From Rhizobium sp. Q54 (lineage in GTDB: Bacteria; Pseudomonadota; Alphaproteobacteria; Rhizobiales; Xanthobacteraceae), in contig CAMAWF010000004.1 of NCBI GenBank assembly GCA_945861895.1, forward strand, positions 1 to 64,000: DNA of 64,000 nt, in the 5' to 3' direction. How positions within the stretch are numbered: the first letter of the stretch is position 1; every line of letters starts with the position of its first letter. This document shows positions 1 through 64,000 of this stretch, piece after piece. The notes under the pieces are model-generated. The model was given only the letters and a program-made list of their open reading frames with translations. It had not been told where the DNA came from and did not search any database. Made by a program: the position numbers and the translations under genes.

Positions 1-75
1 CGCGCGATAAAGCCGCTTGTTCGGCAGCATCGGTTTGATGGCGGCCCATTCAAAATCGCTGAGTTCGTAGCGCAT
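1..75 (-). CDS. IS5-family transposase, N-terminal fragment cut by window edge
   Basis: The first 25 codons of a leftward gene are visible, beginning MRYELSDFEW and continuing to PMLPNKR at the edge. This is the characteristic start of IS5-type DDE transposases (IS4/IS5 superfamily, DUF4096-like N-terminus), which catalyse cut-and-paste movement of their own element. Whether the rest is intact cannot be seen. The bases just upstream (about 95-112) may include the terminal inverted repeat, but only one end is visible so this cannot be confirmed. Confidence 0.75.
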   Translation of the reverse strand, partial: MRYELSDFEWAAIKPMLPNKRLYRA

Positions 76-390
76 GATTCGAGGTTCCGGTTTAGGAGCT
101 TGAATCACGTGCCGGGCGACACCATCAACCCGCAAAGCCTCATCGCGGCAGATGCCAATACCCTTATTTTACTTCCGCTTTCGGGGCATTGCGGACATGC
201 CTGGACCTGCTGGTCTGCTCATCCCGGCAGCGAATGACCGATCAGCGACATTGACGGTTTGCTGGAGCGATTGCTGGACGGGATTGCGCCCACTGGAAAG
301 CGCCGCCTTTTCGCGGCGCACACCAACTCGGTCATTGGGCACGATGCCACCAACAGCGGTGGCCTTTCACAAAAACCGCGCAACAGAAAT
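76..390. other. non-coding stretch between transposase and Cys-rich gene
   Basis: Both strands have only short open frames without ribosome binding sites, family resemblance or consistent codon usage. It holds the presumed IS end and a degenerate piece (near 184-205) that resembles one arm of the GCGGACAT-containing intergenic repeat seen intact at 1892-1966. I see no gene here. Confidence 0.5.
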
Positions 391-558
391 CTAACAGCCG
401 CAGCTGTGCTTTTCGCTCTTTGCTGGCGACTTGTCATTGCAGCATTCACTCTTCGCGGCTTGCTGTTCCGTGGCCACCTCAGTCTCCTTCTGCCCCGGGG
501 CAATTAAAATCTTGGCAGGCTCGGATTTTGAAGTACCGCCACAACATGAACCAGCCAT
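391..558 (-). CDS. small Cys-rich putative metal-binding protein (55 aa)
   Basis: A 55-residue protein starting MAGSCCGG and ending HSCGC. It has Cys pairs at residues 5-6 and about 40-41 and a C-terminal Cys-Gly-Cys. The middle is Lys/Glu/Ala-rich and probably unstructured. The start has a good Shine-Dalgarno (GGAG eight bases upstream). No signal peptide or membrane segment is visible, so a cytoplasmic metal buffer or chaperone is the natural guess. It lies on the same strand, 133 bases downstream of a DUF2933 gene, a family often found among copper/heavy-metal resistance genes. Small CCGG-type peptides accompany such loci in alphaproteobacteria, but this is inference; no function is demonstrated. 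Confidence 0.7.
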   Translation of the reverse strand: MAGSCCGGTSKSEPAKILIAPGQKETEVATEQQAAKSECCNDKSPAKSEKHSCGC

Positions 559-691
559 CGTCGTTCTCCAGAGTTGGAAGCAAAGTCACATTCTCGCTGA
601 GTCATATGGCCCTGCCTTGCGAGATATCAAGAAGCAACGCTCGGTGCGGCTGGTACTCTGTTACTCAGCGCGCCGAAGAGAGTTCGATCGT

Positions 692-898
692 TCACTCATG
701 GCCTCCCTCCTTCGAATGGCTATGTCCATGGCGGTGCCCAAACAAATGCATTAAGGGGCAGGCTAGGAGCAGCAGATACGGGGCAGCGGCGAGAGCATGC
801 CCGCTGTGATTCCACAACAAATACACTCCGAGTACTGCAATGCTGAGCGTCACAACGACCCCAGCCGTTGACCCAAGAAAACATTTGAAGGCATTCAT
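692..898 (-). CDS. DUF2933 family small membrane protein
   Basis: 68 residues with two hydrophobic segments (about 10-30 and 35-52), the second containing PYLLLLACPLMHLF. A His/Gly-rich tail follows (GHRHGHSHSKEGGHE). The PxLLLLACPLMHxF block and His tail are the hallmark of DUF2933, a family of unknown function found beside metal efflux and copper resistance genes. The His-rich end could bind metal ions. It probably forms a leftward unit with the Cys-rich gene at 391-558. Confidence 0.85.
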   Translation of the reverse strand: MNAFKCFLGSTAGVVVTLSIAVLGVYLLWNHSGHALAAAPYLLLLACPLMHLFGHRHGHSHSKEGGHE

Positions 899-1020
899 CG
901 GGTAATCTCCGGATTCAACGGGAACTATTGGCGCTTCAAGCGGTTGACAATTTGATCGAGATCAATACCCTTTCGAAACAACTGCTGCATTTTCATCAGA
1001 TATTTTATGAAGGGGTTCCT

Positions 1021-1218
1021 ATGCGTCTTATTCGTATCGTCATGGCTGCTTGTCTGGCGCTCGCTATCGCGGCTCCGGCCACGATTGCGACAGCTAATGA
1101 TGCGCATCACCCGCCGGCGGCCAAACAAACAAAAACGAAGAAGGTCAAGCCGGCCAAGAAAGCTCCCAAACGCTCTGAGGTGCCGCATTCGCTGAGGATT
1201 GATGCAGGAGTGTCATGA
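1021..1218 (+). CDS. small exported Lys-rich protein
   Basis: 65 residues starting MRLIRIVMAACLALAIAAP, a clear signal peptide with a likely cleavage near ATA-ND. The mature part is short and basic (KQTKTKKVKPAKKAPKR). I chose this ATG because AAGGGG precedes it at the usual distance and because the signal peptide begins there; an upstream in-frame start at 928 would bury it. Its stop overlaps the next start (ATGA), so translation of the two is probably coupled. Function unknown; the setting is a cluster of small putative metal-related genes. Confidence 0.6.
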   Translation: MRLIRIVMAACLALAIAAPATIATANDAHHPPAAKQTKTKKVKPAKKAPKRSEVPHSLRIDAGVS

Positions 1219-1469
1219 CCGGTTCGTGGAAGGTCTACGCATTCTCGCTCGCGACGACTCTGGGTGTCGCATATATCGGATGCGCCATTTTTGACGTTTT
1301 GTTTCCGCCTTATGGACTGCTTGTTGCATTTGCGCCGCACAGTCCTTGGCCGCTCTACGGGACGCCCGTTGGTTTTCTGACGGGCTTTGTCTCGTTCAGC
1401 GTCGCTGGTTTTGTACTCGGTGCGCTCTATGGGATCGCGTGGGGGTTCTGGAGCAAACGACTAGCGTGA
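1215..1469 (+). CDS. small membrane protein, DUF5676-like
   Basis: 84 residues with two predicted membrane helices (about 8-30 and 53-78) and the loop VLFPPYGLL...PLYGTPVGF between them. The order of helix, pro-rich loop with YGT/S and a Gly-rich second helix ending YGIAWGFW resembles the DUF5676 family, small inner-membrane proteins of unknown function that often travel with DUF2933 and copper genes. The start overlaps the preceding stop by four bases. The family call is by eye only. Confidence 0.65.
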   Translation: MTGSWKVYAFSLATTLGVAYIGCAIFDVLFPPYGLLVAFAPHSPWPLYGTPVGFLTGFVSFSVAGFVLGALYGIAWGFWSKRLA

Positions 1470-1557
1470 GTGGTACGTCACTGCTTCGGATAGCCGATCG
1501 AACGATGCTCCCCTTTGCGTGTGGCAAGCACGCCCCTTCTGGCCGATGGATTCCAAA

Positions 1558-1845
1558 ATGAAATACGCAGTCATTATCGCAGCCGTCGTGGCCGCTAGTG
1601 CTTTCGCAGTCAGCCCGGCATCCTCAAAGATGAGCATGTGCTCCGGTGACCACCTGTCGAAAATGACCGCGATGAGTAGTGGAATGCCGGACGGCCCGCA
1701 TAAGTGGGAGATGTACAAGCATTTAGAGATGGTGAACACCGCTATGGCTAAAGACGGCATGCGCGGATGCGAAAGGATTATGAAAAAAATGCATCGGCAT
1801 CATATGCATCACATGCGTCACATGAAGCACGGAAAGAAGATGTAA
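1558..1845 (+). CDS. exported Met/His-rich small protein
   Basis: 95 residues starting MKYAVIIAAVVAASAFAVSPASS, a typical signal peptide. The mature protein has two Cys and many Met and His residues, ending in a dense His/Met/Lys tail (HRHHMHHMRHMKH). Met- and His-rich periplasmic peptides commonly bind Cu or related metals, so a periplasmic metal sponge is plausible but unproven. An alternative start 12 bases upstream adds MDSK. It completes a tight set of small genes with probable metal association. Confidence 0.65.
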   Translation: MKYAVIIAAVVAASAFAVSPASSKMSMCSGDHLSKMTAMSSGMPDGPHKWEMYKHLEMVNTAMAKDGMRGCERIMKKMHRHHMHHMRHMKHGKKM

Positions 1846-1891
1846 TTCGATTTTGAGGGGCTGCGACCTATCCGACCCTCGGCGTTTGGAC

Positions 1892-1966
1892 AATGTCCGC
1901 TTCTGGCACTTCGCGTCGTTCGCAGCGATGCAGCAATTCAGTCACTTTCGGAGCGAAGCGGACATT
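1892..1966. repeat. palindromic intergenic repeat with GCGGACATT arms
   Basis: Perfect 12-base inverted arms, AATGTCCGCTTC at 1892-1903 and its complement at 1955-1966, enclose 51 bases. Repeats with this TGTCCGCTT/AAGCGGACA signature are widespread in intergenic DNA of Bradyrhizobium-like genomes. It sits between two convergent genes. It could fold in RNA but has no following T-run. Confidence 0.7.
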
Positions 1967-2008
1967 CAGCGAGCCGCGCTTACAGAACCGGATTTATGAG
2001 TCCGCGCC

Positions 2009-2500
2009 CTAAAGCGGCCAGCCGTAGCGCGGCACCGCTTGCATGTAAGCGCGAAAGGCGTCGCCGAATTTGCCTTCGAGATAGCGTTCCTCGCGCTTGA
2101 CCACGCCGAAATGCATCGCCAGCGCCGCCGGCACCAGCATGACCGGCGTCCAGTCGGACGCAAGCGCAATGCCGAGCCCGCCGACGAACAGCGCCAGGCC
2201 CACATACATCGGGTTGCGGACCCAGGCGTAAATCCCGCCGGTGGCGAGCTTGAGCGACGGTTTCCAGGGCTTTACTTCGGTGCCGATGCGCCGGAATGCG
2301 CGCTCGCCCGCGATCGCCAATGCAACCCCCGCTGCAATGAGAACGATGCCGATGACAATGCGCTCGGTCGGCGGCAGCAGGACGGTAAGCACAAAGGCCG
2401 GCAGTAGCCAGTCGAGCAGCAGTCCGAGCGCCAGCGTGGCCAATGCGATCAGCGGCGGCGGCGCGATGACACCGGCGGTGTCGCGATTGGGTTTGTTCAT
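2009..2500 (-). CDS. isoprenylcysteine carboxyl methyltransferase-like membrane protein
   Basis: 163 residues with about four membrane helices. The C-terminal half carries the family signature GIYAWVRNPMYVG followed later by EERYLEGKFGDAFRAY and PRYG, as in the ICMT/PEMT superfamily of S-adenosylmethionine-dependent membrane methyltransferases (NnrU/ICMT-like). In bacteria their substrates are mostly unknown; lipids or small isoprenoids are possible. The ATG has GGAG five bases upstream. Unlinked to its neighbours, which are convergent or divergent. Confidence 0.85.
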   Translation of the reverse strand: MNKPNRDTAGVIAPPPLIALATLALGLLLDWLLPAFVLTVLLPPTERIVIGIVLIAAGVALAIAGERAFRRIGTEVKPWKPSLKLATGGIYAWVRNPMYVGLALFVGGLGIALASDWTPVMLVPAALAMHFGVVKREERYLEGKFGDAFRAYMQAVPRYGWPL

Positions 2501-2739
2501 GGCGGCTCCATTTTACGACAACTTGTAAAGCCGCGCCGCGTTCGCCCGGCAAGCCATTGCAACTACGAAAAGATTAAGAGTTAAGGCGGCTTATTGCAGC
2601 GCCGGAGCATTGACTTTCGCCCCCGTCATCCTATGTTCCCGGCGAACGGTACGAATGCAAGATTCGACCGCCGCCCCCGCGCATCGCAAACCGTTTTTAA
2701 CTCCGGCGCGGGCTCCGGGCGGTCATAACTAGAGGTTTT

Positions 2740-4188
<1,449 letters not shown>

Positions 4189-4352
4189 AAAATACACGCA
4201 AATTAGCCCTTCCGGCGAAACCCGGCGGGGCGCTGTACCGCGTTTACCCCCCATTCACCGCTGTGGAATACGGTCGCTTTGGGACGTAGCCCATACCTTC
4301 GGGCTGCGAGGGCGGTAACGCAGGCATCAGACTGCGAACGGAGCTTAAAGTC

Positions 4353-5420
4353 ATGACCGGGCAAACTGGCGAGCACGAGCGCACCATGGCGTTCGCGGAT
4401 ATCGCTTTCGGGCAGATCAAGGCCCTGCGCCAGGAAGCCAGCCCACGCAATTACGAGATCTGGTACACCTACGCCACCGGCTATAGCCCTTCGCTCAACC
4501 AAAAAATCAACGAGACGCTGGCGCAGAGCGGCACGCTCTCCGACGCCGACCTCGAGCAGATCTACGAGACTTATCTCTCACCGACCCGGCTCAACGACCG
4601 CATCGACAAGGTCGGCGAGCAGGTCATGGGCGAGATCGAGCAGGTCATGGCCATGGTCGATGCCGCGGTCGGCACCGCCACCAGCTACAGCGAGAGCCTG
4701 GCCGACGTCACCCAGCAGCTAGGCCAGTCGAAAGACCGCGAAGGCCTGCGCTCGATCGTCGAAAGCCTGGTGCAGACCGCCAAGGAAATGGAGCAATCCA
4801 ACCAAAAACTCGAAGCGCGCCTGACCGCCTCCAAGCAGGAAATCAACGTGTTGCAGGAAAACCTCGAAGTGGTGCGCACCGAGAGCCTGACCGATCCGCT
4901 CACCCAGCTCGCCAACCGCAAATATTTCGATACCACGCTGGAGCGCGCCATTGTCGATTCGCGCGCCAAAAACGAGGCGCTGACGCTGCTGCTCACCGAC
5001 ATCGACCATTTCAAGAACTTCAACGACAGCTTCGGGCATCTCACCGGCGACCAGGTGTTGCGTCTCGTCGCCATGTCGCTGAAGCAGAACGTCAAGGGCC
5101 AGGACACCGCGGCGCGCTACGGCGGCGAGGAATTCGCCGTCGTGCTGCCGAATACGGTGCTGCGTTCGGCGATTACCGTCGCCGACCACATCCGCCGCGC
5201 GGTGATGACCAAGGAATTGATGAAACGCTCGACCGGCGAGCATCTCGGCCGCGTCACGATCTCGATCGGGGTAGCCACCTTGCACAAGGGCGACACCGTG
5301 CAATCGCTGATCGAGCGCGCCGACACCTGCCTCTACGCCGCCAAGCGGCACGGCCGCAACCGAGTGATCTGCGAAACCGACCCGGAATTCAGTGCCGGCG
5401 CGCAGCCGCAGGTGGCGTAA
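4353..5420 (+). CDS. diguanylate cyclase (GGDEF)
   Basis: 355 residues; makes cyclic di-GMP from two GTP. An N-terminal helical region of about 160 residues with coiled-coil character (about 130-175) precedes the GGDEF domain. The domain shows TDPLTQLANRKYF, LLTDIDHFKNFNDSFGH and the active site RYGGEEF (about 265). The inhibitory-site motif RxxD is replaced by KGQD, so product inhibition may be weak. YAAKRHGRNRV closes the domain. No membrane segment or signal peptide, so it is cytosolic; the N-terminal helices are probably the sensory or dimerisation part. GGAG precedes the ATG. Monocistronic by context. Confidence 0.93.
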   Translation: MTGQTGEHERTMAFADIAFGQIKALRQEASPRNYEIWYTYATGYSPSLNQKINETLAQSGTLSDADLEQIYETYLSPTRLNDRIDKVGEQVMGEIEQVMAMVDAAVGTATSYSESLADVTQQLGQSKDREGLRSIVESLVQTAKEMEQSNQKLEARLTASKQEINVLQENLEVVRTESLTDPLTQLANRKYFDTTLERAIVDSRAKNEALTLLLTDIDHFKNFNDSFGHLTGDQVLRLVAMSLKQNVKGQDTAARYGGEEFAVVLPNTVLRSAITVADHIRRAVMTKELMKRSTGEHLGRVTISIGVATLHKGDTVQSLIERADTCLYAAKRHGRNRVICETDPEFSAGAQPQVA

Positions 5421-5423
5421 GCT

Positions 5424-5813
5424 TCAATCCCTCGATCTGGATCGTTTCGAACGGGAGCGGCGGGGCGGCGCCTTCCCGCGCGCATTTGCAGCTTGTTGCG
5501 CCGCCGCCAAGGCATTCCTCGCCCAGTGTGCGAGTTCATCGGGATCGTCGTAGAGCCGCTCGGGCATGCGCCAATAGGACATCAGAGCCCGCTTGCCGTG
5601 ATTGGTGTCGTAGCTGAACTGTTTGCTGCCTTCCTGCTCGAACGCCGGAATCGTCTGCGCATCGGCTTTCAAATAGATCGCGCCATCGGCCAGCAGCGCA
5701 AACATGCGGCCCTCGGCATAAATTCCCGCGCCGCCAAACATCCGGCGCACCACAACCGGGCCGAAGGCGGCGAACATCTCAATAATGTGATCGGGGTCGA
5801 AGCCGGCGTTCAA
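5424..5813 (-). CDS. TfoX N-terminal domain protein
   Basis: 129 residues. Contains the TfoX/Sxy N-terminal domain: RRMFGGAGIYAEGRMFAL, followed by YLKAD and YDTNHGKRALMSYWRMPE. The C-terminal 25 residues are a basic Arg/Ser/Lys tail. In Enterobacteria and Haemophilus TfoX regulates competence; single-domain proteins in alphaproteobacteria are uncharacterised. Translation appears to start at TTG (5813), seven bases after the sufA stop, with GAGG overlapping that stop, so it is translationally coupled to the end of the suf operon. Confidence 0.85.
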   Translation of the reverse strand: MNAGFDPDHIIEMFAAFGPVVVRRMFGGAGIYAEGRMFALLADGAIYLKADAQTIPAFEQEGSKQFSYDTNHGKRALMSYWRMPERLYDDPDELAHWARNALAAAQQAANARGKAPPRRSRSKRSRSRD

Positions 5814-5820
5814 CGCCGCC

Positions 5821-6207
5821 TCAGTGGGTCTCGGCCGGCGCGGAATCCCCTGCCGGCGTCAATTGCACGGACTCGCCGCAGCCGCAGGCCGAGGTCTGGT
5901 TCGGGTTGTTGAACACGAATTGCGCGGAAAGCTTTTCGGCCTTGTAGTCCATCTCGGTGCCGATCAAAAACAGCACGGCCTTGGGGTCGATGAGAATCTT
6001 GACGCCCTTGTCCTCGACCACTTCGTCGGCCGGATTGACCGCCTCGGCATATTCCATGGTGTATTCCATGCCGGCGCAGCCGCCATTCTTGACGCCGACG
6101 CGCACGCCTGCAACCGGACGCACCGCGCGCGCCATCACATCCTTGATGCGGGCGGCGGCGGCATCGGTGAGCCGCATTGCCTGGGGTCGCGGGCGGGCGG
6201 TGGCCAT
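5821..6207 (-). CDS. sufA: A-type iron-sulfur carrier SufA/IscA-like
   Basis: 128 residues. A-type carrier that receives Fe-S clusters from the SufBCD scaffold and passes them to target proteins. The three conserved Cys ligands are in GGCAGMEY and CGCGES. The ATG at 6207 is preferred over an in-frame TTG just upstream. It is the last conserved suf gene, 106 bases after sufT, and the TfoX-like gene follows immediately. Confidence 0.93.
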   Translation of the reverse strand: MATARPRPQAMRLTDAAAARIKDVMARAVRPVAGVRVGVKNGGCAGMEYTMEYAEAVNPADEVVEDKGVKILIDPKAVLFLIGTEMDYKAEKLSAQFVFNNPNQTSACGCGESVQLTPAGDSAPAETH

Positions 6208-6313
6208 CAATCTCTCCGGGTCGTTCTCTCTAAGTCAGTTTCGAATCGTAACAGCTTGAAATTACCAGTTTATTTCCAACCGTAATGTGGGGGCTTTGCC
6301 GCCAAATGGCAAC

Positions 6314-6706
6314 TCACCACATGTTGAGCACAAGCCGGGCCTCGTCGGTCATCCGGCTGGGGTCCCAGGGCGGATCCCACACCACATCGACCTTGACCGG
6401 GCCGACGCCGGGCACGCTCGCCACGGCGTTTTCCACCATGATCGGCAGTTCCTGCGCAGAGGGGCAATTCGGCGTGGTCAGGGTCATGTCCACCTTCACC
6501 GCGCGGTCGTCGCCGATGTCGATCTTGTAGATCAGCCCCAGCTCGTAGATGTCGGCCGGAATTTCCGGGTCGTAGACGGTCTTGAGTGCGGTCACGATCT
6601 CGTCGGTCAGCCGCGTGAGCTCGGCCTCCGGCAATGCGGAAGGCTTTTGCGTGTCCGCGGCCGCGGCTTCCGCAGGTTTTGCGGCGGTGGGCGTGTCATC
6701 GCTCAT
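6314..6706 (-). CDS. sufT: SufT, DUF59/MIP18-type Fe-S assembly factor
   Basis: 130 residues. An Ala-rich leader of about 25 residues precedes a MIP18 (DUF59) domain: TVYDPEIPADIYELGLIYKI, then LTTPNCPSAQELP with the conserved Cys, and VDVVWDPPWDPSRM. SufT-type proteins help mature Fe-S proteins under high demand. Its ATG overlaps the sufS stop (ATGA), so it is coupled to sufS. The position between sufS and sufA is the usual alphaproteobacterial order. Confidence 0.93.
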   Translation of the reverse strand: MSDDTPTAAKPAEAAAADTQKPSALPEAELTRLTDEIVTALKTVYDPEIPADIYELGLIYKIDIGDDRAVKVDMTLTTPNCPSAQELPIMVENAVASVPGVGPVKVDVVWDPPWDPSRMTDEARLVLNMW

Positions 6707-7950
6707 GCGAAAAACTCCCGTGCCTTGAGCAAGGATTTGGCCAGCGTATCGACCTCATCCTTGCTGTTGTAAAGGGCAAATGACGCCCGGCAGGTGGCCG
6801 TGACGCCATAGCGCGCCAAAAGCGGCATGACGCAATGGGTGCCGGCGCGCACCGCCACGCCCGAGCGGTCGATGATGGTGGCGATATCGTGCGGATGCGC
6901 CCCCTTCATCTCGAAGGAGACGATGGCGCCTTTGTCCTTGGCGGCGCCAATGATGCGCAGCGAATTGATTTCGCGCAGCCGGTCGTGGGCGTAAGATACC
7001 ACGGCGTTCTCGTGCGCGCGGATGCGCGCCTTGCCGATGGAATTGACGTAGTCGATGGCGGCGCCAAGCCCGATCGCCTGCACGATCGGGGGCGTTCCGG
7101 CCTCGAAGCGGTGCGGCGGCTGGCCATACGTGATGCGGTCCTCGAACACTTCGTGGATCATCTCGCCGCCGCCGTTGAACGGCGGCATGGCGGCCAGATG
7201 CGCGTGCTTGCCCCACAGCACGCCGACGCCGGTCGGCCCATAAAGCTTGTGCCCGGTGAAGACGTAAAAATCGCAGCCGATGTCCTGCACGTCCACATCG
7301 AGGTGCACCGCCGCCTGGCTGCCGTCGACCAGCACCGGAATGCCGCGCGCCTGTGCGATCTTCACCACCTGCTTGACCGGCACGATGGTGCCGAGCGCAT
7401 TCGACATATGCGTGATCGCCACCATCTTGGTGCGCGGGGTGAGCAGCTTTTCGAACTCATCGAGCAGGAAGTTTCCGTCGTCGTCGATTGGCGCCCATTT
7501 GATCACCGCGCCATGGCGCTCGCGCAGGAAATGCCAGGGCACGATGTTGGAATGGTGCTCCATGATCGAGAGCACGATCTCGTCGCCGGGTTTGATGCGC
7601 TCGCGGCCGAACGTATAGGCGACGAGGTTGATCGCCTCGGTGGCGTTGCGGGTGAAGATGATCTCTTCCTTGCGCGGCGCGTTGAGGAAGCCGCGCACGG
7701 TCTCGCGCGCGCCCTCATAGGCTTCCGTGGCTTCGTTGGCGAGATAGTGCAGCCCGCGATGCACGTTGGCATATTGCGCGGTATAGGCGGTCTGGATGCG
7801 ATCGAGAACGGTTTTCGGCTTTTGCGCCGAGGCGGCGTTGTCGAGATAGACCAGCGGCTTGCCGTAGACCTGCATGGCGAGCGCGGGAAAATCCTTGCGG
7901 ATGCGCGCCACGTCGTAGGAACCGTTGCTCACCGCCGGGTGCATGGTCAT
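6703..7950 (-). CDS. sufS: cysteine desulfurase SufS
   Basis: 415 residues. PLP enzyme that takes sulfur from cysteine for Fe-S assembly. Visible: YLDNAASAQKP near the N-terminus, EHHSNIVPW, VDGSQAAVH, the PLP lysine in FTGHKLYGPTG (about 232) and the catalytic Cys region THCVMPLLARYG with short group-II (SufS-type) loop. The start at 7950 (MTMHP) overlaps the sufD stop as ATGA; a longer in-frame extension upstream lies inside sufD and is unlikely to be coding. Second of two desulfurases in this operon. Confidence 0.95.
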   Translation of the reverse strand: MTMHPAVSNGSYDVARIRKDFPALAMQVYGKPLVYLDNAASAQKPKTVLDRIQTAYTAQYANVHRGLHYLANEATEAYEGARETVRGFLNAPRKEEIIFTRNATEAINLVAYTFGRERIKPGDEIVLSIMEHHSNIVPWHFLRERHGAVIKWAPIDDDGNFLLDEFEKLLTPRTKMVAITHMSNALGTIVPVKQVVKIAQARGIPVLVDGSQAAVHLDVDVQDIGCDFYVFTGHKLYGPTGVGVLWGKHAHLAAMPPFNGGGEMIHEVFEDRITYGQPPHRFEAGTPPIVQAIGLGAAIDYVNSIGKARIRAHENAVVSYAHDRLREINSLRIIGAAKDKGAIVSFEMKGAHPHDIATIIDRSGVAVRAGTHCVMPLLARYGVTATCRASFALYNSKDEVDTLAKSLLKAREFFA

Positions 7951-9281
7951 GCCCGCGCTTTCAGCCACGCTACGGCTGCTTCCATCAGCACTTCGCGAAG
8001 ACCTGCGTGCTCGATGCCTTCCACCGCCTCGCCGATGAAAGCCTGGATCAACAATGCCTCGGCCTCTTTCGGTGGGATGCCACGCGCCTTGAGATAGAAC
8101 AGCAGGTCCTCGTCGAGCGCGCCCGCGGTCGCGCCGTGGCCGCACTGCACGTCGTCGGCGAAAATCTCAAGCTCCGGCTTGTTGTCGGCTTCGGCGGTGT
8201 CCGAAAGCAGCAGCGCCTGCGTCATCATCTTGCCATCGGTCTTTTGCGCGTGCGGCCGCACGATGATCTTGCCCTGGAAGATGCCGCGGCTTTCGCCATC
8301 GAGCACCGACTTGAACAGTTCGCGGCTTTGGCAACCTTTGGCGGAGTGATCGAGCACCAGCGTGGTGTCGGCGTGCTGGCGGCCCTTGAGCAGGCAGACG
8401 CCGCGGATGCCGGCAACCGTGTCCTCGCCATCGAAACGCAAGAACAACTGGTTGCGCACCACGGCGCCGCCGATGCTGAAGCTGAAATCGTTATAGCGCG
8501 CACGCGCGCCGATCGACGCCATCAGGCTCGAGACATGCAGCGCACCTGCGCCCTCGGCGATGATTTTGACGTGATCGACATGCGCCTCGTCGCCGACGAC
8601 AAGTTCGAGCGCGGCGTTGACCTGATAGTCGCCGCTCCCTGCGCCCGCATATTCGTGGCTTTCGATCAGCATGGCGCGCGCGCCCTTTTCGATCACGATT
8701 AGCGAGCGCGTGAACATCGAGGCCGGCTTGCCGCCGGTCGCCACGAAAATCAGATGGAGCGGCCGCGCGATCGAGGCTCCGGCGGCGATGCGGATCACCG
8801 CGCCGTCCCCCATCAGCGCGGTGTTGAGCGCAACCGCGGCATCCTTGCTCTCGATCACCTTGCCGACATGGGTGCCGACGAGCGCATCGCCCTTGGCCAG
8901 CGCTTGGTTCATCGACGCGATGGCGAGCCCCGTTTCCGGCGTGACGTCCGAGAGTTCGGATGCGAACGCGCCATCGACAAACATCAGCCGGCGGCATTCC
9001 ACATCGCCGATGATTTTACCTGCCGTCTTGGCGCGCGCTTTCGCGGACGCATCGGGCGGGCTCGCCAACGGCTTGAGATCGCGCATCAGCGCGCGCAAGT
9101 CGGTGTATTTCCACTCCTCCACGCGCCGGTGCGGCAGCCCCTGCGCCTCAAAATGACGGAACGCGTCTTCGCGCAGGACCGCGAGCGGACCTTTGCCCGG
9201 CAGCTTTTGCTTGGCAGCGGCGTATGTTTCCGCCAGCGCCAGTTCGGCCGCCGTCTTCATGTGTCGGACTTCGGCGCTCAT
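7947..9281 (-). CDS. sufD: SufD, Fe-S scaffold subunit
   Basis: 444 residues. Forms the SufBC2D scaffold complex with SufB and the ATPase SufC. N-terminal helical part includes RRVEEWKYTDLR; the beta-helix core includes FRFDGEDT and DHSAKGCQSRELFKSVLDG; the C-terminal region contains the conserved FADDVQCGHGATAG and YLKARGIPPKEAEALL. I place the start at 9281 (MSAEVRHMK), with an alternative at 9260; a further in-frame extension to 9461 runs through a palindromic repeat and is not credible. The stop overlaps sufS. Separated from sufC by a repeat of about 110 bases. Confidence 0.94.
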   Translation of the reverse strand: MSAEVRHMKTAAELALAETYAAAKQKLPGKGPLAVLREDAFRHFEAQGLPHRRVEEWKYTDLRALMRDLKPLASPPDASAKARAKTAGKIIGDVECRRLMFVDGAFASELSDVTPETGLAIASMNQALAKGDALVGTHVGKVIESKDAAVALNTALMGDGAVIRIAAGASIARPLHLIFVATGGKPASMFTRSLIVIEKGARAMLIESHEYAGAGSGDYQVNAALELVVGDEAHVDHVKIIAEGAGALHVSSLMASIGARARYNDFSFSIGGAVVRNQLFLRFDGEDTVAGIRGVCLLKGRQHADTTLVLDHSAKGCQSRELFKSVLDGESRGIFQGKIIVRPHAQKTDGKMMTQALLLSDTAEADNKPELEIFADDVQCGHGATAGALDEDLLFYLKARGIPPKEAEALLIQAFIGEAVEGIEHAGLREVLMEAAVAWLKARA

Positions 9282-9298
9282 GCGGCCACCGCTATCGC

Positions 9299-9411
9299 CG
9301 TCATTCCGGGACGCGAGCGAAGCTCGCGGGCCCGGAATCCAGAGCAAGCCACCGAACCTGTTTCTGGATTCCGGGTTCGCGCTTTCAGCGCGCCCCGGAA
9401 TGGCAAGACAT
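9299..9411. repeat. palindromic REP-like repeat between sufC and sufD
   Basis: Two nested palindromic halves: TCATTCCGGG...CCCGGAATCCAG and CTGGATTCCGGG...CCCCGGAATGGC. The outer ends (CATTCCGGG / CCCGGAATG) and inner ends (GGAATCCAG / CTGGATTCC) are both inverted pairs. This is a common mobile-looking intergenic repeat in Rhizobiales genomes. It occupies nearly the whole sufC-sufD gap within an otherwise tight operon and would form a strong hairpin in the mRNA. Confidence 0.85.
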
Positions 9412-9417
9412 AACGCA

Positions 9418-10173
9418 TCACGCCGCCTCGTCCGCGAACTCGGCATAGCCCTTGGCTTCAAGCTCGAGCGCCAGTTCTTTGCCGCCGGTCTTCACCACGC
9501 GGCCCTTGGAAAGCACGTGCACCACGTCGGGCACGATGTAATCGAGCAGCCGCTGATAGTGGGTAATCACGATCATCGAACGCTCGGGCGAGCGCAGACG
9601 GTTGACGCCGTCGGCGACGATCTTGAGCGCGTCGATGTCGAGGCCGGAATCGGTCTCGTCGAGCACCGCAAGCCGCGGCTCCAGCATCGCCATCTGCAAA
9701 ATCTCATTGCGTTTCTTCTCGCCGCCGGAGAAACCGACATTGACCGCGCGGCGAAGCATGTCCTGCTCGATGCCGAGATGACCCGCGGTGTCGCGCACGC
9801 GCTTCATGAAATCCGGCGTGGAAAATTCCGCCTCGCCGCGCCGCTTGCGCTGCGCGTTGAGCGCCGTGCGCAGGAATGTCATGGTGGCGACGCCGGGGAT
9901 TTCCATCGGATACTGGAAGGCAAGGAAAATGCCCTTGGCCGCGCGCTCGTCCGGCGCCATCGCCAGCACGTCCTCGCCGTCGAATAAAATCTGTCCTTCC
10001 GTCACCTCGTAGCCCGCCTTTCCGGCGAGCACATAGGCGAGCGTCGACTTGCCGGAGCCATTTGGGCCCATGATGGCATGCACTGTCCCCTTCTCCACGG
10101 TGAGATCGAGACCGTTGAGGATTTTTTTGCCGCCGATTTCGACGTGCAGGTTTTTGACTTCAAGCAATGCCAT
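9418..10173 (-). CDS. sufC: SufC, ABC-type ATPase of Fe-S assembly
   Basis: 251 residues, the usual size. Soluble ABC ATPase that drives conformational change of the SufBC2D scaffold. Walker A GPNGSGKST (about 36-44), signature FSGGEKKRNE, Walker B LAVLDETDSGLD and the switch His in ITHYQRLL are all present. AGGA lies just before the ATG. 18 bases separate it from sufB. Confidence 0.97.
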   Translation of the reverse strand: MALLEVKNLHVEIGGKKILNGLDLTVEKGTVHAIMGPNGSGKSTLAYVLAGKAGYEVTEGQILFDGEDVLAMAPDERAAKGIFLAFQYPMEIPGVATMTFLRTALNAQRKRRGEAEFSTPDFMKRVRDTAGHLGIEQDMLRRAVNVGFSGGEKKRNEILQMAMLEPRLAVLDETDSGLDIDALKIVADGVNRLRSPERSMIVITHYQRLLDYIVPDVVHVLSKGRVVKTGGKELALELEAKGYAEFADEAA

Positions 10174-10191
10174 TCCAGGTCCTTATGATTG

Positions 10192-11670
<1,479 letters not shown>

Positions 11671-11769
11671 TCTTTCCTCCGCTCGCGGTTTCAAGGACCG
11701 CGGTGTGGATCAGTCGGTTATGGTCGGTTCGCTGTTATCGCGATCGATCACCTTGGGTTCGGATTGGCA

Positions 11770-12936
11770 TCAGGCGGCGATGCCGCGCTGCTCCTTACGT
11801 AATGACGAAGACACCTTATTCCAAGCGCTTAACAAGCGCTCGACGTCGGATTCCGTGGTGCTCCAGCCGAGGCTGACGCGCACCGCGCCGCGGGCGAGCG
11901 CGGGTTCCCTCCCCATGGCCGCAAGCACATATGAGGGCTGCACCTTGCCGGACGAACAGGCGGACCCGGACGACACCGCGACGCCATTGAGATCGAAGGC
12001 GATGATGGCGGTTTCCGCCTTCATGCCGGGAACCGCAAACAGCGTCGTATTGGCGAGCCGCTCGCTCTCCCGACCGAAAATAATGACGTCCGGCGTCACG
12101 GCCTTGAGCCCGGCTTCCAGCCGGTCGCGCAAAGCCGCCATGTGCCTGGCATCCCGCTCGCGCGCCGCCTTGGCCGCGACCGCCGCCGCGCCAAACCCGG
12201 CGATAGCCGCCACATTCTCGGTGCCCGCCCGCAGCCGGCGCTCCTGGCCGCCGCCGGTGATTAGCGGCTGCGCGATGTGCAGCGTTTCATCGCCCCGAAC
12301 AAGGGCGCCCACGCCCTGCGGTCCCCCCAGTTTATGCCCCGACAATGTCAGAAGATCCGCGCTCAGTTCGTTGATCTGGCAGGCAATCCGCCCGGCGCCC
12401 TGCACCGCATCCACATGCAGCAGGCCGCCGGCTTGATGTACAATCTCAGCGACCTGAGAAATCGGTTGAACCACGCCGGTCTCGTTATTGGCGAGCATGA
12501 CCGACACCATGGCCGTTTTCGTCCCGGCGAGCCGCTCTTTAAGCGCATCAAGATCGACCTGCCCGCGCGCGGTGACGGGTATTTCCTCAACCGCTTCAAG
12601 AGCAAAGCGCCCGCCCGCCCGCACGGAAGGATGTTCGATGCTCGACACCAGCAGCCGGTCGCGTTTTGCCTTGCGCGCGCCGAACTCGAGTGCCGGCGTA
12701 AGCGCCAGCATGTTGGCTTCGGTGCCGCCGGAGGTGAATGTGACGTTTTTCGCCGCCGCTCCGACCAGCGCGGCGACCTGCTCGCGCGCGGTTTCGATCA
12801 TGTGCCGCGCAGCGCGGCCTTCCGCATGCACCGAAGACGCATTGCCGGTGAGGTCCAGCGCCGCAGTCATGGCCGCGCGCGCCTCCACCCGCAAAGGCGC
12901 GGTGGCATTCCAGTCGAAATAAGCGCGCTCAAGCAT
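11770..12936 (-). CDS. cysteine desulfurase, NifS/IscS type (first gene of suf operon)
   Basis: 388 residues. Class V PLP aminotransferase fold: YFDWNATAPLR, TSGGTEANMLAL, SSIEHPSVR, HVDAVQGAGRI, PLP lysine in LTLSGHKLGGPQG and the catalytic Cys in SSGSACSSGKVQPS (group I, long loop). So the operon has an IscS-like desulfurase at its head and a SufS-type one later, an arrangement known in Rhizobiales. The ATG at 12936 (MLERAYFDWN) matches the family start; weak ribosome site. It lies downstream of an ICE-like iron box. Confidence 0.93.
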   Translation of the reverse strand: MLERAYFDWNATAPLRVEARAAMTAALDLTGNASSVHAEGRAARHMIETAREQVAALVGAAAKNVTFTSGGTEANMLALTPALEFGARKAKRDRLLVSSIEHPSVRAGGRFALEAVEEIPVTARGQVDLDALKERLAGTKTAMVSVMLANNETGVVQPISQVAEIVHQAGGLLHVDAVQGAGRIACQINELSADLLTLSGHKLGGPQGVGALVRGDETLHIAQPLITGGGQERRLRAGTENVAAIAGFGAAAVAAKAARERDARHMAALRDRLEAGLKAVTPDVIIFGRESERLANTTLFAVPGMKAETAIIAFDLNGVAVSSGSACSSGKVQPSYVLAAMGREPALARGAVRVSLGWSTTESDVERLLSAWNKVSSSLRKEQRGIAA

Positions 12937-13069
12937 TATCGCTGCCTGTATCTTGATACCGTTTTGGCCTACGCCCCTCAAAAAGCTTGCTTTTTGCCCC
13001 AGGGGTCATGTTAGAAACCGTTATCGCGCTTGGCCAGCCGCTTTATATCTGCGCCGCAGAAACCCGAAA

Positions 13070-13086
13070 TTTAGAGTAGTTCTAGA
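13070..13086. promoter_or_regulatory. ICE/Irr-box-like iron control element
   Basis: TTTAGAG-TAG-TTCTAGA is a 7-3-7 inverted repeat differing at two positions from the rhizobial iron control element TTTAGAA-N3-TTCTAAA bound by Irr. It lies 134 bases upstream of the suf operon start on the minus strand and 82 bases upstream of the divergent hydrolase. Irr/ICE control of suf genes is known in Bradyrhizobiaceae, which supports the reading; binding is not shown here. Confidence 0.72.
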
Positions 13087-13167
13087 TAGTTACGTGGGTC
13101 CGCCGCTCCCGTCAAGCTGCGTTGGATGGCTCATCCGATAGCCGCACCGTTCGAGGTCGAAACAGAC

Positions 13168-13830
13168 ATGCCCGAAGTCATTTTTACCGGTCCGGCAGGG
13201 CGGATCGAGGGTCGCTACCATCCGGCACGGCAGAAAAACGCGCCCATCGCCATCGTCCTGCATCCGCACCCGCAGTTTGGCGGGACGATGAACCACCAGA
13301 TCATCTACCAGCTCTACTATGCCTTCGTGCACCGCGGCTTTTCCGCGCTGCGCTTTAATTTTCGCGGCGTCGGGCGCAGCCAGGGCTCGTTCGACCATGG
13401 CACCGGCGAATTGTCGGATGCGGCGTCGGCGCTCGACTGGGCGCAAACCATCAACCCCGAGGCCAAGAGCTGCTGGATCGCGGGCTTTTCGTTCGGCGCG
13501 TGGATCGGCATGCAATTGCTGATGCGCCGGCCGGAGATCGAGGGCTTCATCTCGATCTGCCCGCCGGCAAACCTCTACGATTTCACGTTTTTGGCGCCGT
13601 GTCCGTCGTCGGGACTGATTATCCACGGCGACAAGGACGCCGTCGTGCCGCCGAAAGACGTCACCACCCTGGTCGACAAGCTCAAGACCCAGAAGGGCAT
13701 CATCATCGAGCAGAAGATCATCGCCGGCGCCAACCACTTCTTCGACGGTAAGGTCGAACCGCTGCTCACCTCGATCGCCGGCTACCTCGACAAGCGGCTC
13801 AAGGTCGAGCGCAAGCCAAGCGCGGCGTAG
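13168..13830 (+). CDS. alpha/beta hydrolase
   Basis: 220 residues. Compact alpha/beta hydrolase fold with HPHPQFGGTMNHQI (oxyanion region), LRFNFRGVGRSQG, the nucleophile elbow GFSFGAW, an acid in HGDKDAVVPP and the catalytic His in ANHFFDGK. Start chosen at MPEVIFTGPAGRIEG, the conserved N-terminus of this family, rather than the in-frame ATG 42 bases upstream. Substrate unknown. It is divergent from the suf operon and shares its regulatory region, an arrangement that recurs in this group. Confidence 0.9.
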   Translation: MPEVIFTGPAGRIEGRYHPARQKNAPIAIVLHPHPQFGGTMNHQIIYQLYYAFVHRGFSALRFNFRGVGRSQGSFDHGTGELSDAASALDWAQTINPEAKSCWIAGFSFGAWIGMQLLMRRPEIEGFISICPPANLYDFTFLAPCPSSGLIIHGDKDAVVPPKDVTTLVDKLKTQKGIIIEQKIIAGANHFFDGKVEPLLTSIAGYLDKRLKVERKPSAA

Positions 13831-13833
13831 ATT

Positions 13834-14946
13834 TCAGCGCGGAATTACCACCCGACCACCGCTGGTCGGGCGCGCAACACCGGTCGTGGTCGGGAATGTT
13901 ATCGGCATGTTCGCCATTGTGCGCACCGCCAGATAAGCGAACGCCTGCGCCTCCAAAGCCTCGATCGACCAGCCGACCGCATCGGCGGTTTCCACGCTCG
14001 CGGGCGCCAGCCGCTGCTTGAGCATCCGCACCAGCGTCGGGTTATGCGCGCCGCCGCCGGCCACGATCCAGGCGCGCGGCGGCTTCGGCAACAGCGGTAC
14101 GATGCGGGCGACCGAAGCGGCCGTGAGCGCGGACAGCGTCGCCGCGCCATCGACGACGGAAAAATCCGGCAGCCCGATATTGGCGAACGCAAACGCATTG
14201 CGGTCGAGCGATTTCGGGCACGGCTGCGTGAAAAACGCGTGTTCCAGCACGCGCGCGACGAAGGCTTCGTCGACTTTTCCCTTCGCTGCCTGGTCGCCGT
14301 CGCGGTCGAGCGGCGCGCCGGTGCGCGCGCGCATGAAATCGTCGATCAGCGCATTGCCCGGGCCGGTGTCGCAGGCAACCGGCATGCCGCCGTCGACATA
14401 AGTCACGTTGGCGACGCCGCCGACATTGAGCACGGCGATCGGATGCGGCCGGTCGAGACCGCGCGCGATGGCCTGATGAAACACCGGAACGATCGGCGCG
14501 CCCTGCCCGCCGGCGGCGATATCGGCGGCGCGAAAGTCGTAAGCCACCGGCAGACGCAGGCGCTGCGCTAACGCTACGCCGTCGCCGATCTGCACCGTGA
14601 GCCGCGCCGCCGGCTTGTGCAGCACGGTCTGCCCGTGAAAGCCGACGACCGCGACATTTGCGCGCTCGATGCGCTCGGCCTTGAGAAAGGTCTCCACCGT
14701 CTCGGCATGCACGCGGGTGACGAAAGCCTCGGCCTCCGCCAGCACGCCCGGCCGTGAATTCCGCTCGGTGAGCGCGGCGCCCTCGGCCAGCGCCCGGCGC
14801 AGCAGCGCGCGTTCGTCTTCCGTATAGGGCCGGTAGCCGGTCGGCCCAAAACCCGCGATGCGCTCGCCATCGGTTTCGATCAGCGCCACATCGACGCCGT
14901 CGAGCGAGGTGCCGCTCATCAGCCCAATCGCACGAACGACCGCCAC
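13834..14946 (-). CDS. anmK: anhydro-N-acetylmuramic acid kinase
   Basis: 370 residues. Phosphorylates 1,6-anhydroMurNAc during cell-wall recycling. Shows AIGLMSGTSLDGVD (ATP loop), GFHGQTVLHKP, DFRAADIAAGGQGAPIVP and NVGGVANVT, then DTGPGNALID and AGGGAHNPTL. I start at GTG 14946 (VAVVRAIGLMSG), which has a purine-rich site upstream and gives the family length; a longer in-frame frame exists but lacks conservation. It is convergent with the hydrolase by a few bases. Confidence 0.93.
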   Translation of the reverse strand: MAVVRAIGLMSGTSLDGVDVALIETDGERIAGFGPTGYRPYTEDERALLRRALAEGAALTERNSRPGVLAEAEAFVTRVHAETVETFLKAERIERANVAVVGFHGQTVLHKPAARLTVQIGDGVALAQRLRLPVAYDFRAADIAAGGQGAPIVPVFHQAIARGLDRPHPIAVLNVGGVANVTYVDGGMPVACDTGPGNALIDDFMRARTGAPLDRDGDQAAKGKVDEAFVARVLEHAFFTQPCPKSLDRNAFAFANIGLPDFSVVDGAATLSALTAASVARIVPLLPKPPRAWIVAGGGAHNPTLVRMLKQRLAPASVETADAVGWSIEALEAQAFAYLAVRTMANMPITFPTTTGVARPTSGGRVVIPR

Positions 14947-15066
14947 TCCCTTAAGTCCCCCGCACGCGCTTCGAGTTGAATCCGACGCCGGACCTGTTAC
15001 ACCACCGGCATTGAACAGGCGATAGCACAACGGCCAAATGCGCTATAGACAAGAGCGCCTATAAAC

Positions 15067-16323
15067 ATGAGCGCCTATAAATCCGAATTCCTTAACGTCC
15101 TGGCGAACCGGGGCTTCATCCATCAGCTGTCCGAGCCGGAAGCGCTCGACGCGCTGGCGGCCAAGGGCGCGATCACCGGCTATATCGGCTTCGATTGCAC
15201 GGCGGCCTCGCTGCATGTCGGCTCGCTATTGCCGATCATGCTGCTGTACTGGATGCAGCAGACCGGGCACCGGCCGATCGCGCTGATGGGCGGCGGCACC
15301 ACGCGGGTGGGCGACCCTTCCGGCAAGGACGAGAGCCGCAAGGTGCTCACCGACGAGATCATTGCGGAAAACCTCAAAAGCATCCGCGCGATCTTTTCCA
15401 GGTTCCTGAAGTTCGAGGACAGCGGCGGCAACGCCGTGATGGCGAATAACGCGGACTGGCTGAACTCACTCAATTACATCGATTTCCTGCGCGATGTCGG
15501 GCGGCACTTTTCGGTCAACCGCATGCTCGCCTTCGACTCGGTGAAGATGCGGCTCGACCGCCAGCAGGAACTCTCGTTCCTGGAATTCAACTACATGATC
15601 CTGCAAGCCTACGACTTCGTCGAGCTGCACAAGCGCGAAAAGTGCGTGCTGCAAATGGGCGGCTCCGACCAGTGGGGCAATATCATCAACGGCATCGATC
15701 TCGGCCGCCGCATGCTCAACGCACAATTGTTCGCGCTCACCTCTCCGCTGATCACAACGTCCTCCGGCGCCAAGATGGGCAAGACCGCGGCCGGCGCGGT
15801 GTGGCTCGACGCTCGAATGACCAGCCAGTACGACTTCTGGCAATATTGGCGCAACACCGAGGACGGCGATGTGGCGCGTTTCCTAAAGCTGTTCACCGTG
15901 CTGCCGCTCGGCGAAATCGAAAAGCTTGCCGCGCTCAAGGGGCAGGATATCAACGAGGCGAAAAAGGTGCTGGCCACCGAGGCAACCGCACTCATACATG
16001 GACGCGCCGCCGCCGCCGAGGCTGCCGGTACCGCACGAAAAACTTTTGAAGAGGGCACGCTCGCCGAAACACTGCCGACCGTCGAGATCGCGCGCACCGA
16101 ACTCGACAAAGGCATCGGCGTGCTCACGGTGTTTGCGGAAAAAACCGGCATCGTCGGCTCGAACGGCGAAGCGCGCCGGCAGATCAAGGCGGGCGGCTTG
16201 AAGGTCAACGATGTTTCCGTCACCGACGAAAAGATGACGCTGACGCTGCGCGATCTCACACCCGAGGGCGTCGTCAAGCTCTCGCTCGGCCGCAAACGCC
16301 ACGTGCTGCTCAAGCCGGTGTAG
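15067..16323 (+). CDS. tyrS: tyrosyl-tRNA synthetase
   Basis: 418 residues, class Ic synthetase. HIGH-equivalent HVGS (in SLHVGSLLP, about 51), tyrosine-binding region with QAYDFVEL and GGSDQWGNI, and the KMSKS-equivalent AKMGKTAAG (about 237). A C-terminal S4 RNA-binding domain is visible from about 350 ([16 protein letters not shown]). Divergent from anmK with 120 bases between. Confidence 0.96.
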
Positions 16324-16336
16324 GGGCCTTATTCTT

Positions 16337-16385
16337 GCGCATGATCTTTTCCGAAAACCGGTTCCCACTTTTCGGGATCATGCGC
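16337..16385. repeat. rhizobial palindromic repeat (GCGCATGATC...GATCATGCGC)
   Basis: Perfect 10-base arms GCGCATGATC at 16337-16346 and GATCATGCGC at 16376-16385 around a core containing CCGAAAACCGGTTCCCACTTTTCGG. This exact sequence type is very abundant between genes in Bradyrhizobium/Rhodopseudomonas relatives. It sits between the convergent tyrS and the AsmA-like gene and touches the latter's stop codon; it could serve both as a 3' structure. Confidence 0.9.
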
Positions 16386-19300
16386 TAACGCGTCGGCTCG
16401 ACGAATGTCCGGTCGGTGCCGGTGTCGCGGAATTCAAAAAACTTGCGCAACAATCCCGGCGCGATGGCGGAAATCGGATTGACCTGGATGCGCGGACTGC
16501 CGGGCTGGCCGGTCACTTCATAGGTAATGCCTAGCAGGCCCTCGTTGCTGCCGCCGCCGAGGAACATGCCGACGATCGGAATCTGGCCGAACATGTTGTT
16601 GAGCCCGAACAGCGGCACGAAGGTGCCGCGCATCCTGATCTCTTCACGCGCATAGTCCATCTGGCCTTCGATGGTGGCGCCGACCAGCGGTCCGCGCACC
16701 ACGCCGTTGCGCACCATCATGCGCCCCGCACTGCGGGTGAATTCGGCGCGCGCCTGGGTGAAATCGACCGATCCGCGTGCGCCACTCGGCGCTCCGGCAA
16801 TGACGCGATCGAGCGCCGGCTCGCCGCGGATGGTGAAATTGCTGACATTGATCAGCCCCTCCTGCGGGGCATGGTCCAGCGTCGGCGGGTCCATCCCGAC
16901 CCACATCTTGCCGCCATACATGCGCGGATATACCTCTGCAAAACGGAAAAATGCGCCGGCATCATTGGTCTCAAAATAGAGAACCTGGCGGCCGGTGTTG
17001 ACGCGCGTGCGCATCTCACCGATCAGCGGCGTGTCGCGGCCGATCTTGGCGTTCATCGTGAAACTGCGAATGCGGCCGCCACGGCGCGAAAGCCGAAGTT
17101 CGAGCGAGCGCAGCGCTTCACCGTGATAGCCGGCCACCGCGCCGATCCGCACATCGATATCGAGATCGCTCTGCCGCGGCTTGCCGCGCTGCTCGCTCGG
17201 CTGGCCGGCGACGGAGGTTTTGACGAAGTTGCGGCCATCGTAGACGTCGCCGCGCATCACCACACGCAGCGCGCCGTCGCTGCCACGGTCGGCCTTCAGC
17301 GTCAGTTTGTCTCCGTCGGAGAGCGCAAAGACAGGAAAATTCGCCGACACAAGCTCGCCACCGGCATCGAGTTCGACCGCGCCCTTGGCGAGCGTCCCCT
17401 GCCCATCGATGGTGATGTCGTCGAACCGGGTGAGACCTTTATCCCTGGTCAGCATGAAGCTCGCGCGTGCGGACTTGCCCGCGGGCTTCACCCAGCCGGG
17501 CAGCAGATTGTCGATCTTTGCCGGCGTGAAGTCGGCTTCCACCGCGAAAGTGCCTTCCTTGTCGCCACTGCCGACACGGCCAGCAAGCTTGACCGGCACA
17601 GACCCAGTGACCGTCGCACCGAAATCGACGCCGAGCCGCGAGCGCGCCGCTTCGTCGAGTGTCGCCTGCACGCGCACCTCGGCGTCGGCCTCGCCCTTCG
17701 ATTTGCGGTATTCGAGAGCGGCCGGCACGCCGTTGATCTTCACATCGCCCTTGATCAGATAGTTTTGCGTATTGGCGGTCACGCGCAACGCCGCCGCCTC
17801 GACCTTGTGCCCCGCCAACATCCGCTCGGCGACCAGATTGGTGATATCGGCGGTGATTGTGTAATTCGTCGATCCTCTCGGCAGATCGGGCCTCAGCGGC
17901 AGGCCGAGCGTTACCAGCGCGGTGAGCGTCCCGCGGCTTGCCGCCGGGTCGAGCGGCACGCCCGCGAATTCACGCAAACGCTCCATCGCCAGCAGTTCGG
18001 CGGCAGAGGCTACCGATCCGTCGATGCGGAAGCGCGCCCGCGCCGGCGGCGCTTTCGGGTGCGTGTCCGGCACCTCGAACACGCCGGACGCCACGTTGAG
18101 CTTGCGTCCGGGCGAGACTTCGATCGTGCCGCGGCCGAGGCTCACGGTGGCGGTCTGCCCGGTGATGCGGACATTGAGATCGGCGTCGCGGATCGCCGGC
18201 AATGATTCGACCGGGCGGATGGTGGTCCCGCTGGTGTCGATATCGATCGACAATCCTTCTTCCGGCATCGGAGGTCCGCCGTGGCGGAATGCCGGCAGCG
18301 GCGCGTTGGCCGCGATCACCAGACGCTCGACCGTGCCGCCCGATACATGCTCCTGAACCCACGGCCGCACTTTGACCGCGACGAAGCTGGGCCACATTTT
18401 TTTCAGCGCCGTGACCGACATTTTGGTGCCGGCGACGCCGAGCGCGAGCCGCGGCACGGTCCCAGAATAATCGAGATGGCCGGAGATCGCGAGACCGACA
18501 TTATACGATGGCCGCACATCGACCCTGCCGAAATTGCTTTGCTCGAGATCGATGCGGCGTTTAGCCGGGTCGAAACGCGCGCGCAGCGAGGCACGATTGA
18601 GCACGAGCGTCTCCTCGTCCGCGCGCTCGGAGGAACCAAGTATAAACGGATCGACCGGACCGCGATTCAACTCGAACAGCCAGATGCCGCTCTGATCGCG
18701 CAGCGCTTCCAGCTTCGCCAGCAAGGTGACGCGATTGCCGCCGGATACGATCTGGAACGGCACCACCAGGCTGCGCCGCTGGGCATCCCAGTTCAGGGTG
18801 AATTCGGCGCGGTCGATGTCCAGCCGCGTCACCGGTGTTGCGAGATCGCTGATGTAGCCGGCCTCGGCGAGCACCTGGCCTTCAACCGATTGCGGCGTCC
18901 CGTCAGGTGTGATTTCGCCGCGAATGCTTGCGGACATCAACAGGTCGGCCTCGAACTCGCCTTCGCCCAGGCGCAGCGCCAGCAGCAGGTCCTTGGATGA
19001 AACCCTGCGCGCCTCAAGCCCGATGGCGCGCAGGCCGCCGCTCAGCGGCGTCATCGCCGCGCTGAATTGCCAAGGGCGATCGGGATTATCCGAATTGACG
19101 CGCAGGATGATGCCGCCGGGTTTCGGCCGCGTCAGGCTGAGATTGATCCGCTCGAAAGTCCAGCGCTTGCCGTTGCGCCGGTCGTCGACCGTCAGGCTGC
19201 CGTTTTTGAGCCCGAGTTCGTCCAATTCGTGGCCGTCAAGTCCGCTGGCGCCGAGGCCATCGATCCAGGCCAGCATCGCAGCAATGTCCTCAAAGCCGCC

Positions 19301-19954
19301 GCGCAATGACGAAGGTGGCGCCTCGTCGCCGGCCGCAGTTGCCGGCGCGCGCCGTAGCGGCGGCGCGGTGGCGGCCGGAGCGGTCGCGATCGGGCGTTTA
19401 TCGGCGCCGGCGAAAACCGTGACCTTGCCGTCGGCCTCGATGCGCACCGCCATTTCGGCGCCGACCAGATTAAGACTTTCCGCGCGCACGCGGCCGGACA
19501 ACAGGCTCGCTCCGGAAAGGCCGACTTCCGCCTTGGGGGCGCTCGCCACTACTGTGCCGTCGGCATCGCGCACGACGATGTCGCGAAGCCGTAGCGCAGT
19601 GCGGCCGTTTTCGTCGCGTTCGAGCTGGGTGCCGCCGACCTCGACGCGATGGCGGCGGCCGAAATTCTCCTCGATCGCGGCGGTGAGCCAGGGCGTCGCC
19701 AGATCGAGCGCGATCGGGCCGCTGTTGAGGCGCCACCACAGTATGCTGACCGCGATTCCGAAAACACCGCACAGAAAGCCCGCGGTCCACAGCGTGCGGC
19801 GGAGTATCCGGTGGCGCATCAGCGCGGCAAATCGCTCGCGCAGCCGCCGCTTCGACCGGTGGCCGCCATGACCGGGCGGGCGATGCAAATGCAGGCCGGA
19901 TTCCAGCTTGTGAAACGCCGCCGTCAGTCCGCTGCTGCTGTCCTTAGCCGTCAT
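16385..19954 (-). CDS. large AsmA-like / DUF3971 envelope protein
   Basis: 1189 residues. A basic cytoplasmic leader of about 55 residues precedes one membrane helix (about 56-78, TAGFLCGVFGIAVSILW), then a long beta-rich periplasmic part. The C-terminus has the AsmA_2/DUF3971 signature region (VEGQMDYA-like GATIEGQMDYAREEIRMRG, ... FGQIPIVGMFLGGGSNEGLLGITYEVTGQPGSPRIQVNPISAIAPG). Homologues (YhdP/TamB/AsmA group) are thought to form bridges for phospholipid transport between membranes. Transcribed alone; convergent with tyrS. Confidence 0.88.
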   Translation of the reverse strand: MTAKDSSSGLTAAFHKLESGLHLHRPPGHGGHRSKRRLRERFAALMRHRILRRTLWTAGFLCGVFGIAVSILWWRLNSGPIALDLATPWLTAAIEENFGRRHRVEVGGTQLERDENGRTALRLRDIVVRDADGTVVASAPKAEVGLSGASLLSGRVRAESLNLVGAEMAVRIEADGKVTVFAGADKRPIATAPAATAPPLRRAPATAAGDEAPPSSLRGGFEDIAAMLAWIDGLGASGLDGHELDELGLKNGSLTVDDRRNGKRWTFERINLSLTRPKPGGIILRVNSDNPDRPWQFSAAMTPLSGGLRAIGLEARRVSSKDLLLALRLGEGEFEADLLMSASIRGEITPDGTPQSVEGQVLAEAGYISDLATPVTRLDIDRAEFTLNWDAQRRSLVVPFQIVSGGNRVTLLAKLEALRDQSGIWLFELNRGPVDPFILGSSERADEETLVLNRASLRARFDPAKRRIDLEQSNFGRVDVRPSYNVGLAISGHLDYSGTVPRLALGVAGTKMSVTALKKMWPSFVAVKVRPWVQEHVSGGTVERLVIAANAPLPAFRHGGPPMPEEGLSIDIDTSGTTIRPVESLPAIRDADLNVRITGQTATVSLGRGTIEVSPGRKLNVASGVFEVPDTHPKAPPARARFRIDGSVASAAELLAMERLREFAGVPLDPAASRGTLTALVTLGLPLRPDLPRGSTNYTITADITNLVAERMLAGHKVEAAALRVTANTQNYLIKGDVKINGVPAALEYRKSKGEADAEVRVQATLDEAARSRLGVDFGATVTGSVPVKLAGRVGSGDKEGTFAVEADFTPAKIDNLLPGWVKPAGKSARASFMLTRDKGLTRFDDITIDGQGTLAKGAVELDAGGELVSANFPVFALSDGDKLTLKADRGSDGALRVVMRGDVYDGRNFVKTSVAGQPSEQRGKPRQSDLDIDVRIGAVAGYHGEALRSLELRLSRRGGRIRSFTMNAKIGRDTPLIGEMRTRVNTGRQVLYFETNDAGAFFRFAEVYPRMYGGKMWVGMDPPTLDHAPQEGLINVSNFTIRGEPALDRVIAGAPSGARGSVDFTQARAEFTRSAGRMMVRNGVVRGPLVGATIEGQMDYAREEIRMRGTFVPLFGLNNMFGQIPIVGMFLGGGSNEGLLGITYEVTGQPGSPRIQVNPISAIAPGLLRKFFEFRDTGTDRTFVEPTR

Positions 19955-20118
19955 CGCCCTTGGGCGCCCCTTGTCCGCCGCATCAGCGCTGAAGTATCGC
20001 CTAGCTAGGCGATTCGCTTAATCGCGCTTCCCGGGAATCCCGTGGAACCGGCTACGCCCACCCGACATGATATGCTAACCGCAACATTGACCGCTTGAAA
20101 ACGACGAAAGGAAGGCAT

Positions 20119-20586
20119 TTGACCGGTCTTAGCGAGGGTTCGCGCGCGCCCGCCTTCACCCTGCCGCGCGACGGCGGCGACGGCGTATCGCTGGCCGACT
20201 TCAAGGGCCGCAAGCTGGTGCTCTATTTCTATCCGAAGGCCGACACCTCCGGCTGCACCGCCGAAGCCATAGCCTTCACGGGCCTGCGCGCGGCGTTTGC
20301 CAAGGCCGGTGCGGAGATTCTTGGCGTTTCCGCCGATCCGGTGAAAGCGCTGGACAAATTCAAAGCCAAGCACGATCTCAAAATCGCGCTCGCCTCGGAC
20401 GCGACGCACAAGATGCTGACGGCCTATGGGGCGTGGGGCGAAAAATCGATGTATGGGCGCAAATATATGGGCGTCATGCGCAAAACCTTCCTGATCGGCG
20501 GCGATGGGCGCATTGCCCGCATCTGGCCGAAGGTGGCGGTTTCCGGCCACGCCGAGGAGGTTCTGGCTGCGGCAAAAGCGCTGTAA
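20119..20586 (+). CDS. bcp: peroxiredoxin, Bcp/PrxQ type
   Basis: 155 residues. Thiol peroxidase reducing H2O2 and organic peroxides. Peroxidatic Cys in YPKADTSGCTAEA; the resolving Cys five residues later in the E. coli protein is Ile here, so it is a 1-Cys-type Bcp unless another Cys substitutes (none is seen). The start is probably TTG 20119 with AAAGGA six bases upstream; an in-frame TTG at 20095 is the alternative. Conserved GRKYMGVMRKTFLI follows. Confidence 0.9.
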   Translation: MTGLSEGSRAPAFTLPRDGGDGVSLADFKGRKLVLYFYPKADTSGCTAEAIAFTGLRAAFAKAGAEILGVSADPVKALDKFKAKHDLKIALASDATHKMLTAYGAWGEKSMYGRKYMGVMRKTFLIGGDGRIARIWPKVAVSGHAEEVLAAAKAL

Positions 20587-20700
20587 ACGCGGCGCTTACT
20601 TCGGCCGGCGGCGCAGAAGTTTCCGGATTTTTAACTATAACCGTCTGAAATCGACGCCTTGAGTCACCGGTGCGGAAAACCGCGCCGGCAGGGAGTGTCG

Positions 20701-22077
20701 ATGCCGCATCCGCCCAACTCGTACCACTACCCTTCCGCTCACGGCGGGCCGTACCGGCAGCATCCCATGCCCTCGGCCGCGGCCGTCTCCCGCCAGCGCG
20801 CAAGCGGCGCCGGCTATACGCTGGCGCACGGCGGCCGGCAGGTGCGCATCGGCCCGGTCGCCTTCTGGATCGTGGTCGGCACGCTGGTGATCATGGGCGT
20901 GTGGTCGATCGCCACCGGCACCTACTTCGCCTTCAAGGACGACGTGCTCACCCGCCTGATCGGCCGCCATGCGGAAATGCAATTTGCCTATGAGGACCGC
21001 ATCGCCGAATTGCGCGCGCAGGTCGACCGCATCGCCAGCCGCCAATTGCTCGACCAGGAACAGTTCGAGCAAAAGCTGGAAGGATTATTGCGCCGGCAAT
21101 CGATGCTTGAGCAGCGCGCCTCGACGCTCGCCGCTGCCGGCGACCCGATGCCGACCGGCTCGATCCGCCCCAGCCGCAATGCAGCACCTGCCGAGCAGCA
21201 CAATCTGTTCCAGCCCAGCCTCATGCCGCCGCCGGTGGCCGCGCCGCCAAAACCCTCCCCGATCAGCGACACCGTGATCTTCGTCGCCCCGCCCGACCGC
21301 GAGGCGCGGCTTGAATCGCGCGGAATGCCGGAGGGCACGGCGCGCTTTGCCGGCAAGATCAATGCCGGCGGCATCGAAGGCGTGCTGGCGCGCGTGGCCG
21401 GCTCGATCGAGCGCGTCGAGGCGCGCCAAGGCACCACGCTCAATACGCTGGAAGAAAGCTACGACGCCCGCGCCCGGCGCATGCGCAGCGTGCTCGCCGA
21501 TCTCGGCGTCGATTTCGGCAAAGCGAATACGCAGCCCGCCACCGGCGGCCCGTTCGTGCCGGTCAAAACCCCGCGCGCCGATGCCGACGCCTTCGAGCGC
21601 CAGCTTTATCGCATCGTGCTCACGCGCGCGCAGGTCGACCGTTATTCGCGCACGCTGGTCGGCGTGCCGGTGCGCAAGCCGGTGTTCGGCGAAGTCGACA
21701 TGAGCTCGCCGTTCGGCATGCGCATGGACCCGTTCGTCAAAGGCCCCGCCATCCATACCGGCATCGACATGCGCGGCGACACCGGCGATCCGGTGCGCGC
21801 CACCGCCGCCGGCAAGGTGACGATCGCGGGCAATAACGGCGGCTACGGCAAGCTGGTCGAGATCGACCACGGCAACGGCTTCGCCACGCGCTACGGCCAC
21901 CTCTCGGCCATCGACGTGCAGGTCGGACAAGAAGTCCGCATCGGGCAGACCATCGGCAAGATCGGTTCGACCGGCCGCTCCACCGGCCCGCATCTGCATT
22001 ACGAGACGCGGATCGACGGCGAGGCGGTCGATCCGCAGCGCTTCCTGCGCGCCGGCGTGCGGTTGGGCGGACTGTAA
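20701..22077 (+). CDS. M23 family metallopeptidase with N-terminal membrane anchor
   Basis: 458 residues. A cytoplasmic leader is followed by one membrane helix (about 55-80) and a coiled coil (about 95-150). A Pro/Ala-rich linker leads to a C-terminal LytM/M23 domain. Zinc ligands are in HTGIDMRGDTG (H...D) and HLHYE, with HGNGFATRYGHLS between, so the endopeptidase site looks intact. Such proteins cut peptidoglycan crosslinks or, via the coiled coil, regulate amidases. GGGAG lies six bases before the ATG. Confidence 0.92.
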   Translation: MPHPPNSYHYPSAHGGPYRQHPMPSAAAVSRQRASGAGYTLAHGGRQVRIGPVAFWIVVGTLVIMGVWSIATGTYFAFKDDVLTRLIGRHAEMQFAYEDRIAELRAQVDRIASRQLLDQEQFEQKLEGLLRRQSMLEQRASTLAAAGDPMPTGSIRPSRNAAPAEQHNLFQPSLMPPPVAAPPKPSPISDTVIFVAPPDREARLESRGMPEGTARFAGKINAGGIEGVLARVAGSIERVEARQGTTLNTLEESYDARARRMRSVLADLGVDFGKANTQPATGGPFVPVKTPRADADAFERQLYRIVLTRAQVDRYSRTLVGVPVRKPVFGEVDMSSPFGMRMDPFVKGPAIHTGIDMRGDTGDPVRATAAGKVTIAGNNGGYGKLVEIDHGNGFATRYGHLSAIDVQVGQEVRIGQTIGKIGSTGRSTGPHLHYETRIDGEAVDPQRFLRAGVRLGGL

Positions 22078-22079
22078 AG

Positions 22080-23211
22080 TTATTCCACGTCCACGACTTC
22101 GCCCGGACCGCCGCCGAAGGCGCGCTGCGCCAGCGTCGCCTGCATGAACTTGTCGAGATCGCCATCGAGCACGCCGCCGGTGTCCGAGGTCGAAACCCCA
22201 GTGCGCAAATCCTTCACCATCTGATACGGCTGCAAGACATACGAACGGATCTGGTGACCCCAGCCTATGTCGGTCTTGAGGGCCTGCTCGGCGGCGGCCT
22301 TGTCCTCGCGTATCTTCAATTCGCGCTCATACAATTTGGCGCGCAACATGTCCCAGGCCTGCGCGCGGTTGCGGTGCTGCGAGCGGTCGTTCTGGCATTT
22401 CACCACGATGTTGGTCGGGAGGTGGGTGAGGCGCACGGCTGAATCGGTCTTGTTGACGTGCTGGCCGCCGGCGCCGCTTGAGCGCATGGTGTCGGTCTGC
22501 ACGTCGCTCTCTTTGATGTCGATGACGATGCGGTCGTCGATCACCGGAAACACGTTGACGCTGGCGAACGAAGTATGCCGCCGCGCGGCGGAATCGAACG
22601 GCGAGATGCGCACCAGCCGGTGCACGCCGTTCTCGCTTTTCAGCCAGCCATAAGCGTTGCGGCCCTTGATCTGCACGGTGCCGGACTTGATGCCGGCCTC
22701 CTCGCCGCCGGTTTCTTCCAGATATTCCACCTTGTAGCCGTGCTGCTCGGCCCAGCGCACATACATGCGCAGCAGCATATTCGTCCAATCCTGGCTTTCG
22801 GTGCCGCCGGCCCCGGCGTGCACTTCCAGAAATGCGTCGTTGGCGTCGGCCTCGCCCGAGAGCAACGCTTCGAGTTCGCGCCGCGCCGCCTCGGCCTGCA
22901 GCTTCTTGAGCGCGGCCTCGGCGTCGGCGATGGCTTTGGCGTCTTTCTCGGCCTCGCCCAGCTCGATCATGGTGAGTTGGTCGTCAAGCTCCTGCTCCAT
23001 GCGGCCGATGGCGTTGATCTGGTCTTCGAGCGCATTGCGCTCCTGCATCAGACGTTGTGCGCGCGCCTGATCGTTCCAAAGCGCCGGGTCCTCGGCTTCC
23101 TTGTTGAGTTCCGCCAGCCGCTGCTGCGAGGTGTCGAAGTCAAAGATGCCTCCTCAGCAGTCCGATCGACCGCTTGATGTCTTCGACTATCGCCTGGGTT
23201 TCCGCGCGCAT
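22080..23211 (-). CDS. prfB: peptide chain release factor 2, with programmed +1 frameshift
   Basis: 376 residues after frameshifting. RF2 recognises UGA and UAA. The N-terminal 23 codons ([19 protein letters not shown]...) run from ATG 23211 (AGGAG upstream) to an in-frame UGA at 23142-23140. Skipping one base gives continuous RF2: [13 protein letters not shown] into the main frame. The tripeptide anticodon SPF ([11 protein letters not shown]) and catalytic GGQ ([15 protein letters not shown]) are present. The UGA is not a mutation: the CTTTGAC slip site with an upstream AGGAGG is the classic RF2 autoregulation signal. Downstream of mrcA in the usual Rhizobiales order, but separated by an inserted MFS gene and a small gene. 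Confidence 0.96.
23139..23154 (-). promoter_or_regulatory. prfB programmed +1 frameshift site
   Basis: Read on the minus strand: AGGAGG, three bases, then CTTTGAC. Ribosomes at CUU pause on the in-frame UGA and slip +1 to CUUU-GAC when RF2 is scarce; the internal AGGAGG pairs with 16S rRNA to promote slipping. Same layout as E. coli (AGGGGGTATCTTTGAC). Confidence 0.95.
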
Positions 23212-23342
23212 GCAGGCTCCTGTTGGTTCGTGCCCGATGTAGCGGCTTGCGCTGCGCTTCGCAACATCGGGGGCTATCCGAGGCGCGGCGCTTGCTCATC
23301 AATTCAACCGCGGCCTAGTATGGCGCACCAAGAACAAGAACA

Positions 23343-23804
23343 ATGGGCTGGAACATGCTGCGGAATATGTTTCTCGTTTCGCTCGCGAGCCTGCTCCTGC
23401 TCGCCCCGGCGCAAGCGCAGTCCACGCGCCGCGTACTTGAAAATTTCACGTTTTTCGGCAAATGGTCGCCGCATTGCGACCAGCCGGCGGGGCCGGCCAA
23501 CAGCCTGCGCAACGTTTACGTCGCGCGCGGCGGCGAGGTGCAATTCACCGAAAGCCTGGGCGCCGGTTACAAAGACAATCTCTATCGCGTGCTCGACGCC
23601 AAGCGCATCGCGCCGGACAAGGTCGTGCTGCGGATCGAATTGAACGGCACGATCACGCAGGACCTTACGATGGTGAAAGAAGGCGGCCGCATCCGCACCG
23701 TCGCCAATCAGCGCACCGACGGGCAATTCGTGGTCAAGGACGGCATCGTGCTGGCCAACGGCAACGCCACGCCGTGGGTGTCGCGCTGCGCAAAAGCGCG
23801 GTGA
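23343..23804 (+). CDS. exported hypothetical protein
   Basis: 153 residues. Signal peptide MLRNMFLVSLASLLLLAPAQAQ (cleavage after AQA), so probably periplasmic. The mature protein is beta-rich with two Cys (in PHCDQP and the C-terminal SRCAKAR) that could pair. No family recognised. Two in-frame ATGs (23343, 23355) are possible. It stands alone between prfB and the MFS gene on the opposite strand. Confidence 0.7.
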   Translation: MGWNMLRNMFLVSLASLLLLAPAQAQSTRRVLENFTFFGKWSPHCDQPAGPANSLRNVYVARGGEVQFTESLGAGYKDNLYRVLDAKRIAPDKVVLRIELNGTITQDLTMVKEGGRIRTVANQRTDGQFVVKDGIVLANGNATPWVSRCAKAR

Positions 23805-23856
23805 ATCCTGCAAACGCGGACGGCCGTGTCCCGTTTCAGGTTACGTCTTGTGGATC

Positions 23857-25089
23857 CTAACCAGACTTCTGCGCTTGGCCGACGGCGGGCGCAATACGCC
23901 GGGTTGCGGCAAGACCGGCGAGAGCAAGGGCGGTGAACGCCGCGCCGGCGAGGAAGGTGGCCTGAGAGCCGACGCTGTCCCAAAGCGCTCCGGCGAGAAC
24001 GCTCGCAACAAGCAGTGCCAGTCCGACCATCAGGTTGAAAATGCCATAGGCCGTCCCGCGCAATTCCGGCGGAGCCGTGTCAGCAATAAGGGTTGCGAGC
24101 AGTCCTTGCGTGAACCCCATATGCAATCCCCACAAAGCCACGCCGATCGCCAAGCCAGCGATTCCACTCGTGAACGCGAGAACAAGGTCAGCAGCCACCA
24201 GAATTCCGAAGCCCAAGGCAAGAACTGTGATGCGATTGGCGTGGTCTGACAGCGCTCCGGCGGGGTATGCAGCAAACGCATAAACGACATTCATCAGCAC
24301 CAAAACCATCGGCACGAGCATGAGCGGCAGCCCAACAGACTGCGCTCGAAGGATCAGAAAGGCTTCGCTGAAGCGCGCAACCGAAAACACGACCGCGATA
24401 CCAACGACCCACCAATAGGCCGGTCCAAGGCGCTTGAGTTCGACGAGGCTAAGAGGCGCGCGCACCTTGCGCAGCCCCGGAGGGCGTTCCGGTTCGTGAA
24501 CGGCAAAAATAAGCAGTCCTACGGCGAGAAACGCCGGGATGACGGCGAACCAGAACACCGCCTGAAAGTTATTGGCAGTCAGCCACATCAGCCCAATTGC
24601 CAGCGCCGGTCCCAGAAACGCACCGACGGTATCGAGCGACTGCCGGAGGCCGAAGCTCGCGCCGCGCAGATGCGCGGGGGCAATATCCGCTACCAATGCG
24701 TCCCGCGGGGCTCCCCGGATACCTTTTCCAATACGGTCAATGAAACGCGCTGCAACCAGCCAGCTTATGGACGCTGCAAGCGGGAATATCGGCTTGGTGA
24801 ATGCCGCCAATCCATAGCCGATGACAGCAAGTAACTTGCGCTTGCCCAACCAGTCCGAGAGCGCGCCGGAAAACACCTTTGTGATTGAGGCTGTGGCTTC
24901 GGCGATGCCTTCGATGAAGCCAACGGTGAGCATGGACGCGCCAAGCACCGTCACGAGGTAGACCGGCAGCAGCGCGTGTATGATCTCGGAGGAGACGTCC
25001 ATCAGCAACGAGACGAATCCGAGAGCCCACACGGCCGGAGGAATTTCGCGAAGCCGGGAGAACCGAGAGATCGTATTGTTGTTCTGCAC
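23857..25089 (-). CDS. MFS transporter
   Basis: 410 residues with about 12 membrane helices. The MFS loop 2-3 motif is present as GALSDWLGKRK (about 76-86) and the equivalent in the second half as GALSDHANRI. DRIGKGIRGAPRDALVAD after helix 4 is typical of a group of drug/metabolite exporters related to the fosmidomycin/AraJ-type families. Substrate unknown. Start is GTG with no clear ribosome site. It interrupts the common mrcA-prfB adjacency. Confidence 0.88.
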   Translation of the reverse strand: MQNNNTISRFSRLREIPPAVWALGFVSLLMDVSSEIIHALLPVYLVTVLGASMLTVGFIEGIAEATASITKVFSGALSDWLGKRKLLAVIGYGLAAFTKPIFPLAASISWLVAARFIDRIGKGIRGAPRDALVADIAPAHLRGASFGLRQSLDTVGAFLGPALAIGLMWLTANNFQAVFWFAVIPAFLAVGLLIFAVHEPERPPGLRKVRAPLSLVELKRLGPAYWWVVGIAVVFSVARFSEAFLILRAQSVGLPLMLVPMVLVLMNVVYAFAAYPAGALSDHANRITVLALGFGILVAADLVLAFTSGIAGLAIGVALWGLHMGFTQGLLATLIADTAPPELRGTAYGIFNLMVGLALLVASVLAGALWDSVGSQATFLAGAAFTALALAGLAATRRIAPAVGQAQKSG

Positions 25090-25193
25090 TGACGCAGCTT
25101 ATCGTTCTCAGTGCGCAACACAACGCCGCAGCGGAGTCCGCAAATGGCACGCATCCGACGAGCCGCCGGGTCCGCTATTTTCCGGATTGCGCG

Positions 25194-27671
25194 CTAGTAC
25201 AACCCGCCCGTCCCGCTCCGCACGGCGCGGTCGGCGTCGGGCGGCACGCCGCCAAAGCTGCGGCTGTCGCGCTCGCCGCCTTCGCCATAGCCGATGATCG
25301 AGTAGTTGTCGGGCGGCGCGGTGCCGGGCTTGAAGGCTTCGAGAATGGCCTTCTCGGTGCCGGGTCCGGCGCGCATTCCGGTCCTGGCGTCGATGCGGAT
25401 GAGCTTGATGCCGGTCGGCACGCGGAACGGCACTGCCGGCTTGTCGGCGAGCGCCACCTTCATGAATTCCTTGACGATCGGCGCCGCCAGATGCCCGCCG
25501 GTCGCGCCACGGCCGAGATGGCGCGGCTTGTCGTAGCCCATATAGACGCCGACCGCGAAATCGGGCGAGAAGCCGATGAACCAGGCATCCTTTTCGTCGT
25601 TGGTGGTGCCGGTTTTGCCGGCGATCGGCTTGCCGACCTCGCGCACCACCGTCGCCGTGCCACGCAGGACGACTCCCTCCATCATCGAGGTGATCTGGTA
25701 GGCCGTCATCGGGTCTATCACCTGCTCGCGCCGGTCGACCAGACCGGGCTCCGGCTGGTTCTCCCATTTCTGCGCGGAGCAGCCGCGGCATTCGCGCTCG
25801 TCGTGCTTGTAGACGGTGTGGCCATAGCGATCCTGAATGCGGTCGATCAGTGTCGGCTTCACGCGCCGCCCGCCATTGTCGAACATCGAATAGGCGGTGA
25901 CCATGCGCAGCAGCGTGGTTTCGCCCGCGCCCAAGGCGAAGGACAGGTAAGGCGGCAGATCGTCATAAATGCCGAAGCGCTTGGCGTATTCGGCGATCAG
26001 CGGCATGCCGACATCCTGCGCCAGCCGCACGGTCATGGTGTTTTTCGACAGCTCGATGCCGGTACGCAGCGTCGCGGGGCCTAGATATTTTCCGGCATCG
26101 TAGTTTTCCGGCCGCCAGACACCCTGGCCCGGACCCTGATCGATTTCGAGCGGCGCATCCATCACCACGGTCGAAGGGGTGTAGCCGTTGTCGAGCGCGG
26201 CGGCGTAGACCAGCGGCTTGAACGACGAGCCGGGCTGGCGCAGCGCCTGCGTCGCACGGTTGAACTGGCTCTGGTCGTAGGAGAAGCCGCCGACCATCGC
26301 CAGCACGCGCCCGGTCCACGGATCCATCGCCACGATGGCGCCCGAGACATCCGGCACCTGACGCAAGCGGAACTGGCCGGCGAGCTTGGCCGGCTCGACA
26401 TAGACCACGTCGCCCGGGTTGAGCACCTGGCTGACCTTGGTCACCGCGCGGTTGCGATCGGGACCGGCTGCAGCCTTCGCCCATTTCACGCCTTCGAGCG
26501 GCACGATGCCGACCTGGCGCTCCCGGCTCACGCCGCCGCCCGGCTCGCGCGCCGGCTGCAAGCCGATGCGAGCGGATTGATCGGATGTCTCCAGCACCAC
26601 GGCGAGCCGCCAGGGCGCGACATCATTGAGCGCGCGTATGTCGGAAAGCTTGACCCCCCAATCGCCGCCGCCTTCCATCTTGCCGACCGGCCCGCGAAAG
26701 CCTTGCGCCTCGTCGAATTTTTCCAGGCCGTCGGTGAGCACTTGGCGCGCCAGCACCTGCAATTTGGGATCCAGCGTGGTGCGCACCGAAAGCCCGCCCT
26801 CGTAGAGCTTTTTCTCGCCGTAGCGGTCGTAGATTTCGCGGCGAACTTCCTCGGCAAAATATTCGGCGGCGAAAATATGCGCGCCGGTCGGCCGCACGGT
26901 GACGTTGAGCGGCTCGCGCTTGGCCCGGTCGCCGTCGGCGGGCTTGGTAAAGCTGGCCTCCACCATGCGGTCGAGCACGTAATTGCGCCGCTCGATGGCG
27001 CGCTCGCGCTGGCGGAACGGATGGTAATTGTTGGGCGCCTTCGGCAATGCCGCGAGATAGGCGGCTTCCGCGATGGTGAGTTCGTGCACCGACTTGTCGA
27101 AATACAACAGCGAGGCGGCCGCTATGCCGTAGGCGCCGAGCCCGAGATAGATCTCGTTGAGATAAAGTTCGAGAATCTTCTCCTTTGAATAAGTGCGCTC
27201 GATCTTGAGCGCGAGCAGCGCTTCCTTGATCTTGCGCTGGAACGAGACCTCGTTGGTGAGCAGGAAGTTTTTGGCGACCTGCTGGGTGATGGTGGAGGCG
27301 CCCTGCGGACGGCGGCCGGAACCGTAGCTTTGCAGGTAGACGAACATGGCGCGCGCGATGCCGCCGAAATCCAGCCCGCCGTGCTCATAAAAATTCTTGT
27401 CTTCGGCGGCGATGAAGGCGTTGAGGACGAGCTTGGGCACCGCCTGGATCGGGATATAAAGCCGCCGCTCGCGCGCATATTCGGCGAGCAGCGCGCCGTC
27501 GGCGGCGTGCACGCGCGTCATCACCGGCGGTTCGTAGTCCTGGAGCTGCGAATAGTCGGGCAGGTCCTTGGAGAAATGCCAGAGCAAGCCGGCGGTGGCG
27601 GCGACCCCAACCACGAACAGGATCGTGCCCACCGTGAACAGGAAGCCGAAGAAGCGCAAAATCAATTTCAT
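25194..27671 (-). CDS. mrcA: penicillin-binding protein 1A (class A)
   Basis: 825 residues. Bifunctional peptidoglycan synthase. N-terminal membrane helix (about 8-30), GT51 glycosyltransferase domain with the catalytic Glu in IAAEDKNFYEHGG and GASTITQQVAKNF, then the OB-like linker region and the transpeptidase domain with SSFKPL (active Ser, about 482), SKN and KTGTT motifs. The C-terminus is short. Anchored in the inner membrane, acting in the periplasm. The amidase gene amiC lies upstream on the same strand, 200 bases away, the common mrcA-amiC pairing of Rhizobiales. Confidence 0.95.
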   Translation of the reverse strand: MKLILRFFGFLFTVGTILFVVGVAATAGLLWHFSKDLPDYSQLQDYEPPVMTRVHAADGALLAEYARERRLYIPIQAVPKLVLNAFIAAEDKNFYEHGGLDFGGIARAMFVYLQSYGSGRRPQGASTITQQVAKNFLLTNEVSFQRKIKEALLALKIERTYSKEKILELYLNEIYLGLGAYGIAAASLLYFDKSVHELTIAEAAYLAALPKAPNNYHPFRQRERAIERRNYVLDRMVEASFTKPADGDRAKREPLNVTVRPTGAHIFAAEYFAEEVRREIYDRYGEKKLYEGGLSVRTTLDPKLQVLARQVLTDGLEKFDEAQGFRGPVGKMEGGGDWGVKLSDIRALNDVAPWRLAVVLETSDQSARIGLQPAREPGGGVSRERQVGIVPLEGVKWAKAAAGPDRNRAVTKVSQVLNPGDVVYVEPAKLAGQFRLRQVPDVSGAIVAMDPWTGRVLAMVGGFSYDQSQFNRATQALRQPGSSFKPLVYAAALDNGYTPSTVVMDAPLEIDQGPGQGVWRPENYDAGKYLGPATLRTGIELSKNTMTVRLAQDVGMPLIAEYAKRFGIYDDLPPYLSFALGAGETTLLRMVTAYSMFDNGGRRVKPTLIDRIQDRYGHTVYKHDERECRGCSAQKWENQPEPGLVDRREQVIDPMTAYQITSMMEGVVLRGTATVVREVGKPIAGKTGTTNDEKDAWFIGFSPDFAVGVYMGYDKPRHLGRGATGGHLAAPIVKEFMKVALADKPAVPFRVPTGIKLIRIDARTGMRAGPGTEKAILEAFKPGTAPPDNYSIIGYGEGGERDSRSFGGVPPDADRAVRSGTGGLY

Positions 27672-27874
27672 CCGTTCAACGTCATAAGCGGCATCCCGCC
27701 TATTCTCCGCTTGCCGCGCGGCGCCCGCGCTCGATTCGCTAACTCACGAAAATGTCAGGCTTTTCCAAATTCCGCCAGCGCTCGCGGGACATCGCCGCCA
27801 GCCAAGTCCGAAGGCCCGATTTGCCCGCCGTTTTATGTTGAAACTGAGGCCGGGCAATTGCAATGGCCTTCAGC

Positions 27875-29224
27875 TCATCGCGGTCCTGCCGCCGTGCCCG
27901 CGACGCGGGGGGTCAGGAAGGTTTCGACCGCCTGGACGATCGACTCCGCGGTGCGCACGCGCCAGGCCTCCGACATCAGCTGCTTGAGGTCGTTCTTGGT
28001 GGACATATAGCCAAGCTCGACCAGCACCGAGGGAACGTCGGGCGCCTTGAGCACCACAAAGCCGGCCGCGCGCAGCGGATTCTTGTGCATCCGCGCCACG
28101 CTCTTGAGTTCGCCGACCAGCGTATTGGCGAATTGCAGGGAGAAAGTCTTGGTCTCGCGCTGCGCCAGATCGATCAGGATATCGGCCACGTCATTCGGCT
28201 CGGCGGTCAAATCCACTCCGGAAATGACGTCGGCGCGGTTTTCAGCCTCCGCCAGCCGGGCGGCTGCCGCATCGGTCGCGGTTTCCGACAACGTATAGAC
28301 CGTTGCGCCCTGCGCCTCGCCTTCGCGCCGCGGCAGCGCGTCGGCATGTATGGATATGAACAGCGCGGCCTTGCGCTCGCGGGCAAAGCGCGTGCGCTCG
28401 CCAAGCGCGATAAAGCTGTCGTCGGTGCGCGTCATCGCCACGCGGTATTTGCCGCTCTTTTCGAGCCGGTCGCGCAGCAGCAGGGCGAAATCCAGCACGA
28501 TGGATTTCTCCATCTCGCCGCTGCCGGCTTTGGTGCCGGTGTCGATGCCGCCGTGGCCGGGATCGACCACGATCAGCGGGCGCGGATCGCCGGAGAGATC
28601 GCCGGAGAGCTTGTCGCTTTTGGGCGACGCATCGCTCTTCTTCATCGCATTGGTGCGCGGCAGGCGGTTCTCCAGGGCGATATTGCGCAGGAAGGATTCG
28701 CGGTCGATGGCCACCAGATCGATCACCGCGCGCGCCGGCTGGCCGTCGGCGGCATCGAGCGTAAAGGTCTTCTCGATCCGCACCGGGCCCTTGGTGTCGA
28801 GCACGATGCGCGAGCCGCCCTGCATGACGAGGCCATAGCGGAACGCCTTGACCAATCCGCGGCCGGTTTCGCCGGCCTTCGGCGGCAGCTTGAATGCGAT
28901 CTGCGGCAGGTCGATAACGACCCGGTAAGGATCGGCAAGCGTGAAAGCGACAAGATCGATCTTGCGGGTCAAATCGACGACAAAGCGCGTCTGCCGGTCG
29001 TCGCCGCCGAGTCGTATTTCGCTCGCGAGCGGAAATTGATCGGGCTTGAATTGATCGGGCTTGGCCGCCGCCGGCCGCGCGCGCTCGGCCGCACCGGCTG
29101 CGGCAAGGCCGCCGGCCAGCATCGCGAGCAGCATCGCGAGCTTCATCGCGGTCTTCATCATCGCGACCTTGGCAAATGCGAATCTTGGCGCGCGAATGAC
29201 CATGATTCCGGACCCTTTGGGCAC
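27875..29224 (-). CDS. amiC: N-acetylmuramoyl-L-alanine amidase, AmiC type
   Basis: 449 residues. Periplasmic cell-separation amidase. A hydrophobic export segment (MKTAMKLAMLLAMLAGGLAAAGA) is followed by an AMIN domain (about 60-170) and an Amidase_3 domain. Zinc ligands and catalytic residues are seen in VVDPGHGGIDTG, MEKSIVLDFAL, ISIHADALP and VLVELGYMSTKNDL. The start is probably GTG 29224, with GGAG five bases before; MVIRAP at 29203 is an alternative. Divergent from rne. Confidence 0.93.
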   Translation of the reverse strand: MPKGSGIMVIRAPRFAFAKVAMMKTAMKLAMLLAMLAGGLAAAGAAERARPAAAKPDQFKPDQFPLASEIRLGGDDRQTRFVVDLTRKIDLVAFTLADPYRVVIDLPQIAFKLPPKAGETGRGLVKAFRYGLVMQGGSRIVLDTKGPVRIEKTFTLDAADGQPARAVIDLVAIDRESFLRNIALENRLPRTNAMKKSDASPKSDKLSGDLSGDPRPLIVVDPGHGGIDTGTKAGSGEMEKSIVLDFALLLRDRLEKSGKYRVAMTRTDDSFIALGERTRFARERKAALFISIHADALPRREGEAQGATVYTLSETATDAAAARLAEAENRADVISGVDLTAEPNDVADILIDLAQRETKTFSLQFANTLVGELKSVARMHKNPLRAAGFVVLKAPDVPSVLVELGYMSTKNDLKQLMSEAWRVRTAESIVQAVETFLTPRVAGTAAGPR

Positions 29225-29777
29225 TTTTACTCCATTAGGAGGCTATTGGGTTAACGGAACTTGAGCGGCAATAAAGCTTCCATGGGCTGTTGTGGCTGCC
29301 GGGCGACGGCTCCCTTGCTATTGCGGTATTGCGGCCGTATGTAGGACTTGCTGACGGTTAATAGTTCCGGTTGTGCCGCGTTCGGGTACCCGGCACGCCC
29401 CCTCAGGGTCGCACTCCTCGACGAGGCAGGCGGACGAGCGGGCGGTTTGCGAGCCGATACCCTTGGGTTCAGGATAACCGGGTTTGCGCGCGGCCTTCGG
29501 GCCGCCCGCGCCGAGAACCGCCAGCAAACGAAACCGCGGTCCGCGCTGAATAGCGCGAGCCGCCGCGCTACGGGTCGCAAGTCAATGCTGCAAAATGCGC
29601 AGCAAGAGCAAATTGGGGTCCAGCCTCATCGCAGCCGTGATGTGACGGCGCAATCGGGCATCGGCCGCATCAAGCTTTCGCGTGAACGCGCGCCCCTTTC
29701 CTTTTCCTCCAATCGGGCAGTCCCCCTTCGCCGCCGACGGGCGTGCATGCGCGGGCTTGGCTCAGTGAGACAATTCA
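29225..29777 (+). other. amiC-rne intergenic region, probable long rne leader
   Basis: 553 bases with no credible gene. It must hold the amiC and rne promoters. A perfect 6-bp GCGGCC/GGCCGC stem with a TTCG tetraloop lies at 29491-29506, extended by GCGC/GCGC-type pairing outside, and there is a second GC-rich hairpin near 29380-29400. Long structured leaders are known at rne in other bacteria, where they mediate autoregulation by RNase E; here that is inference. Confidence 0.5.
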
Positions 29778-32672
29778 ATGCCGAACAAAATGCTCATCGA
29801 CGCAACGCATCCGGAAGAAACCCGGGTGGTCGTCCTGCGCGGCAATCGCGTCGAAGAATTCGACTTCGAATCCGCTAATCGCAAGCAACTTCGCGGCAAC
29901 ATCTATCTCGCCAAGGTGACCCGCGTCGAGCCGTCGCTGCAGGCGGCGTTCGTCGATTACGGCGGCAACCGCCACGGCTTCCTGGCGTTTTCCGAAATCC
30001 ATCCCGACTATTATCAAATCCCGCTCGCCGACCGGCAGGCGCTGATCGACGACGATGCACGCGCGCATCGCGACGACGAAGCCGAACACGAACGCCGCTC
30101 CGGCCGCCGGCGTGGCGGCGGCGGCGGCCGCAATCGCGGCCGTGGCGCGCATCGCCGCGATGAGACGGTGCGCAGCGACACGCCCGCGTCCGAAGAGGCG
30201 CTGCGCGAAGCGGCGGAAATTCCGGCCGGCGAAAGCGTCATGGGCGACGACATGCCGGCGGCCGGCGTTGCGGCGCAGCCGCGAGATGAGGCGCACATCG
30301 AGGCGCATCACGAGCCGCAAGGCGAGCCGCAACAAACCGGGGAGCAACACCAGGCGCATGCCGAGACCGGCGGCACCGAGCATACTTCCGCTAGCGCCGA
30401 GACCGAGCATTCGGCCGCCGGCGAGGCCCCGCATGAAGGCCCCCATGAGGATGCGCATGCCGCCACCGGGAACGGCGAGGCAGCGCCCGCCGCGGAACAT
30501 CGCGGCGAGAACGGCAACGGCACTGAGGCCAGCGAGGAAGAAACCGTCGAATCCGTCGGCGGCGCCGACGCCATGGAAGAAATGCCGGACCGCGCGCCGC
30601 GCCACCGCCGCCGCGAGTATAAAATCCAGGAAGTCATCAAGCGCCGGCAAGTCATGCTGGTGCAGGTGGTCAAGGAGGAGCGCGGCACCAAGGGCGCAGC
30701 GCTTACCACCTATCTCTCGCTCGCCGGCCGCTATTCGGTGCTGATGCCGAACACCGCGCGCGGCGGCGGAATTTCCCGCAAGATCACCAGCGCGGAAGAC
30801 CGCGGCCGCTTGAAGGAAATCGCGCAAGAGCTGGAAGTGCCGGAAGGCATGGGCGTCATCCTGCGCACGGCCGGCGCCAGCCGCACCAAAACGGAAGTCA
30901 AACGCGATTTCGAATATTTGCTCCGCCTGTGGGAGACGGTGCGCGATCTCACGCTCAAATCCACCGCGCCGAAACTGGTCTACGAGGAAGGCTCGCTCAC
31001 CAAGCGCTCGATCCGCGATCTCTACAACAAAGACATCGACGAGATCGTCGTCGCCGGCGATGAGGGCTACAAGGACGCCAAGGAATTCATGCGCATGCTC
31101 ATGCCGAGCCATGCCAAAAACGTGAAACTGTACAAGGACACGCAACCGATCTTCACGCGCTACGGCATCGAGAGCCAGCTCGACGCCATGTTCTCGCCGA
31201 CCGTGCAGCTGCGCTCCGGCGGCTACATCGTGCTCAACCAGGCCGAGGCGCTGGTTGCCATCGACGTCAATTCCGGCCGCGCCACGCGCGAGCATCACAT
31301 CGAGGACACCGCGCTCAAGACCAACGTGGAGGCGTCGGAGGAAATCGCGCGGCAATTGCGGCTGCGCGACCTCGCGGGCTTGATCGTCATCGATTTCATC
31401 GACATGGACGAGGGCCGCAACAACCGCACGGTCGAACGCAAACTGAAGGAAAGTCTCAAGCACGACCGCGCGCGCATCCAGGTCGGCCGCATCTCGCATT
31501 TCGGCCTGATGGAAATGTCGCGCCAGCGCATCCGCACGTCGGTGCTGGAAAGCTCGACCGAGAAATGCCCGGCCTGCGGCGGCAGCGGCCATGTGCGCTC
31601 GGTGTCCTCGGTCACGCTGCAATTGCTGCGCGCGCTCGAAGAAGCGCTGATCAAGGTCGCAACGCATAGTCTGATCGTGCGCACGCGCTCGGAAGTCGCG
31701 CTCTATATCCTCAACCAGAAGCGCGGCCATCTGCGCGCGCTCGAAGACCGCTTCCAGCTTGCCATCACCATCATGGCCGACCCCACCGTTCAGGGGCAGG
31801 TGTCCTATGTGATCGAGCGCGGCGAACAGGTGCATACGCCGGAAGCGGCGCGCGCCCTGCTGGCGCAGCCGGTCAGCCATACAGTCGAGATCGAGGAAGA
31901 CGACATCGTTGACGAGGTGAGCGAGGAGGATGCGGCCGGCGCGGAGGCAGAAGCTCCGGCTGACGCCGCCGAGCATGGCGAAGCGCCGCAAGCCGAACAG
32001 CACGCCGGCGGCGAGCGCGATGACAACCAGCAACCGCACCGGCGGCGGCGGCGCGGACGCGGCGGCCGACCGCGGCCGGCGCAAGATCAGCACACTGGTA
32101 CGCCGCAATCATTCGCGGCGGGCGAGAACGGCCATTCCGCGGAAACGCCGCAACACGCCGGACCGCAAGAAAACGCGCAAGAGAATGCACAAGCGAACGC
32201 ACAAGAGAATGGCCAGGAAAGCAGCCAGGAAGCCTGCCAGGAAAACAATAATGGCGGCGAAGTGCGGCGGCGGCGGCGGCGCGGCCGGCGCGGCGGACGC
32301 CGCAATCGGCAAGGTCGCGAAGCTGGCCGCGAGGGCGCAGCGCCGCACGCGGCCGGCGATCAGCCGGGCGAGACGAACCCGCAAGATGCCGTAACCGATT
32401 TCCAACCGGCGCCACCGCCGCAACATTACGAGCCGCCGGTTGCGCACCAGAGCGCGCCGGCACAAAATTTTGAGCCGCCCGTGCCGCCGCAAGCATCCGA
32501 GCCCGAGCCGGCGCGCCGCCGCTCGACCATCCGCGAGGCGGCGTCGTTTACCAGCGCTCCCATGCCGGCCGCGCCGATGCCGGCGCCCGTGGTCTCCAGT
32601 CCGCAAGGCGAAGAACCCGCCCAGCCCAAGCGCGGCTGGTGGGGCAAGCGCCTCGCCGGAGATCAAGGCTGA
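29778..32672 (+). CDS. rne: ribonuclease E
   Basis: 964 residues. Endoribonuclease heading the RNA degradosome. The S1 domain (from about 36) is split by a long acidic/Arg-Gly insertion (about 93-275), as usual in alphaproteobacteria. The DNase-I-like catalytic part shows VAIDVNSG and IVIDFIDMD, carrying the two metal-binding Asp, and the zinc link CPACGGSGHV. After about residue 700 comes a disordered Arg/Gly, Gln/Glu and Pro-rich scaffold with RRRRRGRGG blocks, and it ends in PKRGWWGKRL, a conserved C-terminal motif of rhizobial RNase E. Preceded by a long leader. Confidence 0.95.
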   Translation: MPNKMLIDATHPEETRVVVLRGNRVEEFDFESANRKQLRGNIYLAKVTRVEPSLQAAFVDYGGNRHGFLAFSEIHPDYYQIPLADRQALIDDDARAHRDDEAEHERRSGRRRGGGGGRNRGRGAHRRDETVRSDTPASEEALREAAEIPAGESVMGDDMPAAGVAAQPRDEAHIEAHHEPQGEPQQTGEQHQAHAETGGTEHTSASAETEHSAAGEAPHEGPHEDAHAATGNGEAAPAAEHRGENGNGTEASEEETVESVGGADAMEEMPDRAPRHRRREYKIQEVIKRRQVMLVQVVKEERGTKGAALTTYLSLAGRYSVLMPNTARGGGISRKITSAEDRGRLKEIAQELEVPEGMGVILRTAGASRTKTEVKRDFEYLLRLWETVRDLTLKSTAPKLVYEEGSLTKRSIRDLYNKDIDEIVVAGDEGYKDAKEFMRMLMPSHAKNVKLYKDTQPIFTRYGIESQLDAMFSPTVQLRSGGYIVLNQAEALVAIDVNSGRATREHHIEDTALKTNVEASEEIARQLRLRDLAGLIVIDFIDMDEGRNNRTVERKLKESLKHDRARIQVGRISHFGLMEMSRQRIRTSVLESSTEKCPACGGSGHVRSVSSVTLQLLRALEEALIKVATHSLIVRTRSEVALYILNQKRGHLRALEDRFQLAITIMADPTVQGQVSYVIERGEQVHTPEAARALLAQPVSHTVEIEEDDIVDEVSEEDAAGAEAEAPADAAEHGEAPQAEQHAGGERDDNQQPHRRRRRGRGGRPRPAQDQHTGTPQSFAAGENGHSAETPQHAGPQENAQENAQANAQENGQESSQEACQENNNGGEVRRRRRRGRRGGRRNRQGREAGREGAAPHAAGDQPGETNPQDAVTDFQPAPPPQHYEPPVAHQSAPAQNFEPPVPPQASEPEPARRRSTIREAASFTSAPMPAAPMPAPVVSSPQGEEPAQPKRGWWGKRLAGDQG

Positions 32673-32723
32673 GCGAACCGCCGCCGCGCTGCGCTGAAAG
32701 CACAGCCACGGGAGTTAAGCGTA

Positions 32724-33779
32724 ATGGCCGACGCCGCAATGATCCCCGACGAAGTGCATCTCGTCGGCAGCATCGGCCTCGACAGCGTTGACGATGTATT
32801 CAAGACCGTCGGGCGCACGCTCGGTAAGCGGCTCAAGCGCGTGCCGGACGGCGAACCGGGCCCGCGCCGGCTATGGATCAGCTTTCAATACCCGCTGCTG
32901 CTGGCGAGCCCGTTTCTGCGGCCCGACCCGGGCGGCGCGGCGCGCAAGAATTCCGGCTTTCGCCTCCTGACGCTGGCCGAGGGCGTCGCGCCCAGCGAGG
33001 TGCGCTTCGGCGAACTTGGCTATGCACGCGAGGCGCGCGCCTCATATTTGGATTTTTGCGCGGCGCGCGAGCGCGGCGACCTGCCCAAGCACGTTCGTTT
33101 TCAGGTCTGCCTGCCGACGCCGATGGCGGTGATCCGCGGCTTCTGCACCGGCAACAATATCGACGCCATCGAGCGCGCCTATGAAAAAGCCATGCTGCGC
33201 GAGGTGGAGACGCTGTGCCGCGCGATCCCGCACCGCGACCTCTGTCTGCAATGGGATGTTTGCTACGAGATGATCGGTTGGGACGGCCAGCCGCAGGACT
33301 TCTTCCCGCCCGTCACCGTCAGCAAGAACGAGATGACCGGGCATTTCCGCCGCATCTGCGCGGGCGTCCCGGCGGACGTCGAGCTTGGCTTCCATCTTTG
33401 CTACGGCGACTTCGGCGCCAAGCACGCCATCGAGCCGAAGGACGCCGGCAAGCTGGTGGAGATTTCCAACGTGCTTGCAAAGGAGATCGCGCACGCAATC
33501 GCCTATATCCACATGCCGGTGCCGCTCGCGCGCTCGGACGAGGCCTATTTCAAGCCGCTCGCCGATCTCAAGCTATCCCCCGGCACCAAGCTCTATCTCG
33601 GCGTCGTGCACGCCGCCGATGGCGCCGAGGGCACGCGCAAGCGCATCGCGGCCGCGGGAAAATATGCCGCCGGCTTCGGCATCGCCACCGAATGCGGCAT
33701 GGCGCGCCAGCGCACGCCGGAGCTGGTGAGGAAACTGCTCGACATCCACGCGGCTTGCGCGCACGAGCCGGCACGCTAG
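32724..33779 (+). CDS. MetE-like zinc-binding TIM-barrel protein
   Basis: 351 residues. It resembles the catalytic C-terminal barrel of cobalamin-independent methionine synthase and archaeal MetE-like proteins. There is an HxC zinc pair in FHLCYGDFG (about 222-224), a third Cys ligand in TECGMARQ (about 322) and the strand LGVVHAADGAEGTRKRI. The N-terminal folate domain of MetE is absent. A function as methyltransferase on an unknown thiol substrate is plausible. Probable GGGAG ribosome site. Follows rne by 50 bases on the same strand; could be cotranscribed. Confidence 0.7.
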   Translation: MADAAMIPDEVHLVGSIGLDSVDDVFKTVGRTLGKRLKRVPDGEPGPRRLWISFQYPLLLASPFLRPDPGGAARKNSGFRLLTLAEGVAPSEVRFGELGYAREARASYLDFCAARERGDLPKHVRFQVCLPTPMAVIRGFCTGNNIDAIERAYEKAMLREVETLCRAIPHRDLCLQWDVCYEMIGWDGQPQDFFPPVTVSKNEMTGHFRRICAGVPADVELGFHLCYGDFGAKHAIEPKDAGKLVEISNVLAKEIAHAIAYIHMPVPLARSDEAYFKPLADLKLSPGTKLYLGVVHAADGAEGTRKRIAAAGKYAAGFGIATECGMARQRTPELVRKLLDIHAACAHEPAR

Positions 33780-33788
33780 CGCGAAATT

Positions 33789-34973
33789 CTAGCGCCGCGC
33801 CTTCGCCAGCCAGTTTCCGATCCGTTCCACCGCCTCGTGCATTTCGGCGGCGGGGCCGGCGTAACAAAAGCGCAAGAATTCCCGCCCGTGCAGCGGATCG
33901 AAATCGACGCCGGGCGTCGCCGCCACGCCGGCTTCTTCCAGCATGCGCTTGGCGAAGGCGAAGCTGTCGTCGCAAAAACGCGACACGTCGGCATAGAGAT
34001 AAAACGCGCCATCGACGGGCAGGAATTTGTCGAGACCTATTTTTGGCAAGCCCTCGACCAATATGCGCCGGTTTTCCTCGTAGCCGTGCTTGACCGCCTC
34101 CATCTCGGCGCGGCCCTCGAAGGCTGCCTCAGCGGCGATCTGCGCCAATGTCGGCACCGAAATCGCCAGGTTCCCTTGCAACCGTTCGACCGGGCGCAGC
34201 AGATGCTCCGGCACCACCATCCATCCCACGCGCCAGCCGGTCATGCAGAAATATTTCGAGAATGAATTGATGATGACCGCGTTGGTGGAGAATTTCGCCG
34301 CCGTCTGCGCGGCAAAGGCATAGTCGAGGCCGTGATAGATTTCGTCGGAGATCACGCGGATGCCTTGCGCTTCCGCCGCCGCGATGAGACGCGCAAGCGC
34401 ATCCGCGTCCATCATGGTGCCGGTGGGATTGGCCGGGCTCGCGATCACCACGCCCTTGAGCGGCGCGCGGCGATGCGCCGCCAACAACGCCTCCGCGGTG
34501 ATCGTCCAGCGCGTTTGCGCCGAGGTCTCGATCAGCACCGGCTCGCAGCCGAGCGCTGTGAGGATATGGCGATAAGGCGGATAGCCGGGATTGGCGAGCG
34601 CCACGCGGTCGCCGGGATCGAACAGAGAAAGAAAAGCCAGGACGAATCCAGCCGACGAGCCGGTGGTCACAACAACGCGCTCGCGCTCGACGGCAAGACC
34701 GTGGCGGTCGGCGTAGTGCCGCGCGATGCGTGCGCGCAGCGAGGGAATTCCGAGCGTCTCGGTATAGCCGAGGCGGCCCTTATCGAGCGCAGCGCGTGCC
34801 GCGGCAAGCGCGGTGGCGGGCGCAGGCGCCGCAGGCTGGCCTACTTCCATGTGAACGACACGGCCGCCGGCCGCCTCGATCTTTGCTGCGGCCGCCATCA
34901 CGTCCATCACCATGAACGGCGGCACTTCGCTGCGGCGGGAGGGCGTAAGCCAGCGTTTTGCAGCATTGAGCAT
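33789..34973 (-). CDS. class I/II PLP-dependent aminotransferase
   Basis: 394 residues, AspC/AlaA-like fold type I. Shows GQPAAPAP, TTGSSAGF, NPGYPPYR, SPANPTGTM, DEIYHGLDY, the PLP lysine in NSFSKYFCMTGWRVGW and the substrate-carboxylate Arg in FLRFCYA. Substrate not predictable. Convergent with the MetE-like gene and divergent from the M48 protease. Confidence 0.92.
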   Translation of the reverse strand: MLNAAKRWLTPSRRSEVPPFMVMDVMAAAAKIEAAGGRVVHMEVGQPAAPAPATALAAARAALDKGRLGYTETLGIPSLRARIARHYADRHGLAVERERVVVTTGSSAGFVLAFLSLFDPGDRVALANPGYPPYRHILTALGCEPVLIETSAQTRWTITAEALLAAHRRAPLKGVVIASPANPTGTMMDADALARLIAAAEAQGIRVISDEIYHGLDYAFAAQTAAKFSTNAVIINSFSKYFCMTGWRVGWMVVPEHLLRPVERLQGNLAISVPTLAQIAAEAAFEGRAEMEAVKHGYEENRRILVEGLPKIGLDKFLPVDGAFYLYADVSRFCDDSFAFAKRMLEEAGVAATPGVDFDPLHGREFLRFCYAGPAAEMHEAVERIGNWLAKARR

Positions 34974-35143
34974 GGCTTCGACCTGTTTGCGATCGGGCGT
35001 CCAGGCCGCCCTGCCCCGCTGTTGCCGTATTCGCCCGGCTTTTATGCGGCGGGCGTTTCCCGCAAGAAGACGTGATGTTTACTTGCGTTGACCGGTCGCG
35101 GTCGCGTCACTAGGTTCTCGTCCAGCGGTTAAAAGCGGCAGGC

Positions 35144-36547
35144 ATGATCGACAACGGCACACCTATCAGGGCGCGGCGTCCGGCGCCAGCAGCCCGCGCG
35201 CTCGCGCTGCTCACCGCCGGCGCAATCGTGGCCGCCGGCTTCCCGGCGCAGGCCCAGCAAGGCCTGCCGCTTATCCGCGACGCCGAAATCGAGCAGTTGC
35301 TGCGCGTCTATACCCAGCCGATCTTGCGCGCCGCCGGGCTTGCGCAGCAAAATATTCAGGTCGTCATCATCAGCGATCGTGGCTTCAACGCCTTCGTCAT
35401 GGATGGGCGGCGCATCTTCGTCAATGCCGGCGCGCTGATCGATGCGCAGTCGCCGAACGAGATCATCGGCGTGCTGGCGCACGAAACCGGCCACATCGCC
35501 GGCGGCCACCTGTCGCGGCTGCGCGAGCAGCTTGCCGCCGCGCAAACCCAGTCGATCATCGCGTTGCTGCTTGGCGTCGGCGCCATGGTCGCCGGCGCGC
35601 GCTCGGGCGGCAACGCCCAGATCGGCACCGCCGCAATCATGGCGCCGCAGGAATCGATCCGCCGCTCGTTGCTCGCCTATCAGCGCAGCCAGGAAGAACA
35701 GGCCGATCGCGCCGGCGTGAAATTCCTCACCGCCACCGGACAATCGGCGAAGGGCATGCACGACACCTTCAAGCGGCTGAGCGACCAGATGTTGTTCACC
35801 TCGCGCTATGTCGATCCTTATGTGCAGTCGCATCCGATGCCGGCCGAGCGCGTGGCGGCGCTGGAAGGGATCGCCAAGACCAGCCCGTTCTGGGGCAAAA
35901 AGGACTCCGCCGATCTGCAATTGCGGCACGATCTGATGCGCGCGAAGCTCTCCGGCTTTCTCGAGCGCGGCGACAGCGTGGCGCGCCGCTTTCCCGCGAG
36001 CGACACCAGCCTGCCGGCGCGCTATGCCCGCGCCATCGCCACCTATCGGCATTCCGATTTGCGTCTCGCCATCGCGCAGATCGACGGCTTGATCCAGACC
36101 CAGCCGGAGAATCCCTATTTCCACGAACTCAAGGGCCAGGCGCAGCTGGAAGGCGGGCATCCGGCGGAAGCTATTGCGCCGCTGCGGCGCGCCGTGCAGC
36201 TCGCATCGCATCCCGAATTGATTCAAATCCTGCTGGCGCAGGCGCTGATCGCCACCAACAATAACAAATATGCCGAAGAGGCCGTGACGCTGCTGCGCAA
36301 TGCGCTCAACCGCGAACCGGAAGCGCCCGCCGCCTATACCCAGCTTGCGATGGCCTATGGCCGCAAAGGCGATATCGCCCAGGCCGATCTCGCCTCCGCG
36401 CAGGCCGCATTTCTGCGCGGCGATCTCAAGACCGCGCGTCAACTCGCAGCGCGCGCGAAGACCCGGCTGCCCGTCGGATCGCCGGCCTGGGTCAAGGCCG
36501 ACGATCTGGTCAACGTCAAACCGCTGGCCGGCGAGAAATCCAACTGA
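35144..36547 (+). CDS. M48 family periplasmic metalloprotease with TPR, BepA-like
   Basis: 467 residues. Signal peptide (about 14-38, ending PAQAQQ), M48 protease domain with the zinc motif LAHETGHIAGGH (about 112) and the third ligand in EEQADRAG, then TPR-like repeats from about 320 to the end. BepA-type proteins degrade or rescue misassembled outer-membrane proteins. A DsbA-like gene follows 20 bases downstream, so the two probably form an envelope-quality operon. Confidence 0.92.
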   Translation: MIDNGTPIRARRPAPAARALALLTAGAIVAAGFPAQAQQGLPLIRDAEIEQLLRVYTQPILRAAGLAQQNIQVVIISDRGFNAFVMDGRRIFVNAGALIDAQSPNEIIGVLAHETGHIAGGHLSRLREQLAAAQTQSIIALLLGVGAMVAGARSGGNAQIGTAAIMAPQESIRRSLLAYQRSQEEQADRAGVKFLTATGQSAKGMHDTFKRLSDQMLFTSRYVDPYVQSHPMPAERVAALEGIAKTSPFWGKKDSADLQLRHDLMRAKLSGFLERGDSVARRFPASDTSLPARYARAIATYRHSDLRLAIAQIDGLIQTQPENPYFHELKGQAQLEGGHPAEAIAPLRRAVQLASHPELIQILLAQALIATNNNKYAEEAVTLLRNALNREPEAPAAYTQLAMAYGRKGDIAQADLASAQAAFLRGDLKTARQLAARAKTRLPVGSPAWVKADDLVNVKPLAGEKSN

Positions 36548-36567
36548 ACGCAAAAAGGATGCTGCCA

Positions 36568-37338
36568 ATGATTTCGAACCTGCGTCTCACCGCTGCCGCT
36601 TGCGCTTTGCTGCTGGCGGCGTTTGCGCCCAACGTGGCCGGCGCGCAGGAGTTCTCCGCGCCCCAGCGCACGGAGATTGAGCGCATCGTCAAGGATTACC
36701 TGATCAAGAATCCGGACATCCTGAAAGAAGTGATGGAAGAACTGGATAAAAAACAATCGATGGCGGAGGCCGAAAAGCACAAGACCGCGGTCAAGACCCA
36801 CGCCAAAGCCTTGTTCAGTTCCCCGCACCAGGTCGTGGTCGGCAATCCGCAGGGTAACGTCACGATGGTTGAGTTTTTCGATTACAATTGCGGCTACTGC
36901 AAGCGTGCGATGGTCGATATGATGGATCTGCTCAAGAGCGATCCCAACCTGAAGGTCGTGCTGAAGGAATTTCCGGTGCTCGGACCGGGCTCGGTCGAAG
37001 CGGCGCAGGTCGCGACCGCGGTGCGCATGCAGGACAAGACCGGCAAGAAATATCTCGAATTCCATCAGAAGCTGCTCACCGGCCGCGGCCAGGCCGACCG
37101 TGCGCGCTCGCTCGCGGTCGCCAAGGAGGTTGGGCTCGACATTGCGCGGCTGGAAAAGGACCTCACCAGCGAAGAAGTGCGCGTCTCGCTGGAGGAAAGC
37201 TTCAAGCTCGCCGAGGCGCTCGGCCTCAATGGCACGCCGAGCTATGTCATCGGCAACGAAGTGGTCATCGGCGCGGTCGGCCTTGCCGCGTTGCGGGAAA
37301 AGGTCAACACCGCGCGTTGCGGCAAACCGACCTGCTGA
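36568..37338 (+). CDS. DsbA-family thiol:disulfide oxidoreductase
   Basis: 256 residues. Signal peptide ending AGAQE. A helical stalk of about 60 residues precedes the thioredoxin-fold domain with active site CGYC (in FDYNCGYCKRA, about 107) and the cis-Pro loop GTPSYV. The N-terminal stalk resembles ScsC/Com1-type proteins. I prefer the ATG at 36568 (AAGGA upstream) over one nine bases earlier. Likely cotranscribed with the M48 protease. Confidence 0.92.
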   Translation: MISNLRLTAAACALLLAAFAPNVAGAQEFSAPQRTEIERIVKDYLIKNPDILKEVMEELDKKQSMAEAEKHKTAVKTHAKALFSSPHQVVVGNPQGNVTMVEFFDYNCGYCKRAMVDMMDLLKSDPNLKVVLKEFPVLGPGSVEAAQVATAVRMQDKTGKKYLEFHQKLLTGRGQADRARSLAVAKEVGLDIARLEKDLTSEEVRVSLEESFKLAEALGLNGTPSYVIGNEVVIGAVGLAALREKVNTARCGKPTC

Positions 37339-37468
37339 TCCAGCACTGGCCGCGCGCTGATATTTCAGGCTGTTATTGCAGCTGGCGTTTGCGTCAGCGG
37401 GCCTTGCCGCCCGCGGTTGGGGCTTGCCGTCTGTGGAACTAAACGCAGGGGGCCGGGTTTCTTCCGTC

Positions 37469-38608
37469 ATGTATTCGATCGGTGTTGAGGAAGAATATTT
37501 CGTTTTCGACGTGAAGACGCGCCGTGCCGTCACGCGCGCGAACAAGAAGTTTTTTGCCGGCGCCAAGAAACGACTCGGCGACCGCGTGATGACGGAAATG
37601 CTGCAAATGCAGATCGAGGTGGCGACGCCGCCTTGCGACAGCATGCAGGCAGTACGCGAGCATCTTATTCATTTTCGCCAGTCGCTCGCCGAAGAAGCCC
37701 AGAAGCAAAAACTCGGCCTCGCCGCGATGGGTACGTTCCCGCTGGCGCAATGGCCGGAACAGACCGTGACACCCGGCGCGCGCTATGACGCCATCATGGA
37801 CGACCTGCAGATGGTCGGTATGCGCAACATGTTGTGCGGCATGCATGTACATGTCGCGGTCCCCGAGCCGGACACGCGCGTCGATCTGATGATGCGGCTC
37901 ACCCCGTTCCTGCCGCTGCTGCTGGCGATGAGCACATCCTCGGCATTCTGGCAGGGGCATTTCACCGGCCTGCACGGCTACCGGCTCGCAGCCTATGACG
38001 AACTGCCGCGCACCGGATTGCCGGAACTGTTCCGCACCAAAGCCGACTACGACGAGTTCGTCGCCGCGCTCACCTGGGCCAAGATCATCCCGGATGCGAG
38101 CTATATCTGGTGGGCGATCAGGCCGTCGCTGAAATATCCCACAATCGAATTGCGCATCGCCGACAGTTGCACGCGGCTGGAGGATGCGCTCGCAATCGCG
38201 GCGCTGTTCCGCTGTCTGGTGCGCGCGCTCGACCGCGACCGCGAGCTCAACGCCGGGTTCGACCGAGTCGGCCGCGCCATCACGGTGGAAAACAAATGGC
38301 ACGCGCAGCGCTATGGCGTCGCCGCGACCTTTATCGATCCGTTCCGCCGCCTGCCGTGCACCGCATCGCAATGGCTCGACGAGATCAACGACTTCATCGC
38401 CGAGGATGTCGCCGCGCTGCGCTGCCAAGGCGAAATTGCGCGCGCCGGCCAGATCGTGAGCGAGGGCACCAGCGCCGACGAACAAATCAAAATTTACCGG
38501 AATGCGAAAGCCGCCGGGCGAAGACGGTTAACGGCGCTCAAGGAGGTCGTCGACTGGGCGGCGGCGGAGACTGTGGCGCCCGCGCGGCAAGCCAGCACTG
38601 CCGCATAA
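37469..38608 (+). CDS. carboxylate-amine ligase, YbdK/GCS2-like
   Basis: 379 residues. Starts MYSIGVEEEYFVFD, the hallmark of the YbdK branch of glutamate-cysteine ligase-like enzymes. Further motifs are QMQIEVATPPC, CGMHVHVAVP and the C-terminal TIELRIADSCTRLEDA. These have ATP-grasp-unrelated gamma-glutamyl ligase folds with weak glutamate-cysteine ligase activity in E. coli; the true substrate is uncertain. The upstream in-frame extension of 31 codons has no family resemblance and was excluded. Confidence 0.9.
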   Translation: MYSIGVEEEYFVFDVKTRRAVTRANKKFFAGAKKRLGDRVMTEMLQMQIEVATPPCDSMQAVREHLIHFRQSLAEEAQKQKLGLAAMGTFPLAQWPEQTVTPGARYDAIMDDLQMVGMRNMLCGMHVHVAVPEPDTRVDLMMRLTPFLPLLLAMSTSSAFWQGHFTGLHGYRLAAYDELPRTGLPELFRTKADYDEFVAALTWAKIIPDASYIWWAIRPSLKYPTIELRIADSCTRLEDALAIAALFRCLVRALDRDRELNAGFDRVGRAITVENKWHAQRYGVAATFIDPFRRLPCTASQWLDEINDFIAEDVAALRCQGEIARAGQIVSEGTSADEQIKIYRNAKAAGRRRLTALKEVVDWAAAETVAPARQASTAA

Positions 38609-38685
38609 ACTCTGCCGGACGCAATTGCCCATTGGGTTTGCGCCCGCCCTTCCCCTGACGCTTCGGGCCACCTATAAACGCCAGC

Positions 38686-39141
38686 ATGGCCAAGACCGTC
38701 TATGTCCTCAACGGCCCCAACCTCAATCTGCTCGGCACGCGCGAGCCCGAGAAATACGGGCGCGCGACTCTCGCCGATGTGGAAAAGCTTTGCCGCGCCA
38801 CTGCCAAACGCTACGGAATCGGTATTGAGTTCCGCCAGTCCAATCTCGAGGGCGAGATCGTGAACTGGATTCAGGAAGCGCGCGCCAGGAAGGCGGCCGG
38901 GATCGTACTCAATGCCGCCGGTTACACCACGACATCGGTCGCCATTCTCGACGCGCTGCTGGCGGCGAAGCTGCCGGCGGTCGAAGTGCACATCACCAAT
39001 ATTCATGCGCGCGAAAGTTTCCGGCATAATTCGCTGATTTCGAAAGCCGCCAGGGCGCTCATTTGCGGCTTCGGCATCGAGGGCTACGCCCTCGCCATCA
39101 CCGGGCTTGCCGCTATGATCGGCGCCAAGGCAAAGAGCTAG
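38686..39141 (+). CDS. aroQ: 3-dehydroquinate dehydratase, type II
   Basis: 151 residues. Third step of the shikimate pathway. [20 protein letters not shown] carries the catalytic Tyr and Arg, then [39 protein letters not shown]. First of a three-gene unit aroQ-accB-accC, an order conserved in alphaproteobacteria. Confidence 0.96.
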
Positions 39142-39161
39142 GGTCATAAGGTCAAGCGTCA

Positions 39162-39626
39162 ATGGCAAAACCGCCGCAAAAGCCCGCACGGCCCGAGATC
39201 GACCGCGAACTGATCCATGAACTGGCCAAGCTGCTGGACGAAACCGGCTTGACCGAAATCGAAATCGATCATGAGGGCCGGCGCGTGCGCGTCGCGCGCG
39301 CGCCGAAAACCGCGGCGCTTGTGGCCGCCGCGGCTCCCATGCCTGCCGCCGCCGCGGTGCGCGCGGCCACGCCGTTCGATCCCGCCAAACATCCGGGCGC
39401 CGTGACCTCGCCGATGGTCGGCGTCGCCTATGGCAGCCCGGAGCCCGGCGCCAAGCCCTATGTGGAGGTTGGCACGCGCATCAAGGTCGGCGATACGCTG
39501 CTCATCATCGAGGCGATGAAGACCATGAACCAGATTCCTGCCCCGCGGGCCGGAACGGTCATTCAGATTCTGTTCGAGGACGGCCAGCCGGTCGAGTTCG
39601 GCGAGCCGCTGATGATTATCGAGTGA
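39162..39626 (+). CDS. accB: acetyl-CoA carboxylase biotin carboxyl carrier protein
   Basis: 154 residues. Carries biotin on the Lys of EAMKTMNQI (about 116). N-terminal helical part ([22 protein letters not shown]), an Ala-rich linker and a C-terminal biotinyl domain with [13 protein letters not shown]. 20 bases after aroQ, and upstream of accC. Confidence 0.96.
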
Positions 39627-39656
39627 TGCTGCCGTCGGCAAAGCGCGCTTCCTTCA

Positions 39657-39680
39657 CCTCTCCCCGCGCACGCGGAGAGG
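39657..39680 (+). repeat. hairpin containing the accC ribosome binding site
   Basis: CCTCTCC...CGCG/CGCG...GGAGAGG forms a hairpin whose right arm (GGAGAGGAAG) is the purine-rich ribosome site for accC. The sequence resembles the CACCTCTCCCCG/CGGAGAGG palindromic repeats common in alphaproteobacteria. If folded, it would hide the accC start signal. Confidence 0.55.
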
Positions 39681-39692
39681 AAGAGCAAAAAT

Positions 39693-41045
39693 ATGTTCGA
39701 TAAGATCCTGATCGCCAACCGCGGCGAGATCGCCATGCGGGTGCTGCGCGCCTGCAAGGAACTCGGCATCCCGACGGTCGCGGTGCACTCGACCGCCGAT
39801 GCCGACGCCATGCATGTGCGCTTCGCCGACGAGAGCGTGTGCATCGGCCCGCCCGCGGCCAAGGACAGCTACCTCAATATTCCCTCGGTGCTGGCGGCGT
39901 GCGAGATCACCGGCGCCGACGCGGTGCATCCGGGCTACGGCTTTCTGTCGGAGAACGCGCGTTTCGCCGAAATCCTGGGCGAGCACAATGTGCATTTCAT
40001 CGGCCCGAAACCGGAACACATCCGGCTGATGGGCGACAAGATCGAGGCCAAGCGGACGGCCGTGCGACTTGGCATTCCGGTGGTGCCGGGCTCGGAGGGC
40101 GGAATATCGAGCGACGAGGAAGCCGCGAAAATTGCGCGCGAAATCGGGTTCCCGGTTCTGGTCAAGGCCGCGGCCGGCGGCGGCGGGCGCGGCATGAAGG
40201 TCGTACAAACGCCGGAGGAGCTTTCCAACGCGCTGTCGACCGCGCGCGCGGAGGCGAAAGCCGCATTCGGCGACGATGCGGTTTATCTGGAAAAATATCT
40301 CCAGCGCCCGCGCCATATCGAAATCCAGTTGCTCGGCGACGGCAAGGGCAACGCCATTCACCTCGGCGAGCGCGACTGCTCGTTGCAGCGCCGGCACCAG
40401 AAGGTCTGGGAGGAGAGCCCCTCGCCGGCGCTCAACACCGCAGCGCGCGACGCCATCGGCGAGACGGTGGCGAAAGCGATGCGCGAACTGGAATATCTCG
40501 GTGTCGGCACCGTCGAGTTCCTGTACGAAGACGGCAAGTTTTTCTTCATCGAGATGAATACGCGCATTCAGGTCGAGCATCCGGTGACCGAGATGGTCAC
40601 CGACATCGATCTGATTTTCGAGCAGATTCGCGTCGCCGCCGGCGCACCGCTTTCGCTCAAGCAGAGCGACGTGAAATTCCACGGCCATGCGATCGAATGC
40701 CGCATCAATGCCGAAAACCCGGTGTCGTTCCGTCCCTCGCCCGGCCGCATCCAGCACTATCATGCGCCCGGCGGCCTTGGCGTGCGCATGGATTCCGCGA
40801 TCTACCAGGGCTACAGCATTCCGCCGTATTACGACTCGCTCGCCGCCAAGCTGATCGTGCACGGCAAGACGCGCACCGAATGCCTGATGCGGCTCAAGCG
40901 CGCGCTCGACGAGATGGTGATGGACGGCATCGAAACCACATTGCCGCTGCACCGCGCTCTGGTGCGCGAGGCCGACATCATCGACGGCAATTACCACATC
41001 CACTGGCTGGAACAGTTCCTCGCCCGCGGCGGGATGGAGAGCTAA
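39693..41045 (+). CDS. accC: acetyl-CoA carboxylase biotin carboxylase subunit
   Basis: 450 residues. ATP-grasp enzyme that carboxylates biotin on AccB, the first step of fatty acid synthesis. [31 protein letters not shown], the Gly-rich loop [24 protein letters not shown], and the catalytic [14 protein letters not shown] are all present. Full length. Confidence 0.98.
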
Positions 41046-41184
41046 GGCCGCCCTCTCCCCAATCGCATCGGCGTGATTCCTCAATTGATCGCATTGTCGG
41101 ACGGCGAACCGGATTCCACTTCGCCTGACAATGCTCTAGATTGCGGGTTCCCCGCTCGAACCGCAGCCCACCGCACCCCACCTT

Positions 41185-41865
41185 ATGGCCAGCCGCGAAA
41201 ACGCCTTCGTCGAAATCACGCCAGAAGTGCTGCTCAAGGCCTATTCCTGCGGCATTTTTCCGATGGCGGAAAGCGCAGACGACCCCGCGCTGTACTGGAT
41301 CGAGCCGGAACGGCGCGGCGTCATTCCGCTCGACGCCCTGCATGTGCCCGGCCGCCTCGCGCGCACCGTGCGCGCAGACCGCTATACGGTTGCCGTCGAC
41401 CGCGACTTCGAGGCGGTGATCGACAACTGCGCGAAGCCGCAGGCCGGCCGCGCCCGCACCTGGATCAATGCCCGCATCCGCACGCTCTATTGCAAGCTGT
41501 ACCAGGCCGGCCATTGCCACAGCGTCGAGGCCTATGACGGCGATGTGCTGGCGGGCGGGTTATACGGCGTTTCGCTGGGGCGCGTATTTTTCGGCGAAAG
41601 CATGTTTCACTCCGCGCGCGACGCCTCGAAAGTGGCGCTGGTGCATCTGGTCGCGCGGCTTCGGGCCGGCGGCTACAAACTGCTCGACACGCAATTCGTC
41701 ACCGCGCATCTTGCGAGCTTCGGCGCGGTCGAGGTCACGCGGCGGCAATATCACAAACTCCTGGAAGCGGCGCTTGTCGGCGAAGCCGATTTCGCGGCGC
41801 TGCCGCTCGACCGTCCGGTCACGGGTGCGCAAGCACTCGCGCTTGCGACCACGCGCGCAAGCTAG
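41185..41865 (+). CDS. aat: leucyl/phenylalanyl-tRNA-protein transferase
   Basis: 226 residues. Adds Leu/Phe to proteins with basic N-termini, marking them for ClpS/ClpAP degradation. Motifs [59 protein letters not shown]. Its stop codon overlaps, on the opposite strand, the stop of an IS5 remnant. The N-end-rule partner clpS is also in this window at 56 kb. Confidence 0.95.
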
Positions 41866-42176
41866 CTGGAACTGACGCGCCGATGGTCCCCGGAGCGTTC
41901 AAGCGCATCGAGCGCATCGACGATTTTTTGCCAAACACCGGACCTATTCAATCGCCGGTAATACTGGAACACCAGCAGATGTGGCCCATACTCTTGCGGG
42001 CAGTCACGCCACAGGCGGCCTGACGTGATGACGTGCAAAATGCCGCTGACAATGATTCGCCGGTTGACCAGCCGCGGGCCAATTCTCTCATGATCGAGCA
42101 AATGCTCGATAGCTTTCCATTGTTCGTCGGTGAGCCAAACTTTGCCCGTGGCCATAGCGTCCGGAATCCTGGCCAT
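41862..42176 (-). pseudogene. IS5-family transposase remnant, N-terminal part only
   Basis: Reads WLTDEQWKAIEHLL...GPRLVNRRIIVSGILHVITSGRLWRDCPQEYGPHLLVFQYYRRLNRSGVWQKIVDAL, the DUF4096-type N-terminal domain of IS5 transposases, then stops after about 105 codons. The catalytic DDE part (often a second reading frame in this group) is absent because aat lies there. It is therefore the truncated end of an old insertion. Distinct from the element at position 1 by sequence. Confidence 0.85.
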
Positions 42177-42415
42177 GCCGCCGCCTCTGCGACGATTGAA
42201 TTTTCAACGCCTCCACAAAACGATGATGAATAATTCCGCGATCGCACGATCGGCCGACAGTGGCCTCGGTACTTGGGCCTCGATACTTGCAAATACTACC
42301 ATACAATCTTAGGTTGAGTCGTTCAAGATCGCACAGCGTGCAAGTTTTTTAATGCCGTAGATCGGCTCAACTGTGCAGAAGATGCACTGGTTTCGATCTG
42401 CCTTTCGACCAGTCT

Positions 42416-43309
42416 TCAGCGTAGCGGCGGCGGCAGGAATGTCGGCTGCTGCTGCGCTGGCGCGTGCCGTTGCTGCTGTTGCTGCGCGCGCGCAGGTGCC
42501 CGTGCCGGCGCGGGCGTCGTCTCCGGCGGCGCTTCCGCCGTCACCGCTGGCGCGCCGCCTTTGCAATCGGTGAGCCAGACATCGTAGATCGGATGCTCGA
42601 CCGCATGCAGGCCGGGACTGGCCGCGAACATCCAGCCGGTGAAGATTCGGCGTACTTCGCCTTGCAGCGTCATCTCGTCGACTTCGATGAAGCCGTCGGT
42701 GTTCGGCGTCACGGTCGGCGGGCGCGAGTAGCACGCGCGCGGCGTCACCTGCAGCGCCCCGAATTGCACCGTCTCGTTGATGGCGACGTCGAAGCTAATG
42801 ATGCGGCCGGTGATCTTGTCGAGACCGGAGAACACGGCTTGCGGATTGACGATCTTTTGCGCGGGCGGCTCGACCACGAGTTCGTCGCCGGGCTGCGGGC
42901 CGGTATTGGCGGGCTGCGCGGTGCCGCGCGGCTGGCGCTGGCCCGGCGGCATGCCGGGAAGCGGCGCAGCGCCGGGCGCGGCTTGTTGCGCCGGCGCGCG
43001 TGGATCGGGATCCTGCGAGCGGCGGATATTCGGCGGCGCCACCGCAGCGCCGGGCGGCGGCGGCAGCGGTTGCGACTGGATCTCACCGGCGCCGGGACGG
43101 TTCGAGGGGGGAAGATTCATCGGCGGCGGCAGCGGCTGGGCCGGCGGCAGATCGGGACGCATTTGCGTATCGAGCGGAGGACGGCTCGGCACATCGGCGG
43201 GCGGGCGCGGCGGCCGGTCGCGAAAAAGGTCGCCGAATTGCGCCAAGGCCGGCGCCGCGGCAAGCACGGCACCCGAAAACAGCAGCGCTGCGAGAAAAAG
43301 TCGGGCCAT
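42416..43309 (-). CDS. DUF2155 exported protein with Pro-rich region
   Basis: 297 residues. Signal peptide MARLFLAALLFSGAVLAAAPALAQ, a long Pro/Gln-rich region (about 25-145), then the DUF2155 domain: VFSGLDKITGRIISFDVAINETVQFGALQVTPRACY, MTLQGEVRRIFTGWMFAASPGLHAVEHPIYDVWLTDC. A Pro/Gln-rich tail follows. Alphaproteobacteria-restricted family of unknown function, usually beside aat and NDUFA12. The start at 43309 gives a clean signal peptide. Confidence 0.9.
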   Translation of the reverse strand: MARLFLAALLFSGAVLAAAPALAQFGDLFRDRPPRPPADVPSRPPLDTQMRPDLPPAQPLPPPMNLPPSNRPGAGEIQSQPLPPPPGAAVAPPNIRRSQDPDPRAPAQQAAPGAAPLPGMPPGQRQPRGTAQPANTGPQPGDELVVEPPAQKIVNPQAVFSGLDKITGRIISFDVAINETVQFGALQVTPRACYSRPPTVTPNTDGFIEVDEMTLQGEVRRIFTGWMFAASPGLHAVEHPIYDVWLTDCKGGAPAVTAEAPPETTPAPARAPARAQQQQQRHAPAQQQPTFLPPPLR

Positions 43310-43489
43310 CAGCCGGATTTCGTCGGTCTCACGCGGCAGGCGGGTTCGCATTGCCGAGACGGCGCCCGGTTAACACGGGGAATGCGGCGGGGAAAGGGCG
43401 GCGGCCCCGTCTTGTGGGCAGGCCCGAGAACTTGCATCCTGACGGCATAAACATTCCCCTGTGCAATGGGGAGAGCGGGAGGATTCCAG

Positions 43490-44479
43490 ATGCCTTGGTC
43501 TAAAGGACATTATGCGTTGGCGGCGCTTGCGTTCGCTATGGTCCAACCGTACGCGCCGGCGCATGCGCAGGATTATCCCACCAAAGCCATTACCATCGTC
43601 GTGCCGCTCGCCGCCGGTTCGGGCATGGACACGCTGGTGCGCCTCTATGCCGAAAAGCTTCAGGAGTCGCTGGGCAAGCCGGTGGTGGTGGAGAACAAGC
43701 CGGGCGCAGCCTTGATGCTGGCGGCCGCCGCGGTCGCCACCGCGCCGCCCGACGGTTACACGCTGCTGGTCTCGACCAGTTCCGCGATGGCCATCAACCC
43801 GGTTCTCTACAAGAAGATCAACTACGATCATATCAAGGACTTCGTGCCGATTTCCTTTTACGTGAAATCACCGTTCATCCTGGTGGTGAACCCCGATCTC
43901 CCGGTCAAAACCGTGCCGGATCTCATCAAGCTCGCCAAGGAACGGCCGGCGCCGCTCAACTTCAGCTCACCAGGCGCGGGCGTCGCGCAACATCTATCGA
44001 TCGAATACATGAAGCAGCGGTTCAACGTTCAGATGACGCACGTCCCCTATCGCAGCACCCCGCAATCGATCAGCGACATCGTTGCGGGCCATGTGCAACT
44101 CGGTTTTGCCGAGGCGGGCGCTTCGCTGCCGCTGATCCGCGAGGGCAAGCTGCGCGCGCTCGCGGTGTCGTCATCGACACGCATCCCGACCTTGCCCGAT
44201 GTCGCGCCGTTCGCGGAAGCGGCGAATTCGCCGGGCTTCGAAGCGGTGTCGTGGCACATGCTCTACGCGCCGGCGGCAACGCCGAAGCCGATCGTGGACA
44301 GACTGCACCGGGAAATGGCGAAGATCATGAGCGCGCCGGAGATGAAGCAAAAAGCTTCCGTGATCGGTCTGTTGCCGCTCGATCCGCCGTCAATCGCCGA
44401 AACGCAAAAATATCTCGCCGATGAGCGCGAGAAGTGGGGCTCGCTGGTCAAGAAGCTCGGGCTTGAGGGCACGCAATAG
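43490..44479 (+). CDS. Bug-type tripartite tricarboxylate transporter binding protein
   Basis: 329 residues. Signal peptide ending PAHAQ. Bug (TctC) fold: YPTKAITIVVPLAAGSGMDTLVR, VVENKPGAALMLAA, DGYTLL, LPTLPDVAPFAE. Periplasmic receptor for a carboxylated solute; its TctA/TctB membrane partners are not in the window, so it is an orphan. GGGAGG precedes the ATG. It is inserted, on the opposite strand, between DUF2155 and NDUFA12 genes that are usually neighbours. Confidence 0.92.
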   Translation: MPWSKGHYALAALAFAMVQPYAPAHAQDYPTKAITIVVPLAAGSGMDTLVRLYAEKLQESLGKPVVVENKPGAALMLAAAAVATAPPDGYTLLVSTSSAMAINPVLYKKINYDHIKDFVPISFYVKSPFILVVNPDLPVKTVPDLIKLAKERPAPLNFSSPGAGVAQHLSIEYMKQRFNVQMTHVPYRSTPQSISDIVAGHVQLGFAEAGASLPLIREGKLRALAVSSSTRIPTLPDVAPFAEAANSPGFEAVSWHMLYAPAATPKPIVDRLHREMAKIMSAPEMKQKASVIGLLPLDPPSIAETQKYLADEREKWGSLVKKLGLEGTQ

Positions 44480-44511
44480 CGCCGCCGGTATACTGGATGC
44501 GGCGGGCGCGT

Positions 44512-44922
44512 TCAGCGCCCTGGCGTCCAAGCCTTGTAATCGCCGGTCGCCTTCGGACGGCGGCTTTGCGCCAGCGTCGAGCCGCTCGGACGGTGCGCGC
44601 CAGGCGTGCCGGTGAGATTGGGCCGGTGCGGCTTCTGCCACGGGCGCGGCTTGTAGGTCTCTTCGGTCGGCGGAATATCGACGGTGTGGTGCATCCAGCC
44701 GTGCCACGCCGGCGGAATGGTCGAGGCCTCGGCGTAGCCGTTGTAGACCACCCAGCGCCGCTCGAAGCCGAGCGTGGGGTCGATCTTGCCGCCGCGCGTG
44801 CGGTAGTAGCGGTTGCCCGCCTCATCCTCGCCGACCGGCTCGCCATAGAGCCGCGTCCACAGCTGCGTGCCGAAGGTCTGGCCGTTCCACCAGGTAAATA
44901 TTTTCAGCAAGAACTGTTTCAT
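44512..44922 (-). CDS. NDUFA12-like accessory subunit of complex I
   Basis: 136 residues. Homologue of mitochondrial NDUFA12 (B17.2): FTWWNGQTFGTQLWTRLYGEPVGEDEAGNRYY, then RRWVVYNGYAEASTIPPAWHGWMHHTVD and a disordered C-terminal tail. Accessory subunit of alphaproteobacterial NADH:ubiquinone oxidoreductase. AAGGT before the ATG. Same strand as DUF2155, with the Bug gene between. Confidence 0.94.
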   Translation of the reverse strand: MKQFLLKIFTWWNGQTFGTQLWTRLYGEPVGEDEAGNRYYRTRGGKIDPTLGFERRWVVYNGYAEASTIPPAWHGWMHHTVDIPPTEETYKPRPWQKPHRPNLTGTPGAHRPSGSTLAQSRRPKATGDYKAWTPGR

Positions 44923-45105
44923 GACCTTACGCGTTATCAGTCAAGACACGGGCTTTTGCCAGCTACCCGCCCGCATGTCCATACCGCGCATACCGCCGCC
45001 GGCATGTTGCCGCCGCCGCCACGGCCACTATGCTTGCGGGCGATCGCCGTACTATCAAACGACGCAACAAGCACGATCGGCCCATCGCGGACATTGGAAG
45101 ACACA

Positions 45106-46182
45106 ATGCTGAAATTCGTTCGCGGGCTTTGCGCCGCAGTGGCCGCCGCCGCGCTGCTTGCTGTTGCGGCACCGGCATGCGCGCAGGCACCGGCAACGCC
45201 GACGCCGGACAATCCCTGGGTCACGCTCGCGCCGTTTCCCGAACCTTTTGAAGATCTGCTTGGCGCAACCGCGGGCGGCAAGCTCTATGTCTTCGGCGGG
45301 CTCGCACCCGGCTGGAGGCCGAAGGCGCTGGTGTTCGAATACGATCCGGCCAACGACACCTGGAGCAAAAAGAAACCGATGCCGCTCGGCGCGCACCGCT
45401 TCGCCCTAGCCTCGCACGGCGACAGAATCTACGCCTTCGGCGGATTCAAATATCCCGAATCCGGTGCCGCCGCCTGGGAGCCGGTCAACAATGCCTGGGA
45501 ATACGACCCCGCAAGCGATAGCTGGAAAGCGCTGGCGCCGATGCCGTCGAAACGCGGCGCGGCGGCGGCGGCCGTCGTGCAGGGAAAAATCTACGTCATC
45601 GGTGGCGCCGGCGCGATGCCGGGCGCCGGCGACGCCGCGATGGTTCCCACACGCCGCCACATGACGGTCGGCACGGTGGAGGAATACGACCCGAAGACCG
45701 ACAGCTGGCACACGCGCGCCGCATTGCCGACGCCGCGCAATCATCCCGCCGCCGCCACGGTGAACAACAGAATCTATGTGATCGGAGGGCGCATCGGGTC
45801 TGCCTTTGCGCTGCGCGGCAGCAACACCGATATCGTCGAGGCCTACGACCCCGGGAGCGACAGTTGGGGCGTCCCGCTTGAGCGCATGCCGACGCCGCGC
45901 AGCGCTGCCGGATGGGGCATCTGGAAGAATCTCATCGTCATTGCCGGCGGCGAGAACCAGGAGGGCGGCGCGCTTGCGGGGTTTCGCGCCGTCGAGGCCT
46001 ACGATCCGGCGCGCAATCAGTGGAAGGCGATGCCCACGATGCCGCATCCGCGCCGCGGGCTCGCCGCCGGCGTGATCGGCGACCGCTTTTATGCCGTGAG
46101 CGGCGAACCGCAGCCGGCAGCCGGCGGCACGCCGAGCGCGGCGCCGGCCGCGCAGGCGCTGCAACTCGACCTGGTGAAGTAG
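45106..46182 (+). CDS. exported Kelch-repeat protein
   Basis: 358 residues. Signal peptide MLKFVRGLCAAVAAAALLAVAAPACAQ. About six Kelch blades of the pattern (L/I)YVFGG...EYDP..D.W..., for example KLYVFGGLAPG, EYDPANDTWSKK, RIYAFGG, KIYVIGGAG, RIYVIGGR. A six- or seven-blade beta-propeller in the periplasm, similar to YjhT/NanM-type proteins, but the substrate is unknown. GGAAG before the ATG. Confidence 0.88.
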   Translation: MLKFVRGLCAAVAAAALLAVAAPACAQAPATPTPDNPWVTLAPFPEPFEDLLGATAGGKLYVFGGLAPGWRPKALVFEYDPANDTWSKKKPMPLGAHRFALASHGDRIYAFGGFKYPESGAAAWEPVNNAWEYDPASDSWKALAPMPSKRGAAAAAVVQGKIYVIGGAGAMPGAGDAAMVPTRRHMTVGTVEEYDPKTDSWHTRAALPTPRNHPAAATVNNRIYVIGGRIGSAFALRGSNTDIVEAYDPGSDSWGVPLERMPTPRSAAGWGIWKNLIVIAGGENQEGGALAGFRAVEAYDPARNQWKAMPTMPHPRRGLAAGVIGDRFYAVSGEPQPAAGGTPSAAPAAQALQLDLVK

Positions 46183-46919
46183 CGGGACCGCAGGAAGCGC
46201 CCGGAAATGCCGGCTGTCGCGCAACCATGCGATGATTGCCGTGTGCGGTTCACTTGAAAGCGCCCCAGCCGGGGCCGGCGGGTACACCGCAACGCTTTGA
46301 AGTGGATAAGAGAATCGGTGTTCGCTGGCGTCAAAAAACTGTCATGAAAGGCGCCGATTTGCCGCTTCGGGAGCGCGCCGGCCGGCAAGTTTTCACCGCT
46401 CCTTATCGCTCCAAAACCGCCCATAAGCTGGGGGTTTTCGCACCCCTACTGCAGCTATGAACAGGCCCGCGCATCCGGCAAACGAATGAGCGCTTCCGAT
46501 TCCGCCCAGTGTTTCCGATAGTTGCGGCTTGGCGGGCGGCGCTCGTCCCCGGAATTAACAGGGTAACCACAACATTTAGCGTTTGATTCAGACTCTACGA
46601 CTAGTTCTTGACGTGTGAGCCGAGTCTTACTAGGTTTTGGGTACAGCACGGCGCAGGTGGGTTTATGCGTCTCCGCCGACCGCTTTTCCATCATTGCCTT
46701 GGACATAACCCGCCCGGATTCGGCCTTGGCGGGGGTGGGATTTGCGTCGCCGGAATCGGGCCCTTTTGGCCCCGGCTTTGTGGTCAACCGGTGCCGATCA
46801 ACGGCGTCGGATATAAATAGGTAACAGGGTCGTCAAAGAAACCGGACGGGGCGGCAGCAGGACCGCCTCGACGTCTTCGCGAGCGGCGGAGGCGGCAAAA
46901 AAATAGGGGCTGAACGCCA
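46183..46919. other. 737-base region upstream of nrdJ without a clear gene
   Basis: Open frames here (for example 46455-46787 minus, 46608-46820 plus) lack ribosome sites and family resemblance. A possible sigma70-like TTGACG sits at 46606, and a GGGCC-CTTTT-GGCCC hairpin lies near 46757. I looked for a cobalamin riboswitch (B12 box GCCACTG) and for NrdR boxes and found neither convincingly. Most likely the nrdJ promoter plus a long leader. Confidence 0.45.
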
Positions 46920-49900
46920 ATGCGGATCGAACGTCGCTACACCAAGGACGGCCAGTCGGCCTATGCCGGCATCGCGTTCCGGCACACCACCAGCGAGATC
47001 AAGAATCCCGACGGCTCGGTGGTGTTCCGGCTCGAGAATGTCGAGGTGCCGGAATTCTGGTCGCAGGTGGCCTCCGACGTGCTGGCGCAGAAATATTTCC
47101 GCAAGGCCGGCGTCCCTGCCCGGCTGAAAAAGTTCGAAGAAAATTCCATTCCCTCGTTCCTCTGGCGCTCGGTCGCCGACGAGGACGCGCTGGCCGCGCT
47201 GCCCGAGAAGGAGCGCATCGTCGGCGAGCATTCCTGCAAGCAGGTGTTCGATCGTCTGGCCGGCACCTGGACCTATTGGGGCTGGAAGGGCGGCTATTTC
47301 GACGGCGAGGAGGACGCGCAGGCGTTCTTCGACGAGCTGCGCCACATGCTGGCGATGCAGATGTGCGCGCCGAATTCGCCGCAATGGTTCAACACCGGAC
47401 TGCACTGGGCCTATGGCATCGACGGGCCGAGCCAGGGCCACTACTACGTCGATTTCCAGACCGGCAAGCTGACCAAATCGAAATCCTCCTACGAACATCC
47501 GCAGCCGCACGCCTGCTTCATCCAGTCGATCTCCGACGACCTCGTCAACGAAGGCGGGATCATGGATCTGTGGGTGCGCGAGGCGCGGCTGTTCAAATAC
47601 GGCTCCGGCACCGGCTCGAAGTTCTCGCTGTTGCGCGGGGAAGGCGAAAAATTATCCGGCGGCGGCAGGTCGTCCGGGCTGATGAGCTTTTTGAAGATCG
47701 GCGACCGCGCGGCGGGCGCGATCAAGTCCGGCGGCACCACGCGCCGCGCGGCAAAAATGGTGGTGGTCGACGCCGACCATCCCGACATCGAGCAATATAT
47801 CGACTGGAAGGTGACCGAAGAGCAGAAGGTGGCGGCGCTCGTCACCGGCTCGAAGATCAACCAGAAGCATCTGCGCGCGGTGCTCAAGGCCTGCGTGAAT
47901 TGCGAGGGAAGCGGCGACGACTGCTTTTCACCGGAGAAAAACCCCGCGCTCAAGCGCGAGATCAGGGCGGCGCGCAAGAACCACGTGCCCGACAACATCA
48001 TCCAGCGCGTGATCCAGTTCGCCAAGCAGGGCTACACCGACATCGAATTCCCGGTCTACGACACCGATTGGGATTCGGATGCCTATCTCACCGTGTCGGG
48101 GCAGAACTCCAACAATTCGGTGCGCGTCACCGACGAGTTCCTCAAGGCGGTGGAATCCGACGCCAACTGGGATTTGTTCTGGCGCACCAAGGGCCGCAAG
48201 ATCGCCAAGACCGTGAAGGCGCGCGAGCTGTGGGAAAAAATCGGCTACGCCGCCTGGGCCTGCGCCGATCCCGGCTTGCAATTCCACACCACGGTGAACG
48301 ACTGGCACACGTGTCCCGCCTCGGGCCCGATCCGCGCGTCGAACCCGTGCTCGGAATACATGTTCCTCGACGACACCGCGTGCAATCTCGCGTCGTTGAA
48401 CTTGCTCACCTTCTACACCCCCACCCCTCCCTCCCCCGCAAGCGGGGGAGGGTTAGGGAGGGGGTCCTTCGACATCGAGAGCTACGAACACGCGGTGCGG
48501 CTGTGGACGGTGGTGCTGGAAATCTCCGTGCTGATGGCGCAGTTCCCGTCCAAGCAGATCGCGGAACTGTCCTACGAATTCCGCACGCTCGGACTTGGCT
48601 ATGCCAATATCGGCGGGCTGCTGATGTCGTCGGGCATTTCCTACGACAGCGAATCCGGCCGCGCCATTTGCGGCGCGCTCACCGCCATCATGACCGGTGT
48701 GAGCTACGCAACGTCAGCCGAAATGGCGCAAAAGCTCGGCCCCTTCCCCGGCTTCAAGAAAAACCGCGAGCACATGCTGCGCGTGATGCGCAACCACCGC
48801 CGCGCGGCGCATGGCGAGCGCACCGGCTTCGAAAAAGTGGCGACGCCGCCGGTGCCGCTCGATCACGGCTCCTGCCAAGCCCTGGGTGAAAACGGGCAGA
48901 AACTGGTCGCGCACGCGCGCGCCGCCTGGGACCGCGCGCTGGCGCTCGGCGAGCAGCACGGCTATCGCAACGCGCAGGCGACCGTCATTGCGCCGACCGG
49001 CACCATCGGCCTGGTGATGGATTGCGACACCACCGGCATCGAGCCGGACTTCGCGCTGGTGAAATTCAAGAAGCTCGCCGGCGGCGGCTATTTCAAGATC
49101 ATCAACCGCGCGGTGCCGGAGGCGCTGCGCACGCTCGGCTACAAGGAAAGCGAGATCGCCGAGATCGAGGCCTATGCCGTCGGCCACGGCGGGCTCGGCC
49201 AGGCGCCGGCGATCAACCACAGCACGCTGAAGACCAAAGGCTTCACCGACGAAGCCATCGCCAAGGTGGAAAAAGCGCTGCCGACCGCCTTCGACATCAA
49301 GTTTGCGTTTAACAAATGGACGCTGGGCGAGGACTTCTGCGTCAAGACGCTCGCCATTCCCGCCGACGCGCTCGCCGTGCCCAATTTCGACCTGCTGGCG
49401 CATATCGGCTTCGGCAAGCGCGAGATCGAGGCGGCGAACATTCACGTCTGCGGCGCCATGACGGTGGAAGGCGCGCCGCATCTCAAGCCCGAGCACTATC
49501 CGGTGTTCGACTGCGCCAATCCGTGCGGCCGCACGGGAAAACGCTATCTCTCGGTGCAAAGCCACATCCAGATGATGGCGGCGGCGCAGCCGTTCATCTC
49601 CGGCGCCATTTCCAAGACCATCAACATGCCGAACGAGGCTTCGGTTGCGGACTGCAAGTCGGCTTATCTGATGTCGTGGAAGCTGGCGCTCAAGGCCAAC
49701 GCGCTCTACCGCGACGGCTCGAAGCTTTCGCAGCCGCTCAATTCGCAGCTCATCGCCGATGACGACGACGAGGACGATACGGTCGAGGCCTTCCTCGACA
49801 AGCCGATGGCGGCGCGCGTCACTGGCCTGGCCGAAAAAGTCGTCGAGCGCATTGTCGAGCGCATCACTGTGCTGCGCGAGCGCGAGAAGCTGCCCGACCG

Positions 49901-50684
49901 GCGCAAGGGCTATACCCAGAAAGCCGTGGTCGGCGGACATAAAGTGTATTTGCGCACCGGCGAATACGACGATGGCCGCTTGGGCGAAATCTTCATCGAC
50001 ATGCACAAGGAAGGCGCTGCGTTGCGCTCATTCATCAACAATTTCGCCATCGCGGTGTCGCTCGGCCTGCAATACGGCGTGCCGCTGGAGGAATATGTCG
50101 ACGCCTTCACCTTCACGCGCTTCGAGCCGGCAGGCCCCGTGCAGGGCAACGACTCGATCAAATACGCAACCTCGATTCTCGACTACGTGTTCCGCGAGCT
50201 GGCGGTGTCGTACCAGTCGCGCTTCGACCTCGCCCATGTGGACCCGAGCGAGGCCGGCTTCGACGCGCTCGGCAAAGGCACCGAGGAAGGCAAGCCGGCT
50301 TCCGCCGCGAGCTACGTCTCCAAGGGCCTCACGCGCAGCCGCACCGATCGTCTGCAAGTGGTCGGCGGCGCTTCACCCTCACCTGCAGGGGGAGGGTCGG
50401 CCGGTGAAACCGGCCGGGGTGGGGTGAGCAACATCACGGCGTTCTCTGGCGCCGCAACCGCCCTCAAACCCGAGCCGGAAGCCAAGCTCTCGCCCACCGA
50501 GAAGCTGGAAGCCCTGCAATGGACCAACGCCGACGCCCGCGCGCTCGCCACCGAAAAGCGCATGGAAGCCAAAGCCAAGGGCTATGAGGGCGAAGCCTGC
50601 GGCGAGTGCGGGAATTTCACTTTGGTGCGGAATGGGACGTGCATGAAGTGCGATACGTGCGGATCGACGACGGGGTGTTCGTGA
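46920..50684 (+). CDS. nrdJ: vitamin B12-dependent (class II) ribonucleotide reductase
   Basis: 1254 residues. Reduces ribonucleotides to deoxyribonucleotides with adenosylcobalamin. The active-site NxCxE appears as [15 protein letters not shown] (about 473), with [39 protein letters not shown], and the redox-active Cys-rich C-terminal tail CGECGNF...[14 protein letters not shown]. Two extra segments not found in homologues known to me, rich in Pro/Gly (about 499-516 and 1151-1170), are translated palindromic repeats inserted in frame. The tail (about residues 1219-1254) recurs twice downstream. Confidence 0.95.
48416..48466 (+). repeat. palindromic repeat inserted in frame in nrdJ (first)
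   Basis: A perfect 11-base inverted pair CCCTCCCCCGC/GCGGGGGAGGG with a 2-base loop (48429-48452), flanked by CCTCCC/GGGAGG. It encodes [15 protein letters not shown] and splits the NrdJ sequence between LLTFY and FDIESYEH without stopping the frame. The same sequence type is a well-known intergenic repeat of alphaproteobacteria. Confidence 0.9.
50371..50428 (+). repeat. palindromic repeat inserted in frame in nrdJ (second)
   Basis: Outer pair TCACCC.../...GGGGTGAG and a perfect inner hairpin CGGCCGGT-GAA-ACCGGCCG (50398-50416). It encodes [19 protein letters not shown] within the linker between the catalytic barrel and the Cys-rich tail. Again a common intergenic repeat type, here kept in frame. 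Confidence 0.85.
50574..50684 (+). repeat. nrdJ tail, copy 1 (in the gene)
   Basis: 111 bases encoding the last 36 NrdJ residues and stop, from [15 protein letters not shown] to STTGCS. It is the reference for the displaced copies at 51188-51298 and about 51837-51931. Confidence 0.95.
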
Positions 50685-50727
50685 AGGTCAATTATCTCAC
50701 GAAGTGAGTAACAAATTGGGTGCGTCA

Positions 50728-51158
50728 ATGGGTGCAATACAGGACTTGCTGCAGGAGGTGCCGCTATCTGCGGTCCTAAAAGAGCGCGTTGCCCTCGCGG
50801 AACAAAAATACGAAAGGGCGATGAGGGAAAACGCAGATCTCAAGCAACGGATACAGACACTAGAAGAAGAGAATGCCGGTCTCCGCACCCAAATCCCGCA
50901 ACAAGAACGGGCCGAAAGTTTGGACGCCATACCGTGCGGGTTCTCGTGCACCTTTTCCGGGCCGAGGGGGATGATCGCGATGTCGGGATAACGGCCCGAA
51001 TGCTGCAGATGGAAAAGGGAATCGTGAAGTACCACCTTGACCAACTCAAGGATAAGGGTTTCGCGACGTGCACCGGTGGAAATTACGTCAGCGGTCAGGT
51101 CTACTGGGCCCTAACACCGGCGGGCCGAAAATATGCCGTCCAACAGAAACTGGTATAA
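50728..51158 (+). pseudogene. coiled-coil plus winged-helix protein gene with a frameshift
   Basis: First frame, from ATG 50728: MGAIQDLLQEVPLS, then a coiled coil with LAEQKYERAMRENADLKQR. Near 50930-50936 the coding sense moves to another frame: VRVLVHLFRAEGDD, ITARMLQMEKGIVKYHLDQLKDKGF, YWALTPAGRKYAVQQ. Together these match the layout of a known group of small proteins with an N-terminal coiled coil and a C-terminal winged-helix DNA-binding domain. One base gained or lost near 50931 would join them. Either a recent pseudogene or a sequencing error. It lies between nrdJ tail copies 1 and 2. Confidence 0.7.
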
Positions 51159-51187
51159 CGCCAAAAATTGGGACACGCGAAAAACAG

Positions 51188-51298
51188 GCCAAGGACTATG
51201 AGGGCGAAGCCTGCGGCGAATGCGGGAATTTCACTTTGGTGCGGAATGGGACGTGCATGAAGTGCGATACCTGCGGGAGCACCACGGGGTGTTCGTGA
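51188..51298 (+). repeat. displaced nrdJ tail, copy 2
   Basis: 111 bases, same length as copy 1, encoding the same tail with one residue change (AKDYEGE for AKGYEGE). Other base differences are synonymous: GAG/GAA for Glu, and GGG AGC ACC for GGA TCG ACG in Gly-Ser-Thr. No start codon of its own; it is not joined to any gene. Confidence 0.95.
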
Positions 51299-51330
51299 GA
51301 ACGTGAACGCGACCCACTCAGGATAGCGAT

Positions 51331-51588
51331 ATGCCAGTCGTTTTCCGCGAGAGTGGCCTGCGTTATTTCTTCTTTTCGAACGAGGGCGCTCCGCGTGAAG
51401 CGCCGCATATCCACGTGATAGGCGGCGGCCGGGATGCCAAGATTTGGCTGGAGCCAGAGGCGTCCATCGCAGACAGCTACGGCTTCAATTCAAGGGAACT
51501 CTCTGCTATTCTGCTTACCGTTACGAATAATCGCGATCGCATCTTAAAGGCTTGGCATGAGCATTTCGGCAACGGCCGTCCGCTTTGA
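51331..51588 (+). CDS. DUF4160 protein
   Basis: 85 residues. DUF4160 hallmarks: MPVVFRESGLRYFFFSNEG, PREAPHIHV, AKIWLEPEASIADSYGFNSRELSAI, ILKAWHEHFG. Commonly encoded directly before a DUF2442 gene and suspected to form a toxin-antitoxin-like pair, though activity is unproven. AGGA seven bases before the ATG. Overlaps the next gene by 32 bases. Confidence 0.92.
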   Translation: MPVVFRESGLRYFFFSNEGAPREAPHIHVIGGGRDAKIWLEPEASIADSYGFNSRELSAILLTVTNNRDRILKAWHEHFGNGRPL

Positions 51589-51805
51589 CGACGACACCAT
51601 GTGGGTCGACCTGACCGACGGCCGCACGCTCGGCGTGCCGCTGGCATGGTTTCCGCGCCTGCTTCGCGCAACGCCAGCCGAACGCGAACGCGTCGAACTA
51701 AGCCGCGTCGGCCTTCATTGGGAAAATATCGACGAGGATATTTCCATCGCCGCTCTGCTCGCCGGACGCGGCGACACGACTAGGCAGGAAGAACACGCGG
51801 CCTGA
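51557..51805 (+). CDS. DUF2442 protein
   Basis: 82 residues. DUF2442: VRFDDDTMWVDLTDGRTLGVPLAWFPRLLRATPAER, then HWENIDEDISIAALLAG. Partner of the DUF4160 gene, overlapping it by 32 bases. In such pairs the DUF2442 protein may be the DNA-binding or neutralising partner; this is by analogy only. The pair lies between nrdJ tail copies 2 and 3. Confidence 0.92.
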   Translation: MSISATAVRFDDDTMWVDLTDGRTLGVPLAWFPRLLRATPAERERVELSRVGLHWENIDEDISIAALLAGRGDTTRQEEHAA

Positions 51806-51836
51806 AGCTGCGCCGACTCGCGGCAAGGGTGTCGCA

Positions 51837-51931
51837 AGGCGAGCCTTGCGGCGATGCAGAAATTTCATTTTGGTGAAAAGGAAACGCGCATGAAGTGCGA
51901 TACGTGTGAAAACGCGACGGGGTGCAGCTGA
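51837..51931 (+). repeat. decayed nrdJ tail, copy 3
   Basis: Aligns with the nrdJ tail from GEACGEC to the stop, with a one-base deletion after TGCGGCGA and several substitutions. The end is well kept: MKCDTC...ATGCS then TGA, with Ser as AGC rather than TCG. The last base of the stop is the first base of the following gene's ATG (TGATG). Confidence 0.85.
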
Positions 51932-52086
51932 TGCCGCAGTTTAGCCGAAGCACGCTCAACCTCATCGTCGGCATTCTTATCATCGTGGTTCTGGTGATCG
52001 GCTATCAACTCTACCAGGACCGCCAGCAGCCGAAGGGCGTGCAGATCAACGTCGGCCCGGGCGGAATATCGATCAAGGAGAAATAG
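51931..52086 (+). CDS. small single-span membrane protein (51 aa)
   Basis: 51 residues: MPQFSRSTLNLIVGILIIV begins a single membrane helix (about 9-27), then a short charged loop YQDRQQPK and the C-terminal GVQINVGPGGISIKEK. Small proteins with one helix and a GV(Q/E)I(N/K)(V/I)G..G(I/V)SI ending recur in Bradyrhizobium-type genomes, so I consider it real although short. Start overlaps the stop of nrdJ tail copy 3, suggesting this gene once followed an intact nrdJ directly. A palindromic repeat and a terminator follow. Confidence 0.72.
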   Translation: MPQFSRSTLNLIVGILIIVVLVIGYQLYQDRQQPKGVQINVGPGGISIKEK

Positions 52087-52106
52087 CGTGTAGCTAATCT
52101 TCTCCG

Positions 52107-52138
52107 CGTCATGGCCGGGCTTGACCCGGCCATCCACG
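52107..52138. repeat. palindromic repeat GTCATGGCCGGG/CCCGGCCATCCAC
   Basis: ATGGCCGGGC-TTGA-CCCGGCCAT is a near-perfect hairpin. The same family appears at 54295-54326 and 56615-56643. It is a common Rhizobiales intergenic repeat. Confidence 0.85.
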
Positions 52139-52145
52139 ACTTTAG

Positions 52146-52170
52146 GGCGGCCCACAGGCCGCCTTTTTTA
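52146..52170 (+). terminator. Rho-independent terminator
   Basis: GGCGGCC-CACA-GGCCGCC, a perfect 7-bp stem with a 4-base loop, followed by TTTTTTA. It closes the transcription unit ending with the 51-aa membrane protein. Confidence 0.88.
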
Positions 52171-52199
52171 TATGATCAAGTGAATCGGGCGCTTTTAAA

Positions 52200-52997
52200 A
52201 TGTATGACGTATTCGGAGATGAAAGTTGCGGATCTACACACGCAGCATATGGGTTAGTGGTCTTCGAGAACGCTCAGACTGGGCGAGCAGAAAAAATATT
52301 AGGTCAAGTGAAGGCGAAGTTCGGCGGTACGCCAGCCGATGCGTTGCACTGCCGGGAATTATTCGCGGGCGACGCGAGACGAAAGACCAAGTGGGCGCAT
52401 CTGGATCAAACCGCCGTTCACCAGCTTTATGAATGTCTTTTCCGCGAAATGAGCGGCGTTATAAAACGCTCTATCGCGGCAATCGCATGTAAAGCTGAGT
52501 TTCCAGCTTCACTACCTGCTGCCGAAATGGATCACATCGATCCAAACTATATTGGCCCTCGTCCTGGCCTCGCATCCGTAAACGTAAGTGAAAAATTCCT
52601 TGCAACTCAATGCGCGATGGGTGCTTTGATACCCGTCTCCCGTGACATTGGTCCAACGAATTTCCGTTTTTGGCCTGATCCTGATCGCACGATGATTGAT
52701 TGGTTCGACGGCAGACGATCAATAGAAAGGGCGCTCAGCGCATTCATCCAAACCGGTCCAAATCGAGAGGCTCTTCGTCTCCAAATTAAGCGAAGCGAGA
52801 ATAATAAACCGAAATTATTAGAACTCGCGGATTGTATCGCCTACGTCGCACAGCGACGAGCAAACACGGATAGGCATTCTCCGAATGGACGACGATTTAA
52901 TTCTCTCATGAGAACGATCGATCCGATGCAGGTTGAGTTCACGACGGGAATTGACGGTGGGTTTCAGTGCAAAGTACCGAACGCCTCAATTATCTAA
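52200..52997 (+). CDS. DUF3800 protein
   Basis: 265 residues. DUF3800 signs: MYDVFGDESCG at the N-terminus (acidic DES) and ELADCIAYVAQRR near the C-terminus, an RNase H-like fold with a putative metal site. The family is frequent on phages and mobile islands and near defence genes; function unknown. Codon usage is clearly more AT-rich than neighbours (TTA Leu, ATT, AAA), indicating recent transfer. No obvious ribosome site. Confidence 0.82.
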   Translation: MYDVFGDESCGSTHAAYGLVVFENAQTGRAEKILGQVKAKFGGTPADALHCRELFAGDARRKTKWAHLDQTAVHQLYECLFREMSGVIKRSIAAIACKAEFPASLPAAEMDHIDPNYIGPRPGLASVNVSEKFLATQCAMGALIPVSRDIGPTNFRFWPDPDRTMIDWFDGRRSIERALSAFIQTGPNREALRLQIKRSENNKPKLLELADCIAYVAQRRANTDRHSPNGRRFNSLMRTIDPMQVEFTTGIDGGFQCKVPNASII

Positions 52998-53028
52998 TAT
53001 TTCGAATTTCGCGCACTTCGTGCCTTCC

Positions 53029-53165
53029 TACTCCTCCTTCTCCGTCGTGAAAAACAGCGGATAGCCCTTCGCCTTTCCCAGTTCGGTCGCCTCCTTCGCC
53101 TTGGTCTCCGCCACGTCGCGCGTGAAGATCGCGCTACCCGCAGGCGCTCGTCTCTTTGCCCGCGC
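53029..53165 (-). repeat. displaced clpS 3' end, copy A
   Basis: Read on the minus strand it encodes TRDVAETKAKEATELGKAKG and YPLFFTTEKEE then stop, identical to the ClpS C-terminus. Base differences in this part are synonymous (GAG/GAA, GGA/GGC, CTG/TTG, ACG/ACC). Beyond 53130 similarity to clpS fades but remains visible to about 53165. No start codon; a fragment. Confidence 0.93.
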
Positions 53166-53183
53166 TGCGAGACCGACTATAAT
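53156..53183 (+). promoter_or_regulatory. leaderless promoter of toxin-antitoxin operon 1
   Basis: A consensus -10 TATAAT at 53178-53183 lies six bases before the antitoxin ATG, so transcription should begin at or within a base of the A of ATG. A -35-like TTGCCC sits 16 bases upstream. There is no ribosome site. Confidence 0.7.
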
Positions 53184-53189
53184 TGAGAC

Positions 53190-53426
53190 ATGAAAACCAA
53201 ACGCCTGATCCAGGCCCTAGAACGCGTCGATGCTTGGCCCGCTTATGCGCAGGACGAGTTGGCCGAAATCGCGCGCGACATCGACGAGAGCCTTGCCAAA
53301 GGCGAGTATGAGCCGACCCCGGCCGAGCTTGCCGGCATCGATCGCGGTTTGCGTGACGCCGCCGATGGCCGCTTCGCGACGGACGCCCAAGCCGAAGCTG
53401 CGTTCGTTAAACTCCGCAGCGTATGA
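53190..53426 (+). CDS. type II antitoxin (addiction module, operon 1)
   Basis: 78 residues, acidic: LIQALERVDAWPAYAQDELAEIARDIDESLAKG, then EYEPTPAELAGIDRGLRDAADGRFATDAQAEAAFVKLR. This layout, helical N-terminus with W-P-x-x-x-Q-x-E-L and a C-terminal stretch binding the toxin, recurs in the antitoxins of operons 2 and 3. Its stop overlaps the toxin start by four bases (ATGA). Confidence 0.88.
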   Translation: MKTKRLIQALERVDAWPAYAQDELAEIARDIDESLAKGEYEPTPAELAGIDRGLRDAADGRFATDAQAEAAFVKLRSV

Positions 53427-53716
53427 AGGTTGTCTACACCGATGCCGCGCTCCGCGATCTCGACGACATTACCATTTGGCTGACGGCCCATTATCCCGGA
53501 CTTGGCGCCGCCGTGGAACGGCGCCTGCGGATCGTGGTTGCCCACATCGCGCGCTGGCCGGACAGCATGCGTCCGTCCGCTCATCGCTCCGGCGTTCGCG
53601 TGGCATTGCTCGGCCGCTTTCCGTATAAGATTTTCTATCGCGTGAGCGGCGAAGCGGTCGAGATATTGCATATCCACCATGCAGCACGCGAGCCGTGGGA
53701 TGAGGAGCGGCAATAG
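53423..53716 (+). CDS. RelE/ParE family toxin (operon 1)
   Basis: 97 residues. RelE/ParE fold: MKVVYTDAALRDLDDITIWL, RIVVAHIARWPDSMRP, RVALLGRFPYKIFYRVSGEAVEILHIHHAAREPWD. ParE-type toxins block gyrase; RelE types cut mRNA; the call between them is not possible from sequence alone. Coupled to the antitoxin. Confidence 0.92.
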   Translation: MKVVYTDAALRDLDDITIWLTAHYPGLGAAVERRLRIVVAHIARWPDSMRPSAHRSGVRVALLGRFPYKIFYRVSGEAVEILHIHHAAREPWDEERQ

Positions 53717-53717
53717 T

Positions 53718-53747
53718 CCCTACTCCCCGTGTAGACCGCGATCACGC
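53718..53747 (-). repeat. deleted clpS fragment, copy C
   Basis: CCCTACTCC (the end of clpS read on the plus strand) is joined directly to GTGTAGACCGCGATCACGC, which in clpS lies about 95 bases further in (56360-56378). So this is a clpS 3' fragment with an internal deletion. It lies between toxin-antitoxin operons 1 and 2. Confidence 0.75.
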
Positions 53748-53752
53748 CTATC

Positions 53753-54049
53753 CTACTCATCCTGCGCCCGTTCGATCCACGGCCTGCGCGCGGCGTGACG
53801 AATGTGGATGATCTCGATTGCGTTCTCGCCGGGACTGTAGAAAATCTTGTAGCGATACCGCCCGAGGATTTTCACGCGGATGCCGGGATCGGACGTGCGC
53901 GGCGACGCGAGCGGATGCTCGGCGATGTCGTCGATGGCTTTGCGGATGGCTTTGAGCACGTTGACCGCGCCGGTCGGGCTGCGCTCATCGATAAAACGGA
54001 AGATGTTTTCGAGGTCCGCCAGCGCCAGCGCGCGATAGCGGACTTTCAT
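53753..54049 (-). CDS. RelE/ParE family toxin (operon 2)
   Basis: 98 residues: MKVRYRALALADLENIFRFIDE, AIRKAIDDIAEHPLASP, IRVKILGRYRYKIFYSPGENAIEIIHIRHAARRPW. Clear ParE-type toxin, related to but distinct from those of operons 1 and 3. Start overlaps the antitoxin stop by four bases. Confidence 0.93.
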   Translation of the reverse strand: MKVRYRALALADLENIFRFIDERSPTGAVNVLKAIRKAIDDIAEHPLASPRTSDPGIRVKILGRYRYKIFYSPGENAIEIIHIRHAARRPWIERAQDE

Positions 54050-54264
54050 GCAAGGCCGTGACGTTTCCAGAAAGCAGCCGCTTCGTCGTTCGACGCAAAC
54101 GCGCCGCGGCGCGCGTCGGCGATGGCGGCGCGTTCATCCTCGCTCAACACGTAAACGCCGGTGCGGCGCGCTTCGATCTCGCGCGCGAGTTCCGCCAGCT
54201 CCTCCTGGTCCTCTTCGGGCCAATGGCTGACCTTTTTAAGAATCTCTTTTGCCGCAGGGCTCAT
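54046..54264 (-). CDS. type II antitoxin (operon 2)
   Basis: 72 residues: MSPAAKEILKKVSHWPEEDQEELAELAREIEARRTG, then VLSEDERAAIADARRGAFASNDEAAAFWKRHGL. Same antitoxin family as operons 1 and 3 (W-P, E-x-L-A-E-x-A-x-E-I). Precedes and overlaps its toxin. Confidence 0.9.
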   Translation of the reverse strand: MSPAAKEILKKVSHWPEEDQEELAELAREIEARRTGVYVLSEDERAAIADARRGAFASNDEAAAFWKRHGLA

Positions 54265-54270
54265 GCAAAT

Positions 54271-54299
54271 TCTATATCACATCAAGAACGTCCGGTCAT
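54271..54299 (-). promoter_or_regulatory. leaderless promoter of toxin-antitoxin operon 2
   Basis: On the minus strand TGATATAGA (extended -10, TATAGA at 54276-54271) ends six bases before the antitoxin ATG. A -35-like ATGACC is 17 bases upstream and lies within a palindromic repeat. Confidence 0.6.
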
Positions 54300-54326
54300 C
54301 GCCGGGCAACCGGATCCGGCAATGAC
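54295..54326. repeat. palindromic repeat GTCATCGCCGG/CCGGCAATGAC
   Basis: GTCAT-CGCCGG...CCGGCA-ATGAC inverted pair; a shorter relative of the repeat at 52107-52138. It lies between the divergently... same-strand operons 2 and 3 and overlaps the promoter of operon 2. Confidence 0.7.
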
Positions 54327-54353
54327 AAGGAAGAGGGCAAAACTCTTCTCGTC

Positions 54354-54656
54354 TTAACGGCCCTCATCCTCGCCTCTCCACGGCTGCCGGCGCGCGCCGT
54401 GGAGGATGCGCAGAATCGTCACCTCGCCGGCTCCGGCCTCGTAATAAATCACGTAAGGATAACGCACGAGCGGAACCCGGCGCACGGCTTCGCGCCCGGC
54501 GACCTGCTGCGCGCCTTCCGGATATTGTCCGATCCGTTCGATTGCCCGGCGGATTTGCGCATGAACGCGCGCGGAGCCGTCTGGGTTGTTCGGCGTGATA
54601 AAACCAAGAATGTCGTCCAATTCGGCAAGTGCCTGCCGGGAAAAGACGACCCTCAT
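54354..54656 (-). CDS. RelE/ParE family toxin (operon 3)
   Basis: 100 residues: MRVVFSRQALAELDDILGFI, RVHAQIRRAIERIGQYPEGAQQV, RRVPLVRYPYVIYYEAGAGEVTILRILHGARRQPW. RelE/ParE superfamily. Start overlaps the antitoxin stop by four bases. Confidence 0.93.
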   Translation of the reverse strand: MRVVFSRQALAELDDILGFITPNNPDGSARVHAQIRRAIERIGQYPEGAQQVAGREAVRRVPLVRYPYVIYYEAGAGEVTILRILHGARRQPWRGEDEGR

Positions 54657-54886
54657 GCGCGGCGGTGCTTAGCGAAGACCGCCTCGACCTCCGCATCGGT
54701 CGCCACTTCGCCGCGCCGCACGGCCGCGATCGCTTCGTCGATCGCATGCAGTTCATCGGCGGTCGCGTGGTAGACATCGCCCTTGAGCGCTTGGTCGATC
54801 TCAAGCGCGATCTCGGCAAGTTCGGCCTGCGCCGCCGGGGGCCAGGTTTCCGCGCGTTGCAGCAGTTCTCTCAGCATCTTCGTCAT
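54653..54886 (-). CDS. type II antitoxin (operon 3)
   Basis: 77 residues: MTKMLRELLQRAETWPPAAQAELAEIALEIDQALKG, then ATADELHAIDEAIAAVRRGEVATDAEVEAVFAKHR. Same family as the antitoxins of operons 1 and 2. The ATG at 54886 is chosen because it matches that family and has a -10 box six bases upstream; the in-frame extension beyond it is a fragment of a higA 3' end. Confidence 0.9.
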   Translation of the reverse strand: MTKMLRELLQRAETWPPAAQAELAEIALEIDQALKGDVYHATADELHAIDEAIAAVRRGEVATDAEVEAVFAKHRRA

Positions 54887-54892
54887 GTTTAA

Positions 54893-54898
54893 TTCATA
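54893..54898 (-). promoter_or_regulatory. leaderless -10 box of toxin-antitoxin operon 3
   Basis: TATGAA preceded by TGC (extended -10, minus strand) and ending six bases before the antitoxin ATG. No convincing -35 at the usual distance; the extended -10 may suffice. Confidence 0.5.
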
Positions 54899-54937
54899 GC
54901 ACGTTGGCGGGCACAAAACCATCGGAGCGTTCGATCG

Positions 54938-54999
54938 CGCCGCCCGCGTTTTCGCGGTCGGTATCTTCGCCAACATCTTATTGAGTGCGCGCTTTGTGC
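54938..54999 (-). repeat. displaced higA 3' end
   Basis: On the minus strand it reads RALNKMLAKIPTAKTRAA, matching RALKKVVAKIPTAKAKAA at the end of higA (55541-55600). The stop codon is lost and a small indel lies upstream. Fragment only, located between the XRE gene and operon 3. Confidence 0.8.
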
Positions 55000-55004
55000 G
55001 TTGC

Positions 55005-55241
55005 CTAGCCGCGCTTGCCGTCGTCGAGAAGTTCGGCGACGCGCGTGTCTAGAGCCAGCGCAATCCGTTGTAGCGCGTCGAGCGTCACGTTGCTCTTGCT
55101 GGATTCGATTTCGCTGATATGCGCCTGACGCAACTTGGCGGCGTCGGCGAGCCCTTCCTGAGTCAAACCCTTCGCCAGGCGCCGCCGGCGCACGTTGCGC
55201 GCAAGAACGTTCCGCGCAGCCTGAAGGTCACCCCGTGCCAT
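55005..55241 (-). CDS. XRE-family HTH regulator
   Basis: 78 residues. Helix-turn-helix of the Cro/C1 type: LARNVRRRRLAKGLTQEGLADAAKLRQAHISEIESSKSNVTLDALQRIALALDTRVAELL. Single-domain DNA-binding protein; could repress itself or the neighbouring divergent small gene. Sits between the higA fragment and the small hypothetical gene. Confidence 0.92.
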   Translation of the reverse strand: MARGDLQAARNVLARNVRRRRLAKGLTQEGLADAAKLRQAHISEIESSKSNVTLDALQRIALALDTRVAELLDDGKRG

Positions 55242-55324
55242 CCGGCAGGGTGGACCATCAGATTCGTCGCCACTCTATACGATTTATAGTATATAAGGAA
55301 CACCTACTGAACCTTCCCGAACGA

Positions 55325-55528
55325 ATGTGGATTGAAATTTTGCGGATGCGAACATACGATGAACCGTATATAGCGAATGAGCGCCGACTGATCCGCGCGC
55401 GGGTCGCTGAATTGGCCACGCGGGCGGAGCGCGCCGGACTTCCGCTGGCCGCATATTTTCTGGAACTCGCCGCGCTCGAATTGAAGGACGCGGATGCCCG
55501 GGCCAAGTTTACGGCCGGGCCGGCATGA
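55325..55528 (+). CDS. small hypothetical protein
   Basis: 67 residues: MWIEILRMRTYDEPYIANERRLIRARVAELATRAERAGLPLAAYFLELAALELKDADARA. Two amphipathic helices. Proteins with the pattern IRxRxxEL...AGLPxxAYxLELAALE occur as short alphaproteobacterial hypotheticals, which is why I list it. Start uncertain (55325 or 55349). The promoter would be in the AT-rich stretch near 55270-55295, shared with the divergent XRE gene. Confidence 0.5.
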   Translation: MWIEILRMRTYDEPYIANERRLIRARVAELATRAERAGLPLAAYFLELAALELKDADARAKFTAGPA

Positions 55529-55540
55529 CGATTGAGAAGG

Positions 55541-55879
55541 TCACGCCGCCTTCGCCTTCGCGGTCGGTATCTTCGCCACCACTTTCTTGAGCGCGCGCTC
55601 GGCGTGCCACAGGTCGTAGGCCTGCTGCATCCTCAGCCACAGGCCGGGGCCGTTGCCGCAAAACTTGCCGAGCCGCACCGCCATCTCGGGCGTCACCGGC
55701 GCCTTCTCCGCCAAAATTCGGTGCAGGTGCTGACGCGTGACGCCGAGCTTCTTGGCCACCGTCATCACCGGCTCGCCGATTGCCGGCAGCACGTCCTCGC
55801 GCAAAAGCGCACCCGGATGCGTCGGCACGCGATCGGGGTCAGGCCGTCGGGCGGGAAGCTCCCGGTTTTTAATCGTCAT
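55541..55879 (-). CDS. higA: HigA-family antitoxin
   Basis: 112 residues. HigA/VapI HTH: HPGALLREDVLPAIGEPVMTVAKKLGVTRQHLHRILAEKAPVTPEMAVRLGKFCGNGPGLWLRMQQAYDLWHA. Represses its own operon and neutralises HigB. GGAGG six bases before the ATG at 55879. Follows higB in the usual toxin-first order. Its 3' end has a displaced copy at about 54938-54999. Confidence 0.95.
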   Translation of the reverse strand: MTIKNRELPARRPDPDRVPTHPGALLREDVLPAIGEPVMTVAKKLGVTRQHLHRILAEKAPVTPEMAVRLGKFCGNGPGLWLRMQQAYDLWHAERALKKVVAKIPTAKAKAA

Positions 55880-55926
55880 TCGATCCTCCAAATCGGCCGG
55901 TCCATTCCAGCCGAACGCTCTACGCC

Positions 55927-56202
55927 CTAGTGGTACTGCTCAAAATCGACCCTGTAGGCTTCGCAATTTTCAAATTCGAATGTAATGCACCATGGTCCGT
56001 TCACATGCACCGTATAACGCTGCGGCTTTCCGTGCAGTGCATGAAAATTGAAACCTTGCGTATTCATATCCTCCGGGCGCGCCGCGCGATCCAGCGCATC
56101 AAGTCGGCGCACACATCGCTCATGCAGTGATTTCTGAATCCGTGCCGTCGTCCCCTTTTCAAACAGGTCCTTCAGACCTTTGTGCAGAAAACTCCGGATC
56201 AT
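55927..56202 (-). CDS. higB: HigB toxin (RelE superfamily)
   Basis: 91 residues: MIRSFLHKGLKDLFEKGTTARI, RRLDALDRAARPEDMNTQGFNFHALHG, RYTVHVNGPWCITFEFENCEAYRVDFEQYH. Ribosome-dependent mRNA endonuclease by family. Transcribed from a promoter embedded in an inverted repeat (56210-56250). Confidence 0.95.
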   Translation of the reverse strand: MIRSFLHKGLKDLFEKGTTARIQKSLHERCVRRLDALDRAARPEDMNTQGFNFHALHGKPQRYTVHVNGPWCITFEFENCEAYRVDFEQYH

Positions 56203-56208
56203 CCGATA

Positions 56209-56250
56209 AATGTAATCTATTGCACGACAGTGTCAAGTATTAGATTACAT
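56209..56250 (-). promoter_or_regulatory. higBA promoter and operator palindrome
   Basis: Minus strand: -35 TTGACA (56236-56231), 16-base spacer, -10 TACATT (56214-56209), then six bases to the higB ATG, so again leaderless. A perfect 10-base inverted repeat, ATGTAATCTA at 56210-56219 and TAGATTACAT at 56241-56250, brackets the -35 and covers the -10. This is the expected HigA operator. Confidence 0.85.
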
Positions 56251-56264
56251 ATCGAGCGTTCCCC

Positions 56265-56573
56265 CTACTCCTCCTTCTCCGTCGTGAAAAACAACGGATA
56301 GCCCTTCGCCTTGCCCAGTTCGGTCGCTTCCTTCGCCTTGGTCTCCGCCACGTCGCGGGTGTAGACCGCGATCACGCAGGCGCCTCTCTGATGCGCCGTC
56401 ATCATCACCCGATAGGCTTGGGCTTCGTTCATGCGGAACACCGCCTTGAGCACCTGCACCACGAATTCGCGCGGCGTGAAGTCGTCATTGAGCAAAATGA
56501 CCTTCCACAGCGGCGGGCGCTCGGTTTTCGTCCGCGTTTTGGTGCGCGGCTTGACCAGGGTTTTCTGCGCCAT
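56265..56573 (-). CDS. clpS: ClpS adaptor of the Clp protease
   Basis: 102 residues. Delivers N-end-rule substrates to ClpAP. Shows PPLWKVILLNDDFTPREFVVQVL and MMTAHQRGACVIAVYTRDVAETKA, with the substrate-pocket residues (NDD, T, MxxxH) present. Start at MAQKTLV (56573). clpA, usual downstream neighbour, is not found after it; higBA and the other cassettes are there instead. Its 3' end recurs at 53029-53165 and partly at 53718-53747. Confidence 0.95.
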   Translation of the reverse strand: MAQKTLVKPRTKTRTKTERPPLWKVILLNDDFTPREFVVQVLKAVFRMNEAQAYRVMMTAHQRGACVIAVYTRDVAETKAKEATELGKAKGYPLFFTTEKEE

Positions 56574-56614
56574 GCGGCATCCGTCGTCCGAGGTTGATGA
56601 CAAGATTTTATCGC

Positions 56615-56643
56615 GTCATCACCGGGCTCGTCCCGGCCATGAC
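56615..56643. repeat. palindromic repeat GTCATCACCGGG/CCCGGCCATGAC
   Basis: GTCAT...CCGGG-CTCGT-CCCGG...ATGAC hairpin just upstream of clpS; third member of the family at 52107 and 54295. Confidence 0.8.
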
Positions 56644-56670
56644 ACTGTTGTTGGGCTAACGCGGCTTCGC

Positions 56671-56988
56671 CTAACCCTTCATCCCCAAAAACTCGTGCAT
56701 CGCGGCGGCGGCGGCCTGCGCATCCTTTTTGTCGGCGGCGGGCAGCCCCCAGCCCGCGCCATCGCGCATCACCAGCATGGTGCTACAGACCTCCACGCCG
56801 GAGGCGCGGTCCACGGCGGCGTCCACCGTGATCTCCTTGATGTCGGCGAGCGCGGCTTCCACCGGCTTCTTCGCCCACATCAGCACTTTGCGTTGAAACG
56901 TCGCCTTGCCGGCGTCCTTGTCGAGCGTGAGCGTGGTTGAACCCGATTGCAGGACGAGGCGGCGCGGCGCGCGGTCGATCTTGGTCAT
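56671..56988 (-). CDS. conserved hypothetical protein
   Basis: 105 residues. MTKIDRAPRRLVLQSGSTTLTLDKDAGKATFQRKVLMWAKKP, then a beta-rich part and the helical end AADKKDAQAAAAAMHEFLG. No family recognised; the layout suggests a small beta-sheet domain of PH-like type, low confidence. GGAGGG six bases before the ATG. Between clpS and glutathione peroxidase. Confidence 0.65.
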   Translation of the reverse strand: MTKIDRAPRRLVLQSGSTTLTLDKDAGKATFQRKVLMWAKKPVEAALADIKEITVDAAVDRASGVEVCSTMLVMRDGAGWGLPAADKKDAQAAAAAMHEFLGMKG

Positions 56989-57134
56989 GGCGAACCCTCC
57001 CGCTGTTTCCTTAACGGCGGCAGCATAGTACAAAACGCGGCGACAGGCATGCGCGGGAACTTCCATCTTCACGCGGCTGTGCGTCGTATCTGCGGGACAA
57101 CTCTGCTAGCATCCGACAACGACGAGGCTTCATC

Positions 57135-57698
57135 ATGCAAACCCGCCGTCATGTCCTCACGCTGCTCGCCGGCGCGCTGGCAACGCCGGCGCTGGCGCAG
57201 GTGCCGAATATGAGCCGCACCACCGCCTATGCGTTCTCCTTCGCGGCGCTCGAGGGCGCCGACATCCGCCTGATGGCGCACGCCGGCAAGCCGATCCTGG
57301 TGGTCAACACCGCCTCGCTGTGCGGCTACACCCCGCAATATGCCGGCTTGCAGGAATTGTGGACGCGCTATCGCGCGCGCGGGCTGCTGATCGTCGGCGT
57401 GCCGGCCAACGATTTCGGTTCGCAGGAGCCGGGCGGCGCGGCGGAAATCTCCAAGACCGCCCATGACGGCTATCGCGTGTCGTTTCCGCTCGCCGCCAAA
57501 GTGGTGGTGAAGGGGCCGGAGGCGCATCCGTTCTACAAATGGGCGGCGCTGCAACGGCCGGGCGAGACGCCGCGCTGGAACTTCCACAAATACCTCGTCG
57601 GCCGCGACGGCACGATCAAGGCAAGCTTCGCGACCGCGGTGGAGCCGACCGATGCGCGCGTGATTGCGGCAATCGAGAGGGAGCTGGCGGCAGAGTGA
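57135..57698 (+). CDS. glutathione peroxidase-like protein, exported
   Basis: 187 residues. Signal sequence MQTRRHVLTLLAGALATPALAQ with twin Arg, possibly Tat-dependent. The thioredoxin-fold domain has the active Cys in NTASLCGYTPQY, then ANDFGSQEPGG (Gln) and the Trp/Asn pair in RWNFHKYLVG, so the catalytic tetrad is complete. Cys-type, not selenocysteine. Probably periplasmic and thioredoxin-dependent. Confidence 0.9.
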   Translation: MQTRRHVLTLLAGALATPALAQVPNMSRTTAYAFSFAALEGADIRLMAHAGKPILVVNTASLCGYTPQYAGLQELWTRYRARGLLIVGVPANDFGSQEPGGAAEISKTAHDGYRVSFPLAAKVVVKGPEAHPFYKWAALQRPGETPRWNFHKYLVGRDGTIKASFATAVEPTDARVIAAIERELAAE

Positions 57699-57847
57699 GG
57701 CGGCCGCGCGCGGGCGGGCGGGCGAAATGAGTTGACGAATCGGCGCGAACATGACGAACTATTTATGACGGTTTTCGTTCACGTGGGCCGGCGGCGTTGG
57801 ATGGCCGACCCGTTGCGTGGTTCCTCCCGCGTGGCGTAAAAACTTGG

Positions 57848-57870
57848 GCGGCCGCAAGGCCGCTCCTTTC
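57848..57870. terminator. possible terminator hairpin
   Basis: GCGGCC-GCAA-GGCCGC followed by a T-rich TCCTTTCATTTT. It lies 150 bases after the glutathione peroxidase gene and before the convergent DoxX gene; the T-run is interrupted, so termination strength is uncertain. Confidence 0.5.
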
Positions 57871-57903
57871 ATTTTGGCCGATCTGATCGCAACGTCCGCA
57901 GCC

Positions 57904-58299
57904 TTACGGGTCGCGGCCATCGACCGAATAGCGGCCCGCCCCCATCAGCACGAACAGCAGCAGCCCGGCCATGATCGCCAGGTTTTTCAGCGCCTGTGTC
58001 TGGTTGAGCGCGCGCGCGACGCCCTCCATGTCCCAGAAATGATGCGCCATGAAAATCGTGCCGGCGGTGAACGCCATCAGCGCCAGCGCCGCCCAGCGCG
58101 CCTTAAAGCCCACCACGAGCAGCACCCCCGCCACCAGTTGGAACGCCACGATGACGTAGCCGGCCGCCGCCGCCTGCGGGATGCCTTTGGCGGCCAGCGT
58201 GTTGGCATAGCCGGTGACGTTCATCAGCCCGCCGATGCCCGCGACGATGAACACCAGCGGCATCGTCACGCGGGCGAGCAGATAGAAAAAGTCGGCCAT
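57904..58299 (-). CDS. DoxX family membrane protein
   Basis: 131 residues with four membrane helices. DoxX signs: ARVTMPLVFIVAGIGGLMNVTGYA, AAAGYVIVAFQLVAGVLLVVGFKARWAAL, FMAHHFWD. Inner-membrane protein, some members linked to redox and thiosulfate metabolism; role here unknown. GGAGGGAACG before the ATG. It follows the EAL gene on the same strand by 14 bases, so they may be cotranscribed. Confidence 0.92.
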   Translation of the reverse strand: MADFFYLLARVTMPLVFIVAGIGGLMNVTGYANTLAAKGIPQAAAAGYVIVAFQLVAGVLLVVGFKARWAALALMAFTAGTIFMAHHFWDMEGVARALNQTQALKNLAIMAGLLLFVLMGAGRYSVDGRDP

Positions 58300-58313
58300 C
58301 GTTCCCTCCCGTC

Positions 58314-60008
58314 TCAGGCTGCACCGAAGCGCTTGCGCGCCGAAATATAGCGGCGCGCGGCGCCATCCATGTTTTCCTCGACGCCGGCCGCCGCTATCGG
58401 GTCGATCGCCTCTACCAATTGCAGAAAGGCGCTGCCCGGCAGCGGCGGGGCGAAGACGTAGCCCTGCGCCTGCCGGATGCCGAGTTCGCGCAGGTGCACC
58501 ACCTGCTCGAAGTTCTCCACCCCCTCCGCGATGATATCCATGCGCATGTTGTGGGCGAGGTCAACCAGCGTCTCGACGATGGTGGTGGAATTCCGGTCGG
58601 TGCCGATGGCGTCGACGAACATCTTGTCGATCTTGATGATATCGACGCCGAGTTTGAGCATATAGGAAAGCCCGCTGTGGCCGGTGCCGACATCGTCGAT
58701 GGCGATGCGCACGCCCAGCCCTTGCAGCGCGGCGATGATACGCCGCGTCTCGGTGAGGTTCTCGATCGGATCGCGCTCGGTCACCTCCAGCACGACTTGC
58801 GAAAGCGCGATGGGCGAACCCGTGAACATGTCGCGCACTTCCTTGACGATGGATTCGCTCTTGAACAATTGTCCGGCAAAATTGAAGCTGATCTTGAGCG
58901 CCGGGCGCTGTCCGATCGCCGCACCGGCTTCTTCGCAGACGCGCCGCATCAGATCGCGGGTGAGCGCCAGGATAAGGCCGCTCGATTCCGCCAGCGGAAT
59001 AAAGATGCCGGGCATCACCAGCGTGCCGTCCGGCTTGCGCCAGCGCACCAGCACCTCGGCGCCGCGCAACTGGCCGGAGCGGATATCGACGATCGGCTGG
59101 TAGTACGGCACGAATTCGCCGGCCTCCAGCGCCCGCTCCAGATCGGCGACCGGATTGCCGGGCTGGCGCTTGGGGATGAGCGCGGCGAAAGCGATCAGAA
59201 TTACGGCGATTACGGCCGGGACGAACAGACTGAGCTTGTTGAGATCGCCATGACTGGCGGCAAAAAGCGCCCGCGGCATCGCCACCATCACGGTAAAACC
59301 AAAGCGCTCCGACTTCAGCCGCGCGGCGAAGGAGGGACCGTGGCTATCGGCCTCGGCCTGGGTCGGCACGCCGGATTCGCCGATCAGCGCGCCCGCGGAT
59401 GTGGTGACGGAACTGTAGGCGCTAAACGGCCCGCCCTGGGTCGAGACCTGGGGCAGGAACAGGTCGGACGGTATCAGCGCCGCCACTCCGGCCGCGCCCA
59501 AGCCGGACGGACGGCGCAGCCGCACCACGCGCTCCGGGCGCTGGCCGAGCTGGATGATGTCGAGCGAATAGCCGGGGGCGCCGGTAAGCTTCTCGGTCGA
59601 AAGAACTTTGCGCTGGCCGAGCGGCAGCCCGAGATGGGTGCATTGCGTCTGCCCATCGGGGCCGACTACCGCCACTTCCTTGATCGGCGCCATGGCGAAC
59701 GCGGCCTGCCGCATGGCATCGATGGAAGTGTTGCGGCAGGAATCGACCCCACGGGTTGCAAGGTTATCGAGCATCGTGACGACCCGCCCGATGCGGTTCT
59801 CGCCCAGCGTCAACACGCGCCGGGCCGACAGGTTGACGTCCTCCTGCCCCTGCCGTTCGACCAGACCGGTCAGCCAGAATTCGAACGCCACCGGCGGCAC
59901 GCCCGCAAGCACGGCGCCGATGACGACCGCTATCAGGTATTTGTGCCTGAACTGCTTGAACGAACGCACGACCCCTACCCCACACAACTCGCCAGCAAAG
60001 TGAGCCAT
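58314..60008 (-). CDS. CSS-like sensor plus EAL cyclic di-GMP phosphodiesterase
   Basis: 564 residues. Membrane helix about 25-45, a periplasmic domain of about 190 residues with two Cys (VDSCRN and TQCTHLG) resembling the CSS-motif redox sensor of PdeB/PdeC-type enzymes, second helix about 260-280, then an EAL domain. EAL is EVL here (GAEVLVRW) but the metal and catalytic residues are kept: FNFA Asn, LEVTERD, IAIDDVGTG, IKIDKMFV, IIAEGVE, QGYVFAPPLP. No GGDEF domain. Likely hydrolyses c-di-GMP in response to periplasmic redox state. ATG at 60008 chosen because the preceding in-frame part lacks similarity. Confidence 0.88.
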   Translation of the reverse strand: MAHFAGELCGVGVVRSFKQFRHKYLIAVVIGAVLAGVPPVAFEFWLTGLVERQGQEDVNLSARRVLTLGENRIGRVVTMLDNLATRGVDSCRNTSIDAMRQAAFAMAPIKEVAVVGPDGQTQCTHLGLPLGQRKVLSTEKLTGAPGYSLDIIQLGQRPERVVRLRRPSGLGAAGVAALIPSDLFLPQVSTQGGPFSAYSSVTTSAGALIGESGVPTQAEADSHGPSFAARLKSERFGFTVMVAMPRALFAASHGDLNKLSLFVPAVIAVILIAFAALIPKRQPGNPVADLERALEAGEFVPYYQPIVDIRSGQLRGAEVLVRWRKPDGTLVMPGIFIPLAESSGLILALTRDLMRRVCEEAGAAIGQRPALKISFNFAGQLFKSESIVKEVRDMFTGSPIALSQVVLEVTERDPIENLTETRRIIAALQGLGVRIAIDDVGTGHSGLSYMLKLGVDIIKIDKMFVDAIGTDRNSTTIVETLVDLAHNMRMDIIAEGVENFEQVVHLRELGIRQAQGYVFAPPLPGSAFLQLVEAIDPIAAAGVEENMDGAARRYISARKRFGAA

Positions 60009-60203
60009 ATGCCGTAAAGGCGGGCTTAAGCTTAAGGCTGCGGTAATTCCGAAACCCGCCCGCGGCCCTGCCCGGGCGCGCGGATGGTTAGCAAGCAGTA
60101 AACGCAAGGCCCGCCGACCGCCTTTCGCCGCACGCCGCAATGCCCCGGAAACGGATATGCTGGGTCCGGCCCGTCAACGGGTCATACGAGGTGGGAGGGG
60201 CAA

Positions 60204-61052
60204 TTGCGTTTTCGACACGGTCTCATTCTGGCCCTTAGCCTGCTGGCGGCCGCCTGGGGCGGCAATGCGCGCGCGCAGGAGCCGCTCGAAATTTTCGACG
60301 CCCACCTGCACTACAATCAGGAGCCGAACCCGTTCTATCAGCTCGACCAGGTGCTGGAGATTTTCAAACGCAATCGCGTCATCGGCATCGTGGCGACCAG
60401 CCGGCCGAACAAGGGCACCCATCAGCTCGTCGACTCCAAGGCGCCCGGCCTCCTGGTCGTACCGTTCATTCGCCCCTATCGTGTGCGCAGCGACATCCAG
60501 ACCTGGTTTAGCGATCCCGCGATCTACGAGCTGGTGAAGTCCGAATATGAGCGCGGCTATTACCGCGGCATCGGCGAATTCCACATCTACGGCAAATCGG
60601 CGGCGAGCGAATGGGTCAAGAAGATCGTCGACTTCGCGGTCGAGCGCGATCTTTATCTGCATGCGCATTGCGACGAAGAGGCGCTGCTCATCCTGTTCGG
60701 TCATAACCCCAAAGCGCGGATCATCTGGGCGCATACCGGCTTCTCGACGCCGCCGCAGCGCGTGGCGCAACTGCTCGAACAACATCCCGGCGCGCTGTGG
60801 GGCGAGCTCTCCTACCGCAGCGGCATCACCGACGGCTCCGGAAAACTGACGGCGGAATGGAAGGCGCTGTTTGCGCGTCACGCGGACCGCTTCCTGCTCG
60901 GCTCCGACACCTGGATCAACGAGCGCTGGTTCGCCTATGACGGCATCATGAACGAATATCGCGCCTGGCTCGCGCAATTGCCGCCGGAGCAAGCGAAAAA
61001 CATCGCGCACGGCAACGCGCGGCGGCTGTTCGCCGCCCGCCCGCGGGGATGA
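60204..61052 (+). CDS. exported amidohydrolase-like protein
   Basis: 282 residues. TTG start at 60204 with GGGAGGGG just upstream. Signal peptide ending NARAQEP. TIM-barrel of the amidohydrolase 2 family: FDAHLHYN (metal HxH), GIGEFHIYG, LHAHCDEEA, WAHTGFS and LGSDTW (metal Asp). All metal ligands expected are present. Substrate unknown; periplasmic location is unusual for the family. Confidence 0.88.
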   Translation: MRFRHGLILALSLLAAAWGGNARAQEPLEIFDAHLHYNQEPNPFYQLDQVLEIFKRNRVIGIVATSRPNKGTHQLVDSKAPGLLVVPFIRPYRVRSDIQTWFSDPAIYELVKSEYERGYYRGIGEFHIYGKSAASEWVKKIVDFAVERDLYLHAHCDEEALLILFGHNPKARIIWAHTGFSTPPQRVAQLLEQHPGALWGELSYRSGITDGSGKLTAEWKALFARHADRFLLGSDTWINERWFAYDGIMNEYRAWLAQLPPEQAKNIAHGNARRLFAARPRG

Positions 61053-61154
61053 TGGTGGTTCAGTTTTTTGTGTCGTGACGGCGGCGCAGCCATCGGCTAA
61101 CCGTTGGCATCTGTTTCTTGTAAAATTCGCGATCAGCCGCATGGGAGGACAACA

Positions 61155-61835
61155 ATGAAATTGTACATGCACCCCGTTTCGATGACGACCCGGCCGGTTC
61201 GCCTGTTCATCGCCGAGAATAAAATCCCGATGGAGGAAGAGCTGATCGACCTGATGACCGGCGCGCATCTCCAGCCGCCTTATTCAACCATCAATCCGAA
61301 CTGCCTGGTGCCGATGATCGAGGATGGCGATTTCCGCCTGACCGAAAGCTCCGCGATCCTGAAATACCTCGCCGACAAGATCGGCTCGCCGGCCTATCCG
61401 AAGGACCTGAAAGAGCGCGCCAGGGTCAACGAGATGATGGATTGGATCAACACCAACTTCTATCGCGAATGGGGCTACGGGCTTTGCTATCCGCAACTGT
61501 TCCCGCATCTCAAGCGGCGCAGCGACGAGGCGCAGGCTTCCACACTCGATTGGGGAAAGGAGAACGCGACAAAGTGGCTGAAAATCCTCAATGACCATTG
61601 GATCGGGCCGAAGAAGCAATATCTCTGCGGCGACCGGATCACCATCGCCGACTATTTCGGCGCCGGCATCGTGACGCTCGGCGAAGTCATCCGGGTCGAT
61701 TTCTCCGCCTATCCGAACGTCAAGCGCTGGCTCGACAACATGAAGAAATTGCCAAGCTGGCCGAAGATCAACGAGGCGTTCTACGGATTGGTCGAGGCGG
61801 TGAAAGCCCAGAAGTTCGTCACCATCGCCGGCTGA
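61155..61835 (+). CDS. glutathione S-transferase
   Basis: 226 residues. N-terminal thioredoxin-like domain ([59 protein letters not shown]) and all-helical C-terminal domain with [17 protein letters not shown]. Theta-like GST of unknown substrate. GGAGG precedes the ATG at 61155. Pirin follows 28 bases downstream on the same strand. Confidence 0.93.
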
Positions 61836-61863
61836 ACGGCCGCGCGGCGGCAGGGAGCGTCCC

Positions 61864-62784
61864 ATGAGTTTCTTCCCCGGCAAGGATCCCGCCGCCGGCG
61901 ACGCTTTTCAATGCGACGCCATCGCGCAGGTGATCGTGCCGCGCACGGTCGATCTCGGCGACTTCGCCGTGCGCCGCGCGCTGCCTTCAGCGCAAACGCG
62001 CATGGTCGGGCCATTCATCTTCTTTGACCATTTCGGGCCGGCGGAATTTCGCGCCGGCAATGGCCTCGACGTGCGCCCGCATCCGCATATCGGGCTCGCC
62101 ACTGTCACTTATCTCTTTGACGGAGAAATCATGCACCGCGACAGTCTCGGCACCGCGGCGCCGATCCGGCCGGGCGAGGTGAACTGGATGACCGCAGGAA
62201 GGGGCATCGTGCATTCCGAACGCACGCGGCCGGAACGGCGCGTCGACGGCGAACCGATCCACGGGTTGCAGATGTGGGTCGCGCTGCCCGGCGCAAAGGA
62301 GGAAATGGAGGCCGGCTTCGCCCATCACGCGACGGCGGAATTTCCGGTGATCGCGGACAAGGGCAAGACCGTGCGCGTGGTGGTCGGCGCGCTCTATGGC
62401 GCCCAATCGCCGGTGCCGACGGAGCACAAAACCCTATTCGGCGATGTGCATCTCAAAGCCGGCACGAGCCTGCCGCTCGATGCCGATCACGAAGAGCGCG
62501 CGCTCTATGTGATCGACGGCAGCATCGATATTTCCGGCGACCGCTTCGAAGCCGGACGCCTGCTGGTGTTCCGCCCCAGCGACACCGTCACCATCGCCGC
62601 TGCGACCGATGCGCACTTCGTTATCGTCGGCGGCGCGCCGATGGACGGGCCGCGCCACCTCTGGTGGAACTTCGTCTCATCGCGGAAAGAACGCATCGAG
62701 CAGGCCAAGGCGGAATGGAAAGCCGGACATTTCGGCAAGGTGCCGGGCGACGAGATCGAATTCATCCCGCTGCCGGACAAATAG
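61864..62784 (+). CDS. pirin family protein
   Basis: 306 residues. Bicupin of the pirin family: [36 protein letters not shown] with metal-binding His residues, [24 protein letters not shown]. Some pirins act as quercetinases; role here unknown. GGGAG before the ATG. Probably cotranscribed with the GST. Confidence 0.94.
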
Positions 62785-62845
62785 GGCCCGAAGTTTTTAT
62801 GCCTCGTCATCGTGCTGCGGAACCAGCTTGCCTCGGTCATCTGCG

Positions 62846-63574
62846 ATGACCGCACTTCGGCGTTCGGAGTTGGATTTCTGTCCGGTTCTCAAAGAGCTTC
62901 TGCAAACGCGGCGCGGAATGACGCGCAGCGGGGACTACGCGCATACCGCAAATATCTCCACGCCCAACAACCTCATCACGCTGCGTAACCTGCATCTCGC
63001 GACCGGCGCCAAGAAAACCATGGAGGTCGGCTTCGGTTGCGCCGGCTCGGGCCTCGTATTCATGCAAACCCACAAGGACCTCGGCACGCTTCCACAGAGG
63101 CAACACTTGGCCATCGACCCCTATCAGCGCGCGCCGTGGCTCGACCAGATCGGCCTGGTCGCCGTCGAGCACGCCGGGCTGACCGAATATCTCGACTTGA
63201 GGGAAGAGGTCTCTTCCCTGGTGCTGCCAAATCTTGTGATGGCGAAAGCGCGCTACGACCTGGCCTATATCGACGGCTCGCATTTGTTCGAGGATGTCTT
63301 CGTCGATTTTTATTTTGTGCTGAGGCTGCTCGCGGACCAAGGCATCGTGCTGTTCGACGACTGCGCAAGTCCGCACATTTCGAAGGTGCTACGCTTCATA
63401 CGCGCCAATTGCGCGTCGTCGCTGCGTGAGTTCGACCTGACGCCCTATCGGCCGGCCGGCGGAAAATCGCTTAAATACCGGGTGGCGCGTCTGCTCGGCC
63501 GGACGCAGATGGTTGCGTTCCAAAAGATTGGCGAGCCCGACCGCGCCTGGGATTCGCCGTTCCGCAATTTTTAA
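62846..63574 (+). CDS. class I SAM-dependent methyltransferase-like protein
   Basis: 242 residues. Methyltransferase_24-type Rossmann fold: TMEVGFGCAGSGLVFM (SAM loop), HLAIDPYQ, YDLAYIDGSHLFEDVFVDFYFVLRLLADQGIVLFDDC. Often linked to sugar or capsule modification but the substrate is unknown. Start taken at MTALRRSELDF; the upstream in-frame extension overlaps pirin and is not plausible. Confidence 0.85.
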   Translation: MTALRRSELDFCPVLKELLQTRRGMTRSGDYAHTANISTPNNLITLRNLHLATGAKKTMEVGFGCAGSGLVFMQTHKDLGTLPQRQHLAIDPYQRAPWLDQIGLVAVEHAGLTEYLDLREEVSSLVLPNLVMAKARYDLAYIDGSHLFEDVFVDFYFVLRLLADQGIVLFDDCASPHISKVLRFIRANCASSLREFDLTPYRPAGGKSLKYRVARLLGRTQMVAFQKIGEPDRAWDSPFRNF

Positions 63575-63578
63575 GTCT

Positions 63579-64000
63579 TTATTTCTGCGGCAGGTTAAGC
63601 CGGATATGCAGCTCGCGCAGTTGCTTCGGCGTTGCCTCCGACGGCGCGCCCATCAATAAATCCTCGGCGCGCTGGTTCATCGGGAACAGCACCACTTCGC
63701 GCAGATTTTCCTCGCCGCACAGCAGCATGACGATGCGGTCGATGCCGGGCGCGATGCCGCCGTGCGGCGGCGCGCCGTATTGTAGCGCGCGCAACATGCC
63801 GCCGAATTTTTTCTCCAGCACGTCCTCGCCATAGCCGGCAATCGCAAAAGCTTTCTTCATCACCTCCGGGCGATGATTGCGGATGGCGCCGGAGGACAGC
63901 TCCACGCCGTTGCAGACGATGTCGTATTGGATCGCCTTGAGGCCGAGGATTTTGTCCTGGTCGCTTGCGTCAAGCGCGAGGAATTCCTCCACCGGCAAAT
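63579..64000 (-). CDS. aspS: aspartyl-tRNA synthetase, C-terminal part (cut by window edge)
   Basis: The last 140 codons of a leftward gene: [22 protein letters not shown] (class II motif region), [53 protein letters not shown] and the C-terminal ELHIRL. Motif 3 GIDR is the ATP-binding Arg. Bacterial-type AspS; the rest lies beyond position 64000. Convergent with the methyltransferase by five bases. Confidence 0.97.

Follow-up and report, generated by a model that had tools for sequence, protein, structure and literature searches.

Small gene cassettes lying at gene ends, with an intact host gene on one side and a cut-off copy of the tail of the same gene on the other, look like the footprint of an integrase-free route of entry, and many of the small accessory genes positioned directly 3' of housekeeping genes are toxin–antitoxin or phage-defence genes. 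As the best explanation we favour, if only slightly, a homology-anchored import of DNA with illegitimate joining of its far end (homology-facilitated illegitimate recombination).

The layout was seen in the window, i.e. the whole stretch of 64,000 nucleotides from Rhizobium sp. Q54 that was analysed. Its nrdJ locus comprises the following features:

46920..50684, + strand: nrdJ, class II ribonucleotide reductase, the host gene (Pfam PF02867, PF08471, PF12637)
50574..50684, + strand: intact nrdJ tail (tail 1)
50685..51187, + strand: cassette 1, with overlapping winged-helix-like ORFs (50704-50991 and 50934-51158)
51188..51298, + strand: displaced nrdJ tail 2, 93% identical
51331..51805, + strand: cassette 2, a pair of DUF4160 (51331-51588) and DUF2442 (51557-51805) genes (Pfam PF13711, PF10387)
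51838..51931, + strand: displaced nrdJ tail 3, eroded (78% identity, E 1.7e-11)
51922..52086, + strand: small membrane-protein-like ORF, the ancestral downstream neighbour of nrdJ
52200..52997, + strand: 265-aa ORF, matched neither in Pfam nor by PADLOC

Tail 2 is identical to tail 1 at 103 of 111 nucleotides (E 8.9e-42 in a whole-genome search) and differs from it by five synonymous and one non-synonymous codon changes. Tail 3, which adjoins the small membrane-protein-like ORF, is probably the ancestral tail. Indeed, the small membrane gene lies directly 3' of nrdJ in two relatives (L034 and L042), and an ORF related to it occupies this position in a third (G020), so for nrdJ the empty sites that the initial annotation had proposed to look for do exist. 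The winged-helix identity of cassette 1 corresponds in Pfam to a sub-threshold HTH_5 match only. Among seven distinct relatives (L042 and G027 are identical in sequence and were therefore counted once), two side with the displaced tail, three with the intact one and two are near even; both nrdJ tails of the window thus carry alleles found in other species.

Further downstream, the window contains the two other candidate host genes, clpS and higA:

53027..53133, - strand: displaced clpS tail, 94% identical to tail 56264-56370
53190..53716, + strand: antitoxin-like ORF (53190-53426, no Pfam match) and ParE toxin (53423-53716, PF05016)
53719..53747, - strand: possible clpS tail remnant with an internal deletion (20-nt exact match, reading by eye)
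53753..54264, - strand: ParE toxin (53753-54049, PF05016) and antitoxin-like ORF (54046-54264, no Pfam match)
54354..54976, - strand: ParE toxin (54354-54656, PF05016) and antitoxin-like ORF (54653-54976, no Pfam match)
54935..54993, - strand: possible displaced higA tail (83% over 59 nt)
55005..55241, - strand: XRE-type HTH gene (PF01381)
55541..55891, - strand: higA-like antitoxin, the third host gene (sub-threshold HTH_3, position beside HigB), with tail 55541-55599
55927..56202, - strand: HigB toxin (PF05015)
56265..56603, - strand: clpS, host gene (PF02617), with tail 56264-56370

The displaced clpS tail is also recognized at the protein level (E 7.4e-16), and the pair differs by four synonymous and four non-synonymous codon changes. 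The second clpS remnant is weak, since it consists of a 20-nt exact match to the clpS gene of a relative and a reading by eye. The search for direct repeats recovered them at none of 29 clpS loci of relatives (the window's own locus excluded), and its output lists them at 4 of 30 ParE loci. For higA, the intact tail matches its putative copy with E 3e-13 in a 6-kb search, and the two differ by three synonymous and five non-synonymous codons; the copy could be an old remnant or a sequence shared by antitoxin ends. The same topology had initially been attributed to all three host genes: it holds for nrdJ and clpS, and higA is left as a weak third case. No tRNA gene was found in the window, as the initial annotation had stated, nor a tmRNA gene, and no Rfam family matched it at gathering thresholds.

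The tail-bracketed layout recurs in other genomes and at other genes. Of 341 genomes of the family, 11 have a displaced nrdJ tail no more than 2.3 kb away, which in one of them (G067) is a plain tandem copy without a cassette; displaced pccB tails are present in at least 5 of the 43 genomes of the genus, and displaced rpoD tails in two bacterial families (in G060 and, from another family, G385). The layout was also found at sucB and, in an 800-kb survey, at hisG and manC. The genes that we take to be pccB, sucB, rpoD, hisG and a VapC-like PIN gene were named in part from Pfam domain matches, manC and a 980-aa Gly-rich ORF by eye only; the IrrE-like call is based on Pfam for G259 and on similarity to G259 for G342, G147 and G310. 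Empty sites, with a single tail matched by both query copies, were found for the nrdJ case of G243 (in G291, G305 and G197) and the hisG case of G004 (in G026 and G028). A donor-like state is represented by G029, in which pccB is followed by DUF4160/DUF2442 with no second tail within 6 kb. Weak tails were left out of these counts (pccB in G022 and G060; nrdJ in G064, L058 and L111); a hisG tail match was also noticed in G064.

Several further candidates were rejected. A clpS 'tail' of G014:C113 was read as an assembly overlap, because the contig ends share identical sequence; a sequence after DUF2442 in G018 that looked like an eroded nrdJ tail had an alignment score of 21, which the top score among 300 shuffles (27) exceeded; and a second nrdJ tail of G277 belongs to a different nrdJ-like ORF, carried by a separate contig. 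Among 11 DUF2442 loci with repeats, four (L258, L266, L272, L274) have REP-type repeats and one (L263) repeats that do not flank the locus, and of three such loci in other families one is doubtful (L430) and one is a CRISPR array (L440); none of these was counted as a host tail.

Gene ends were also surveyed over 800 kb and 1.73 Mb, with ORFs called by codon scoring. The smaller survey gave five rows with a tail downstream, four with a tail upstream, one with a head downstream and none with a head upstream; three of the five tail-downstream rows were dropped as tandem arrays or paralogues by eye, and the four tail-upstream rows show copies and arrays as seen from the other side. The larger one gave six, two, four and four rows, respectively. 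One of its tail-downstream rows is nrdJ of G022, other candidates being L071, L081 (8 synonymous and 7 non-synonymous changes) and L086 (1 and 1), and the L059 row is doubtful, as it looks like a receiver-domain paralogue.

The cargo genes include BrnT, PIN, SLATT with ThsB-TIR, SIR2-like, DUF2971 and DUF4160/DUF2442, the last being a putative toxin–antitoxin gene pair. The Pfam matches of the cassette proteins (DUF4160, DUF2442, ParE, HigB, BrnT, PIN, SLATT, ThsB_TIR, SIR2_2, Peptidase_M78, DUF2971 and cupin) contain no restriction-modification unit. Sixteen measured inserts span 327-3130 bp; their open stretches of more than 300 aa encode SLATT, SIR2-like and DUF2971 proteins, and no unexplained open stretch exceeds 240 aa. 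In agreement with the claim that no integrase is present, no integrase or recombinase family was matched among the cassette proteins scanned, which represent a part of the insert ORFs, so that a small resolvase could sit in the others.

The tails themselves bear on how the cassettes arrived. In 21 pairs, which align over 59-162 nt, the insert is flanked by direct repeats of host sequence, each about 100 bp long. Of 165 changed codons, 114 are synonymous (69%) and 51 non-synonymous, with the proviso that some pairs share a gene or genome and are not independent. The neutral synonymous fraction is about 26%, and for a duplicate drifting beside a conserved copy we estimate about 41%, supposing that the two copies have the same neutral rate and that the intact one is conserved. 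Comparison of intact tails between species gave 166/240 and 114/179 synonymous changes, the pccB control being the best match per genome and thus possibly a displaced tail in some. Since their synonymous share is that seen between orthologues of different species, several tails look imported. In the hisG pair of G004 (15 synonymous changes, 1 non-synonymous), the base of the displaced copy was found in each of eight relatives at 4-10 of the 16 differing sites. Some other pairs would fit duplication in place: the rpoD pair of G385 has no synonymous and two non-synonymous changes, and that of nrdJ in G022 has seven and eight. All eight relatives side with the intact tail of pccB in G031, and seven of eight, mostly by three sites to two, with that of nrdJ in G243, as would be expected if the displaced copy had drifted.

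We infer the following course of events. Incoming DNA from a relative would carry the 3' end of the host gene followed by an accessory gene, and the homologous gene end would anchor it by RecA recombination, so that the host gene would stay whole and take over part of the donor tail. The far end would join illegitimately within the tail of the recipient or close to it, and that tail would thus be displaced behind the cassette. Repeated events would stack cassettes and tails, and the two bracketing tails might then act as homology arms, thereby permitting spread to relatives with different downstream neighbours. The 59-162 nt range of tail lengths is not predicted by plain homologous recombination, and the pairs of rpoD in G385, higA, nrdJ in G022 and clpS do not look imported by their codon changes. 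Several displaced nrdJ tails begin around codons A-K-G-Y, a clustering that would equally suit a site-specific event or a single insertion passed on by descent.

A transposition-like insertion of a hitherto undescribed kind would duplicate about 100 bp of its target and be tolerated near gene ends, where one of the copies leaves the gene complete; it is rather unlikely in our view, despite several points that speak for it: only two amino-acid changes separate the rpoD tails of G385, the intact copy is the one that most relatives agree with in pccB of G031 and nrdJ of G243, and the tandem tail duplication in G067 is bare. It is opposed by the overall synonymous excess over the estimated 41% and by the hisG tails, which differ about as much as species do. 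Integrative elements served in trans by a site-specific recombinase, with attachment sites in gene 3' ends, would account for the gene-end targeting and the restored gene end, both typical of tRNA-targeting elements, and for displaced nrdJ tails of several genomes beginning near the same codons and rpoD tails of two families starting close together (by eye). However, the lack of recombinase matches among the cassette proteins scanned and of unexplained open stretches over 240 aa in the 16 inserts, the several unrelated host genes with unrelated cargo and the variable tail starts (G109, G086, G098, G060) make such elements improbable.

Most improbable of all, we think, is a set of unrelated accidents (independent tandem duplications and deletions, and recombination at REP elements), similar in appearance since gene ends tolerate them. 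The REP-type repeats at 4 of the 11 repeat-bearing DUF2442 loci would suit it, as would the four upstream heads of the 1.73-Mb survey, one of them at least 80 nt long; yet single genes have been hit several times over, by different cassettes, the empty sites are clean, and downstream tails of at least 80 nt outnumber upstream heads by 7:1 in both surveys together (one-sided chance 0.035), a count that leaves out nrdJ and tandem arrays and becomes 6:1 (0.06) without the L059 row. The initial annotation had offered a common insertion mechanism targeting gene ends or repeated recombination bringing a substitute tail. What is supported is a shared tendency to insert at gene 3' ends together with a substitute tail, which the empty sites and the recurrence at nrdJ, pccB, rpoD, sucB, hisG and manC in other genomes speak for; substitute-tail recombination fits better, with some pairs agreeing with duplication in place, and the need for a dedicated insertion machine is not supported. 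A bolder extension of homology-anchored import, which we hold to be unlikely, is that tail-bracketed cassettes form a distinct integrase-free mobile class: with the tails as arms, a tail-plus-cassette circle or linear fragment would leave and re-enter by RecA at the end of that gene in a different species, riding on nrdJ, pccB, rpoD or hisG, and toxin–antitoxin and defence cassettes would be favoured because they resist loss.

Integrative elements are known to target the 3' ends of genes (tRNA genes, guaA, prfC and others), restoring the gene end and displacing the old one; unlike them, the cases described here involve several host genes, inserts of 0.3-3.1 kb (16 measured) and no recognised recombinase. 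The suggestion that no named system behaves in this way needs to be corrected, as the closest precedents are restriction-modification insertions with target duplications of about 100 bp and the displacement of 3' ends at T6SS/Rhs loci. Insertion of restriction-modification systems with long target duplication was described by Nobusato et al. 2000 and Furuta et al. 2010, as cited in the pertinent part of PMC3874152, and the section on CGAT in PMC1643837 is relevant to it as well. The likeness, as far as that part of PMC3874152 goes, lies in small, self-contained addiction-type cassettes, direct host repeats of about 100 bp and no linked mobile element. The cargo here differs in consisting of toxin–antitoxin, defence and further genes; in the cases retained, a gene 3' end forms the repeat, and its two copies often diverge in the manner of alleles from separate species. 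For T6SS/Rhs genes, the relevant passages of Kirchberger et al. 2017 (PMC5361080) propose homology-facilitated illegitimate recombination, with a conserved upstream anchor, an illegitimate far-end join and old 3' ends shifted downstream and stacked. Displaced, stacked 3' ends are shared with our cases, and one-end anchoring would be; in those passages it is the toxin gene or its variable end that is displaced, whereas here the cargo is situated outside the host, an ordinary housekeeping gene that still encodes the same product. Hotspots of horizontal transfer between core genes, many of them devoid of mobility genes and with an entry route that is not settled, are treated in the corresponding sections of Oliveira et al. 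2017 (PMC5635113). Displaced tails mark individual insertion events next to ordinary genes and can be counted, so the question of entry becomes testable by genome comparison with respect to foreign tails, anchor length, gene ends and cargo. The model in those sections involves two flanking core genes, whereas here a one-sided event is indicated by the displaced tail, which could itself act as the second arm.

The 3,767,078-base source genome (194 contigs) has the 5.6 kb separating its convergent nrdJ and clpS genes filled with small genes:

46920-50684, forward strand, nrdJ
56265-56603, reverse strand, clpS

Reading from nrdJ, the intact gene end (tail 1) and a second copy of it (tail 2, 93%) enclose a winged-helix-like cassette; a DUF4160/DUF2442 pair then lies between tail 2 and tail 3 (78%), and beyond tail 3 comes a small membrane-protein-like ORF. 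Leftward from clpS, HigB/HigA and an XRE gene with a small ORF lead to what may be a higA tail; two ParE pairs follow, then a possible clpS remnant, an opposite-strand ParE pair and finally a clpS tail (94%). The absence of tRNA genes from the cassette region, claimed in the initial annotation, was confirmed, as the window yielded no tRNA, tmRNA or Rfam match. The protein encoded by the window nrdJ (46920-50684) contains Pro/Gly-rich stretches resembling palindromic repeats read in frame.

A small membrane gene lies directly 3' of nrdJ in two loci fetched from relatives (L034 and L042), and a related ORF occupies this position in the genome G020. In the window, it is the most eroded tail, tail 3, that adjoins the small membrane gene and that is, therefore, most simply the ancestral nrdJ end; the cassettes would then have entered between the gene body and this end, and the winged-helix one is most simply the latest arrival. 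In G020, nrdJ and clpS lie about 1.0 kb apart; elsewhere in the genus the distance reaches as much as about 11 kb. Empty sites, proposed earlier as a check on all three window host genes, were thus found for nrdJ (L034, L042, G020) and established for neither the clpS nor the higA copies. Clean empty sites also exist for nrdJ of the relative G243 (in G291, G305 and G197, where both query copies match a single tail followed by the same downstream sequence) and for hisG of G004 (in G026 and G028).

A search of 341 genomes of the family with a 35-residue nrdJ tail as the query gave a match in 290 and two or more matches in 17, of which 16 (all but G000) were re-searched together with G064. A second same-strand tail no more than 2.3 kb from the intact gene occurs in 11 of the 341 genomes (G000, G022, G067, G086, G098, G109, G147, G243, G259, G310 and G342); in G067 it is a bare tandem copy of about 88 bp without any cassette (L243:1472-1661, reverse strand). 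Six other candidates (G146, G162, G171, G179, G277 and G352) were discarded, their second match lying on another contig or far off. The cargo comprises BrnT in G086, SLATT plus ThsB-TIR (by Pfam and PADLOC) and also DUF2442 in G109, DUF4160/DUF2442 in G098, two ORFs without a Pfam match in G243, a Lys-rich ORF in G022, and in G259, G342, G147 and G310 an IrrE-like gene running in frame into the displaced tail. This IrrE-like (Peptidase_M78) ORF, immediately 3' of nrdJ, reads through the displaced tail with the CxxC pairs kept (L245:4150-4809, reverse strand; also L247, L249 and L250), and is possibly a new gene that acquired a zinc-ribbon-like end from it. Several displaced nrdJ tails begin near the same codons, which inheritance of a single insertion might explain, or else a site preference. 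DUF4160 and/or DUF2442 also follow nrdJ with no recognised tail behind them (e.g. G013, G018, G060, G179, L085, L089); in G060 the old nrdJ end is, by eye, reduced to its last 9 nt, followed by downstream sequence as in L042. The record L074, titled Frankia sp. RB7, matches an alphaproteobacterial nrdJ region, and its label may be wrong.

The arrangement is not restricted to nrdJ. DUF2442 occurs in 26 places in 19 of the 43 genomes of the genus, with a direct repeat at 11, and on inspection four of these repeats are host tails (window nrdJ, pccB of G031, rpoD of G060, sucB of G062). The other seven are a terminator-like region (L275), a DUF2442 gene end (L265), REP-type repeats (four) and a repeat not flanking the locus. 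At L265, a further DUF4160/DUF2442 pair is surrounded by repeats of a DUF2442 gene's end and downstream sequence, as though a cassette gene had been the host. The same search gave repeats at 4/30 ParE loci (raw, uninspected matches), 3/29 nrdJ loci and 0/29 clpS loci. DUF2442 loci in other families of the order had repeats at 3/28; L450 (genome G385, another family) combines rpoD and DUF4160/DUF2442 with a 98% tail, a second, L440 (G412), is an array of CRISPR-type repeats next to a DUF2442 match, and the third, L430, is of unclear type. Displaced pccB tails occur in at least five of the 43 genomes (two each in G031 and G010, and in G025, G007 and G019), the cargo including a SIR2-like gene (G010), a PIN gene (G025) and a cupin (G019). 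Surveying 800 kb (683 genes) gave two more cases: in G004, hisG and a DUF2971 gene, and in G010, manC and a Gly-rich ORF of 980 aa. In G031 a short clpS tail is kept (L145:4079-4159, reverse strand) next to an SDR-like ORF, as though a deletion had removed the gene and spared only its tail; a search with the window ClpS gave no close full-length match in this genome, only one at 41%. An element of about 90 bp (L262 query positions 1964-2052) is repeated, with matches in most of the genus members listed.

A second survey (1.73 Mb, 1267 genes, loci picked around nrdJ and clpS) recovered six downstream tails and four upstream heads, with nine synonymous and no non-synonymous changes in EamA of L079. 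Over the two surveys together, with matches of at least 80 nt, and nrdJ and tandem arrays excluded, tails outnumber heads 7 to 1, or 6 to 1 minus the doubtful L059, an excess that is suggestive only. The tails span 59-162 nt in the 21 intact/displaced pairs compared codon by codon, and 198 and 218 nt in two weaker candidates of the second survey.

Duplication of a tail in place would leave a dead copy that accumulates amino-acid changes. In the 21 pairs, which are not fully independent, 114 of 165 changed codons (69%) are synonymous, against about 26% expected for a neutral copy and, by our own estimate, about 41% for a dead copy paired with a conserved one (binomial p 3e-13 against the latter, subject to the same non-independence). 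Intact tails of different species give a similar share (166/240 and 114/179), so that the displaced pairs look like orthologues from different genomes. The two hisG tails of G004 are 10% different (15 synonymous codons, one non-synonymous), and at 4-10 of the 16 sites that distinguish them each of eight relatives shares the base of the displaced copy. For the window nrdJ, seven distinct relatives are split, two siding with the displaced tail (L042, identical to G027, and G060), three with the intact one (L034, G063, G033) and two being near even; alleles that also occur in other genomes are thus present in both tails.

Duplication in place may nevertheless hold in some cases. Synonymous and non-synonymous changes number 0 and 2 in rpoD of G385, 4 and 4 in clpS, 3 and 5 in higA, and 7 and 8 in nrdJ of G022, and the relatives side with the intact copy in 8/8 comparisons for pccB of G031 and 7/8 for nrdJ of G243; the synonymous excess across the pairs speaks against it as a general explanation. 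Given this mixture, import of the tails is well supported in some cases, with duplication in place possible in others.

The 16 inserts measured (manC of G010 and L079 being outside this set) span 327-3130 bp; their open stretches above 300 aa encode SLATT, SIR2-like and DUF2971 proteins, the remainder being below 240 aa. No recombinase family matched the cassette proteins scanned, a part of all insert ORFs. We propose that one side of the incoming DNA would be anchored by homology in the host gene and the other joined illegitimately, leaving the old tail behind the cassette. Two pccB loci present what such events would leave: in G029, DUF4160/DUF2442 comes after pccB and the 6 kb fetched contain no second tail, as would be expected of a donor, and in G031 the old tail begins a few bases downstream of the DUF4160/DUF2442 pair. 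Onward spread might proceed via RecA, with the two tails as arms.

Among the matches listed, searched by titles and abstract beginnings with few subscription journals covered, we found no description of housekeeping-gene tails bracketing toxin-antitoxin or defence cassettes. Related phenomena are outlined for restriction-modification insertion with long target duplication (reviewed in PMC3874152, and in Helicobacter pylori by a CGAT comparison, PMC1643837), restriction-modification units that move with short duplications made at insertion sequences (PMC3031569), hotspots that lack mobility genes, with recombination at flanking core genes (PMC5635113), and a long duplication around an ICE in H. 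pylori with one junction homologous and the other non-homologous (PMC4615327). The mechanism considered here, a homology anchor combined with an illegitimate join, is the same as that proposed, as outlined in PMC5361080, for T6SS gene arrays.
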